A stretch of 64,000 nucleotides of DNA from Buxus sempervirens. Lineage: Eukaryota > Streptophyta > Magnoliopsida > Buxales > Buxaceae. Position numbers and translations under genes: made by a program. Under the pieces are notes generated by a model. The model had not been told where the DNA came from and did no database searches. It saw only the letters and a list, made by a program, of their open reading frames with translations. Of the stretch, positions 1 to 64,000 are shown in pieces (positions within the stretch are counted from its first letter, which is position 1; every line of letters begins with the position of its first letter). Location: NCBI GenBank assembly GCA_947561395.2, contig OX387192.1:12250221-12314220 (forward strand), in the 5' to 3' direction.

Positions 1-1448
1 TAGAATCACCAAGGTCCTAATATTGCAGATTTTATAAAAATTTCACTTTTAAAATTCCTATAAAGTCTGAACATTAACATCATGGAAGTAAAGTTGTGAT
101 GGATTAACAAATCATCTATAAAATAACAAACGCTAACTCACAAATTTGGAAATAATGTTCATACATGTATGATCGAAACCCATTGAAAATCTACATTAAC
201 CCCAAATGATGAAACTGCTACAAATGCCAGAATTGTTACAAAAACAAATGACCAAATTATCAGGCACATCCTAACAACTGAACACAGATCCTACCACTTC
301 CATAAAATTGAGAGAGAACAGCCCATAATGATATTATTGGATTGAAACAGTCCTTAATACAACTAAAGCATTCAGCAAAAAATTAGACCACAACAGCAAC
401 AACTTTTACAAAAATCCTATCACCTACATTTTGACTAAGCCAATCTAAAATGCTAAAATGCAAGAAAGGACAAATCACCCAAGGCATCACAGAGAGAGTA
501 ATAATCGAAGGATTACCTGGTTCAGACAAGTACGAATGCCTATGAAATTAATCTTTGCAGCTCTGATTCCAGAAAATGAAAGCAAGTCTATGGTCGAGCA
601 GTGAAGACAACTTGTGTAGAAGAAACAGAAACTCACTTTTGAGTTTCTCTCGTTCAGAAGATAGGACATAGGGCAAAAAGAGACGGACTGCTGCAAGTGG
701 GAGCTGCTGCAACCGATTAACACAGCAAAAGAGCAACCTTGCCGCGACAAGATGAGAAGTAGCCGTAGGTGGGGAGTTGCGACAGGAGGACGTAGGACAA
801 GGAGATGGGGTGAGAGAGCTTGCAAGACAGAGATAAAAAGAAACAGAGGCTCGTTTACAGCAGAAGAAGATCGTGAGAGAGATGCGACCAGCGAGAGATG
901 GGTTTTTTCCAGCCAAAGATCCTCCTCCTCCCCAGCAGAAAAAATCGTCCCTTTTAAAGAGTTTGGTTGCTATTTCTAGAAGAAAGAAAATCTGGAGAAA
1001 TTCGTTTGAGGGAGGTATCTTTGGAAGATTCTAAACCTAAGAGGAAGAAGAAAGAGAAGGAGAGAGGCTTTAAGATTTGAAACAAATTTGGTTTGATCGA
1101 CTGTTGAAACAGCCGATCGTGAGTTTCTAAGATTGAAAATGGTTTCAATAATTCAAGAAACTCTCTTGTTTCTCTTTCAATCTCCTTCTAATATCATGGG
1201 ATTCATTTTAGAATGATCCTCTTTGATTTTGGTTGCTAAAATAGCAAGCCATGAACACAAGAAGGAAATTTTTGTTCGTTGAGAACCAGGGGTGAAACTT
1301 TGTAAATTTAAAAAATTTTATTCCTTTCTTGTTATTTTAAAAAGTACAGGGTACAAAAATTAATTTTCAAATTTTCATTTTTCCCATGTTTTCCAACTTT
1401 TATTTCAAAAACCCCTTTTTTCTGTTTTTGCAATTAAACCTCCCAAAA
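1..1448. other. No proven gene; possible upstream part of a host gene
   Basis: No domain is recognisable here on either strand. The first 480 bases are AT-rich and look intronic when read on the minus strand. From about 490 to 1150 the minus strand is pyrimidine-rich, as plant leader sequences often are. An A/T-rich stretch with homopolymer runs covers 1300-1440. I see no transposon ends here. Confidence 0.3.
517..960 (-). other. Candidate untranslated or N-terminal leader exon
   Basis: Read on the minus strand, the segment is rich in CTCTCT and TTC runs and is open for 122 codons (916 to 548). It ends at a good splice donor (CAG followed by GTAATC, exon end at 517). Beyond the donor the sequence turns AT-rich like an intron. 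The encoded peptide resembles nothing I know, so a leader exon is more likely than a real protein. It could also be chance: no TATA box or transcript evidence can be read here. Confidence 0.15.
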
Positions 1449-1539
1449 TTGGGGTTTTGACACTAAGCAATGTAAACAAATATCCTAAATACTTTCCTGC
1501 TAAGTACACGCGCTAGGAAGAACAACCAAATACAAATCC

Positions 1540-1830
1540 CACATTCCCACCGAGTACACGAATTTATTCGTAAGCAAGTCCAACCAAGTACACGGATGGG
1601 GAAACAATATACAAATTACCAATACCAATTGAACATTCCCACCGAGTACACGGTTTTAGAATGTTAGCAAGTCCCGTCGAGTACACGGATGGGGACCAAT
1701 ACGGCATACATCACATATCACACTATTCCAACGAAATACCAATACCAATACCAATACCGCATTCCTACCAAGTACACGGATTTAGAATGTAGTAAGTCCT
1801 GCCGAGTACACGGATGGAGAATAGTAAAGA
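1540..1830. repeat. Three degenerate copies of a ~65-bp unit containing GAGTACACGG
   Basis: Each unit reads roughly CATTCCCACCGAGTACACGG, then an ATTTTAGAATG-like stretch, then AGCAAGTCC and a second CGAGTACACGGATGGGGA. Units lie near 1542-1604, 1631-1694 and 1758-1826, separated by ACCAATACCAATA-type filler. The pattern is probably a small minisatellite inside an older repeat. No coding potential. Confidence 0.5.
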
Positions 1831-1913
1831 ATACGCCACATCCCAAGTACATGAGTGATTCAAAATACCAATACTGGAAATAAGGCATACGCCATGAAAT
1901 AACCGCATATGCG

Positions 1914-2585
1914 TAGAGGTGGCAATTGTGACCCGTGACCTGCCAACCCGCCTGGTCTTAGGCGGGTTTGGGTTGACCGTTTCAACCCGTGGGTTGGGTT
2001 CGGGTCGTGAATTCTCAACCCGATTATAAATGGGTAGGGTTAGGGTTTGACCCCTCAACCCGAAATGACCAAATTATTTTTTTTAGGTAATATAAGTTTA
2101 GAACATTATACTAACAACAGTTGTGGCTATTCAACCTTTCCTCTTTTAATATAAATAATGACAAAGGATAAAAGTGAAGAAGGATTTTCTACATATAAAT
2201 ATTTCAAATTTCCTGGTCTCTACTAATATAAATTGAGGCCTTGATGACAAGTAAAAGCTTTTAAGGCTTTATTATTATGTTCTAGTTCTTTTCTTCATGT
2301 TATTTTAGTTCTATCTTTATGATTGTTGTGTTATTATGCTTGTTAGGTGTGTTTTGATATTAGAATGAATTAAAAAAATGGAATTTGCAAAGACTTTGAT
2401 ATTAGAATGAATTAAATTTTTTTAATTTTTAGTAGTAATTTAAATTATTTAGTTGGCGGGTTGAAGCAAGTTAGAGTGGGTTGGGATATTCCAACCCGTT
2501 TATTAAACAGGCGGGTTTAGGTAGAGCCTTGACTTGTTAACCCCTTGCATCAACTCGACCCGAACCCGTCCCATTGCCACCTCTA
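1914..2585. mobile_element. Non-autonomous hAT element (MITE-like), 672 bp
   Basis: The ends are inverted repeats: TAGAGGTGGCAAT at the left and ATTGCCACCTCTA at the right. They are flanked by an 8-bp duplication with two mismatches (CATATGCG at 1906-1913, CATACACG at 2586-2593). The interior carries many CAACCCG and GGGTTGGGTT motifs near both ends, typical of the widespread plant hAT family starting TAGRGGTGGCAA. There is no transposase, so it would need one in trans. It sits in the GAGTACACGG repeat neighbourhood. Confidence 0.85.
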
Positions 2586-3284
2586 CATACACGAGAATAT
2601 AGGGCATACGCCAAGTCACATACATAATAAAACAAACCCACATACATGAAGACATATACATGTCAAGAACTAGGTAACTGTGAATTTCATCTCTTTAAAC
2701 TATAGACTAGCGTTTTCAATTTCGGCGGCACACCACGAGTAGCATTTGGCTAGCGGCACGTTTCGCTAGCCGAATGCCGCTCTTTGCATTTCTCTGAGAA
2801 TGCCGATGGGTTTTGATGAAACGCATCGAAATTGCGATGCGTTTCGTCGAAACCTTTTTTTTAAAAAAATTTTAAGTTGCGCGCACGTGTGAATCACACA
2901 CGCGCGTGAAATAGACTCCTTACATTGTCGATTAGGGCAAAAATTTCGCCCAAATCGACGAAATTTCGACTAAACCAAAAAGAAGGGTTTGAGCTGTTTT
3001 TTATTTTTCTTTTTCAAATCTTGACGATTTTGGGTGAAATATGTCCCAAAGTTCATTTTTCTTCAAGATCTTGGTTCTAGAAACAATATAGGCACGATTT
3101 AGGGTGCGATTTGAGCTCATACAACATTTTTGCTTCATCTTGAAGAAGGTAAACGTCCATTTCTTGATTTCTTCTATTTTATAGCTTAAACATGTTAGAT
3201 TAAGCTGAAATTAGGATATGTTATGCTTTGGCACCTGATCTATCGATGGGTGCAGTTATTTTAATTTTTTTTCGAAAATAAATT

Positions 3285-3747
3285 TTTTTAATTATTTGTG
3301 CCGAAAATTAATTAAAAATATGGAAAAATATACAAAATACAAAAAGTATGTTATAGTTGATAAAAATTATTGTGAATTTCGTGTATTATTATCTATAAAT
3401 ATTTGTTTGAAAATTAATTTTTTTAATTATTTCTCAAGAAAATTAATTAAAAATAGGGAAAAATAATAAAAATACGAAAATCATGTTATAATTTAATAAT
3501 AATTACTGTGAATGCCATGTATAATTATCTATAATTATTTGCATGAAAATTCATTTTTTTAATTATTTCTCGTGAAAATTAATTAAAATTTAAAAAAATG
3601 GAAAAATATAAAAATAGAAAAATCATGTTATAAATTAATAAAAGTTACTATGAATGCCATGTATAATTTTCTATAGTTATTTGCACAAAACTTAATTTTT
3701 TTAATTATTTCTCACGAAATTAATTAAAAATAGGAAAAAATATAAAA
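3285..3747. repeat. AT-rich tandem array, ~136-bp unit, inside the hAT
   Basis: A motif TTTTAATTATTTCTC followed by GAAAATTAATTAAAAAT and ATCATGTTATAAATT recurs with the motif start near 3291, 3426, 3562 and 3704. A fifth copy is split off by the LINE and continues at about 10430-10560 (motif at 10518). Spacing is 135-142 bp. The array lies between the left hAT terminus and the transposase gene and was the landing site of the LINE. Confidence 0.75.
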
Positions 3748-3852
3748 TTTTTTTTATCAGTAATGAAGATTATATTAAAATGAAACTAAAATGAAACAAG
3801 ATACATTGCTGTACACCAAAGGTGTACATAACACCCACCCCCTCCACCTCCT

Positions 3853-6800
3853 CTACAATACATTGAAATCCTCACACATTAGAACATCATGATATTTCAA
3901 CCCCTTACAAGACTTCAACGCCGATGCCCAATAGAGGATAAAATTTAGCGTGTATTTGAAGAGAGCATCCCAAGACCTTTCCTTATTCTCAAAGATCCTG
4001 TTATTCCGTTCCTTCCAAACTGCCCACATCACTGCCCTCGGTGTTAACCTCCAAAAAACCTTGATAGGAGAGGCTCCTTTTGAGATCTTCCAACATGAAA
4101 GAAGATTAGATACATCTTCGGGCTGTACCCATGCTACACTAAATTTAGCTAAGAAAGCGTTCCAAATTCCACTAGTGACCGAGCAATGAATGAGAAGATG
4201 ATTAACTGTTTCCACATCATCTTTACAAAGACTGCATCTATTAGGAAGCTGCCAACCTCTTTTCATCAAATTATCCAAAGTCAAGATTTTCTCCAGCACC
4301 GCAGTGCACAAAAAGAAGCCTACCTTTGATGGGAGTAAGGGTTGCCATAACAGATTGTGGACCTTGAAGTTGAGATTTTGCTTGCTAATATACCCATAGA
4401 GGCTCTTCACAGAGAAAATCCCATCACCGCTCCTTGTCCAACTCAATAAATCCTGATGAGAATTCAACTCCTTCCCATTAATGCACTCAAGAAACTGGGT
4501 CAATTCTTCTAACTCCCAATCAAACATTCCTCTTCTGAAATGCAAGTTCCATTGTATGCATGTCTCCCACACCTTGGGAATACAGGTCTGCAACAAAGGC
4601 TTGTGGGGCTGTGGATATACTGTAAAACATAGGATATTGATCCTTAAGAACTCCACTAGAACACCAAGGGTCCAACCAAAACCTAACCCTGTCGCCCTTC
4701 CCCACCTAAAACTTAACTCCTGCCTCAACCAGAGAAGACAATCTTCATATACGCCTCCATAAACTACATCCAAGACTGCCATTCACCTGATCAAAGAACC
4801 ACCTTGCCTCATCATAACCATATTTAACCACAATTAAGTTCCTCCATAGACTATTTACCTCTTGACCAAATCTCCAGCACCACTTCACCGAGAGGGCTCT
4901 ATTGAAAAGCCGTAAGTTTCTTATTCCCAAACCACCTTCATCCTTTGGTCTACAAACCTCCTTCCAAGCTACCAAATGATACTTTTTGGACTCCTCGCCT
5001 CTTGCCCATAAAAAATTCTTCTGTAACTTTTCAATAGTCTCTAACACTGATTTTGGGGCTAATAAAACAGAGAACATATCAGTAGGATGGTTAGACAAAG
5101 AGCCCTTGATCAAAACCACCTTGCCAACTTTAGATAATGATCTCCCTTTCCAAGAGGATAGCTTCTTCTTTAACCTCGATAAAGTTGGTTCCCAAATTGA
5201 TTTAGTTTTAAAGGACACCCCAATGGGAATTCCAAGATACGTAGTGGGTAAAGACCCCAATCGACAGTCCAAAAGATCACATAAAATTGAGGTGTTTCCG
5301 CTTCCCCCAACATCAAATAGCTCACTTTTCTGTAAATTAACTCTCAAGCTCGAAAGAGCTTCAAAACAAGTCAAGATTGATCTTACCACAAGAACTTGGG
5401 AGGCTTGGTCCTTACAGAAAATCACAGCATCATCCGCAAAAAATAAATCAGATAGAGATAAAGAACCTCCTCAAAACTTCACCCCTTCAATAAGCCCCAA
5501 ATATTCCGCCCTTGCCACCAAACGACTTAGAGCCTCCATAACCAACAAGAATAGTAAGGGGGAAAGGGGATCCCCTTGTCTCAATCCCCTAGATGACCGA
5601 AAAAACCCCGTCGCCACTCCATTAACCAAAACAGAGAAAGTTGCTGAAGAGACACCTTTCCATCCACAACCTCCATCTGGCCCCAAATCCCATCCTTCTA
5701 AGAATGTACCATAAAAAATTCCAGTTCACATGGTCATACGCCTTCTCAATATCCAACTTACACATTATACCATCAACACCCTCTCGTTGAATGGAATCCA
5801 CGCATTCACTAACAATCATCACGCCATCCAAAATTTGTCTCCCCCCTATAAATGCATTTTGATATCTTGATATAACATCTGGAAGCACCACCCTCAACCT
5901 TTTAGCTAAAACTTTAGAGATTATTTTATAAAAACTCCCCACCAAGCTTATGGGCCGGTAATCTCTAAATGATGCCACCCCTTCCTTCTTAGGAATGAGG
6001 GAAATAAAAGTTGCATTCAAACTTATTTCAAAATGAGATGCATCATAGAACTCTTGAACTGCTCTCATAAAGTCAACACGGATATGCCCCCAACAAAGCT
6101 TGAAATTTTTTATTGAAAAGCCATCCGGCCCCGGGGCCTTGTCTCCTTCCATTTCCTTAATAGCCTCCAACACCTCTTCTTCACCCAAGTGCCTTTCCAA
6201 CATATCCCTATGAACATCTGAAATTAAATCAAGTTCCATGCCATCCAATAGAGGTCTTACATGTACTTTCTCTTTGAAAAGATCTTCAAAGTAAGCCGCC
6301 ATTGCCTTTTTTATGTCATCTTGCTCTAGCAAAAGAGACCCTTCCACCTCCAAGTGATCAATGGAATTTGCTCTCCCTCTAGCTGAAGCCATCTTATGGA
6401 AAAAGCCAGTATTTTTATCTCCAGAACTAAGCCATAAAGCCCTTGATTTCTGCCTCCAACTGATCTCCAATAACAATGCTGCCTTCTTGAAATCCAATTT
6501 CAAACTTCCCATCTCCTTCCACTCTTCAAATGACAGAGCCCCTTCCTCTTCAGACTTCTCTAGCTCTTTTAATCTTGCCATTATATTTTCAAGTTTCTCA
6601 TCAACTCTACCAAACACATCTCTATTCCACTCCTTATTTTTGAATTTTAGAGCTCGTAATTTTCTAGAGAACACAAAGGAGCTTGACACATTAAATTCCA
6701 TCTCCTTCCACCACTTCCCCACCAAGTCAATGAAGGACTTATCTTCAAACCACATGTTCTCAAATTTTGAGGGTGAAGCCTTATGAAACTCATTTTCGCA

Positions 6801-7530
6801 AGTGAACAATATTGGCGAGTGATCTGAAATTGATCTAGGCCAAGCAGCAGCACTAAATTTAGGAAAAGAACTCTCCCACTCCATAGAGACAAGAAATTGG
6901 TCCAATTTAGATAAGTTTCGAGAAAGCTGATATTTAGACCAAGTGAACCTAGAGCCTTTGAGAGGCACATCGATCAAATGGAAACCTTCAATAAAAGAAG
7001 AAAAATTAGACATGGCTTTGGAACAACACCTCCCTCTTGTCCTTTCTTCCGGAAATCTAGTCACATTAAAGTCTCCTCCAATACACCAAGGTGTTCCCCC
7101 TATTCCCCTTGCCTCCGATAACTCCTCCCAAATTCTACTAGACTTTTGAGTGGTCAATAGGCCCATAAACTGCCGAGAAAAGCAACAACTCCGTGATACC
7201 AGAAAGTTTCAGTGATACAGATAAGGCATAATGACCCACCTACATATGAGCTTTTAGAAATTTGTTGCTCTTCCAAGCTAGAATAATTCCACCTGAAGCT
7301 CCCTGAGACGGTAAGAAAACCCAATCTACACTATCCTCCCTCCAAATCTCCCCCAAAACAGATTTGGAAACCATGCCTAACTTCGATTCTTGAAGCATAA
7401 CTATGTCAAGGTCCCACATCCCTAGACTTGCCTTAATCCTCCCCTTCTTATCCTGGGCATTGAGCCCTCTCACATTCCAAGAAATAACTTTTAAGATCAT
7501 TAAAACCACTATGATATACCAAACCAGCAA
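3853..7530 (-). pseudogene. LINE ORF2: APE endonuclease, reverse transcriptase, zf-RVT (broken)
   Basis: The endonuclease starts near 7500 with ISWNVRGLN and keeps QESKL, GGDFNV and SDHSPI, the residues known for catalysis in the APE family. The reverse transcriptase shows [56 protein letters not shown] and the catalytic FADDAVIF near 5440. The C-terminal zf-RVT region (about 4100-4700) has CSLCKDDVETVNHLLIHC. The protein is spread over at least four frame segments (ends at 7530, 7166, 5686/5425 and 4782), so at least three frameshifts plus a stop separate them. In L1 elements the endonuclease nicks target DNA and the reverse transcriptase copies the RNA there. Confidence 0.88.
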
Positions 7531-7562
7531 CTGAACGGCCCCTCTAAAGAAATCCTTTCGAA

Positions 7563-9679
7563 TTAGGACACCTGCAAGGAGTCGCTTAGCACTCCCCTCT
7601 TACTCTCCATCTCCCTCCTTCCTTCAATTGCTGAAAATAGGGCTTGTGCCTCCCTCTCAGACCCCTGAAAAGAAACCCCAAGCACCTTGTTTTGGTTCAT
7701 GATATTGTTAGCCACCCATGCAAATGCCTCCCCATTCAAGATAGGCAAGAGAGAAAAATTCTGGTTCTCCTTGCTTAGAACAATATCATTGGTGACCGCC
7801 TTCTTCCTGTCATTATAGTGAAGGAAAAGATTCGACAAAAATTTCTCTGAAGACCCAACGCCACACTTCCTTGCAATATTTGATATTGAAACAGGAAAGG
7901 ATCCCTGATCATTGGGCTCATCGACCAAATCTCCCACCGGAATCTTGATATCCTCCTTAGCTGGGACGCATCGAGGAGGTGAAGAAAAATTATTGACCTG
8001 ATCAGATGCCACTAGAAGAGGCGAGGAAGGAAGAAGAGGGTTGGGAGAGATCTCTTCGAATAGGTTTCCAAAAACCTTTTCTTCATTATGGGAATCCAAA
8101 AGACTTTGCTTATAACCATTCCGGAACTCATCCTCTGCCAATCTACTACCGTCCATTTCCTTCCTTAGCGCCTCTACCTTCATTCTCCCAGGGGAGAGGC
8201 AATGCCTACCAAAGAACTTAGGACGACTCCTAGAGTAACAGACAACAGAGTCCTCCACTGGTCGAGGATAGACGTTCGTCGGAGGACCAAGATAATCCGC
8301 TTTAATGGTACCGCTGCCTCTAAGAAAACCATCCGAGCTCAACTCCCCTCCAATGAAACACGGCCGCCGATTGATGCTAGTCCCCTTCACCCAGTTTTCT
8401 AAATCAGAGATTCTTCCATCGATTTCTCCAAACTGACACAGAAGTGAGATAAACTTACGTTATCAGGAATTCCACCATCCGACTCTGGAATTGACGGCTT
8501 GGTCTCTCCTCTATACTACTCCAACCGATGAACACTTCACCACAGGGGTGCCGGCCTCCTCCAACAACATCTTGGGGCAAGGGGGTACCTTCATACTATC
8601 GACGATCACCTCAGAATACACTCCTTTGGACTCTCAGGAGACTTTCTGGACTTGAAGCCCATGAGTCGAACAAAATTTGCCCTCACTTTCTCCATCCCCG
8701 ACCCAACTAGGCTCACCCAACTCAGTTGAAAAGGCATGGTATGAGATTCTAACCCCTGGGTTAGTCTTCAGCAAAGAAACATCACTTGGCCCATTAACTT
8801 GGGCTCCACTATTTAGCCCAATACACTTTAAACTGCTTATGGCTACCACCTGAGCAATGGGTGAAGTGCCATCCCCAACTCCAGAAGCAAAATGCACTCC
8901 ATCTCCACCTGACTTGGCTAATCTAACAAAATCCCCATTCTGCCCTTGCCCAAGACCACTATTAGCCTACCAAGGCATGCCACGAAGGTCGCCTTCAACT
9001 TTTGAACATTCCTCCTTCTGAAGCCCGATGGATTTCAATGAAATAGAGTCCTCGAAAACCAAATCAACATATATCTCGAACCATTCCTTCCCATCCCAAA
9101 CATCCAGACATCTGGGAATTCTACGCGCAAGCAACTCCCCCACTTTCATTCGAATAGCTCCATCAAGATCTAAACCTCCCATCTTTTTTATGCCTTTCAT
9201 CTCATACGACAAATGCTCCCAAGCGTCAAATCTATACTTCCACCTAGAAACTTCATCAGCCAAAGGGAAGAAAACTGAAGCGCCCCGCCCAGCAATAAAC
9301 GAAACAGAGATGACCAACAATCTGCCTCTCTTATTAACAGGAGCTTTGCAGAAAACATTAAGTCCCCTATCTTCAACCGACCCAAAAAACCAACCATTCG
9401 AGAGAAATTTTACGCCTTTTCCACAACTTTTAGGAACCAATGAACATCACTGCCCTTGAACTGAACCCAGGGGGAAAACTTCCTAGATTTCTCAACTATG
9501 CGGAGAGTGACTCCCTGATTCTCGGAAGCTCTAAAGAATAAGAAGGATTTCCTCTCAATCAAAACCAACTTCTTAGCCACCTCCACAGAGCTATTCGACT
9601 TCAAATGTGGACGACGTCCCACACCCACTGAATTTGTATTGCAAACAACTTCAGCGTAAGAGGGAGGGCCTCTTGCCAT
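7563..9679 (-). pseudogene. LINE ORF1 (DUF4283-like RNA-binding protein), broken
   Basis: The start at 9679 (MARGPPSYAEVV) resembles the N terminus of plant L1 ORF1 proteins, which lead into a DUF4283 domain. Segments at 9679-9410 and 9440-8967 carry that region, and the last of them reads LDLDGAIRMKVGELL. A hydrophilic, low-conservation tail follows (8390-7563). No CCHC zinc knuckle is clear. ORF1 of plant L1 elements is thought to bind the element RNA. The reading frame changes at least twice, so this copy is not expected to make a whole protein. Confidence 0.65.
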
Positions 9680-10069
9680 AATCTTCTAAGATAGCGGAGC
9701 CCCCTCCCGAACTGCTTCCAGGACCCCCTTACGCTCCGAATGACATTCCACCACAGGGGAGACATCAACTTGACTCAGGCTAGTCTGAACAGCCAGAAGA
9801 ATTTCATGAGACGAATAACCTGCGGACTTGAGATCTCTACATATCAATTGCAGATTGCCGGACTTGATTACTACCCGGTAGTAATACCAGGATACTTAAA
9901 AAAGACACTATTTGCCACGAAACTCCAAATCACTCAACTCCAGTAAAACGAAAACCCCTACCTCCTCCGCGAACGAGAAAACACTCAAAGGCGAGACACA
10001 ATCGCTGATGCAAAAACACAACTCTCCAAGAAAATGGCCACCGTTAGCGGAGGAAGAAAGCTTAGCTAG

Positions 10070-10297
10070 AAAACGACCCTTCGAAACCCCTTCGCCACCC
10101 CTCAACAGACCCTTCAACAGACGCCTTCGAAATCTCTTCAACAGTCGCCTTCGATGATCTCACGATAGTCGCCTTCGAGAACCTCACGACAAAATGCTGT
10201 CAACAAACGCCTCCGACAACCCCTTCGACAATCGCCTTTGAAAACGCCTCCGAGAACCCCTCCGAAAACCCCTCTAAGAACCCCTCTAAAAGTGGAT
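10070..10297 (-). repeat. LINE 5' UTR of short CGAAGG/GGAGGGGTT repeats
   Basis: Just downstream of the 5S sequence the minus strand is a run of imperfect short repeats such as GAGGGGTTC, TCGGAGGCG and TCGAAGGCGA at about 15-25 bp spacing. A comparable CGAAGG-rich leader occurs in the LINE at 44943-45410. Repeated leaders of this kind are known in several LINE families and may carry promoter activity; no function can be proven here. Confidence 0.6.
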
Positions 10298-10417
10298 GGG
10301 GGTGCAACACGAGGACTTCTCAGGAGGTCACCCATCCTAGTACTACTCTTGCCCAAGCACGCTTAACTTCGGAGTTCTGATGGGATCCGGTGCACTAGTG
10401 ATGGTATGACCGCACCC
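10298..10417 (-). rRNA. 5S rRNA sequence, 120 bp, fused to the LINE 5' end
   Basis: On the minus strand the sequence starts GGGTGCGGTCATACC and ends TCGTGTTGCACCCC, the whole length of plant 5S rRNA. The internal promoter blocks are present: GTTAAGCGTGCTTGGGC (box A), GTAGTACTAGG around the intermediate element, and GGATGGGTGACCTCCTG (box C). Only a few bases differ from the usual plant sequence. No T-run terminator follows immediately; the LINE leader begins at once. The 5S +1 base is the first base of the insertion. It is probably a retrocopied passenger or a captured promoter rather than a working ribosomal gene. Confidence 0.9.
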
Positions 10418-10670
10418 TAAAAAATATTAAAAAAAAAAAACAAAAATCATGTTATAAATTAGTAAAAACAAATGTGAATGCCATGTATAATTATTTGTAT
10501 GAAAATTATTATTTTTAATTATTTCTCACGAAAATTAATTATTAATTATTAATTTGTTTTGTACTGTATTCGCCTCTAACATTATAAGTTTGTTTTGTAA
10601 CTAAACTGTTGTTGGTATTTTATTTGTACGTTGTGCAGGTGATTGTTAATTGTTACTGTATTGATCTGGT

Positions 10671-13600
10671 ATGACTTCTGGTTCTGGCACTGGCAATGGA
10701 GGTGACTAGCAGGGTCGCAGGCTAGATATTGGCTGGAGGCACTATAAGAAAGTGGATGGGGATAGAAATAAGACGGAATGCAACAATTGTGGCCAACAAT
10801 TTAAGGGTGATGGGATTTCACAGTTGAAGTAACACCTAGCACATGGCTACAGAAATGTAATCAACTGTCTAAGAGTACCTCCAGATGTAAAAAAACAAAT
10901 GCAAGAACATCTACACACAGGGATGACTGGCCGGCAGGAGAAGATTGCCATAGAGCATGAGATCAAACGCAGGCTAGGGAAGCCTGCACGACCACCTGCT
11001 GGGGGTGAGGATTCAGATAATGACATTGTCTACCCTGCTGATATGGTGACTGAGGCAGAGAGGGCCGCCTTTCGAGCTAGTGTTCGAGATTCTTTACGGG
11101 ATGAGTATGAGAGGAGGGAGAGCCACAGATTGGGCTTGGAGAGGGGTGGTTACTCAGGAGGTGATCATGGTAGCTATGCTGAAGGTTCAGGGCATAGGGC
11201 TGAGCCTGCATTAGGGCGGACACAGAGTACGAGGATGCCAGACTACCCTATGGAGCCCCAGTTATATCATTCTTCTTGATCGAAACAGAAGAGACTTAGA
11301 GATGTTTGGAGCAAAGGATCACTAAAGGAGAGAATGGGAAAATACATATAAAAAATTTTCATTTTTAATCACATCCCAGCAAATGCAGTGGCATCTCCTC
11401 ACTTTAAGAACATGGTAGACACTATTCAGGAGGCGGGTCTAGGAGTGCAACCACCTACACCCCATGACATTATGGGTAAATATCTGGATGAGGAGGAGCA
11501 GGAGATGAGAGATTTTATTGCATCCCTACGACCTCATTAGAAGCAGTTCGGGGTGACCATTATGTGTGATGGTTGGATAGGTCCTACTAGAATGTCCATC
11601 ATCAACTTCATGGTATACTGTAGAGGGAAGACAATATTCTTGAAGTCAGTGGACGCATCAGATAAAATAAAGGAAGCAGAGTATATAGAACGGTTACTTG
11701 AGGAGGTCATGGCTAAGGTTGGTGCACAGTATGTGGTCCAAATTGTCACAAATAATGGAAGCAATTATAAGAAGGCTGGGAAGATCATACATGAAAAATA
11801 TAGTATATATTAGACACCGTGTGCGGCACATTGTATTGACTTGATGTTGGAGGCGATTGCATAGAGGAGCATAGTACTCAGTGTTCTACGAGATGCTCGA
11901 GCCCTGACTACATTTGTCTACAACCACAACTTTGTACTATTAAAGATGAGAGAGATATGTGGTGAAGACATAGTTCGGCCTAATATTACCAGATTTGGCA
12001 CGTAATACATTGCCCTAGAGAGTTTTTTGAAGCATCGGGCTGGATTGAGGACACTTTTTACTAATCAGGATTGGTGTAGTTCCTCTCATAACAGAACGGC
12101 AGCAGGCAGGAGAGTCGAGGACATTGTATTGTCTAGTAAATTTTGGGATGATGTCTGACCATTGTGGGATATTTGGAGCCTATGTACCGTGTATTGAGGA
12201 TTGTTGATACGGATGCCTATCCCACGATAGGGTCCATATATAAGTGCATAAGAGTCATGAAGGCCCAGATTATGAATGCACAGTTGACTCGTACCAATGG
12301 GTGCACAAGATTATTAATGCGAGATGGACCAAGACTTTGTTGCATCCCTTACATACGGTTGGTAAGTATGAAGAAACTTTATGCTTTATTGCATTTATGT
12401 TATAGTTTGTTAATTGTCGTTATACTAAAATTTTCCTTTCATGCAACATACTATCTAAACCCCAAGTATCACTACAAGCACCAGATTGACACGAATCCTG
12501 AGTTATGTAGCACAGTGCATCAAGTATTTATGAAGTTGGATCCTAATTCGGATGCGACTAGCAGGTTCGGAAATGAGGTAGGATTAAGAATAGGATACTT
12601 GTTAAATATAAGTCCTCACTGTAATTAGTATTTATTAAATAATAAATACTAACATTTAAGTTTGGTTTTCCAGTTGATAATATTTAGAGATGCATTGGGG
12701 TCATTCGGGTTGACCACAGCGGTTGCATTGAAGGACACGATGATGCCGTGTAAGTAACTTCATAACAAATGATGTCATTAACCTTTATATGAATAAATTT
12801 GATATTTTCTGATAAACTATTGTTGTTTTTTCGGATCACAGGTGAGTGGTGGGCGATGTACGGGTGCGATGCGCCTACTTTGCGCAAGTTGGCAGCTAAG
12901 ATCCTAGCTCAAATGGCATCTTATTCTGCATGTGAGCGGAATTGGAGCACATTTGCTCTTATTCATACGAAGCAGAGGAACAAATTGGCATACGCCAGAT
13001 TGAAGAAGCTCGTATTTTGTCATTACAATATGAAGCTACGGACGAAGAAGCTATAGATTGAGCATCGTACTACGCCCATCAAAGATCAGTATTATTCAGC
13101 AATGAGATTGACGAAGAGGATCCCTTTTCAGAGTGGGTTAGATGTACTTCCGAGATGGACGAGCCAGATGGTGGACTTAACCCAGTCATCGTCCGTGCAG
13201 CTGTAAATATGGGCATAAATGTTGATGCTGTCATGGAGGAGGAGAGGGGGGAGGACAGCGGAGACTCATTCGATCGATTGCTTAGGGTTGTTCCCCCCTC
13301 AGTTTCAGCAGCACCATCACAAACAGCCCCTGCTCCTGCCTCATCCTCACGAGCACATGATGATGATAGTGATGAGTCAGACAACGACGACGACGACAAT
13401 GATGATGATGATGCCACACAGGGCGATGTTGCTGGCAGTAGTGCCCAAGGTTTGAGTTTGTTTACTGGAGAGGAGGGATACGATCATGCCACGTAGGACC
13501 GAGACCATGGGGTTAGGAGGGACACTGGTACGAGTGCGACACCAACACAGACATTCTGGATGAGGGACAAAGGAAAGCATTATACCGGTGGACGAGTCCT

Positions 13601-14144
13601 CTATAGCTCAAAGTTTTGGATCGCTGGACGTTGGATCCAATTCATCTTATGGGGACCACTATCCACATCAGGGCCACGAACATTATGGCTCGTATTATTA
13701 TCCTCGGCAGCCTAGTCCAGTAGAGTCATCAGACACCAGTAGCTATGGGTCCTATGGATATCCTGACATACAGCATATGCAGCCTATTGATCCTTTTAGG
13801 ATATTTCTAGTGAACCCATATCCATATGGATACTACGCCGCACCGGGTGGAGTGATGCCCGTTGGATACGGTCTTGTTGCTTATCCTCCACCACCACCGG
13901 CACCGCCTCAGCCCGAACCAGAGTCAGATACAGAGGCAGATAGCTTGTGTAGTTATTATCCTGACTTCCCTCCTATTGGTATTATTAGACACATGTCTTA
14001 GGAGCAATACGAATACCATGTAAGGTTGTTCAAGAAAGAGTACATGTATCGGATGTCATGGAAGCACTTTTGCCACTACATCGAGGAGTAGGCAGGGTTT
14101 GAGCCTCCCATGTTCCAGTCGGAACGTCACTCGTTTCATTATTG
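10671..14144 (+). pseudogene. hAT transposase gene (BED, DUF659-like, hATC), decayed
   Basis: ATG at 10671 opens MTSGSGTGN, then TAG at 10707 in frame. A BED zinc finger follows (CNNCGQQFKGDG, then a histidine pair in HLAHG, about 10770-10850). The core region reads FGVTIMCDGWIGPTR and IVTNNGSNYKKAGK, with CAAHCIDLMLE near 11820. The hATC dimerisation domain lies at 12840-13056 (WWAMYGCDAPTLRKLAAKIL, SACERNWS). Introns appear retained, for example GTAAGT at about 12362 and 12750 and a TTCCAG acceptor near 12672. After hATC comes EIDEEDPFSEWV, an acidic Asp run (13380-13420) and a Tyr/Pro-rich tail to about 14000. Several in-frame stops and a frame change make it non-functional. Confidence 0.85.
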
Positions 14145-14585
14145 ATGCCCGGTATGATTATTGTACAACTTGAATGCTATGTTAATGGTTTATTATTGTT
14201 TGCACTTTGCATGATTCATTATTACTTGTCAATTTGTCGATTCAGTTGCTTACATGATATTACTGTGCTTAAGTATTACTATTAGTCTATTATTATTAAT
14301 TTAATGATTATTTGCACATATGCTTATGTTTTTTTATGTATTATAAACTTCTAATCATCTTATTTATGAATAATATTTGATTTTTATCCAAAAAACCAAA
14401 AAAATTTAATTTCGCATGAAATTGAATAATATTTGTTTTTTTTTAGCAAAAAACCAAAATTTTGATTTTGGTTGAAATTTCGGCCGAAACTGAAGACATA
14501 CCATTTTTCTGCCGTTTCGTCGGCATTCCGCCGGCGTGCTGTTTTTTTAGGGAACGGCACCAATATTGAAAACCTTGCTATAGAC

Positions 14586-16358
14586 CAAAACATGGTTAAA
14601 ATACACATACTAGGTTCAAGTCTAATTTCAATCTTTCTAAAAATCAAAACATGTTCAAATAGTCCTAGTAGAAGTGTTGGAACCAATAAATACTTCTCAA
14701 ATTAAAAGATTTCCATATGTTTTCCCAAAACCCCAAAATATGAGTCACTTTAGTAGAAAATACTCACAATCCTTATAAAAATCCAATTAATTCTTTGACC
14801 AGTGGACACGCTCTCAAAATACCTTATTATAGTTGGTACATGAGTTGGAATCACTCAAAAATAGGTTTAGAATAAAAAAACTAGGTCAAAACCTCTAATT
14901 ACAAAATCTAACAGTGAATGCTTACTGTAACGCTCGAGTGGTGTCTCAGGCGTTCAGTTTAACTGGAAACTCTGTCTAGTCGCTCAATACGGCGTTCGGG
15001 TGTCCTATCGGGCGGTGAATGTTCTGGGTTTCAAACTTGGACGCTCACTACAACATTTGGACGGTGATTTGGGCGCTTGTTCTATTCTAAAAATCGACTT
15101 TCGAGTTTCTAATTCCAAAATAAAGCACAGGCGGGACACTCGATTGGGCGTTTGAACGATGAATTGGGCATCCTAATCAAAACAATACGAACTAAAGGGC
15201 GCTCGAACAATGATTCAAGCACTCATGTAAATTTGCTATTTTTCAAGATTTTTCCAAAAATTCCGAAAATCAAAACTAAAACTATAGAACATGCTTTTAT
15301 CAATTCAAATCAATTCTAATACATCTAACAACACTTTTAAAACATGCCAAGTCAATCCAAAGCAAATAAATCATAACATACAATGATTTGATCATCAAAA
15401 CCCCAATAATACATGTGTATAAACATGGATCCCGATAAAACTGAAAACATGATTTTAATGCAAGTTAGAAGGGATTACTTGCCTTGTTTCTTAGATCATA
15501 TCTTCTCCAACGAATCTAGATATCACCCTTTTGAAATCCCCACGAAATACAGCAACTTCTCTTCTTGTCTAGATCCACATGAATTTAAGCCCAGAAAATT
15601 TCAGCAATCTAAACTATGCATATGGGAGACAAAACCATGAGTTTGATCTAATTCTTACCTTGAATCCACACGAAATCTCTCTCTTCCTTCTCTCTCTAGC
15701 TGTACAGATCTTCCAAAATAATAAGAAAACCTAAATTTTCTCTATCCTCTTCCTTTAATACTCACATAACTAGGACTCTTAGTTGTATTTGGAAACTTCC
15801 CAACTAACCCACTTTCCTACTTTGCCCCAACTTTTCTTTTAAATCCTTTCTCCTAATTCCCCTATAAAAGAAACTTGTAGATAAACTATTTTCGTGCTAA
15901 TTAATTGCCATATTTTTAAATATTACTTAAACTCCCCAAAACTCTATTTATTTATCAACTTAAAGTTCCTAATTAACTATAATTACTAATATGCCATTTT
16001 CTCACTTATTAGGCTATAAATCTAAATATTTATGATCAATTTAAATCCAATTTAGATCTAATTTACTTTCTCAAGTCCAGTAATCATTTAATTAATCTAT
16101 TTGATAATATAGCTCATTAGGAAATAACCAAAATACCCTTTTCTTTAATTTGGTCATGTTTAACCATTGACTTTCTTTCAAAATTTCCAGATTTAATCTC
16201 ATTATTTTGATCTAATATTGCATCTCGGATTAATGAAAAATTCCCCAAATCATCATACTATGATAAATCTCCCAATTATTTCAAATAAAATTCTTAATTC
16301 TTCAAATATTCATATTTAATTCTTTTTATTTATTTTTCTGAAAATTTGGGATTTCATA
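14586..16358. other. No gene seen; repeat-like AT-rich sequence
   Basis: The stretch 14930-15250 repeats short motifs of the type CGCTC(G/A)A, GGGCG(T/C)TCG and ACGGTGATTTGGGCG, which look like part of an old repeat. CT-rich sequence lies at 15660-15720. The rest is AT-rich with no open frame of interest. It may be a decayed LTR-type element, but I could find neither LTR ends nor a primer site, so I leave it unclassified. Confidence 0.4.
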
Positions 16359-19300
16359 GTGTTCTTGTGTGATTGTTCTTTATTCTTTCCTAATTGTTTA
16401 TCTACGATCCTAATTATTCACAACAAACTGGTATCAGAGATTGGTTTTGATCTTATCGAGATTTTTTAATGGCACCTTCAACGTCAATGACAAAGTTTGA
16501 AGTAGAGAAGTTTGATGGGAGGAATGACTTCAATTTGCGGCGTCTAAAGATACGTGCCCTACTTTCATAGCAAGGTCTCGTTAAGGCTTTGGGGAGTAAA
16601 GATAAATTACCCTCAACGATGTCAGAAGACGAACAAGAAGATCTTCTCATCAAAGCACATAACAATTTTACCGTGTCTTGGTGACGAGGTCTTGCGTGAA
16701 GTTGGAGAAGAAAAGACAGCACAAGAATTATGGGAGAAATTGGAGAAGCTCTACATGACCAAAGCCCTAGCAATAAGGTTGTATTTGAAACAACGCCTTT
16801 ACACCGTTCGTATGAAGTTACGTCTATCCAAGATTATCTTTATTAATTCAACAAAATTATTTCAGATTTGAAAAGTATCGATGCGAGTATTCTCAATCAA
16901 GATCAAGCTCTCATTTTGTTATGTTCCTTACCACAATCCTATGAGAATTTTGTCACAACATTGCTCTACGGAAGGGACTCCATCACATTGGAGGATGTTA
17001 GATTTGCCCTCCACTCTCAGGAGCTCAGAAGAGAGTGTCAGGTTTTAGTGCTGGTGCAGATGAGCAGAGTGATGCTTTTGGTGTTTGTGGTAGAGGAAGA
17101 GAGAAAAGATTTGACAATAAAAGCAAATCTAGATCCAAGTCTAGATCAAAATACAAATTTGAATGCTTTTACTGTCACAAGATTGGGCACATGAAAAAAG
17201 ATTGAAGAAAGCCTAGAGAGAAGGCGAAAAGTGAACGCTCCTCCGCAATTGCAGGTGCTGTCAAAGAATCCGAAGATGCTGCAGAAAACTTCTTGTCTGG
17301 AATCACAGATACCTTTCAACTAGGAAAGGATTGGGTTCTTGATTCTGGATGCTCATATCACATGCCTCCTAACAGAGGCTGGTTTGTGACATACCAGCCG
17401 ATATTTAGAGGTCGTGTCTTGATAGGAAACAATAACTCATGCAAGATTGTTGGAATTGGCACTATCAGTGTCAAGATGCACGACAGTACTATTAGGACTT
17501 TGACAGACGTTCATCATGTTCCAAACTTAAGGTTGAACCTTATCTCTTTGGGCACCCTTGACTCCAATGGATACAAGTATCCCGTTGAAGGTGGAGGTTT
17601 GAAAGTTACGAGTGGTGCAATGGTCATGATGAAGGGAAAGAAGATCGTGAATCTCTATTTGTTGCAAGGAAGTACAGTACCAAGTACTGCAGCTGCTACT
17701 GTGTCATCATCAAAATCAGATTTAGGCACCACCAAATTATGGCACATGCGTCTAGGCCGTATGAGTGAAAGAGGTATGCACGAGCTAAGAAATAGAGGCC
17801 TACTGCCTGGCCAGAAAATCGGAAAGCTGCAATTGTGTAAACATTGCGTGTTCGGGAAGCAGTGCAGAGTGAAGTTCAGCACTGCCGTTCATAGAACCAA
17901 GTCAACTTTGGATTACATACATTCCGATCTATGGGGCCCTTCTCGCATTTCCTTCCAAAGGTGGTGCTCGATATCTTCTAACCTTCATTGATGATTTTTC
18001 AAGGAAGGTTTGGACATATTTCTTGAAGCATAAAAATGATGTTTTCGTTACCTTCAGGCAATGGAAGGCCTTGATGGAAAATCAAACATGCAAGAAGATC
18101 AAGCGGCTTCAGACAGATAATGGCCTTGAATTTTGTGAAGGTGAGTTTAATGAGTTCTGCAAAAATGAAGGGATCGTGAGGCACCACACGGTCAGGCAAA
18201 CACCACAACAGAATGGAGTTGCAAAACGCATGAACCAAACTTTACTAGAGAGAGCACGATGCATGTCATCAAATTCAGGACTATCAAAGGAGTTTTGGGC
18301 AGAGGCAGTCAACATGGCATGCTACTTGGTGAATAGAACTCCGTCAATTGCGATCAACAAGACTCCGGAGGAACTTTGGTCACATAGCCCTGCTGACTTT
18401 TCTAATTTGAAGATTTTGGGATGTGCTGCATATGCTCATATTAATAAAGGTAAACTTGAGCCAAGAGCTGAGAAATGCATATTTCTTGGCTAATGCATCT
18501 GGAGTGAAAGGATGCAGGTTATGGTGTCCTGATCTTAAGACTCCCAAGTTTCTCATCAATAGGGATGTCACTTTCAACGAGTCAACCATACTTCACCAAA
18601 ATAAAAACTCTATTGCAGCAGAAACAAGTCATAGTGCCAGTAAGAAGGTGGAGCCTAAAAGGAGACAAATCAAAAATGAACAAGCAGATGATGCTGACCA
18701 ACCTATTCTTGAAGAGACATCCACTCATGCTGAGGAAAACAAATCCAAGGAACCGGAATATAGTATTGCTACTGGCAGAGAAAGACTGCATACCATACCA
18801 CCAAAAAGATACAATGATTTGGTGGCTTATGCTTTAACAGTTGTTGAACAAGTTGAGATGTCAGAACCATCTTCATATCAAGATGCTGTTACTTGTTCAA
18901 AAGCTACGGAATGGCTGACAGCAATGAACGAAGAGATTGAGTCTCTTCACAAGAATCAAACATGGGAGTTGATGAAACTACCAACAAACAAGAAGATTTT
19001 TGGTTGCAAGTGGGTCTTCAAGAAGAAAAAGGGAACTCCATCAAGATTCAAAGCACACTTGGTGGCCAAAGGTTACACCCAGAAAGAGGGTGTAGACTTC
19101 AATGAAGTATTCTCGCTTCTTGTTAGGCATACATCCATCCAAGTACTCCTTACTCTTGTGGTGACTCTTGATCTGGAGCTTGAACAGCTTGATGTCAAGA
19201 CAGCTTTCTTACATGGAGAGCTTGAGGAACAGATCTATATGAAACAACCAGAGGGATTTATTGTGCAAGGAAAGGAAGACTATGTCTGCAAATTGAAGAA

Positions 19301-20239
19301 GTCTTTATACGGTTTGAAGCAATCTCCTAGGCAATGGTACAAGCGATTTGATTCATTCATGATTAAGCATGGCTATTCTCGAAGCCAGTATGACAATTGT
19401 GTATATCACAAAAAGGTACATGATGGATCCTTTTTGTACTTATTGTTATATGTTGATAGTTGCTAAAAATAAAGCAGAAATCAACAAGCTTAAAGTTCAG
19501 TTGAGTACTGAATTTGACATGAAGGATCTGGGTGCGGCAAAGAAGATTTTAGGAATGGAGATTCAAAGGGATCGACAAGTTGGCAAATTATATCTCTCAC
19601 AAAAGAGATATATTGAGAGGGTCCTTGAACGTTTCAATATGCGGGATTGCAAGCCTGTAAATACTCCAATTGCTGCACATTTCAAGTTGTTAGTTGATTT
19701 ATCTCCAAAAACTGAGCAAGAGAAGGAACACATGAGTCGCGTTCCCTATTCAAGTGCAATTGGTAGCATTATGTATGCTATGGTCTGCAGTAGACTCGAC
19801 CTATCACAGGCTATCAGTGTAATAAGCAGATACATGGGTAATCCAAGTAAACCTCATTGGTAGGCAGTAAAATGGATCCTTCGATACTTGAAGGGTACAT
19901 CGAACGTAGGTCTATTGTTCAAAAGGAGTAATACAACACTTGGAGGTGTTGTCGGTTACGTTGACTCAGACTATGCAGGCGCTTTGGATAAAAGGAGGTC
20001 TCTTACTGGATAAGTATTCATCCTACGTGGTTGCGCCATTAGCTGGAAGGCTAGTTTACAGTCTATCACAACTTTGTCTACAACATAAGCAGAGTATGTG
20101 GCAGCAACAGAAACAGTGAAAGAGGCCATCTAGCTACAAGTTTTGGCTTACAACAAGGTATGACTGTTGTATATTGTGATAGCCAAAGTGCTATACATCG
20201 GACCAAAATTCAGATGTATCATGAAAGAACCAAGCATAT

Positions 20240-22478
20240 TGTTGAGGTTTGTGGAGCCTAATAATACTGGACACTCAGCCACAGTTTCGCTAGTCGAGCT
20301 TTGGGTATATGCCCAAATTATGGATTTTGGGTATTTCACTTTGTATTAGGGTATATCCCTGTTCTTGTAGTCATTCGTTGTATTCTTTTGTTGGTGACAT
20401 AGTGAAAATCGGCGGCCATGGACGTAGCCCTATTCTGGGGTGAACCACGTAAAATTTGTGTGTTTCTTTGTTCATTTTTCTTCATTATTGCTCTTAGCGA
20501 TCCATAGGAATCAGGTCGGATTCCTTTCAATTGGTATCAGAGCTGTGGTTTGGTTCGAGTGGGAGCAATGGCAGAAGAAGGGACAGTGCGAATTGAGAAG
20601 TTCGATGGAACTAATTTCGCTCTTTGGAGTATGCACATAGAGGACTACCTATATCAAAAGGATCTCTATCTACCTTTATGGGGGATTGAGAAAAAACCGA
20701 AGGATATGGAGGATGAAGAGTGGGAACTGCTAGATCGCAAAGCACGTGGAGCGATCCGTCTCACACTTGCGCTGAAGGTAGCTTTCAACATCATGAAGGA
20801 GAAGACAACAAAAGATTTGATGAGTGCTTTGGCAAGGATGTACGAAAAACCGTCTGCATCAAACAAGGTCTTCTTGATGAAGAAGCTGTTTAACATGAAG
20901 CTATCCAATCAAGTAAGCATGACAGAACATCTAACGACTTCAACACAACCATAAGTAAATTGGAATCTGTGGGAATTGTGTTTGCTTCGGAAATATTGGC
21001 ATTGGCGATTTTGTGCAGTTTGCCAGATAGTTGAGATAGCTTTGTTATGGCTATAAGCAACTTGTTAGGGTTGGTGGAGATGAAGTTCGAAGACATTGTT
21101 GGAATGCTTCTGAGTGAAGAAACTAGAAGAAAAATGTCCTCCACATCTGAATCGTCTGGAAATGCCTTACGTGTTGAAGGCAGAGGAAGATCACATAGGA
21201 AAACAAACAGAGGAAAGGGACGATCGAAGTCACGAAAGAGTGGTTCAAGACCTCCACAAGGCAAAGGTGATGGATGCTGGAATTGTGGAAAGAAAGGGCA
21301 CTTCAAATGTGAATGCAGGCTTCTTAACAAGAAAGAACAAAGTGACAACCGTGTTGAAGGCTCGGTAAATATTTCTGAAGGATCTACTTCTGATGATGCT
21401 TTAATTCTCTCCTGTGATACTAAGAATGAATAATGGATTTTGGACTCTTGTGCCTCTTTTCATGCTACATCAAATGTAGATATGGTTTCTAACTATGTGA
21501 AGGGATGACTTGGAAAGGTGTATCTCGGTGATGATGAACCCTGTGCTATTGTGGGGAAAGGTGATGTGAACCTTGTCACATCAAACGGCACAGAGTTAGT
21601 GTTACAGAATGTGAGACATGTACCTAGATTAGCAAGAAATTTGATTTCAGTAAGTCAACTATCAGACTTGGGGCACAACATCACATTTACAGATGATTCA
21701 TGGAAAATAACCAAGGGGTCTATGGTTGTAGCTCGTGGCAAGAGAGAAGGAACCTTGTATATGGCATCTAGCAGCAACAGAATATCTGTAGCATCAAATT
21801 CTATTGATGCTAAGACCTGGCACAGAAGACTTGGGCATATGAGTCAGAAAGGAATGAAGGTAATGTTGGAAAAGCGAAAGCTTGAAGGATTGCGTTCAGT
21901 TGACATAGACTTTTGTGAGGACTATGTCTTTGGAAAGCAGAAAAGGGTTAGTTTCTCAAAGGCAGGAAGGAATCCTAAAACAAACAGGCTGGAGTTAGTT
22001 CATACAGATGTATGGGGACCAGCACAGTTACCTTCGGTTGGTGGCTCTCTTTATTATGTTACTTTCATTGATGATTCAACTAGAAAATTATGGGTTTATT
22101 TCTTAAAACATAAATCTGATGTGTTTAAGAAATGGAAAGCTCTAGTTGAAAATGAGACAGGATCAAAGTTAAAGTGCCTGAGGTTAGATAATGGAGGAGA
22201 ATATTGCAGCAAAGAGTTTGAGGAGTATTGTGCTCAGAATGGAATCAGAAGAGAGAAAACGGTTCCATAGACACCACAACAGAATGGTGTAACAGAGAGA
22301 ATGAACAGGACTCTAGCAGAACGGGCAAGAAGCATGAGAATCAATGCCGGCCTACCTAAGCAGTTTTGGGTAGATGCAGTCAATACCACTGCTTATTTGA
22401 TCAACTGCGGACCATCTACATCACTGGATTGCAGATTGCCATAGGAAGTTTGGACTGGAAAGGAGGTAAATTTCCAGT
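20240..22478 (+). mobile_element. Copia B, plus-oriented half of a head-to-head pair inserted in Copia A
   Basis: A 290-bp LTR (20240-20529, TGTTGAGG ... CCTTTCA) is followed by TTGGTATCAGAGC, the initiator-Met primer site. Gag starts at 20568 region (MAEEGTVRIEKFDGTNFALW), with a zinc knuckle CWNCGKKGHFKCEC near 21280. Protease and pre-integrase sequence (21430-21960) and the integrase core (22000-22470) follow. It then meets an inverted LTR at 22479. It belongs to the Tork-like Copia group but to a different family from Copia A. It is broken, with a few breaks in its frames. Confidence 0.85.
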
Positions 22479-25081
22479 TGAAAGGAATCCGACCTAATTC
22501 CTATGGATCGCTAAGAGCAATAATGAAGAAAAATGAACAAAGAAACACACAGATTTTACATGGTTCACCCCAGAATAAGGCTACGTCCACGGCCGCCGAT
22601 TTTCATTATGTCACCAACAGAAGAATACAACGAATAACTACAAGAACAGGGATATACCCTAATACAAAGTGAAATACCCAAAACCCATAATTTGGGCATA
22701 TACCCAAAGCTCGACCAGCGAAACTGTGGCTGAGTGTCCAGTATTATCAGGCTCCACAAACCTCAACAATCTCCCACTTGGAGACTGATGATACCCAAGT
22801 AGTCATCTTCTAGTAACCTTCAACTGACCATCATGAAGCTTTAACATCAATAGGATCCTGTGCAGCGGCAATCCTTATTCAAGCAAGAAGACCAACTAAG
22901 GTAGAGCACTGCCTCAGCTTCTCTTTTGTCACCACCTTCATAAACATATCTGCAGGATTCTTACTTGTATGAATCTTTTCCATCTTGAAAGTTCCACTTT
23001 CCAGGTGCGAACATATGAAGTGGTACCTTACATCAATATGCTTGGTCATTGCATGAAATGCAGAGTTCTTTGCCAAGTGAATAGCACTTTGGCTATCACT
23101 GTATAATATGCAATTTTTCTGCTCCATTCCTAACTCCTCTAGGAATTTTTGTAACCAAATCATCTCCTTGCTGGCTTTTGTAGCTGCTACATATTCTGCT
23201 TCTATAGTAGATAAAGTAACAATTTTCTGCAACCTGGATACCCATGAAACAGCTCCACTTCCAAGAGTAAATATGTAGCCAATAGTGCTCTTCCTTTTAT
23301 CAATATCACCTGCCATGTCTAAGTCAACATATCCCTACAAGCAAAAATCTGATCCTCCATAGTGTAGAACATCATCCACTGTTCCCTTCAGATACTAGTG
23401 TAGAACATCATCCACTGTTCCCTTCAGATACCTCAGTATCCACTTCACTGCTTGCCAGTGTTCTTTGCCTGGATTGTCCATATATCTGCTGACAACCCCC
23501 ACTGCATGAACAATATCTAGCCTGGTGCCAACCATAGCATACATGAGACTCCCTATGGCTGAAGCATAAGGTACTCTTTCCATTGCTTCTCTTCCATTGT
23601 CTTTGGCAATTGTAGTCTTGACAACTTCATACTTGCTGGTAAAGGGGTGCTAGTGGGCTTGGCACCCTCCATGTTGAACTTCTTCAACACTTTTGAGATA
23701 TATTCCTGCTGTGATAATTTCAGCAAACATTTCTTCCTATCTCTTTCAATTCTCATTCCCAGAATTTGTTTGGCTGCACCCAAGTCCTTCATTGAGAATT
23801 CCTATGAAAATTGCTTTTTCAATCTTTCAATTTCAGCCATGTTAGATCCTGCAACTAACATGTCATCCACATACAAAAGCAATATAATATACGAGTCACC
23901 CAAAAATTTAATGTAGCAGCAATGATCTGAGTTGCAATGAATGTACCCATTGCATGCCATGAAGTTATCAAACTTCTTATACCATTGACGTGGGGCTTGC
24001 TTCAATCCATATAAACTCTTCTTGAGTTTACAAACCAGTCCCTCATTGCCTCTTTCTTCATATCCCTGAGGTTGTTGCATGTAAATATCTTCCTCTAAAT
24101 CCCCATGGAGGAATGCAGTCTTCACATCTAGCTGCTCTAGATAAAGATCCTGTGTTGCCACAATATTGAGCACAACTCTAATAGTTGAAAGCTTTACCAC
24201 TGGGCTGAAAATCTCTGTGAAGTCAATTCCAGCCTTTTGTTGGAAGCCTTTCACCACAAGTCTGGCCTTGTATCTCTTGCTTCCATCATGTTCATTTTTC
24301 AACCTGTAGACCCACTTGTTCTGTAATGCTTTCTTGCCTTTAGGTAATTCCACCAAATCCCATGTGTTGTTGGATTCCAATGATCTCATCTCCTCATCCA
24401 TAGCCTCCTCCCACTTAATCTTTGTATCAACCTGCAATGCTTCATCATAACATTCAGGTTCACCATTGTCAGACAGCAATAAATAGGAAAGTGAGGGAGA
24501 ATATCTGGATGGAGGCCTAGAAACCCTGCTCGATCTCCTAACTGTGGTAAGAGGTGACTGAGGATCAACATGCTATGCATTTGGTTCTGACACAACTTCT
24601 TCTTGCTGTACTTGAGTGTTCTTGGATGGAGTATCATCCAACTCTGCAAACTCAGGCTCTAGTTTTTCTGACATTTCTACCTGCTTAGCCATGTCTTTGA
24701 ACATAGAATTCTCATTAAAAATTACATTCCTACTTGTAATGAGTTTTCTGTTTTCATGATCCCAGAGACGATATCCAAACTCATTTACTCCATACCCAAT
24801 AAAAATGCAGATCTTAGATTTAGCATCAGGTTTGGATCTATTTTCCTTTTCAATGTACACATAACAAGTGCAAACAAAAGTTCTGAGATGAGATAAATTT
24901 ACCTCCTTTCCAGTCCAAACTTCCTCTGGCAATCTGCAATCCAGTGATGTAGATGGCCCTCTGTTGATCAAATAAGCAGCGGTATTGATTGCATCTGCTC
25001 AAAATTGCTTAGGTAGACCGGCATTGATTCTCATGCTTCTTGCCCGTTCTGCTAGAGTCCTGCTCATTCTCTCTGCTACGG
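22479..25081 (-). mobile_element. Copia C, minus-oriented half: LTR, RNase H, reverse transcriptase, part of integrase
   Basis: A 290-bp LTR in reverse orientation (22479-22768) has the same length and ends as the LTR of Copia B and differs from it at about 11 bases. Reading the minus strand from the right come the end of the integrase (25080-24900), a variable linker, reverse transcriptase (about 24480-23750, YVDDMLVAGS), RNase H (23316-22879, DKRKSTIGYIFTLG) and a purine tract next to the LTR. The outer right end is not an LTR. About 170 bp of integrase sequence is present in both B and C. Broken, with several breaks. Confidence 0.82.
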
Positions 25082-25319
25082 CATTGATGTCAGTTAACAT
25101 TTTGTTCGAGATGCTATTTCCAAAAAGGATACAATAGTGAAGAAGATCGCAACCGCAGACAATCCAGCGGATATGCTCACGAAGCCTATTCCTGTGGCTC
25201 AGTTCAAGCATTGCTTGGACTTAATTAGAATTTGCACTCAGTGATTGCCCTCAGGGGATGTGGAGGAGGCATCAGAAGTTCAATTCGTCTTTGGGAGATC
25301 TCAAGCCAAGGTGGAGATT

Positions 25320-25746
25320 TGTTGAAATATGGCTTGAGAAGTCAACAATTGTGGCTTCAAGAAAGTCAAAAATGGTGGCTGGTTTATGGCAACCATCAAC
25401 TGCCAACCACCACCCACAGTTAATGCCATTTATGGTAGCTACTAGCTACCAACCACCTCATTTAATACCTATGAAGCTCACCTATAAATAGGAGAGCTTC
25501 TAAGCATTCCAAGATCATCTCAGAGTGAAGAAATACATAGTGTGTTTGTGTGAGAACATTAGGTGTATTGGTTCGGGGTTTGAGAGTTTTTTATTCTTGT
25601 AACACTATATTATTCATAGTGAATACTTTTGATCCTCTCCATCGTAGATGTAGGCAAATTTCCGAACCACGTAAATATTGTGTTCCTGTGTGATTGTTAT
25701 TTATTCTTTCCTAATTGTCTATCTACGATCCTGATTATTCACAACA
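25320..25746 (+). repeat. 3' LTR of Copia A, 427 bp
   Basis: The LTR begins TGTTGAAATATGG directly after the purine-rich CCAAGGTGGAGATT and ends TATTCACAACA. Its last 67 bases match the 5' LTR remnant at 16359-16425. A TATAAATAGG box near 25483 fits an LTR promoter. Confidence 0.85.
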
Positions 25747-27081
25747 GAACACAATGATGGCTAGGTGCTAAACAAAGAAATGAGACTGAAAAAACAACTC
25801 TTCACTTTGCAATAGCTTAAGATCTTGCATTATCAAATACCATCTTCCTGAAGACAAGTGGCCATCTAGCAATCCTCAAGAGAAGACCAAGCTGCAGCTA
25901 ATTTGAAGTTTTTGCTCTTAGGAAGAATGAGTTATCTACTTCAAGTAGAACGTCTAACTTCGCAACATAGATTGATAGTGTCCATGTTTGTATTAGGAGA
26001 GAGAATACATATTAAAAAGACCAAAAACTAATTATTGCAGAACCAAAGGGGAAAAATTAGTGACTTTAAAAGATAAATAAATAATAAAGAAAACAAGGAC
26101 TTAGAAATGAAAATTAACAATATGGCCTATGGTGTTTTACGGTTGGGGATGAAGGAACTATCATGCCTTGGACCCGGATTTACTCATTAAAATAAACCAA
26201 AATCCAAGGTGTAGATCTTTTGGGCTCAAACCGACTAATATCTAGACAAAAATAATTAAATATAATTAATTATTGCATTGAAGTACGCTAACAAAATTCA
26301 AATTTTAACAAATTTTATTAATAACCTTAAAATGCGGAAATATGAATCAAAGAAACCAACATCCAACTAATAACATTTCTGGATAAAAGAAATCCAACTA
26401 AACTCTCACAACTCACAAAACATCAAAATAAACCTCAATAAGATAACAACCTATACGTCCGCCATGGAAAAATAAAATCAACTCCTAACTTCTAATATGA
26501 TCCAGCTAATGAAAAATAAAATCCTACCTAAGACAAAAGTAGTCGTTTGGATTCTCCTGAACTATATCTGTATCCCCGAGATGCTCTACCCCGTCAAGTG
26601 CATCCTCACTAAGAAGATTTGAAAATAAAATATTTGAAAATGGCGGTGTGGGATATGAAATCCTAGTAGGTAGAAACATGCATGAAATAAAACAGTCCAA
26701 TATACTTTTCCAAATACTGTTTCATGAATCTCAATAAAATAGCAATACTAACCCGATAAATATGAAACCATATACAGTAGAAAGAAATCAACAAGTATTT
26801 ACCAAAGCCAAACAGAAACAATATCATATAATCCAAACTAGTAAAAATAATGACTGCACAAGACTCATGAAATGTGGCTACTTTGAAAGATCAAACCTAG
26901 CCCAATCGCCACCTCATGCCTTGTGTGCGAAGCAAGCCTATTCAAGATTTCAAACATCTTATTGCGGAGCACCCAACTAATCATAGATGGGTTGGTGAGT
27001 ACAATCCAGTCAAGAACAACTACAACATATCCAAATAAGAGAACAACTGCAACCTCATCTTATTGCGGAGCACCATCATGA
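25747..27081. other. No gene seen; AT-rich repeat-like region
   Basis: No domain is recognisable. A short direct repeat CTTATTGCGGAGCACC occurs near 26959 and 27059. The stretch around 26530-26610 can be read openly on the minus strand for about 28 codons but resembles nothing known to me. Composition resembles decayed LTR sequence, without provable ends. Confidence 0.35.
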
Positions 27082-27626
27082 TTTTTTTTTTGACAAGTGA
27101 CGAAAATTACATTGATTAAAAAAGATATAAGGGTACAAGAAGAAGCATCATAAGAACGGGTGCCAAGAATAGAAGCACCACTAGAACGGAAACACACTAT
27201 ACATGCAAACATGATGAAATATCACCAAAGACTAGGGAGGGACTAATAGCTCCAATCTTAGCTAATCTGTCTGCAACATCATTAGCCACTCTAGGCACGT
27301 GTTCGAATGAGACATTCAAATCCCACACTAAAGAGCAACCTAGACAAACCAACTGTAAGTATCTCCAAGGTCATGAGACCTCTCTATTCATCCATCCCAC
27401 AATGTTGGCTGCATCCCCCTCAACAGCAACCTCCCTAATGCCCAAAGTATGAATATGTCGTAATCTAGTAATAAGAGCAAGAAGTTCAGTACGGGTGGAG
27501 TCACCTACTCCAATAGGCCCTCGGAAAGCAAAGATAACCTCACTCGTATAAATCCTGAATACTCCTCCAACCCCCGACTATCTGAGATTCCCCAATGAGC
27601 ATCCATCAAAATTAAGTTTGATGATC
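27082..27626 (-). mobile_element. 5'-truncated LINE: RNase H domain and poly(A) tail
   Basis: The minus strand ends in a poly(A) tract (27091-27082). Upstream it encodes a type-1 RNase H: KLNFDGCSLGN, a GVGGVFR strand, STRTELLALI, AVEGDAANIVGW and VADRLAKIG, covering the known D-E-D-D acidic positions. One in-frame stop is visible near the GGGV region. The fragment interrupts the gag of the Copia at 27627-29083, so it inserted there and is younger than that Copia. Plant L1 lineages with a C-terminal RNase H are known. Confidence 0.75.
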
Positions 27627-29083
27627 CAATGTAGCCAATCTTTGTTCTTCCTGCAGCAACTCTCCAAGACAAACATCCAATGTAGGAACTGGATTTCGGT
27701 TTAATAGCCGAGCCCGTGTAGCCTCATATTCTGGCCTTAATTTCATCAGAAACTGGTCACACCTACTCTCCTCATGAGCTGTCTGAAGTGCGGACAGCGC
27801 CTCCTTGGGTACCTTAGCATGTATAATACTCGAATATTCGCTCCACAAGTTCAAGGAACCAGAATAATAGTGCTCAGTAGAAAGGTTACCTGGACTAAAA
27901 TTTGCTATCTCCAATTCCAATTGAAAACAGCGTGCATTATTGTCATGATTATATATCCACCCAAGATATTCCCACATCTCTTTAGCTGTAGAAAATGACC
28001 TCAAGTTGTTCACCATATGGGGTTCAATGGACCCCAACAGCCAAGAGAAAATACGTGCATCCTTTGCCGTCCATGGACCAAGTTCCTTGGTGTCTTTGGA
28101 GTTGAAGACGTCCCATCAATATGTCCCCACAATTCCTTTCCTTTCACGAACATCTTAAACTGAAACACCCAACTATGATAGTTCTTGCCATTGCAATGAA
28201 CAATAGAATTTTCTCTAGACATTGTGAAGACAGAAATAGCCCAAAAAACACACCGTAAAGAACCTGAAAACTGAGAACCAACCTCCAAATAACCTGAGAA
28301 GATCAAGAATCAATGATCTCTAAGAGCCCAGCAGCAAAGAAACCCCAAAGGAACTCCAAGATAAGAGCCCAAAAGCAAAGAAACCCCAAAGGAACTCCAA
28401 GATAGCACCACATATGTGCTGCTGCAACCACTAGGAAAACGAGAACCCAAAACTGGGCTTGACTCCAAGAGCCCCTAGGGCTAGATTCGAGAAAACCAAA
28501 GAAAAACTAGAAAGCTTGTAAACTATAGGTTCTAAACACAAGCTCCAACACCATATCAAATTGGCTGAATGTTGAATGCCTCTCACCATTGTGAGAATTT
28601 CATTAAATAGAAAAAATCTAGTAGCTATACATGGGAACTATATATATAGAAATCTAGATATACACGACTGTACATTTACAGATATACATTTTTTTTTTTT
28701 ATAAGTGATGAAATTTTATAAAAATAAAAGGAGGGTACAAGTCTAAAAGCAATACAAGAGTACCAAAAGAAAGGGCACCTTCAAAAGAAAGTATACTAAC
28801 TATGCATACATACACCAATATCCCCAAATTCTAGAGATTGACTTCTAGAAAGTCTACTAGCTTTGTCATGCATACAGCCATACATGACAAAGCTAAGAAA
28901 GGAAAAACCAATATGTACAGCTGATGTAAATAATGTAAGGAAGATTGACATCCCTCTTCAAATCTATACAGCTACACATGCCAATCTTAGATCAAATCTG
29001 TACAGCTATACATGCCAATCTAAGATCAAATCTGTACAGCTATCATAGAACCTAGCCAATCATAGCATCTGCCCATTCTATTG
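27627..29083 (-). mobile_element. Copia E: gag and 5' LTR, incomplete
   Basis: Minus-strand gag starts at 28222 (MSRENSIVHCNGKNYHSW) and runs left to the LINE junction at about 27627; WEYLGWIYNHDNNARCFQLE and YYSGSLNLWSEY mark the Copia gag family shared with the element at 52301. A tRNA-Met-like primer site lies near 28540-28565. The LTR is taken as about 28575-29083, starting TGTCAATAG on the minus strand, and contains three copies of a ~36-bp repeat with AGCTGTACAGATTTGATC (28957-29050). A 41-bp duplication occurs at 28322-28404. No polymerase genes are seen. Broken. Confidence 0.65.
28690..28862 (-). mobile_element. Short LINE 3' tail inserted in the Copia E LTR
   Basis: A T-run at 28690-28700, followed by ATAAGTGATGAAATTTTATAA, is the reverse of the poly(A) end seen on other LINEs here. 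Only about 170 bp is present and no protein is encoded. The inner boundary is uncertain. Confidence 0.5.
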
Positions 29084-30034
29084 ACATGTATGATTCATAA
29101 AAGAGGGTCAATATGTCAGCTTTTTTTTTGCTAGTGGTTATCCTTGAATGAGAAATAATTTATGACTCCAAGTAATTCAAGGAAAGGAGAGTGAGAGAAA
29201 CAAACTGATGATGTTTCCCATTCCAAAAGCTCAACGCAAATCAATACAATATAACAAGTACTGAACCCTGTCAATTGATATTATGGATCATGAACCAAAA
29301 CAGTCAAGTTCAAACGGTAACTATGAAGTCATTACATTGAGTTTTTTCTCCTTAATAGTTACATCAATGTATATATATGAAACAAAATACAGGTATCGAT
29401 TGTAGAATGCACACACATAAGTCAAGGTTCGACAATATTAACATTTATTAATGGTTGGTCATCTTCATCAGAAGCATACTCTATTTCATCCAAGAACACA
29501 AGGCAAATATGGGAGAGTGAAGTCAAAGAAAAAAACTACATATTCTCAACACCTCTGATCTGAGTATATCAATATAGTGGTATCATACCTCCTAACGAAA
29601 TTTGTAAATTAACTTAGCTACATAGGGAACCATGGAAGTTTCATGCACACATCTTTATTATGGCAAAGGGACGACTTCATCCCAATTTCCCTTCCTAATA
29701 TAATTATCTTCTAGTCTTGCTATTTTAAGTTTTTGTGTTCAAATTGGATTTTGATCCAGCAAGCCAGTTCAACTAAATCAATGGAAGGCACGAATAAACG
29801 ATAAAATATTTAAGGCCAACAATATCAACATGTTGAACAGGAATGGGTACATAAAAATAGGATTGTTCAACTAGAAAAGCTAGGTCAAATATTTGTAGGA
29901 TCCAATATCAAATTTATACTTAATTCTTCAGAGAATAAGTTTTGGTCATCAATATATATGGCTACAAACAAAAACGTCATCCTTAAATAGGAACGAAGAC
30001 ATAAATAGAATCAAAATTTCGAAAAAGATGATAC
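29084..30034. other. No gene seen; probable intron or flank of the kinase gene
   Basis: AT-rich single-copy-looking sequence without domains. The segment begins right after the splice donor of the exon at 30035-30148 when read on the minus strand. I looked for the next ITPK4 exon (expected to continue in phase 0 with an AIVF-like start) and did not find it. Confidence 0.4.
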
Positions 30035-30148
30035 CATATTGTGAGCATCAGCTACACCACAAGCAATTTGTGGTTTAACAATACTAGGAAGAGACAGTGA
30101 AGCTTGTTGTAGTCTTTCAGAAAAACTAGGGTCATTAAAATTATCAAC
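30035..30148 (-). CDS. ITPK4: ITPK4-like inositol trisphosphate 5/6-kinase, exon encoding the ATP-binding lysine region
   Basis: The exon is 114 bp, 38 codons in phase 0, read VDNFNDPSFSERL through SLPSIVKPQIACGVADAHNM. It is bounded by a good acceptor (TATGCAG, with a long T-rich tract from the A-run at 30190-30235) and a donor ATG followed by GTATCA. The motif IVKPQxACGVADAH is, to my knowledge, characteristic of plant ITPK4-type kinases; in ITPK1-type enzymes the matching stretch is AKPLVADGSAKSH. The lysine belongs to the ATP-grasp nucleotide site. These enzymes phosphorylate inositol 1,3,4-trisphosphate at the 5- or 6-position in the cytosol. Codon frame is clean. The gene is partial in this window. 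Confidence 0.78.
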
Positions 30149-30924
30149 CTGCATATGTAGGCACCAAACAGAACTACAGCAATGGAAAACACAACAAAAA
30201 AAAACAAAAAACAAAAAACAAAAAAAAAAAAAAAGGTGAAGGATAAAACACGCTGAAGCATAACCATTGACGCAAAAATTATTAAATAAAATACAACTAG
30301 ATAAATGTTTGAGAAATATACTAACATCCACATAAATGTGAACACATAAAAGTAAATGTCCTGATGTATGCATACTACATATGCATGTGAGGGCAAGACT
30401 TTATTATATTATGCTACCAACCAATTTGCATGTGTTCCATACTATGGTGAAGGCATGTTATATACTGATTATTGGTATAAGATTAAACATCCCTTATTTT
30501 GCTATCAACTCAATTGGAACTTTCTATCCTTTTTCACTAGTTTTGAGTCCAATTTTACCCCTAGTTCTAGGTGCCAATAAGCTTAGGCAAAGTAGGAAAC
30601 AAGATGAAATCAAACCAGTCATGGAAGTTTATGATATGTATAATACACACATGACCTACAACTAAAAAACTGAATTTGATTTTCATGCAAGATATATATA
30701 TAAACATAAACACAGATCTATGATCCCATCCCATATATTTTGGATTGCTCGTGGACAAATTGATGAAGTTGTTTTCAAAAGGAGAAACCACTATTATTTG
30801 CAGAAAACGGGACATTGAAAAACAAAATTTAGAGAATTAAAATGCTAACAGATAACTGGAGGATTATATAAGAATCCAATTATTTGAACATTAGGTTGCA
30901 TCACTCATCCATAAGAAAGACATA

Positions 30925-32542
30925 TTAAAGTGGCATTGGTCACGAAAAGTCTACAAATTAAAATGGGATGGAAGGCTTTGCATGGGTACAGCTTATGGTC
31001 AGATTTTATGCGTGCCAAATACTGTGCAACGAGGCAATTCCAAATTCTTCAAGAAAGGAGTGGAAGCACAAAAATATGGAAAGCAATCCTAAAGGTGAAA
31101 GAGGTTATTTTAGACAACACGGTTTGGTCTATTGAAGAAGGTAAAGTCAGCTTCTGGTTTGATCATTGGTCTCACTTAGGTAAGCTGGTGGATTATGTTC
31201 AAGAGGAGGTTATTCCATTTCCTGAGTTTCAGGTAATTGATTTTATTAATTCGTCTGGTTCATGGAATATTGATCTTCTCAATGACTCAATGAAGTTCTT
31301 CCTCAAGATGTTGTTTCTAAAATCATTGACATTCATTACCGCCCATCTCATCTAAAGGATAAACCACTTTGGAAAGCACTTTCCTCAGGTATTTTTTCCA
31401 CTTTCTCTACTTGGAATATAATCAGAAATCGTGGCAATACTTTTGCACGGAGCAAAAGAATCTGGGTTAATTTTATACCAAATAAAATTGCTGTTTTTTT
31501 CTAGAAAGTTTTGAGGGGGGCTTTGTCTACAGATGACCGGGTTCAAAGTAGTGGAATTCAGATGTGTTCTCAGTGTAATTGTTGTTCAAACCAGAGAATA
31601 GAGTCCTTGAATCACCTTTTCTCGTTTGGTAAAATTGCCAGATCAGTTTGGGAATACTTTGCAAATCGGTTTAATTTCCAATTTCACCCTCTTCATGATC
31701 TGGCATCAAAAGTATCTTTTTGGTTTAATGTGCAATCTAATGATCAGTATGGTTTATTATTCAAAGCTATTCCATTATTAATTTATTGGGAGATATGGAT
31801 ATCAAGATGCAAGAGCAGATTTGAAGAAATTCCCATGTCAACAAGCCAAATTACCAGCAATGTCTATCACTGGCTCCAAGAAATTTCTTATCTCACTAAG
31901 CCATCCAGTAATTGCAAGCCTCAAGGAGCATTGGTTCTAGAACAAATGAATTTGTTCTCTCCATACATTAGACCACCAAAAACTCATTTTGTTCGCTGGT
32001 TAAGACAAAGGAATTCTTCAATAATTTTGAATGTGGATGGAGCTTCAAAAGGAAATCCAGGAATTTCTGGAGGGGGTGGTGTTATTCGTAACTCAACAGG
32101 TTTGTTCATTGTTGCATTTTCAGCTTATTATGAATTTCAATCTAATCTCTTGGCTGAATTGTTTCCTTTAAGGGATGGGCTTCGTATGGCAGACAGTTAT
32201 GGTTTCCATGATCTGGTCATTGAGTCTGATTCAAAGGTTTTTGTTGATATTGTAAATGGGTTGGATTCTGTTCCATGGAAATTTTTGATCTGGTGGAAAG
32301 AGATCAAAGGAAGGCTTAGCATTGCTAATCGCATTGTGCAGCATGTTTATAGGGAAGCAAATACTGTAGCTGATGCTCTTGCTAATGAAGGTTGTGCTCA
32401 TTCTTCCAAGTGTCTTTATGAGTCTCTTAATGTTCTTCCATCCAAGGTTAAAAATTGTTTGTTTCAGGATAGAACTGGTTTATATGCCTTTATGCAATAG
32501 TTCTTTCCAATTTTTGTTTTGCAAGGGTAAGGCCCTATATCT

Positions 32543-32574
<32 letters not shown>

Positions 32575-32699
32575 ATTCTTGTGTAATTTGTTTCTTGGAA
32601 TTAATATACAGGTCAGGGTCTGCCTCAACCCTCCTCCCACCGTTGGAGTGCCACTAAGGTTATTCCTGCCTTAGTGGGTTTTCTTTAAAAAAAAAAAAA
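30925..32699 (+). mobile_element. 5'-truncated LINE with zf-RVT and RNase H
   Basis: It starts inside the region after the reverse transcriptase (KMGWKALHGYSLWSDFMRAKYC; SFWFDHWS), then a zf-RVT segment with MCSQCNCCSNQRIESLNHLF (31560). The C-terminal RNase H (32020-32420) has ILNVDGASKGNPGISGGGG, LLAELFPLRDGL, VIESDSKVFVD and EANTVADALANEG, so all four acidic positions are present. The frame from 31511 to 32500 is open for 329 codons; a frame change and a stop lie upstream. The 3' UTR has a run of 29 C (32543-32571) and ends in poly(A) at 32687-32699. It is antisense to the kinase gene. Confidence 0.85.
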
Positions 32700-33434
32700 G
32701 AATGTTTAAGCGAAGAGGTGATATATAAATGATGTGTTGTACTAAATAATCTAAAAGCTAAAGTCTATAAGATAACAAATAGTCCAACTCAGACATATGG
32801 AACATAATTTTGGACATAGCAAAACATTCATAGGAGCATATAGGAGATAAAGGTGTTAAGCATAAAATACATAGGTCAGTATCTGCCTAATTCCTTCTAA
32901 TGTAGAGATTTTCCCAAAAACCTAAAAAACTTAAAAACAAGCATAAGATCAACATAGAACGGAAGCACAACATCAATTAGCCTCCGCAGGTGACCAGAAA
33001 TATTTCCAATATATGATTAGGGTTTGTGGAGAGAGACACGTGGTCACATTTGTGAGAAGATTTGAGATGGCTAAAATTTAATGATCCAAAAAACAATATT
33101 ACTGACTGGAGATATAGCTTTTGATAGGTTAGAATGGTGTAATAGGATTAGTGTCATCAACCCCAAAAAGATGGGATTATTTGTTGTTATGGTGGTTGTT
33201 GTACTTGTGGTGCTATAAAAACACTCCTCATGTGGTCCCGGAACACACCCCGATACCTGAAGGTCCTTGGTTAACTAAAGAACATCCCTCGAAATTGACC
33301 TTGAAGGTACCAACCTCAAGATCCCTCCATCTAGCTACCCCTACCTACAATCCAGCTGAAAAGAAAGTAAAGGATACTGTGTTGATTGGTCAGTTGAAGG
33401 AGAGGATCTATGAATTAACTGCCACACTATAATA
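32700..33434. other. No gene recognised
   Basis: A 93-codon open frame at 33151-33432 (plus) reads WWLLYLWCYKNTPHVVPEHTP, which I cannot place; it may be part of an older hAT or other repeat that continues into 33435. Nothing else stands out. Confidence 0.3.
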
Positions 33435-34266
33435 GATTTATTGCGTAATGAGGATAGTCGATATGGATGCCAATTTTGCTATACCTTCTATCTGATTATC
33501 TACAGACGTGTAAGGCACACAAAGAATCAGACTAAGACTGCTTCTCCAAAGTCACACTAATGGGTCTATAAGATTATTGTTTCCTGGTGATATAACATCT
33601 GGTCACAGTTCAAGTGAGTGTCTATTTTAAAATTTTAATGTTCAATTTAGTCAAACTTGCATTATAAGTATACTTGTATGTAATAGCGTAAAACTAATAA
33701 TTCTTTTATTAATAACTAAATTAATTGATTTAGTGAACATGCAGATCATTAGAAAATAAGGGTAATTTAGTAACTACAGGAAGAAACCAATTTCTAATTT
33801 AATTGGAAGTTCTTTTATTGTTATATTTTTCAAGAACTTAATTGAATAGAAATAGGACTGTATGACTGGAATTAAAGGGACAAGAGTACTTTAAAAAAAA
33901 ATTTATTGAAGAGGATTAAAATAGTCTTTTAAGTTAAATTAATTTGGCAAGGAAAAGTGGTGTACACAAGTTACTAAGAGTATATTTGTAAACTTACTTA
34001 AATTACAGAAAGCCCTAAAGACACATAAGTGATAAAATACAAAGAGATTCTAGTATTGTTTATTTTTCTGAAGTGGACAATTGGAAGAGAGGAGAAAACC
34101 ATGCAGTCAGCTGTAAAAGAAGAAATCTGATTTTTCTTGAGATTCAACTACAGAAAACCGGTTCCAGCTGTTGAGGAAGGTGGTTTTCTTCATTCTTAGT
34201 TACTCTTGGAGACCATAGCTAAACCTAGAGGTATATTCTTGATGCTTTATCCTGCTGAAATAATAG

Positions 34267-34580
34267 TCTCTTAGGGTTTCTGCTATGATTAAAAACTCAG
34301 ATTGAGAGAATATCTTATCGTTTCTGCTGTGATTGAAAATTCAAATTGATAGAAATCTGTTAGTGTTTCTACTCTTACAAAATATTCAGATTTATAGAAA
34401 TCTATTATGGTTTCTGCTGTGATTAAAAGTTCAGATTGATAGAATCTCTTAGGGTTTATTCTGTAATTAAAAATTCAGATTTAGCGAATCTGTTATGGTT
34501 TCTGTTGTGATTAAGAATTCAAATTGATAGATTCTGCTACAGGTTTCTGCTATGATTAAAAAATTTAGGTTGATAGGTAT
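34267..34580. repeat. Tandem array, seven copies of a ~44-bp unit
   Basis: Units begin TCTSTTAKGGTTTCTG and continue TGATTAAAAATTCAGATTGATAGAA. Starts are at 34267, 34313, 34356, 34401, 34445, 34489 and 34533, so spacing is 43-46 bp. Copies have drifted by several bases each. A looser threefold repeat follows at about 34600-34900 (motifs TTATAACC, TCTCA and ATCCCAA). No coding potential. Confidence 0.75.
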
Positions 34581-35698
34581 TTAAAGGTGGCACATTCTGA
34601 TAAATAATTCATAACGTATACCCTGTCAACAGCCTTTGAATTGTAGGCTTAAAGATCTGAAGAATCTCAATAATGGGAAGGTTTATAACCCTATTCACAG
34701 TCCCCGTTTGGATTAGATTTTACAGATTAAAAACCTGAACGATCTCACTGCAATCAATCCCAAATTTTTAGACTTATAACAGCGGCTTATAACCTTATGC
34801 GCAGCTCTACTTGATGATAAATTACATATTTAAAGCCCATAAAGTTCTCAGAACTCAATCCCAATCTAGAGGCTTATTATAGCTGTACATTTGCTACACA
34901 AAATTGTTTATATCATTAATATTTTTTAGGCCCCAAATTTATTGTTATCTATCATAACAATAGTTAGTTACTTCAGAAAATTTTCTATAAGTTATGTTGT
35001 TAGTTGGTTACAATTGAACCTTTTCAACAATAAATAACTAGTTAGTTAATAAGTCTTCCGTGTAACTAATTACATATCTATCAAAAATAAATTTCTCATC
35101 ATAGGGTTTCTATCCTAGTTGACAGAGACAATGCATAGTGGAAGATATTTGTGTAAAATGAATTACGTTGTTTAGGATCACATTCCCTATTTATGTGAGA
35201 AGAATTTATAACCAAAAAAAAAATTCTAAGGGAAACTGTCCTAGTCTACAGCCCTATACTAGAGAATAGAATTGAAATATAAATCATTAAATTTTCATAG
35301 GCGTTCAGCACAATTAATAAACTTAAAACAATGGAGACTTCTTAGTTGCAGAATTCTAAATAGATAAAATAAATATAGACACTCAACAGATTTTATTCAA
35401 GTTACTTCATTGAATAATAAATAGTCCATAAATCATTAAAGTTTAATGTAAACTATTAAAACTGATTTAAATTAGTAAGTTGTATAGTTAATTTATGGCT
35501 AATCTAAATTCATTATGGAGTGATAATTGATATTAAATCTTTCACTCATTGATCTTGAATGCATGTGGGAAATTTTAATTTTCAATTCTTGTGAAATCCA
35601 TATGAGAACTTGTACATACATGATTATAATAGATTATCGAAAAAACATGAATGCATTAATAAAACTTGCATGAACATATACGCAGTTAGAGTGAGCTG

Positions 35699-35855
35699 TG
35701 AAAGATTAGAACCCAAAAACCACCAACAACTATATTAGTAAGAGTGAGCTATAATAGTTCGGGATTCACAGTCACCAACAACTTTTTATAGCAAGAGTGG
35801 AGTGTGAGAACATTGGATCCAATTGTCACCAACAACTCTTTTGGAAATTCTTATG
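35699..35855. repeat. Three tandem copies of a 53-bp unit
   Basis: Units start GAGTGAGCT at 35699, GAGTGAGCT at 35752 and GAGTGGAGTG at 35805, each containing CACCAACAACT near its end. The period is exactly 53 bp. It belongs to the same unclassified block (33621-36984) as the 44-bp array, in which no gene is seen. Confidence 0.7.
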
Positions 35856-37637
35856 AGATATGGAAAGGACTTCTACCTAGTCATATGATCCAATTTACAA
35901 GATATTATGACTTGAGAGCCTAGACCTAGGATTTTTCAAGTAATTATTTTTAGATTTAGATCTTAATGGGTATTGGATACAGACTGTCACAGGTATATTT
36001 GGAACATCGGCAAGTGTAGTGCCCCTTCATAAATATAGTGGCTCGGCATTATGATCAGATTAAATGAAAGCCTATACAACTGAGATGTTTACATTGAATG
36101 ATATAGATGCATCGATGGGTCAGAGACATGGAGTCCATAGCGAAAATTTGTGCTGTCTGATGTATCCAGTCACTCCAATACACCTCAAATTGCATTAACA
36201 TATGGCATTTTTTCACGCATGTATCTACCTGTTTTGCATGGCATAGCATCTTAGAATAAGACATGCAAGAATCCTAGGGTATCATTGAACTGCATAAAAA
36301 ACACAACTGCATTATTGCATGATTGCAATCTCTACTTTAACATGTGTTGGTCTTCTTTGGGTTACTTTAAATGTCTAGAGTTCCCAATGGAAACGAAGTG
36401 TGCAGAATACCATTTACTAAACATAGCTCGCTCTTTTTTTTTCCCACCTGTAGGTACTACTCAGGAGGATCAAGACTGGACTCAATAGACCTTTTTTCCC
36501 ATCTGTTCACAGGTTGCATTTTATTGAATTACATATTTCATTATTAAGAATTGTTTACGCAATTTTATTTATTTGATATCATACTCTAAACGCTTTCAAT
36601 TGTACCTAGTCTCAGTTTATTTAAATTTGAATTATTGTTTTATGTTTAAATTGAATCCGGTAGAATAGGACACTTGCATGGCTTAATTCTCACATGAAGT
36701 GAGATTTGCAGTTACACTCCAACCAATGGATTTGTATTATGATCATTATACTAGGTTTGAGGCATGACACAATATGTTCATTTTATAAAGATAACACCAG
36801 CATGTTTTTTGAATCCCAAATACCGCAACAATCATCAACTAGAAATGTGATTTATTGGATGCTATGCATGAAGTATATGCAAATCTAGACATTAAGTCAA
36901 AGATAAAGGAGTAATTCATGAGGAAACTGATAAGTACTGAGATAACATTTTACTCGGTTTAAATACTGAAAAATATTCCCCATCTAATATTCAGACTATC
37001 ACTTGGTTGATTATAATGTTTAGAGATATACTGGGTTATTTTTGTTAGCAAGAAGCTATTGCGTCTAAAACTAGGATGATGCCATGTAAGTACTTCAAAT
37101 GCTCTCACTATTGCTAATATCTATTGTAACTTTAAAATTATAGAGCTAATAAGTATAGTATTTATTTTAAAAGCTAGTGGTGGTCCATGTATGACATGGA
37201 TGCCTCTACAATTAGATGCTAGCTGCCTCCTTCACTGCGCAGAGATACTCTTCAGCTTGTAAGAGTAACTAGAGTAAATCTGCCCTCAACCGCACAAACC
37301 AAAGGGATTATACGGCATTTCAAAAGCTACAGAAGTTGGTGCTTTGTCATCATAACATGCAATTGAAGATGAAGCAAATGAATATCAAGTCATAGGATGT
37401 AGTGCTGAAGGATCCTTTGGATGCCATGTTTAGTGATGATTTTTTTTTTTTTTTTTATAATTAATGATGTATATATATTGAGAAAGTAAAAGGTAAGTAC
37501 AAATGTGTATGATTCCCCTTTTGCCCACCCTCCCACAAAGCACCCTATAAGATTCCTATACAAATGTAAAAAGACACGCTTCCATGTACAAAGCCCCCAA
37601 ATCCCTCCCAAAAATGACCCCCTAGAAATATATATCG

Positions 37638-40600
37638 CTAATCAACACATAAGCCAGCAAACTCCTCCAAGACGGGACCAAAGTATGTATCTGATCTCGA
37701 AGCTCCCAAGTTAGCCAGCCGGTCTGCAATCCCATTAACCTCTATACACACACGGTTGAATGAGACATTCAACTCACGTGCCAAGGCCCCAGCTCTGCTA
37801 GTTAGATATGAGAGTCTCCATGATCCAAAAGAATCGCTGTTCATCTATCTCATGACTGTAATAGAATCACCCTCCACCATAAACTTCCTAATTCTCATCT
37901 TCTGAGCTTCGAAGAGGGTAGCAAGAAGAGCCATCATCTCCACTCGAGTGGAGTCACCGATGCCCACGGGTCCGCAAAAGATGCAGGAAATTGTCCTCGT
38001 CCAATCTCTCATAACTCCCCCAATACCAGAAGGACCTGGGTTACTCAGAGAACTACCATCCAAGTTAATTTTCACGACACCAATCTCCGATGCCCTCCAT
38101 ATAACCATATCTCTACCTCCAGTGCCCACAAAAGAGAAACAACATTCCAACCACTCTCGCACCACCTAGAAGGTACTCCTCCCTCTAAATTCAGGTCTAT
38201 CCGATGCCCAAAAGGCTACATCCACTATCACCTTATCAAGCACCTGTCCACTGGGTCAATGTTTACACACGTGCTGCCGAAATTTTGTTTTTTTGAGTTT
38301 AGCGATGCGTTTCAGAGGTTGAAAATCGACGATTTGCATTTCTGGTGGCGTGCCGACGAAACGGGGCAACATGCCGAGTGAAACGGGGCGAAACGGGCAA
38401 AACAAGGAGGAAACGGAAATCTTTTTAATTACCATTGGCGATTTGTGGCGGCGTGCCAGCGAAATTTCCCCAAAATCCAAAAAATCCAGTTTTTGTCTAT
38501 TTTTTGCCCTCTTTGATTTTTCCACTATTTCAGTTGCACGCTGCGGTGAAATTTCGTTTCGTGCGATGGGCCGCCCATCGGCACCAAAACAGTAAACCTT
38601 GCACTGGGTAATGACTCATCGCGGAAGATACAACGATTTCTCTCCATCCAAGCATGCTAAGCCACAGCATGGAAAAGCATCCCATATAAGATGTGACCTC
38701 TGCTCCCAAGGCCCAGCAACCGCCACTGCTCAAAACATGCCCCAAAAGATGCTGGTAAAACTCGAGGTAAATCTATCATCTAAAACAAACATATCCATAA
38801 TCCCTAGGTAAAGTGACAATGAAGGAATAGATGATCAATAGTCTCGCACTCCTCCCTACATAGCAAACATATAGAAGGTGATAAGGCATACCTCTTCCAT
38901 CTTCTCTAGATAAGATTTGCAGTGTTAATCCTGTAAAAAAGTGTGGTCCAGAGAAAAGCCTTTATCTTTGGGGGAATCTTAGGTTTCTAGAGCTTAGGTG
39001 AAGAAAATGACACCAAGGGGGCAGTACTATGTGGACAGTGAAGGCTAAAAAAGGATTTACAGGAAAAGACCCCAGAGTGGGAGGGAGACCAAACAATCCT
39101 ATCTCTAGATGATGGATCCAAAAAACAATCCTGAAGAAGTGCAAAAAAACATGCTAACTCTTCAAGCTCTTGTGATCTCAAATCCACTCTAAAAGGGAGA
39201 TTCCAAGATAGCCCAGCGATAGCCCAAGAAAGGACTTCAGAAACTTGAGCATCAAGACAGGAAACGACGGAAAAAAAGAGTTGATATTTAGCAGCTAAAA
39301 CACAATCTCCCCACCATAAATCATGCCAAAAACGAATAGATAGGCCGGATTCAACACAGACCCGTAGATGGGGATAGAAGGATTCCCCCAGTCTAATCAC
39401 GACCTTCCAAGGGCAATTACCCATAGGCCGAGCCCTCAAATTAATAGACCACCAGTTATCCCCTCTTCCGTATTTGTTGACTACAACTTGATGCCACAGA
39501 CTTTCCTGCTCGCTATTGAAACGCCACAACCACTTAGCCGGTAGAGATGAATTCTCAGGAAACCAGATTGCCAATATCTATCCCAACCCTATCCTTAGTG
39601 CTTCAAACCTTTTTCCATTCAACCAAATGGGTTCTCCTAGATCCTCCCCCTTCCTACAAAAAATCACGTTGTGCTTTCTCAAGAATGTCCACCACTCTTT
39701 TAGGCACCCTGAATAATGACATATAATACACAGGTAGGTTAGCTAAAGCTGCTTTTATCAATGTGATCCTACCACCCCAAAGACAAGTAGTTCCTTTTCC
39801 ACCTAGCTAATCTTCTTTCGACTCTCTCAATGACGAGGTCCCAAAAGCTGACCGCCCTAGGAGACGCACCTAAGGGCAAGCCCAGATACGATAGAAGTAA
39901 GGCACCTACTTGACATCCTAACAAGACACTGAACCTTGATACCTCCTCCTCATCAACATTGAGGCCCACCAAAATGCTTTTAACAAATTAACTTTCAATC
40001 TAGACACCATATGGAACGTGTGCAAAATGCTCTTTAACCATAGAATTTGATCAGAAGATGCCTCCAAGAAAACCATGATGTCATCTGCAAACTGAAGATG
40101 GGACACTATCAAATCATCTCTTCCTATTTTGAACCCACGAATTAGTCCCCTATCAAATCTGCCACAAGAGAAAAAAAAAAGGTGAAAGTGGATCCCCTTG
40201 GTGTAATCCTCTAGATGACTCAAACAAGCCCACTACGGACCCATTCAAAAGGAAAGAAAATTGGACCATATCCAAGCATCCTTTAATCCACTTCCTCCAT
40301 CTACCTCCAAAGGCTTTCCACTCCAAGACCGAATCCAAAAATTGCCACTCAACCTTATCAAATGCCTTTTCTAAATCCAATTTACAATAACTCCTGATTC
40401 ACCTGATCTGAGTTTACCCTCAACACATTCATTGGCAATCAATGCACAATCCAATATTTGCCGACCCACAACAAAAGCACATTGGGACGAACCAATAATA
40501 CTAGGAAGCACCACCTTTAGCCTACGGGATAAAACTTTCACAATGATTTTGTACAAACTTGTTGTAAGACTAATGGGGCAAAAATCCTTGATACCAACCG

Positions 40601-42139
40601 CTTCCTGTTTCTTGGGAATTAACACTAGGAAGGTCGCAATTGTAATCTTATGCACAATCCCACTTGAAAAGAATTCAGCATTCATGATCTCCCCCTTAAT
40701 TGACTCCCGATTCATTTTGTAAATTGCTAAGGTAAATCCATCAAGAACCGGAGCCTTATCTCTATCCATCTCCCAGATTGCCTCTCTAATTTCATTTTCC
40801 TCAAATTCTCTTTCAAGCCAAGCGCACGACTCCTCATCAATCATAGACTGACCATTCTCTTAAAGTCGACATCTAACCTCTTGCTCGGACCTATATAACT
40901 CAGAATAAAATTGCACTAGGCACTGCCCAATCTCCCCTTTGTCTTCCACCACTCTTCCATCTACCTCTAATCTATAAATCGCATTCTTACACCTTCTACC
41001 ATTAGCAATCCGACGAAAGAAAGCCGCATTCCCATCTCCCTCTTTCAACCAAGTAACCCCTAGATTTTTGCCTCCAAGATATTTCCTCAAGTCTCAATAA
41101 TTCCTCCACTAATTCCTTAATTCCTAAACGTCTTATCCGATCCGAAGGACTCCACAAATCACTCCCTTCCCGGCTATTGAGATCCTTCAACTCTTCTAAA
41201 GCCTCCTTCCTAAGGTCTAATCTCCCAAAAGACTCCATATTCCACTTCTTTATGTTTTTTTTCTTTTTTCCTTTTTTTTTTTTTTTTGACCTCCTTTAAA
41301 CCTCACATAAATTTGAAATCAACCCACCCTACCAAACCCTGATTCACATTCCTCCACCACCCTTTGACCAACTCCAAAAAACCCGAGTACCCTAGCCACA
41401 TATTTTCAAATCGGAAAGGTGAAGGGCCATTATTCCTAGAATCATTTCACAATAGCAACAGGCTATGATCCAAAGTTGGCCTAGGAAGAAGGAACTAACA
41501 TAGAGGTAAAATGAGCATCCCAACTCCTCGACGCAAGGCATCTATCTAACCTGGAACATAATGCAGGATCCTAAAAATTAAACCATGTAAATGATCCCTC
41601 CACTAAAGGATAATCGATGATTTCACAATGCAGAATCTAGCTGGAAAAATCCCTCATACTCCTAGTTACCCTAGGTCAGATTTTGTTAGTCTCGCGCAAT
41701 ACCTATATACATTAAAATCACCCAAGACCAACCATGGGAATGCTGACCCCGGGAACAACTGAGACAACTCCTACCAAAATAACTCCCTGCCACTTGCTCG
41801 ACAAGGGTCATACACTGCAGTCAACAGCCATGAAAAACGCTGCTGCCTAGATGTGAAATGGATTGACAAAGAATGATCCCCTGTTATAATCTCTCCCCTC
41901 AGAAGAACGACAGAATCCCACATAACCACTATGCCACCCGATCTCCCAATGGAAGGCAAACAAGCCCACTCAATTTCACCCTTGTTCCATAAACGCCTAA
42001 TCGTCCTTATATCCACGGACTCAATTTTGGACTCAATTAACACCAAAACCGCTGAACACCACCTACTGCAAAGACCCCTAACAGCACGCTTCTTCTCCCT
42101 AGTCCACACACCCCGAATATTCCAGCTGATAATCTTCAT
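37638..42139 (-). pseudogene. LINE ORF2 with endonuclease, reverse transcriptase, zf-RVT and RNase H (broken)
   Basis: ORF2 starts at 42139 (MKIISWNIRGVWTREKKRAV) with IESKIES further on; the rest of the endonuclease is poorly kept. The reverse transcriptase shows KAPVLDGFTLAIYK, LVLIPKKQEA, DLEKAFDKVEW, GLHQGDPLSPF and QFADDIMVF (near 40090). After the zf-RVT segment, cut by the MITE, an RNase H domain (38165-37638) reads INLDGSSLSNPGPSGIGGVM, VEMMALLATL, VEGDSITVM and NGIADRLANLGA, with the known acidic positions kept. At least six frame changes or stops separate the pieces. Confidence 0.85.
38257..38601. mobile_element. hAT MITE, 345 bp, with perfect 8-bp target duplication
   Basis: CACTGGGT flanks both sides (38249-38256, 38602-38609). 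The left end is CAATGTTTAC and the right end, read inward, is CAAGGTTTAC. The interior is rich in GCCG, CGAAACGGG and GGCGTGCC motifs like the subterminal parts of the hAT at 2708-14577, whose right end is CAAGGTTTTC. It lies within the zf-RVT region of the LINE and has no coding capacity. Confidence 0.92.
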
Positions 42140-43179
42140 GGAACACCCTTAACACCCTCTTCTATTCTATTCCGAAAACACTCTACCACAGAGGCAAGAG
42201 GAATCCGTTCACCTTTGTAGTTTACAAACTCCTCAATAACAGACTCATAAAACAATCAAACTTTACTCCACAATCAAAACCACCCTCAACAGCAGCACTC
42301 GACCCCTTCACTAAACCATTGGGTAAACCACGATCACGGAATTCATCCATACTTTCTAAGCACAGTGACATTTCAGATGTAGCAAGAACCAACCAGGTAC
42401 CAGAAACAGCCCCACCTATAGAAGGAGATAGAAGATGTTCATTAATGACAGGGCAAGGCATGTGAAACATACCTGTAGAAATACAGTGTCGATCTGAAGG
42501 AGACCCGGGAAAAATAGGAAGATCAGTTTGGAACTAAAAGGGTAACGCAAAGTTTGTCAAATCCCCAAAGCCATAGGTGTTAATCCCCAACCCCTTTCGC
42601 TAGGAAACCTGCAGATATTAGACAGAGAAGACTATGCATAATCTCTTACACCATTCTTGTGCCTTCGTGAGTAGACTTTCCATTACGATTGAGTCCCCGA
42701 CTGGCTCCCATCTTCCTCGTATTCAACCACCATTTACCCTTTTTGAAGTCTCTCGTCAACTACATTCAAGTCAGATGGAGCGGCACCAAGCTTCCTCTGA
42801 TTCAAGTCATCACGATTCAAGTTGACGACAGGAACCTTTGATAAGAAATCCCCTTTGTTGCCAATTTCGACTAAATGAAGGTGTTTAAACAATTGATTTG
42901 AAGAATTGCCCATGATAAAGCGACTCATGACCTCCTCAACCCAACTCTAAATTTGTTTTCACCATATTGCTGCTGCATCCTCAACTCCCTCAGACTTTTC
43001 AGCCAATCACAAACCCATTAACCCATTGCAAATTGGCTCATGACCTCCATTCTCGGAAACCATGTTGACCTAATTCAACAACCCCAACTCCTTCGAAGAT
43101 CTTTTACTATTCAAATCCGGAGATGCAACATCAGAGTCGCCTGAAGGCGGCCACTTCTTCCGGCTATCTTCCGGAATCA

Positions 43180-44942
43180 TTATTCTTTTCCCAGAGATGG
43201 ATGGAGATGACGGCAACTTCTAAGCATCTTCCAGAAAGGCATGGAGGACATACCCATAGTCGACTTCAATTGGGCCTGGGCCAATGCTGATCCACAATGC
43301 CCATGAGTGTGATCACTATCATGGGCCGAGCATGCATTCACCTCTTCACATTTGGTCTTTGGAAACCCAGGTAGGCCTGACACCGATATACCCGAACCAC
43401 CTGCCTGCAAATTCAAATTCTGGCTCGAAGACGATTTTCCATTGTTCATCGTCTTCTTCGCAATCATCTTCTCTGACAAACCTTCTCTCACAACTTCCCT
43501 GAAAGACCTCCTGACATTACCCCAGTCAATCCTTCCATTAGATCCCAAACCTCTAGGCGCCACCTGAAAGGAATCCAACCTAATTCCTATAGATCACTAG
43601 GAACAATAACGAAGAAAAACACACAGATTTTACGTGATTCACCTCAGAATAAGGCTACGTCCACGGCTGCCATTTTCATTATGTCACGAATAGAAGAATA
43701 CAATGAATGACTACAAGAATAGGGATATACCCTAATACGAAGCGAAATACCCATCACTAATTTTCGCCTTGGGGGCTCCGCCCCCGAACCCCCACCTTAC
43801 AGTACAACCCCCCGTGAGCTCATCACGGAGCTCAACCCGCGAGGGTTGTGGCTGAGTGTCCAGTATTATCAAGTTCCACAAACTTCAATACCACCTTCTC
43901 CGACGAGATAATAGGAAGAATTTCCACTAGGACATCGTAATCTGATAGACCATCCCAGATAGTGATAGACCGAGGAACCTTCTTGTGAAGAGTCTCTTTC
44001 AGCTTCATGGAAATCCCCCCCCCCCCCCATCATAGTGCCCGAAGATATCAACGAACCCATCTCCAACATTCCCCAGAAAACTTCCGCTAGAGCTTCAAAC
44101 GATGCGGTAGACCACAAATGAACAGGCAACCCCAACAGCACAATCCAAATGCCGTCTGAGCATGATTTGGAATTGCCAGTCGAATACCCTCCTTGCCATC
44201 TAGAACATGTTACTCTCCCACCCCGAGTCCTGGAAGCCACTACCGCAATCACCCTTGAAACTTCCTCTTCAGATTCCATGAAGACCACTGCCGCTTTGGA
44301 AGACAGAGGAATAAACGGCTTCTTTTGGTGAGCATGAAATCCCCTTATGTCTTCTAATAATACCTTCTCCAAATTCATAAAAAGAAAAGAGGCCTCACAG
44401 AGAATGGGAAAATTCCAATAGTCTTCAAGTATAATAGAATCTTGCATAATGGTGATCATTTCCCCTGCTACAGCCTCAGTAAATGTTTCATTCCTATTAA
44501 TCCACTTGCTTCCAACACACTCAGCCTGTACCGCCTCCGGATATGAACAGGGAGTCACATCACACCCCCACAACACAAACTCCAAGCCAACCAATTCATT
44601 TTCCTTGGCAAAATAACCATTGCCTGCTAAACCCTCTGTGAGATGATAAGCATTTGAAGAAACTTTCCATGCCAATTGGATTTCATCTCTAAGATGATGA
44701 CACCGGCATGAACCCAAAAATCCCAAATTTTCCTTGGATCATAGGCTAAGGACCTTAGCACACAACAATTGAAGCCCTTGACTATCCAACTCTACAGATT
44801 CAGAAATGCATGGGCTTTTTTCAGAAATCCTCATCACTACCCCATGTCTTCCTCTAAATTTCTCAAAAGAGATCAATTTCTCGCCAACAAGAGCTTCCCT
44901 ACAATCCTTGGTCTTTTGACGGAAACCCCAAACCGGCGCCAT
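43180..44942 (-). pseudogene. LINE ORF1 (DUF4283-like), interrupted by a solo LTR
   Basis: The start at 44942 (MAPVWGFRQKTKD) leads into LISFEKFRGRHGVVMRISEK, comparable with the start of ORF1 in the LINE at 3748. Further pieces run 44726-43891 and, beyond the LTR, 43564-43180. A cysteine/histidine zinc knuckle is not evident. The frame is broken several times. Neighbouring ORF2 begins about 1 kb downstream. Confidence 0.6.
43565..43890 (-). mobile_element. Solo Copia LTR, 326 bp, with 5-bp target duplication
   Basis: The 5-bp duplication CCACC lies at 43560-43564 and 43891-43895. The sequence is the reverse of an LTR of the Copia B/C type (TTTTACGTGATTCACC, GGCTACGTCCACGGC), with an extra GC-rich segment GGGGGCTCCGCCCCC near 43768-43782. 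Internal sequence is absent, as expected after LTR-LTR recombination. It lies in ORF1 of the LINE and is therefore younger than the LINE. Confidence 0.9.
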
Positions 44943-45410
44943 TCATTGACAGAGAGACTTCATCGCTAGAGAGACTTCATCGCTAGAGAGACTTCATCGC
45001 CCTGGATGTTTCACGAGAGAGCCTTCGTTGCCAAAGAGACTTCGTCCACAATGAGATGTCGCTGAAAGAAGACACAAAGAGCCTTCGTCGACAGTGAGAA
45101 GTCGCCAAATAACCTTCATCGCCAGAGAGCCTTCGTCACTAGAGAACTTTCGTCACTAGAGAACCTTCGTCACCAGAGAACCTTCGTCGCCAGAAAGCCT
45201 TCGTCGGCAGTATTTCAGGTTCCCTTCATCGCCCAAGAACCTTCGTTGCCCAAGAACCTTCGTTGCCAAAGAGACTTCGTCACCCTAGATGTTTCACGAG
45301 AGAGCCTTTGTCGCCAGAGAGAATTCGTCGACAATGAGATGTCGACACAAAGAGCCTTCGTCGACAGTGAGATGTCACCAGAGAGCCTTCGTCTCCAGAG
45401 AACCTTACAA
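44943..45410 (-). repeat. LINE 5' UTR of ~17-20-bp repeats (CGAAGGCTCTCTGGCGA type)
   Basis: On the plus strand the unit reads AGAGAGCCTTCGTCGCC with variants AGAGACTTCATCGCT and AGAACCTTCGTTGCC, repeated about twenty times across roughly 460 bp. It occupies the LINE leader, directly upstream of the ORF1 start, in the position that holds the shorter CGAAGG repeats in the LINE at 3748-10417. No 5S sequence is present at this LINE's 5' end. Confidence 0.75.
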
Positions 45411-46178
45411 AGTGGATTATAGTTCCAAGTTGAATCAGCCTGATGGTCACCCCATGAGCAAATTGCTAAGGTCACTACTAATATAAAGATCAAAGTATCA
45501 ACTTTGATGTAGAAGGGGGTTGGTTATCAAATTGGAGACTCGTTTAATAAAGCTACGAGGATTGCCCATGTATCACATGCACCAGCAACCAAAGCAGGCA
45601 ATATAAGAGAAGGAAGATAGCAAGAACATTTTTGGTTTCTATTGAGTTTTACCAATTAGCGTTGAGGACCTCAGGGAGCTATATGACAAGCTCTAATGGT
45701 GGTGATGGGCAACAAGTGGTAGTGACAGTAATGGTCGTAGCGATGATGATGACGACGACAATGATAATGATGAGAATGATGAAGATGATAAGAAGCAGGG
45801 GACAAACAAAGGTCTCAAAGATCATATGGCCATTTCACTGTATGATGAGGACCATAGTACCCCAATATAAAGCCTTGAACGATCTAGCCTATAGAGTGCC
45901 AATATCAAAGTAAGAGGAAGGGGAAGAATCATATCCCTATTTACCAATGAATATGCTTCCATGGTATCCTATCCATCACTTACTATCCCAATATTCACCT
46001 ATGGTCATGGAATATATTAGAGAGCAGAAAAGTATAAGAGATGCATGAGGGAATAGACACTCTGGTTCCATCATATGATGATCTGGCAGCAACATTGTCA
46101 ATATGTAAGGGCCATACAATATGGACCAATTGTAAAAACATGACTTCAAATTAGCTCAGCATTGAATGTAGACTCTAT

Positions 46179-46525
46179 CATGGATTGACATTTCGCGAAA
46201 TTTCAGCAAAATTTCATTTTATTAAGGTTAGCGACACAAAATGTATGGGGAAAACGAGATTTCCCTAGTTTCCCTGATATTGGAGAAATATCAGCAAATT
46301 TCCACAAAATATCAGCAAAATTTACCTAGATTTCTCAACATTTTCCCCCAAATTTCCTCAATTTTCTCTAGGTTTCCCTAGATTTTCACATTTATGCATT
46401 TATTATGAATGTATTAAACCAAAAAGATACAAGAAAAAGTAAAAAAAAAACACATATTTCACCTCACCGGGGAAATGTAGGGAAATAATCCCTCATTTTG
46501 GCGAAACACAAAATTTCTATCCTTG
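46179..46525. mobile_element. hAT MITE, 347 bp
   Basis: An 8-bp duplication with one mismatch flanks it (GACTCTAT at 46171-46178, GATTCTAT at 46526-46533). The ends are CATGGATTGACATTT at the left and, read inward, CAAGGATAGAAATTT at the right. The interior repeats ATTTCAGCAAAATTTC and TTTCCCTAG motifs. No coding capacity. The ends resemble those of the MITEs at 38257 and 57089. Confidence 0.82.
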
Positions 46526-46734
46526 GATTCTATACTATGACATTATATTTTTCTACTTGGATGGAAGGTGGATCATTGCAATTTATTTTATGTTTTACAA
46601 AGTTACTTGTAGAGTTTCAAATAAAAGATAACAGCAACGAAAATAAATCATATTTGCTTATAGATATGTAAATTACCATCTATGCATAGTTCATTTCAAT
46701 TTTTGGGTTTTTCTTTTCATAAATTGTAATCAAA

Positions 46735-46870
46735 TTTTTTTTATGAGTAATGAAAAATATATTATAAATAGAGCAAAGAGAGAATACAATCTAAGATGGT
46801 TGACCCAACATAGTCAAACCTTCTTGCATTGCAAATAAATTGAATTTGGGACTATCCAAAATGCCTAAAA
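46735..46870 (-). mobile_element. Short LINE 3' tail
   Basis: A T-run at 46735-46742 followed by ATGAGTAATGAAAAATATATT is the reverse of a LINE poly(A) end like the one at 3748. No protein is encoded in the remaining ~130 bp, and the inner boundary is uncertain. The sequence from 46871 to 47140 holds nothing I can name. Confidence 0.45.
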
Positions 46871-47144
46871 TTGGTTTAGCTAAGAAAGAATCAAGATATG
46901 TTCATAATAGCATGAAATAAGTTCTTGATGATAATTAGGGAATTAAAGTTTTCTATTTCCTTAGGAATTAATTTTCACCAATGGAACTTTGCAAAATTTC
47001 ATAGGGAACTGGAAAATCATATTTCCCAGTTGATGCCTAAAAATTTTCCTTTTCTAATTTGAGACTTTTTGGTTGTTTAAATGTGATTAAAACATGGGTT
47101 ATTTCGCAATTAATTTCATAGGGCAATGGAAAATCATGGGTTAT

Positions 47145-47420
47145 GCCAAGATCTATCTTACAGTTGCTTGACCAGTGGTGTTTTAGAGGCCTTGAAAGGA
47201 AAGGGCAAATCTTGTACAGTGTAGCTTTCCACTATTTGGTGTGGAACATCTGGCTAGAGAGGAACCGCAGGAACTTTCCAGGATCGGAAACAGAGTGTTG
47301 AGCATGTAATGGAGAGTATTTTGGCGATGATAGCTGCATGGGTGTCAATCAGGCCTGAGTTTAGTGATTTGGGCATTTTAGAGATTGTTAGGGATTGGCA
47401 TTCTAACATGGTTCAACCGA
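47145..47420 (+). mobile_element. LINE fragment, end of the zf-RVT region
   Basis: The plus strand reads LLDQWCFRGLERKGQILYSV and FHYLVWNIWLERNRRNFPG, aligning with the end of ORF2 in the LINE at 48383-50045 (GRRGKLLYDML, FHAVVWFIWLERNSRIF). Both ends are ragged and no tail was found. Confidence 0.65.
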
Positions 47421-48232
47421 TTATTTATACAAAATTAAAATTTTAAATACTAAATAAATTATTCAATTAAATGAAATATATAATAGGATTCGAATTTGAA
47501 TATAGCTATTTATATTCGAATTCAAATTCGGTAGAAGAAGAGTGATATCCGATCGGATAATCGGTCGAATACAGATATAAGTGTTTTGTTATCTGTCGAA
47601 TACAGATCAACCTAGATCCAATCCGTATTCAACCCGTTTATAGCCCTAGAAGAAGATGGACAATGTCAAACTGGTGTACCATGTTCCAATAAAATCTACA
47701 GCCAGTTGAACACTTGCTTCACCAATAACTTTTAGCCTAATTTATTTTTGAGTAGAAAAAAATCTGGCTTTTGCCTGGGAATATCAATTGAAGGCTTCAG
47801 CTTAGCTTGGGAAAGCACAAGCAAAACAAATTGGATTTCATGACCTTTGACCATCTAGTTCTGTTTATGGAAGGAATGAAGAAATTCATATTTGAGGATG
47901 CAAAAAAAATGTTGCATAAAATGGAGAACCATGAGCACTTGATTGGTCTATTTTCCAGATATTTTGTGGGAGTGTGTTTCATGTACCAGAAACCACAGCT
48001 CTCATTCTTGGGAAGCTTTTACAGGTACTTAGTTACTTTCATATGGTGTTGATTAGTTTCTTGTTTCTTTTACCTTGGATTGTTACTGTGCATGAGGTTT
48101 GCTCTTCCTTTCCATAAGGAATCTATTCTGTAACTTATCAAAACATGTATAAAAATTCAAAAAACAAAACAGGAAAATAACTGGTTCATGCTTCCTATTA
48201 ATCAAAAATAACTTGATAGCCAGTCATTTATT
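47421..48232. other. No gene recognised
   Basis: The stretch 47440-47640 has palindromic TTCGAATTCAAATTCG and GGATTCGAATTTGAATA-type motifs. An 81-codon open frame (47807-48052, plus, MGKHKQNKLDFMTFDHLVLF) has no similarity I recognise and is probably chance. Nothing else is seen. Confidence 0.3.
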
Positions 48233-50513
48233 TGATAGGAGCCTCATGGGTACTACCAGATAATTTTAGAGCAGGGTTCGATCAGTGGCGAGTTGGTGGA
48301 TTGGGGAGGAGGGGAAGTATTTTGTATAATGCCCTCTTCCATGCAGTTGTTTGGTTCGTTTTGCTGGAGTGCAACAATAGGAGAGTGGAGAAGAGTTTAG
48401 CTCTATGTAAAAGGAATTATTTATCTTTGGGGGGTAGGATAATCCTAATCAAGGCTGTGCTTGCAAACCTGCCTGTTTATTTCATGTCTTTGTTTAGGAT
48501 GCCTAGAAGAGTGGTGGCAATAATCAAGAAAGCCTAAAGGGACTTCCTATGGGAAGGTGGGGGGAAAGAGAAGAATCATTTAGTAAGGTGGGAGAAGGTT
48601 TGTCTCGATAAGGAGATGGGAGGGATTGGGGTGGGTATGATAGCCCATCGTAATTCCTCTTTTCTTGCTAAATGGTTGTGGCGTTTCAGCATTGAAAAAG
48701 GAAGCTTGTGGCACCAAGTGATTACAAGTAAATATAGAAGGGATGATAGTGGATGGTTTATAAACTTGAGGGCACAACCTCCAGGAAACTGCCCATGGAA
48801 GGCCATCATGAAACTTGCATCATTGTTTTACCCGCACATTAGATTGAATATTGTTTCTGGAACTTCGATTCGTTTCTGGCACGATCTATGGTGGGGAAAT
48901 CAAAAGTTTTCAACCCAGGTTCCTCAATTATTTGCCCTTGCTCTCCTTCCTAATGCCATTGTGGTTGATACTTTGCATTGTACTTCCTTTGGTCCATCAT
49001 GGAATCTTCCATTTAGGAGAAATCTTCGTCCCCCTGAAGTAGAAGAGATTTCTATGCTTATTGATGGGTTAAAGGATATGACTCTTGACCCCTTAGGTTT
49101 TGACAAGGTTTCTTGGTCCCTTTCACCCAATAGTTTGTTCTCCTGCAAATCTTTCTTCAAATCTGTTACAAATGGTTCATCTTATCCTAAGCTTCCCTTC
49201 CCGGTTTGTAAGCTTTGGAAGCCTAAGGTCCCTCTTAAGATTAAGGCCTTTTTATGGACTGCCATCTTATACAGGATAAACACGGCGGATCTAATTCAAA
49301 GAAGATGGAAAGGGATCGCGTTACCCCCACATGTTTGCTTCATGTGCATGGATCACGGAGAGAGCATTGATCATTTGTTCCTTCATTGTCGTTTCGCCGG
49401 CATTATTTGGAGGCGCTTGTTCGACATGATCAGAGTCTCTTGGGTGCTACCAGACACTTTTCAGGCATGGTTTATTCAATGGAGAATAACGGGCCTAGGT
49501 AGGAGGGGCAAATTGTTGTATGATATGTTATTCCATGCAGTTGTCTGGTTCATTTGGTTGGAGCGTAATAGTAGGATATTCAGGGATATCAGGTTATCAG
49601 TGGATTAGGTCTTCGACTCCATGTTGATTGTTGTAGCATCGTGGGCTACAATTCTTCCAGAATTCCTAGGGTTATGGCCTAAAGAGATTGTGAAGGAGTG
49701 GAAAAAATGATGTTTTTCATCTCTATTTGTGGAGGACGGCACGTCAAGAGGGATGTTATCAGATGGGATATAGGAGAGTTGGAGATCGGGAGTGATAAGT
49801 GATGGAGTTCTGAAGTTGAATGGCTTGTTCAGCTTTGGATTTAGGAGGTTTTGGTGGGGTGTTACATATGGTTATGATATGTATAGTGGTTTGACAGGTT
49901 TTTTTGATTTTCTGGTATACTGGAGGGTTGTGAGATCTTTGTAGAGTGATATTTTGGGTTACGGTTGTATACACTATACTCCATATTTTATACTCTTTCC
50001 TCTTATCCACATAATATATATACTCATCTTCATTATTCATCAAAAAACAGTAGGATTTTTAGGGATGTTCAATCATCGGTTGATCAAGTGGTGGACCCTA
50101 CATTGGCATCAGTAGCCTCGTGGGCATTAGTCCTTCCTGAGTTCTACAGTATTTGGCCTACAGAAATAGTGAGGGAGTGGAATAAATGGTGTTATTAGAC
50201 ACTTATCACGAAGGGTGTTATGAAGAGAGGAATGGACCCAGATATGACCAAGGAAGAGGATTAAGCATAGGGCTCGAGTTATGCTTTTTGTTCTAAGGTT
50301 GAACGGCTTGTTTAGCTTTGGACTAAGATGCATCTTTTTTAGAGTAGACAGGTGGGGTGTATACAGTGGACCTTGATTTTTTTTGTTTTGGGGTCTGATG
50401 GATGCTCAAAGGATTTTTGTAGAGGGTTATGTTGTTTCACGTTGTTGATTGTACACTCCATACCTTTACATATTTGCATATATATATACATCTTCATTAT
50501 TCATTAAAAAAAA
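48233..50513 (+). mobile_element. 5'-truncated LINE X, host of LINE Y
   Basis: LINE X begins inside the zf-RVT region (SWVLPDNFRAGFDQW, FHAVVWFVLLECNNR at 48250-48382). It is cut by LINE Y, and resumes at 50056 with IFRDVQSSVDQVVDPTLASV and WPTEIVREWNKWCY followed by a stop at about 50198. Its 3' UTR ends TTCATTATTCATTAAAAAAAA at 50513. There is no RNase H domain. It lies next to the kinase exon at 50599-50752. Confidence 0.8.
48383..50045 (+). mobile_element. LINE Y, 5'-truncated, inserted into LINE X
   Basis: A target duplication AACAATAGGA (48373-48382) against AACAGTAGGA (50046-50055) flanks it, and LINE X coding sequence continues across. LINE Y starts in the reverse transcriptase thumb (VEKSLALCKRNYLSLGGRII, LANLPVYFMSLFRMP), continues with WWGNQKFSTQVPQLFAL and a zf-RVT segment (CFMCMDHGESIDHLFLHC), and stops after FGLWPKEIVKEWKK-like sequence near 49710. 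The frame 48616-49608 is open for 330 codons. The 3' UTR ends TTCATTATTCATCAAAAAA. No RNase H. A stop interrupts the frame near 48535. Confidence 0.85.
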
Positions 50514-50598
50514 CTAGCAAAATTTATTATCAATCACATTTCATTAATTTTGTCAGTATGAAACAAGTAACAAACAAATACCATTCTGATTAAAAGAC

Positions 50599-50752
50599 CT
50601 TTAAAAAACGTGGGGCCCGTATTCTACAGCGGCCTTCTGTATTGAGAATATCCAACCCAAGTAGAATCTCTTGGATACTTAGTCGATCCAATATACTGTA
50701 GATGTTCTTTAACGGATCTATTATGCAACAATCAGGGTGATGTTGGATGTAC
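50599..50752 (-). CDS. ITPK4: ITPK4-like inositol trisphosphate 5/6-kinase, exon upstream of the giant intron
   Basis: The exon is 154 bp: one base completing a codon, then 51 codons reading YIQHHPDCCIIDPLKNIYSI, then LDRLSIQEILLGLDILNTEG and RAPRFLK. The acceptor is TTCACAG and the donor is AAG followed by GTCTTTT. The motif (V/I)IDP..NIY..LDRL..Q.ILLGL is what I recall for plant ITPK4; in ITPK1 the same place reads VLDPLDAIQHLHNR. It lies between the N-terminal domain and the ATP-grasp core. It joins the exon at 30035-30148 in phase 0. No stops are present. The upstream exons were not found in this window. Confidence 0.78.
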
Positions 50753-51346
50753 CTGTGAAGATTAAACCTTGTCAGTGAGGATCTCTCTGATAAGTAAACA
50801 TCTCGAATGACTACCAGTGTAACACTAAACTCAAAATGTTGTACAAGTTATAAGCAGTATGAATGACTTCAAAATGATGAAACAATTAGATGTGCATGCG
50901 GTGGTTAAAATGAAATGTTTTGTATCAGTTAAAGTGTTACATTTTGATGACAACAGATCCCAAAAACTAGATACTGAGATATTCCAACATTATAGATCTG
51001 CACATCTAGAATTTGTTAGAAGTTTCAGACATCAACTCATATGTAAAATCTGGAGCATTTAAATCTGATCCAACTAGCAGCAGAACAAAAATCAATTAGT
51101 GACATCATAGAGATTTTTTTAAGACCATATATGCTTCCCTTTAAATATATCATCTCTACCATTAACCATTCCCATATCATGTACAATTATCTTAAATGGA
51201 AGGCATTATACAATTAACAATGAGATTGCAAGGCAGCAACAGGAAGCAATAGAAATAGGCACTGGACAGAGACAAAATTCAATGTAGAAAGAACTTTTTT
51301 TTTTTTTTTTTCTAATTTTGTTCATTCACAAAACAAGGTAACAAAC

Positions 51347-51507
51347 CTTGGCTGGTTTGACGTGAGATGTCATGTCAGCAATAAAATCATTATATTCCGC
51401 AAATTTGACAGGACTTTTACCAATTTCATGGTTTATCAGTAGAAAGGCTTGAAAGAAATAATGCACTACTTGAACAGATTGGCTGGTCCAAATTTGACAA
51501 CTATGAT
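51347..51507 (-). other. Exon-like segment, unassigned
   Basis: On the minus strand a strong pyrimidine tract and acceptor (TTTTCCAG) precede 161 bp open in one frame (SQSVQVVHYFFQAFLLINHE, then GKSPVKFAEYNDFIADMTSH), ending in a donor CCAAG followed by GTTTGT. It ends in phase 0, which does not fit the phase needed by the exon at 50752, so the two are not simply consecutive. On the plus strand 51412-51546 is also open (HGLSVERLERNNALLEQIGW). I recognise neither peptide. Confidence 0.2.
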
Positions 51508-51657
51508 CTGGAAAACTTAATATCAATAGAAAAAATAATGGCATAATCACCTGAATTAAAGTCTAGGGAGGGGCAAAAGGGAATGGGATAATCACCTGAA
51601 TATAGTTGACTTCTATGCTCAAATACCTTCAGAGATGTAGAATTCACCCCAGAAAAG

Positions 51658-51925
51658 GTACATCCACTTAAAACTTCTTAGCAAGTGAGACAGAAATGGA
51701 AGATGTGAGAGCTCCTAGGTAAGCTTCACTCAGAAGCCAGCCTGAAATAGGTTAGAATTAGAGATCATGATGCACTGAAGTTTCCGTCATAGCAACCCCA
51801 CTGCAAACCTCTTAGCAAGTGAGGCAGACAAGTAGAGAAAAGGTTGGCGAAAGCTTCTAGGGAAGCCACCTTGTACACATAATGAGTAGTAATTAGAGAT
51901 CGTAAAGTACTGAAGTTCCCTATTG
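51658..51925. repeat. Two diverged tandem copies of a ~134-bp unit
   Basis: Both copies contain CTTCTTAGCAAGTGAGRCAGA, GCTTCTAGG or GCTCCTAGG, and TTAGAGATC followed by ACTGAAGTTYCC. Copies start near 51658 and 51791. They lie in the host flank and no function is apparent. Confidence 0.6.
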
Positions 51926-52859
51926 TATCATCCTCTTCATCCTATTGTATCATCCCCTTCAGCATTGTTTGATAATCACTATGAAGTCCCCTACTTTCAA
52001 CATTAATACTGACACTTGAAAGCAGTTTGAGAAGAATAATTTTCAGCAACTGCATCATTGAACTTCTCATATCAGGTTTAGAACTACTACTTAACCAATG
52101 AAGTGGAAATTGTGTAATTGGTCAAGCTTTCAGCAGCTTGGAGAGAGAAATAAATCTGAAAAGCAATAAATCACAGTAATAAAAATTGGAGATGTGTGTC
52201 AAACCGCAAATGTAGACTCACGAACTCAGAGCATTAAGAAATGGAAAAGTATTAGACTGGGAAGGGAAAAAAAAATTTCTCTGTTATGGTGGTTAACATG
52301 TGTCATGTGAGCTGTCTTGTAATTAGGCAATGATAGCTGTTCTGTAACAGCTATAACAACAGCTGTCCTATAACGGCTACAACAAGCTGTTCTGGTTGCT
52401 AGCTGTACATATAATTAGGTGTGCATAGTTTTCCTAATATAGCTATGTAGGGTTGTGTTTTGCTCTCTTTTCAGAACTTTTTCAAGATTTCTGTCTTGAG
52501 TGCACTCCATTCCTCATGGGATGTATTCTTATCTCTGTTTCTCTTCTTACATTTTAATCGAACACATTTTCATTACTGATCAAAAAAATATATATATATA
52601 TATATATAGCTATGTAATTATAGGTGATAGCTAGGAATCAGGGATGGTTAATTTCAATTGATATACTTTCCAGTAAATATTTTAGAGATGGAATAGAATG
52701 ACATATTGGAGAAGCGTTATTGGAACAAAAAACATCACTTTAATTTTCTTTCTCATTGTACTTCTATGGAATGAATTTTTTGATACAAAAATTTTTCATT
52801 AGCATATCCCTGTGTAGACATGGTAAACTAACAAAAATTTAATCTATCTGAACTTACAA

Positions 52860-53045
52860 AAAAGGTGAAACGGTTTGGTTCGGTTATGGTTATGGTTTTG
52901 AGAATATGAAAGTTAAACGGTTTTGGTTTTTCAATTAGTAAACTGTAACGGTTATGATTCGGTTATGGTTTTCATTGTAAACTTTTTGGTTTGGTTTTGG
53001 TTTTTTGCAAAACTGAACCAAAGCCGAACCATTGTCATCCCTAAA
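52860..53045. repeat. CGGTT(T/A)GGTT-rich segment, possible MITE
   Basis: GGTTCGGTTATGG, GGTTTTGGTTTTT and their reverse near 53010-53035 (AACTGAACCAAAGCCGAACC) recur across 180 bp, ending CATTGTCATCCCTA. Many plant hAT MITEs have GGTTCGGTTTTGG interiors and AGGGATGACAA ends. Only the right end is visible, so the call is tentative. It lies in the left LTR region of Copia D; a TA microsatellite precedes it at 52588-52607. Confidence 0.35.
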
Positions 53046-56000
53046 TCCACTATTTAATGGAAAAAAGAGACTAGGAACAAAGCATCTCAAATATTCTGAC
53101 ATAGTATCAAAGCTACCTCTCTCTTCCAAAATCTCTTAGCTTGCTCTAGTCTTGTCCTACTCCTGATTCAAAGCATTTCGGTGCTTATTTATGGTGGTTT
53201 TCTGGTGCACCCCTGATTCTAGCATCTTGGTTCTTGCCTTTTTTGTTTTTCTTTTGTCATCTTGTTCTTGTTTGAGGTCTTTGGTCTGTCATCATGGAGA
53301 AGCATGAAGCTGTCAGCATCAAGTGTACAAGGAGGAATTATTCGGCTTGGGATTTTTAGTTCCAAACTCTTCTTCAAGGCAAAAAGCTGTGGGGGTATAT
53401 TGATGGCTCCATTAAGCTTCCAGTAGAAACTGAGGTTGAAAAAAGGGCTGAGTGGATAGCCACCGATGCAGGAATTCATTCCTGGATTCTATGGTCTGTT
53501 GACTCTCATATAGTACTAAGTCTTTGTCCATATTCCACTGCAAAACAGATGTGGGATTACCTAAAACTTGTGTTCAATCATGACAATAGTGTTAGGCACT
53601 ATCAGCTTGAGTTGGAGATTGCAAATTTCTATCAAGGCAATCTGTCAATTCAAGAGTATTACTCAGGTTTTCTCAATCTATGGATGGAGTATTCTGCTCT
53701 TGTTGAAGCCAAAATTCCTACAGAAGGCTTGGCTGCTGTGCAGCAAGTCCATGCCCTGAGCAAAAGGGATCAATTTCTCATGCGCTTGCATCCTGAATTT
53801 GAAGCTAGTAGGTCTGCCTTACTTAACAGGGAGGTCCCTCCGTCTTTGCTTGTTTGTCTAGGAGAGCAGCTACGTGCAGAACAGGGGAATCACTCACGCT
53901 CTATTGGAGAAATATCAGCAGAATCAAGGAACCAAGACTTGGAAGAATCATAGAAATTACCTTGAAGACCCAGATTAGAAAAAGCTGAGATAATCATCTA
54001 TTGCATGATTTGCATCATGGCTGGAGCCGTGGATGTAGCAGATGTAGAGGATTTTCCACATGATGAAGTGGAAGGGATAGCAAATTCCATCGACGCTTGA
54101 TAAGCCTTTGGCTTGTAGTTGGAAGGAGACGGATGGGACATTCTTGGATGATATGACCATCCTTCTTGCAATAATTGCAAAATTTCATGCCACAATTCAC
54201 AGCGATATGGCCATATTCTTTACTGCTATAGCACTGGACCATGCTCATATTTCTTGACCTGGATCTTCCCTGGGCAGCAAAGGCAACTGGAGGATTGGAA
54301 GGCTATTTCCGCTACAAATCCCTCAAAATAAGCCTACTGATGTGCTGTCATTTGCCTGTAGTACAGTTTGTGATAAGAATGAGGTTTGGCACCGACGTGT
54401 GGGCCATCCAAACACTCATATCCCACATTATCTATTGAAATTTGGAGACTAGGAAAATAAAGAATCTTCTTCAGTTTCTTTGGAGTGTTCTTCTTGCAAA
54501 CTTGGCAAAAGCAAAACTCTTCCTTTTCTTTACATGGTAGTAAAAGCAGAAAAAGTGTTTGAGATTGTACATATCGATGTATGGGGTATTACGCCAGTTC
54601 CTTCTCATGCAAAATATAACTATTTTGTCACATTCATCGATGATTATAGCTGGTTCATTTAGATGTACTTTTTATGCTCTAAGTCAGAAGTGTTTTCTGC
54701 CTTTTCTCGCTTATGTGCAGAATCAGTTTTCCACTTGCATCAAAGCTCTTCATACAAACTCAAGGGGGGACCATATATCCTTTGATTTTCTGGACTTCTT
54801 TCAACAGAAAGGTATTCTTTTCCCAGCAGACATGTCCTTACACACCCCAACAAAATGGGGTGGCCAAGAGAAAGAATAGGCAACTGCTTGACATTACTCA
54901 GACCTTACTTCTTGATTCCTCTGTCCCTTCTAAATACTCGACAGAAGCACTTTCTACTACCGTTTATATTATTAATATACCACCCTCTCCAGTCTTGGAC
55001 AAGGAAACTCCTCATTTGCGGCTCTTTGGCAAGACTCGACAATACCAAAATCTTCACATCTTCGGATGTGTATGCTTTGTTCACTTGCCAGCACATGAAC
55101 GACACAAGCTCTGCTCAGTCGATAAAATGTGTCTTCATGGGATATAGTACTTCACAAAAGGGCTTCTTATGTTATGATCCAGCTCTTCGGAGAATTCAGG
55201 TGTCTTGGAATGTGATTTTCTTTGAAAACCAATATTTTTTTCCCACTAATTCAGATTCAAATTCTTTAACTCCTGATTTTGTGGCTGTCTTGCCTCCTCT
55301 TGGTGTTACAACCACTTCATCAGGATGTTTTAACCTGATTAAGTTTATACTTGCCTCTACACTGCCCCTAGATCAAGATGCAATCATTTCTGATTGTGCT
55401 GCAACTGTTGTTCTTGTATGTTATTGTGTTGTATGTCATAAATTCATAATCTCCTATTTACAGTAAATCTGAAGAGGCTACTCCTGCATCCTTTCCTACT
55501 AATGTCAGACGCTCTACTAGGCCTACTAGGCCTCCGAACAGATTTGGTTTCTCTCATAACTGTCTCTTTGCAACTTTGACAAACATTGCGGTCCCTTCCT
55601 ATTATTCTCAAGCTGCAAACCAAGAGAGTTGGAGCCTTGCTATGCAAGAGGAACTTGATGCTCTTGAAGCCAACAACACTTGGGAGATTGTCCCTTGTCC
55701 TACTACAGTCAAGCCTCTCAGATGCAAGAGGGTTTTCTCTGTTAAACTCCGGCCTGGTGGGACATTGGACATATATAAAGCAAGGCTGGTTGATTTAGTC
55801 AAAAAACATGAATATGGCATGGACTATGAAGAAACCTTTGCCCCAGTTGCCAAAATTGGCCTATTCATCAAATGGATGTCAAGAATGCATTTATTGACAG
55901 TGATTTAAAAGAAGCGGTGTATATGAAGCCTCCCATCAGTTCAGTAGATCCTTCTAATCATGTTTGCCGGCTGAAGCGGTCTCTTTACGGGCTCCAACAA

Positions 56001-57088
56001 GCCCCTCGCGTGGTTTAGTTCCAAACCACTCTTCATAGTCTTTAATTTTAGCGAAGTCAATATGACTCCTCTATGTTTCTCAAGAAGACTCCGCTGGTCT
56101 TGTCTTACTCTTGGTCTATGTAGGTGACATCATAATCACAGGTATGGACTCTCTTCTCATTCAACGGCTGCAACAGAACCTCCAGTCTTCTTTTCATATG
56201 AAGGACCTTGGCCAACTAACCTATTTTCTTAGTCTTGAAGTCAATCACAACTCCACTAGGGTCTATGTCAATCAGCATAAGTATACCGTTGATTTGATCA
56301 ACCTTGCTCGTCCACAAGATGCTTCTTCTATCAACATTCCCCTTGAGTTTAATGTGAAATACTACCGCGATGAAGGCAACCTTCTGGATGATCCTACTAT
56401 TTATCGCAAGCTGGTAGGCAGCTTGGTCTATTTGACCATCACAAGGCCAAATATCTCCTTTGTCGTACAACAAGTCAGTCAGTTTATGCAAAATCCTAGA
56501 CACCTACACTTGGTTGCTGTCCGCAAAATCATCTAGTACATCAAAGGGACTCCTACACGTGGTCTATTCTTTCCAACCGGCACTACACTTGATTTGGTCG
56601 GTTATAGTGATGTTGCTTAAGTGGGATGTCTAGATAACCGTCGCTCTACCACAGGATTGTGTGTGTTTCTTGTTGATGCACTTATCTCCTGGAAATCTAA
56701 GAAACAAGACGTGGTTTTCAAATCCTCAACAGAATCAGAATATCGGGCAATGTCTGCTGCTTGCTCAGAGATCATTTGGCTCTGAGGACTCCTCTCTGAA
56801 CTTGGTTTCCCACAGTACAATCCCACTCCCTTGCATGCAGATACTACTAGTGCCATCTGGATTGCCAATAATCATGTTTATCATGAGCACACAAAGCACA
56901 TAGAAGTGAATTGCCACTATATTTGACAAGCCTTTGGTTGCAATCTCACCAAGACATTGACGCGCCACAGACACCAGCTTCCTATAAACAAATTGCTGCT
57001 TGTTGACCATCTAGCATCAATTTGAGAGGGGTGTCACGTGAGCTGTCCTATAATTAGGCAATGACAGCTATTTTGTAACAGCTATAAC

Positions 57089-57315
57089 CACGGTTTTGAA
57101 TTTCAAATTTCACACAAATTTCGCTGGGCATGCCCAGTGCTAGGGAAAAATAATTCCCCACAATTTCCCTATTTGGGGGGAAATCTGGGGAACTTTTGCC
57201 AGATTTCATCAGCATGCCACCAATTTCACTAGGATGGAAGGGAAAAGCCGTAGAAAGGCTTTTCCCTTCATATTTCGTGTCCTTACCACTTGAAAAGGCA
57301 AAATTATAAACCATG
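57089..57315. mobile_element. hAT MITE, 227 bp, with perfect 8-bp target duplication
   Basis: GCTATAAC flanks both ends (57081-57088, 57316-57323), and the LTR of Copia D continues across it, as comparison with 52345-52370 shows. The left end is CACGGTTTTGAAT and the right end, read inward, CATGGTTTATAAT. The interior has TTTCCCTA and GGGGAAA motifs like the MITE at 46179. No coding capacity. Confidence 0.92.
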
Positions 57316-57598
57316 GCTATAACAACAGTTGTCCTATAAATATAATAAGCAAGGTCGAGCCTTCACTGACTCCTCTTATCTCATCTCTGCGCATCAGGCG
57401 ACAAGGCTTCCTCGGTAGGCTCAATCGTCACATCAGGTTAAGGACAATACCAAAGGGGGGAAGAACTTCATCCCTCGACGAAGAAACAACATCTCCATCA
57501 AGGAGCCTCCGAAGGCTTCTTTTAAACAGAGACAGGCGTCGACTTGTTCCCCGAATGTCAACGTCCATATTTCTTCTTCATCTTCTTTCACTGAGTTC

Positions 57599-60500
57599 GT
57601 GAAATCAACAGACATGTTCCTTCTGAAGCTAGAAACCAGGATCAAGTCGATTGAGAGGGGCCTGTCGCATCATCCAATTCTTTCTTCCATCTCGAAAGGA
57701 AAGGGGCATTGCGACATGTCTATTGAGGCAAGAGAGGAGTTGTCGTCCCTTCCGGAGAGAGATGAAGCAGGGGAATTGTCGAATAAGCAGAGAAAGGCAT
57801 CTCCTACATCAAATTCAGTTGATGATCACTCAGTTAGCTTGGGTTTAAAGCTATCTTGCCAGGAATCGTCAAGAGCTTTTTGGCAAGAAGATGATACTAT
57901 TGTCTTGGCAGAGTCTACGATCAATCGCATCTCCACTGATGAGCAGGTACCAAGGGTCTCTCCATTGGAGTTTCTGCTGTTCTCGAGCCCAGACAAGTCT
58001 GAGCATTGCAGGGACAAGTCTCCACGCATGTCTCCAGTGAAGCGATCACCAAATAGTTGCAAGGTTTACTCAAGGCGAGCGAAAAGGGATCTTCAGCTAT
58101 CTGAAGCTTCTCCTCTATCAAAGGTAAACCGTGATTTCGAGTTATGGGGGCTTAGCTGTTACGAATCCGACGTGATTCCTAGAGATCGTGAGAAACAAAG
58201 AGAACAATAGAAAGAATCAAACAAGAAATTAGACACAGAGATTTTACATGGTTCACCCTAGAATAGGGCTACGTCCACGGCCGCTGATGCTGTTTCACTA
58301 TAATCTCAGAATAGTCGAAGCTTACAAGGATAGAACAATATAAAGGGAAATATAACCCTAATACAATGGAAATACCCTCTTGCGAATTTTCGCAAGGGGG
58401 CTCCGCCCCCACCTTACTGGCAGGGAAGCACTGCCCCCTACAACCCCCCGCGAGCTCACATCAGAGTTCGACCCGCCAGTTGTGGTTGGGTGTCCAGTAT
58501 GATCAAGCTCCACACAACTCAACAATCTCCCACTTGTAGACTGATTTCATCCAAGTTCTCAAGCTTCAAATCCTCAAAGAAACATACCCGAACAACAGAC
58601 CAATGACAAAGATCCCAATCATCAAGTGCCCAAACCAACTGAAGCTTCAGTTTGCCAAAAGTGACTGTTTTGGTTAACATATCAACTGGATTTTCACTTC
58701 CTAGAATCTTCTCAAAAGCCAATACTTTATCTTCTAATAAAGACCGAATGAAATGGTACCTCAATTGTATGTGCTTGGTTCTTGAATGAAACAATGGATT
58801 TTTAGCAAGATGGATGGTACTTTGACTGTCACAGTACAAAACACTATTCTCCTGCCCCTTTCCCAATTCAGTTAAGAAACCTTGTAACCAAATCATCTCC
58901 TTGCTAGCTTCTGTAACTGCAAAATACTCTGCTTCTGTTGTAGAAAGAGCTACAATTTTCTGCAATTGAGAGATCCAACAAACTCCAGTACCATTCAAGG
59001 TATAAATATACCCTGTAGTACTCTTCCTGTTATCAACATCTCCAGCTACATCAGAATCAACATAACCCTGCAATTTTAAACTTCCTCCTTTAAAGTACAA
59101 TGTTGTATCTGTGGTACCCTGTAAATACCAAAAGATCCATTTCACTGCCTCCCAATGTTGCTTTCCCGGATTACTCATGTACCTACTCACTACTCCCACT
59201 GCATGTGCTATGTCTGATCTGGTACACACCATTGCATACATAAGACTGCCAACTGCTGAAGCATAGGGGGTTCTTTCCATTCAAGCACGCTCCACCTCGA
59301 TTGTGGGTGACTGTTCTTTAGTGAATCTAAAATGACTAGCTAAAGGACTGTTTACTGGCTTTGCATTCTGCATATTGAATTTGCTTAAGACTTTTCTGAC
59401 ATAGTCAGCCTGTGACAGCTTCAAGGTACCAGTCACTTTGTCTCTTATAATCCGCATTCCAAGAATCCAATTTTCAGCTCCCAAATCCTTCATTGCAAAT
59501 TGCTCAGACAACAGTTTCTTCACATTGTTTACCTCTTGAATGCAAGACCCTGCAATCAACATATCATCCACATACAGAAGTAAAATAATGAAACTATTGT
59601 CAGACCTTTTCATATAACAGCAATGATCTGCTTGACATCGCAAGAAGCCAATCTTGTGTATGAATCCATCAAATTTCTTGTACCACTGTCTTGGGACCTA
59701 TTTCAAACCATATAAGCTCTTTCGTAGCTTACACACAAGCTCATTTTTGCTTTCAACTACAAAACCCTATGGTTGCTTCATGTAAAGCTCTTCCTCTAGA
59801 TCACCATGGAGGAACGCCATCTTTACATCCATCTGCTCTAGGTACAAATTCTCAGCAGCCAATTCCCAGAACCAATTCCCAGAACCAATCTGATAGTAGT
59901 TAACTTCACCATAGGTGAGAAGATTTCTGTGTAATCAACACCTTCCTTTTGTTGAAAACCTTTCACAACTAACCTGGCCTTAAATCGTTTACTGCCATCA
60001 GTTTCTTCTTTTATCATGTAAACCCACTTGTTATGTAAGGCCTTTTTACCTTTAGGGAGCTCTGTTAATTCAATGTCCTGTTTGACATTAGAGAATCCAT
60101 TTCATCTTGCATCACCAACTCCCACTTGCTTGCATCCTCTGTCTGCAAAACTTCATCATAACTCTCAGGTTCATCACCATTTGTTAAAAGCAGATAATGA
60201 AGTGATGTGAATATCTTTGTTGAACTCTGTGTTGTCTGGTTGACCTTCTAGGTTCAGTAGCTGGTGTGCTGGATTCTGCTTGTGGACTTTCTACCTCCTG
60301 ACTGTTTTGAGTACTCCCCTTTGTATCAGAGAACAATAGAAAGAATCAAACAAGAAATTAGACACAGAGATTTTACGTGGTTCACCCCAGAATAGGGCTA
60401 CGTCCACGGCCGCTGGTGCTGTTTCACTATAATCTCAGAATAGTCGAAGCTTACAAGGATAGAACAATACAAAGGGAAATATAACCCTAATACAATGGAA

Positions 60501-60969
60501 ATACCCGAAATACCCTCTTGCGAATTTTCGCAAAGGGGCTCCGCCCCCGAATCCCTACCTTACGGGCAGGGGGTGCTGCCCCCCTGCAACCCCCTGCGAG
60601 ATCACAACGGAGCTCGACCCGCCAGCTATGGCTGGGTGTCCAGTATGATCAGGCTCCACACAACTCAACACTAGCAGAGTCTTCGAACCCCAGGATGGAA
60701 CTTTGGAGGATCCAGTAGTTGTGCACCTTCGCATTACTCCTTCGTTCTTTGCTAAATCTTGATTAAAACAAGGTATGCACTCTTTTGGTGGCGATTGTAT
60801 TAATGATTGTTTATTATCTTCTTCTCCTCATAACTTCACCAGGGGCGCACAAATCGATCTTGATTGTGCTGAATCGCCAAAGCAGGATGTCTTTGAGTAT
60901 GAACAGTGGAAAGCTAATATTGTTAATGGGGAGGGTCTGGTGTGGAAGTTGGGGAAGAAGGGGGGTTCA
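57599..60969 (+). pseudogene. LINE ORF1, C-terminal part, split by a Copia
   Basis: The left piece (57599-58156) reads MFLLKLETRIKSIERGLSHH and is acidic and serine-rich, like the variable tail of plant LINE ORF1 proteins. The right piece (60676-60969) ends with EYEQWKANIVNGEGLVWKLG. TAA at about 60762 breaks the right piece. No zinc knuckle is visible. ORF2 follows about 150 bp downstream. Confidence 0.55.
58157..60670 (-). mobile_element. Copia F, internally shortened, inserted in the LINE ORF1
   Basis: The left LTR (58157-58524, 368 bp) and right LTR portion (60328-60670) are in reverse orientation, and target duplications TTAGC (58152-58156) and CTAGC (60671-60675) differ at one base. 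On the minus strand only reverse transcriptase (about 60190-59281, YVDDMLIAGS) and RNase H (59280-58650, DNRKSTTGYIYTLNG) are recognisable; gag and most of integrase are absent. The LTRs share TACGTCCACGGCCGC with the Copia B/C and solo LTR group and carry the GGGGGCTCCGCCCCC hairpin. Broken, with a few further breaks. Confidence 0.87.
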
Positions 60970-61123
60970 TAGAGATTATTAATGCAGATGTATGGGATAA
61001 GGTTAGAATCTTCTTCGAGGCTATCATTGAAAAAGCCTCAAGCGCAAATGGGGAGAGGATCCCGCTGTCAATGGCTGTTGAATCCTTTAGGAGTAGTCTG
61101 GGGGTTGGTGTAAACGATGTCCC

Positions 61124-64000
61124 ATGAAGATAATTTGCTAGAACATTAGAGGACTAGGGGACGGGGAAAAAAGGAAAGCTGTTAGGGATCTTTGCAAACG
61201 TCGCAAACCGGATGTCTTGGTCCTAGTGGAGACAAAAGTCGAGAAAATTGATTCTATTGGGATTAGGCAATTATGGGGCGGTGGGGGGAATCGAGTGGTG
61301 TTGTCTTCCTTCCGTAGGTCGGTCCGGGGGCATTTTAGTGATGTGGGATTCTATTTCTATGAAAAGAGGGGAAGCGAAGGAGGGTTCATTCTCCATTTCA
61401 ATTTTCCTTGAATATAGGGTGGATGGTTTCAATTGGAAACTTTTTGCGATCTATGGTCCTTCTTGTCCAAGGGTAGAAATCTATTATGGAATGAACTCAA
61501 CAGGGAAAATTCGGGGTCCACCACCCCATGGTTGGTTGTGGGGGATTTCAATGTCTTTCAATATTCACATGAATCCAATAGGGAGATACCTAGGGTCACT
61601 AGAAGCATGAGGAACTTCTCAAATTGGATCCAACACGATGAGCTTATAGATTACCCTCTTCAAGATGGTCTCTTCACTTGGTCTAACCTTCAAGACCAGC
61701 CTCTCTGTTCAAGGCTGGATAGATGCCTATCTTCAGGTTTATGGGATGGTCACTATGCCCCAATATCTCAGTATTTATTGCCTAGACCCGTCTCAGACCA
61801 TTTCCCCTTGCTTTTATCAATTGAGGTCTATCAGAGGGGCTCGGCTCCCTTCCGTTCCGAAAACATGGGGCTAGAGCACCCCTCTTTTGCAGAGCTAGTA
61901 AAGATTTGGTGGAAAGAAGGGTTGGAGGTTTCTTCAGGATGGGCAGATTTTGTCTTTATGAAAGGCTTGGTGGGAATAAAAAAGTGTGTAGGAAAGTGGA
62001 ATAAGGAGACATTCGGAAGGCTTGAATGTCAAAAGAGGACTGCCATGGAGGAATTAGCTCGGTTGGATAGATAAGATCAGGAGAGATCATGGTCTTCGGA
62101 TCATAAGATCAGGAGAGAGGAGATTTAAGTCCACTTTGGAGAGAGTTCTTAAGCTCAAAGAGATACATTGGAAACAGAAGTCTCGAATAGCATGGCTAAA
62201 AGAGGGGGATGGCAACACGGCATTTTTCCACAAGATAGCAAATGGTAGGAGGTCCAACAACACGATCTCAAAATTAGTTGTCGAGGGTAGAGAGATAGTG
62301 GATCCAGAGGAAATAGGTGATAGCTTGATTCAATTTTATTCTAAGATATATAAATCAAAGCAAGAGAAATATTTCCATTTGAAAGATAGGGGTCAAAAAA
62401 CCTTACATGAATCATGGAAAGTATGGATGGAAAGAGAGTTTGAAGAGGAAGAAATAAAAGAAGCAGTGATGAATTTGGAGGGAGACGAGGCCCCGAAGCC
62501 TGATGGATTTACTATTGCATTCTTTAAGGCAAACTGAGACACTATCAAACAGGAGCTAATAAAGGTTTTTAAGGAATTTCATTCATCAGGTATCATTCAC
62601 AAGATGTCCAATGCAACCTTTCTCGTTCTTATCCCAAAAAAGGCAGGGGCGGCAGACATCAAGGACTTTAGACCCATCAGTCTAGTAATTAGTTTGTATA
62701 AAATCATTGCTAAGGCCCTTTCCACTAGATTGAAAAAAGTTCTCCCAAAGATCATTTCCTCGAACCAAAGCGCATTTGTGGAATGTAGGCAGATATTGGA
62801 TTGTGCGATGGTTGCTAATGAATGTGTTGAAAGCTTGTCCCGGCCAAACAATTCTGGTGTCATTTGTAAACTGGACATTGAAAAGGCTTTTGATAGAATG
62901 GAGTGGAAATTCCGAGATTCCATCTTACAATGGAAGGGATTTGGTAGTAAATGGAGAAAATGGATCATGGGATATATGGGCAAAGTTAACTTCTCATTCT
63001 TATTGAATGGGTCGGTTGTTGGATTCTTTCCTTCTTTTAGAGGTTTGCGTCAGGGGGATCCGCTTTCCCCTTTCCTATTCACTTTGGTGGCAGAAGCACT
63101 GCATGAATTTATAAAGTGTGCAGTCGAGTTGGACCTACTCCAGGGGGTCGCTGTAGGTCGAGACGCTATTAGAGTATCTCACCTCCAGTTCGCCGATGAC
63201 ACCTTGGTTTTCTTGGGTGCAGAAAGGGATCAAATCCTTTGGTTAAAAAGTATTTTGCACACATTCCATATGGTATCAGGTTTGAAAGTAAATTGGAGCA
63301 AGAGCACATTGGTGGGGTTGAATGTAAGTGATGAGGAGTCTAGAACGTTCAGCCATATACTAGGTTGTCAGGTTGGTCTCTGTCCGCTGTCTTACCTAGG
63401 TCTTCCATTAGGCGTATCCCCTAGGTCCATTACTTTCTGGGACCCTGTGATTGAAAGAGTGGAAAAAAGGTTGGCTACGTGGAAGAGGATCTACTTGTCC
63501 TTTAGGGGACGGATCACCTTAATAAAATCTGTTCTAGCTAACCTCCCCGTCTACTTCATGTCTTTATCCCGCATGCCCAAGGAGTGGTAGACATTATTGA
63601 GAAAGCTCAGAGAGATTTCTTGTGGGAGGGTAGTGGGGTGAAAAGGGCTCATCTCGTTAGTTGGATTTAGGTGTGTAAGGCAAGGGAGAAAGGGGGCATT
63701 GACATTGGCAATGTGGCTTTGCGCAATTCATCTCTTTTGGCTAAGTGGCTTTGGCGATTCAGCACAGATCTAGATAGTCCCTAGCATCAAGTGATTGTTA
63801 ATAAGTATGGATTGGGAGATAATAGATGGTCCATTAATATGAGGACGCATCCAAAGGGTTGTAACCCTTGGAAGGCCGTCGTTTCAATTGTTCCTACCTT
63901 CTACCCTCATTTCCGACTCATTGTCGGGGACGGCTCTTCTATTCGGTTTTGGTTCGACCAGTGGTGGGGAAACGAGGCCTTATTGCTTGTTTTCCCACGC
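61124..64000 (+). pseudogene. LINE ORF2: endonuclease and reverse transcriptase (broken, runs off the window)
   Basis: ATG at 61124 opens MKIIC, then a TAG replaces the tryptophan of the usual SWNIRG. Further endonuclease motifs are LVETKVE, VVGDFNVFQY and SDHFPLL. The reverse transcriptase (62136-63590) has [60 protein letters not shown] (63190) and YLGLPLGVSP. A TGA ends one segment near 62535, and a stop follows MSLSRMPKEW at 63588. At least four breaks are visible. The segment 62604-63590 is open for 328 codons, so decay is moderate. Confidence 0.88.

Follow-up and report, generated by a model that had tools for sequence, protein, structure and literature searches.

Template switching has been called an ancient property of LINEs (PMC4476161), and template jumping by these elements has been reported for mammals, birds and a fungus. 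Human U6/L1 chimeras are sense and full length; in human 5S/L1 chimeras, of which 27 insertions are described, the 5S is typically truncated, antisense and joined by its start, and a target-site duplication (TSD) lies outside in 20 of the 27 (PMC13174262). In Magnaporthe, MINE and WEIRD-MGL elements stem from LINE template jumps, double jumps included, and the partner is a 1.1-kb RNA, WEIRD (PMC2104539). The 5S sequence is also found within Cassandra TRIMs (PMC10886601) and SINE3 elements (PMC10853983), propagating families in which it serves as promoter.

Here, we analyzed a complete 5S rRNA sequence at the 5' end of an L1-type LINE in Buxus sempervirens. Like the mammalian U6/L1 chimeras (PMC4476161, PMC13174262), it consists of a complete pol III RNA placed in sense at a LINE 5' end, with one outer TSD and separate events behind the individual cases; unlike them, as far as they are described, the partner is a 5S with an uncut trailer, the host is a plant and the LINE keeps its 5' UTR. 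It shares with the human 5S/L1 chimeras (PMC13174262) the two kinds of RNA fused and the TSD outside, but its 5S is sense and complete and has its 3' end at the joint. The likeness to MINE and WEIRD-MGL (PMC2104539) would lie in LINE template jumps, tripartite double jumps too, whereas the partner there is WEIRD and the LINE fungal. Cassandra and SINE3 likewise hold 5S sequence within a retroelement, but the element described here was found once. It ends in poly(A) and has a LINE-type reverse transcriptase (RT) and zf-RVT instead of the two 5S-holding LTRs of Cassandra, and it measures 6.5 kb, whereas SINE3 is a short multicopy family with a 5S head and a LINE tail. The full-text literature searched, which lacks most subscription journals, yielded no plant LINE/5S composite. 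Most likely, the finding is a plant, sense-5S form of the known template-switch chimeras, in which 5S would, by analogy, behave as U6 does in mammals.

The 5S copy and its joint with the LINE

The window is the whole stretch of 64,000 nucleotides that was analyzed (G000:C15:12250221-12314220), and searches covered the genome of 676.5 Mb in 247 contigs. The composite and its surroundings comprise the following features.

3274..3747, no strand: 142-nt tandem repeat broken by the insertion, resuming past 10432 (repeat comparison)
3735..3747, no strand: TSD on the LINE 3' side, AAAAAATATAAAA (flank comparison)
3748..3755, minus strand: LINE poly(A) tail, T8 on the plus strand, after the family 3' end TCATTACYGAT (sequence)
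3748..10287, minus strand: L1-type LINE, decayed, with full 3' end and 5' UTR present (Pfam, RT structure match, genome-wide relatives)
3853..7599, minus strand: ORF2 remains with endonuclease, reverse transcriptase and zf-RVT, frameshifted (ORF fragments and Pfam)
7563..9895, minus strand: ORF1 remains in pieces (ORF fragments)
9932..10287, minus strand: part of the LINE 5' UTR, imperfect 12-25 nt tandem repeats (genome searches)
10288..10298, minus strand: 5S gene 3' trailer CATCCACTTTT with T4 pol III terminator (similar trailer after C19 array 5S genes)
10299..10417, minus strand: complete 5S rRNA copy, 119 nt (Rfam RF00001 and comparison with array genes)
10418, minus strand: additional A separating 5S position 1 from the TSD (array genes also have A at -1)
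10419..10432, no strand: TSD copy outside the 5S, AAAAAATATTAAAA, one indel (flank comparison)

The 5S at 10299-10417 was the sole RNA above the Rfam threshold in the window (RF00001; 102.3 bits; E, 3e-21; model positions 1 to 120 of 120), which excludes a chance match, and 4 of its 119 positions (8, 17, 68 and 98) deviate from the array gene sequence. In nearly all copies inspected, the tandem 5S genes of contig C19 read C[G/A]TCCACTCTTTT, then [G/T]CCAAACG; in the window, CATCCACTTTT comes after the 5S and leads into the LINE 5' UTR. The T4 run occupies 10288-10291 on the minus strand, at the same place as a T4 or T5 in the array genes, and the junction falls at 10287/10288 with no linker between the two transcript copies. 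This trailer is unlike the commonest array trailer, and a similar form occurs in four of the composites described below (L074, L075, L095 and L096). Since it ends in the T4 terminator, beyond the end of the mature RNA, the template was an unprocessed 5S transcript. The first-pass annotation had placed the 5S in sense at the LINE 5' end, which the shared strand (Rfam and Pfam) and the direct joint bear out; its limits for the 5S were right to within the 11-nt trailer, as 10288-10298 also belongs to the 5S part. Annotators could mistake such a copy for a 5S gene or for a pol III-driven LINE.

An A precedes 5S position 1 at 10 of 10 non-array places of our first pattern search (three of them, on C1, having one origin), as in the array genes, and it falls outside the TSD in the window and in L043. 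The 5S transcript may start at this -1 A.

The LINE is about 6.5 kb long. Its ORF2 fragments match Exo_endo_phos (0.00038, under the curated cut-off), RVT_1 (5.7e-15) and zf-RVT (1.4e-22) in Pfam, and human LINE-1 ORF2p was the best match of the RT fragment among solved structures (E, 2.3e-17). Judged from its sequence, the element is an L1-type plant LINE with endonuclease, RT of L1 type and zf-RVT, the endonuclease match being below cut-off. A 91-amino-acid piece of ORF1 had at least 78 matches in the genome, the window itself included, the best others being 72% identical; three ORF1 pieces had no Pfam match at 0.001, nor did two of these at 1. The 5' UTR part at 9932-10287 had no match elsewhere in the genome at the sensitivity of the search used.

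The insertion site

The first-pass annotation had described an interrupted tandem repeat that resumes beyond the insertion and a probable TSD lying outside the 5S, and it had considered a joint arrival of 5S and LINE very likely. The repeat unit measures 142 nt and picks up after 10432. The TSD is 13 to 14 nt with one indel, in A-rich DNA. An equal match was obtained in 228 of 6,000 random pairs from the same A/T-rich repeats (ca. 4%). Three offsets were tried for the observed match and the best was taken, against a single offset in the control, so that the fair rate is perhaps up to three times higher (ca. 11%). Taken alone, the duplication proves little. The uninterrupted repeat units back it, since the host repeat is multicopy and these units hold the A/T stretch once. 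Rejoining the window flanks gives a linker of 51 nt with one A/T copy and of 66 nt with both. Among 15 linkers measured (from five of six fetched repeat loci and the left flank of the window, L123 yielding none), 13 were 38 to 53 nt; for the other two (58 and 66), counting began at an additional motif upstream. The one-copy linker falls within the range of 38 to 53 nt, which supports a TSD lying outside the 5S. In one unit, L126, the sequence resembles that expected of the empty site except for the length and purity of its A-run. Neither poly(A) nor a TSD separates 5S and LINE, so that a single duplication around both parts and a joint with neither tail nor duplication uphold their arrival in one event.

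Behind the 142-nt A/T-rich tandem repeats, at 10660-11000, lies a hAT-like element with a BED-type finger (by eye). Element and repeats are multicopy, with at least 153 matches counted (40 of 341 candidates scored).

Other 5S composites in the genome

Non-array 5S sequences were searched for with two patterns. The first found 75 places, 65 within the C19 array block and 10 elsewhere, and the second found 14, none on C19; six were common to both. With C1:63749112 and C14:31008917 added, this gave 20 places, and we read 19, all except C1:30307478. The places at 30.22, 30.26 and 30.31 Mb of C1 have a common flank and one origin. L045 and L098 are rearranged and were excluded from the composites.

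The same 5S 3' end was found joined in sense to several kinds of partner, namely, different LINE bodies, SINE-like bodies and short tails, and one such 5S lies behind a U6; the sense orientation holds among the identified cases, antisense joints being outside the systematic search. Two composites likewise carry 5S at the 5' end of a LINE. L012 has the 3' part of a 5S on a long relative of the window LINE (joint, TTTTT/GGGGG), and in L048, the 5S is joined at the 5' UTR of another LINE, whose 3' end lies outside the fetched stretch. The 5S parts of L012 and L099 scored below the Rfam cut-off (26.8 of 38 and 31.7, respectively). A query with the ORF1 of L048 had at least 150 matches (150 of 1,210 candidates scored) and a weak DUF4283 hit under the cut-off.

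In L049, L074 and L076, the body behind the 5S is a 5'-truncated LINE with zf-RVT. L074 has a double joint, 5S-5S-LINE, with 5S positions 23 to 41 ahead of a complete 5S. L076 is interrupted by a second LINE, with flanks sharing AAAGTGCTTGTGTCCT (by eye); the 5S-joined body alone matches zf-RVT (1.1e-11), and the second LINE has a zf-RVT match of its own. In L096, the 5S is joined to a GC-rich sequence that we do not count among the LINE bodies. L095 and L099 have bodies that are 73% alike and that we call SINE-like on the grounds of their length, their poly(A) and the copy number of L099 (multicopy; 40 copies scored of 1,176 candidates), with a tRNA look by eye; neither ARAGORN nor Rfam found a tRNA in these two bodies.

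The remaining composites consist of 5S, a short tail and poly(A) (L003/L043/L044, L046, L047, L075 and L097) or have 98 nt behind the 5S (L073). The 98-nt body is a dispersed repeat, given that it has a 93% match at 32601-32699 of the window. By eye, TTCATTACC-An or TTACCTTCC-An in some of the short tails is similar to the 3' ends of LINEs. We considered a 5S-headed SINE family for L002, L003, L046, L047 and L075 and set it aside as less likely; their tails differ, which argues for separate events.

In L043, L046, L047 and L075, the tail between 5S and poly(A) is ca. 15 to 20 nt and varies, and L046 and L047 contain a second, partial 5S. These four copies look like SINEs at birth. In layout alone, L046 and L075 resemble SINE3.

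For 12 composites whose far end was available (ten contain 5S, whereas L106 and L112 have U6 alone), a script compared the 32 nt preceding the RNA with the poly(A) region and took the best repeat shared by the two; L012, L045, L076, L096 and L098 were outside this test. In 10 of the 12, RNA, body and poly(A) lie between repeats of 7 to 17 nt. The shortest, in L049 and L074 (7 nt each) and L112 (8 nt), could have arisen by chance, and A's at the start of a repeat may be part of the tail; the others measure 11 nt (L046), 12 nt (L099), 15 nt (L075, and L095 with one mismatch), 16 nt (L106, and L002 with one mismatch) and 17 nt (L043). The repeat ends 5 to 13 nt ahead of the assumed RNA start in L095, L046, L002 and L106. 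L097 gave no repeat and L073 an A-run only, leaving 2 of 12 without a convincing TSD. By eye, L012 showed no clear duplication, and an earlier script found no exact repeat of at least 9 nt in the stretches fetched for L047 and L048, the latter stopping short of the 3' end. At L049, the reading frame of the host LINE continues past the insert (by eye).

U6 and tRNA-like partners

The U6 search scored 48 of 65,992 candidates and listed 47, of which 14 were fetched and read. In L002 (1404-1627), a complete 5S directly follows a U6 copy and is itself followed by a short tail and A9; a near-perfect repeat of 16 nt flanks the unit, and the whole looks like a U6-5S double jump. L106 and L112 consist of U6, a short body (86 nt in L106) and poly(A). 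L107 has GC-rich tandem repeats behind a U6 with a terminal T run. We claim no kinship of these repeats with the L048 5' UTR, as the same-strand matches are short and weak (57 nt at 81% and 122 nt at 69%); the stronger matches fall on the opposite strand, upstream of the L048 5S. Six further loci (L103, L104, L105, L108, L110 and L111) have U6 without poly(A), several of them being 3' truncated and flanked by direct repeats (by eye), and look like tailless retropseudogenes.

The nearest relative of L048 by ORF1 among the matches listed (94%) is L116. Just ahead of its 5' UTR repeats, where L048 has the 5S, L116 has a tRNA-like sequence (1207-1278, minus strand; Rfam, 37.2 bits with a cut-off of 29), and ARAGORN found no tRNA in nine loci, L116 included. 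Different RNAs before related LINEs are predicted by template jumping and not by promoter capture, a point that rests on this one pair.

Copies of the window LINE

The first-pass annotation had proposed a search with a probe across the joint, in which many copies with the same junction would speak for a 5S promoter at the family level and a single copy for template switching. Our 301-nt joint probe had at least 81 matches (40 of 712 candidates scored, the counts being lower bounds), and all except the window's own start at probe positions 88 to 93, that is, at window position 10287 or further out. No second copy of the 5S/LINE junction was found among the matches scored genome-wide. A probe of 9600-10297 matched four places, the window and three relatives that match probe positions 1 to 337 only (74 to 77%); among these four, the window alone covers the outer part past ca. 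9937.

Similarly, 5S was detected by blastn in the 5' flank of 1 of 21 ORF1-bearing relatives (L010 to L012 and L077 to L094), namely, L012, where it is truncated and has a different joint. The other 20 had no 5S within the stretch fetched, the 5' UTR repeats reaching or nearing the edge of that stretch in at least five of the 21 (L085, L090, L091, L093 and L094). Ten copies (L014 to L023) are 91 to 94% identical to the window LINE at the 3' end; the longest, on C10, was traced to window position 8231, L022 and L023 were followed to about 5900 only, and none of the ten adjoins a close ORF1 match. The window thus has the only 5' end found for its own close subfamily. As no second copy shows where the RNA of this subfamily normally starts, a jump at the exact 5' end looks the same as a jump within the 5' UTR.

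Origin of the composite

We consider it very probable that the composite arose in one retrotransposition event, with a template switch from the LINE RNA to a nascent 5S RNA during target-primed reverse transcription. The first-pass annotation had offered a switch to a 5S rRNA as one of two readings, and it is favored by the junction found once, the unprocessed 3' end, the one outer duplication and the other 5S and U6 composites. The L1-type LINE would have nicked the A/T-rich repeat, and, to judge from the anatomy of the element and the L1 pathway, reverse transcription would have started at the poly(A) of the LINE RNA itself. The RT would then have copied this RNA as far as its 5' end, or halted close by, before switching to an unprocessed nuclear 5S transcript at its oligo(U) 3' end and probably copying the 5S fully to its first base, as suggested by the 3' trailer, the sense orientation and the completeness of the 5S at its 5' end. 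Joining of the second end outside the 5S would enclose both parts in a single target duplication. The resulting composite is a one-off, and nothing points to a function.

A live rival, although an improbable one, is ligation before reverse transcription, in which the 5' end of the LINE RNA receives a 5S transcript by ligation and reverse transcription of the finished chimera involves no jump. This route is named for human U6/L1 (PMC13174262). The unprocessed 3' end at the joint fits ligation and jumping equally. Partners such as 5'-truncated LINE bodies and tails of ca. 15 to 20 nt, however, would imply that the LINE RNA had been cleaved in every such case. RtcB requires a 2',3'-cyclic phosphate for ligation, and a fresh pol III 3' end is not known to carry this group, which also counts against this route.

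Less credible than ligation is the other reading of the first-pass annotation, in which the LINE family, by analogy with Cassandra, captured the 5S as a pol III promoter. A 5S with 4 changes in 119 positions and the presence of 5S at the LINE 5' ends of L012 and L048 would fit a working promoter, and we stop short of calling capture impossible because the 5' end of the subfamily is known from the window copy only. The copy survey and the terminator do not support it. No shared junction was found among the matches scored, the one 5S among the 21 relatives is truncated and differently joined, and 0 of 7 L048 relatives had 5S or U6 in the stretch fetched. Moreover, a T4 run, as at the ends of array genes, separates 5S and LINE, which makes pol III entry into the LINE unlikely, and no array-type upstream element was seen by eye at the window 5S.

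Two events, a 5S retrocopy inserted beside the LINE or later hit by it, are least probable of all: stand-alone 5S retrocopies with poly(A) and TSD do exist (L043 and L075) and L045 looks like a 5S copy struck by a later sequence, but the window joint, where the LINE follows the 5S terminator without an intervening base, has no tail or duplication of an independent 5S insertion, and the same type of joint recurs on other bodies.

Choice of the second template

With template switching as the preferred origin, more than a dozen 5S composites, together with U6 and possibly tRNA, in one plant genome make a rule for the choice of the second template testable, namely, that the joint lies at or near the oligo(U) end of an unprocessed pol III RNA. 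They also suggest a concrete route for the origin of small-RNA-headed elements. A tentative extension, which we regard as possible but somewhat doubtful, is that plant L1-type RTs prefer to jump to unprocessed pol III RNAs, at their oligo(U) 3' ends, with 5S pre-rRNA taking the role of mammalian U6. The composites would then form a continuous series, from 5S with a LINE that keeps its 5' UTR, through 5S with a truncated LINE, to 5S with a tail of ca. 15 to 20 nt and poly(A), and if this were true, the series would be a snapshot of the birth of 5S-headed SINEs and perhaps of the 5S part of Cassandra.

The LINE clade of L048 has a distribution of its own. Most of the 150 matches listed lie in one block of ca. 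1 to 2 Mb per large contig, among them C1 at 30.0 to 30.7 Mb, C3 at 30.1 to 31.1, C4 at 36.7 to 37.5, C6 at 29.3 to 30.9, C9 at 15.5 to 16.6, C12 at 5.8 to 7.2, C14 at 29.9 to 30.9 and others, with two blocks on C11 and a few matches elsewhere. These blocks are patterned as those of a putative centromere-restricted LINE would be.
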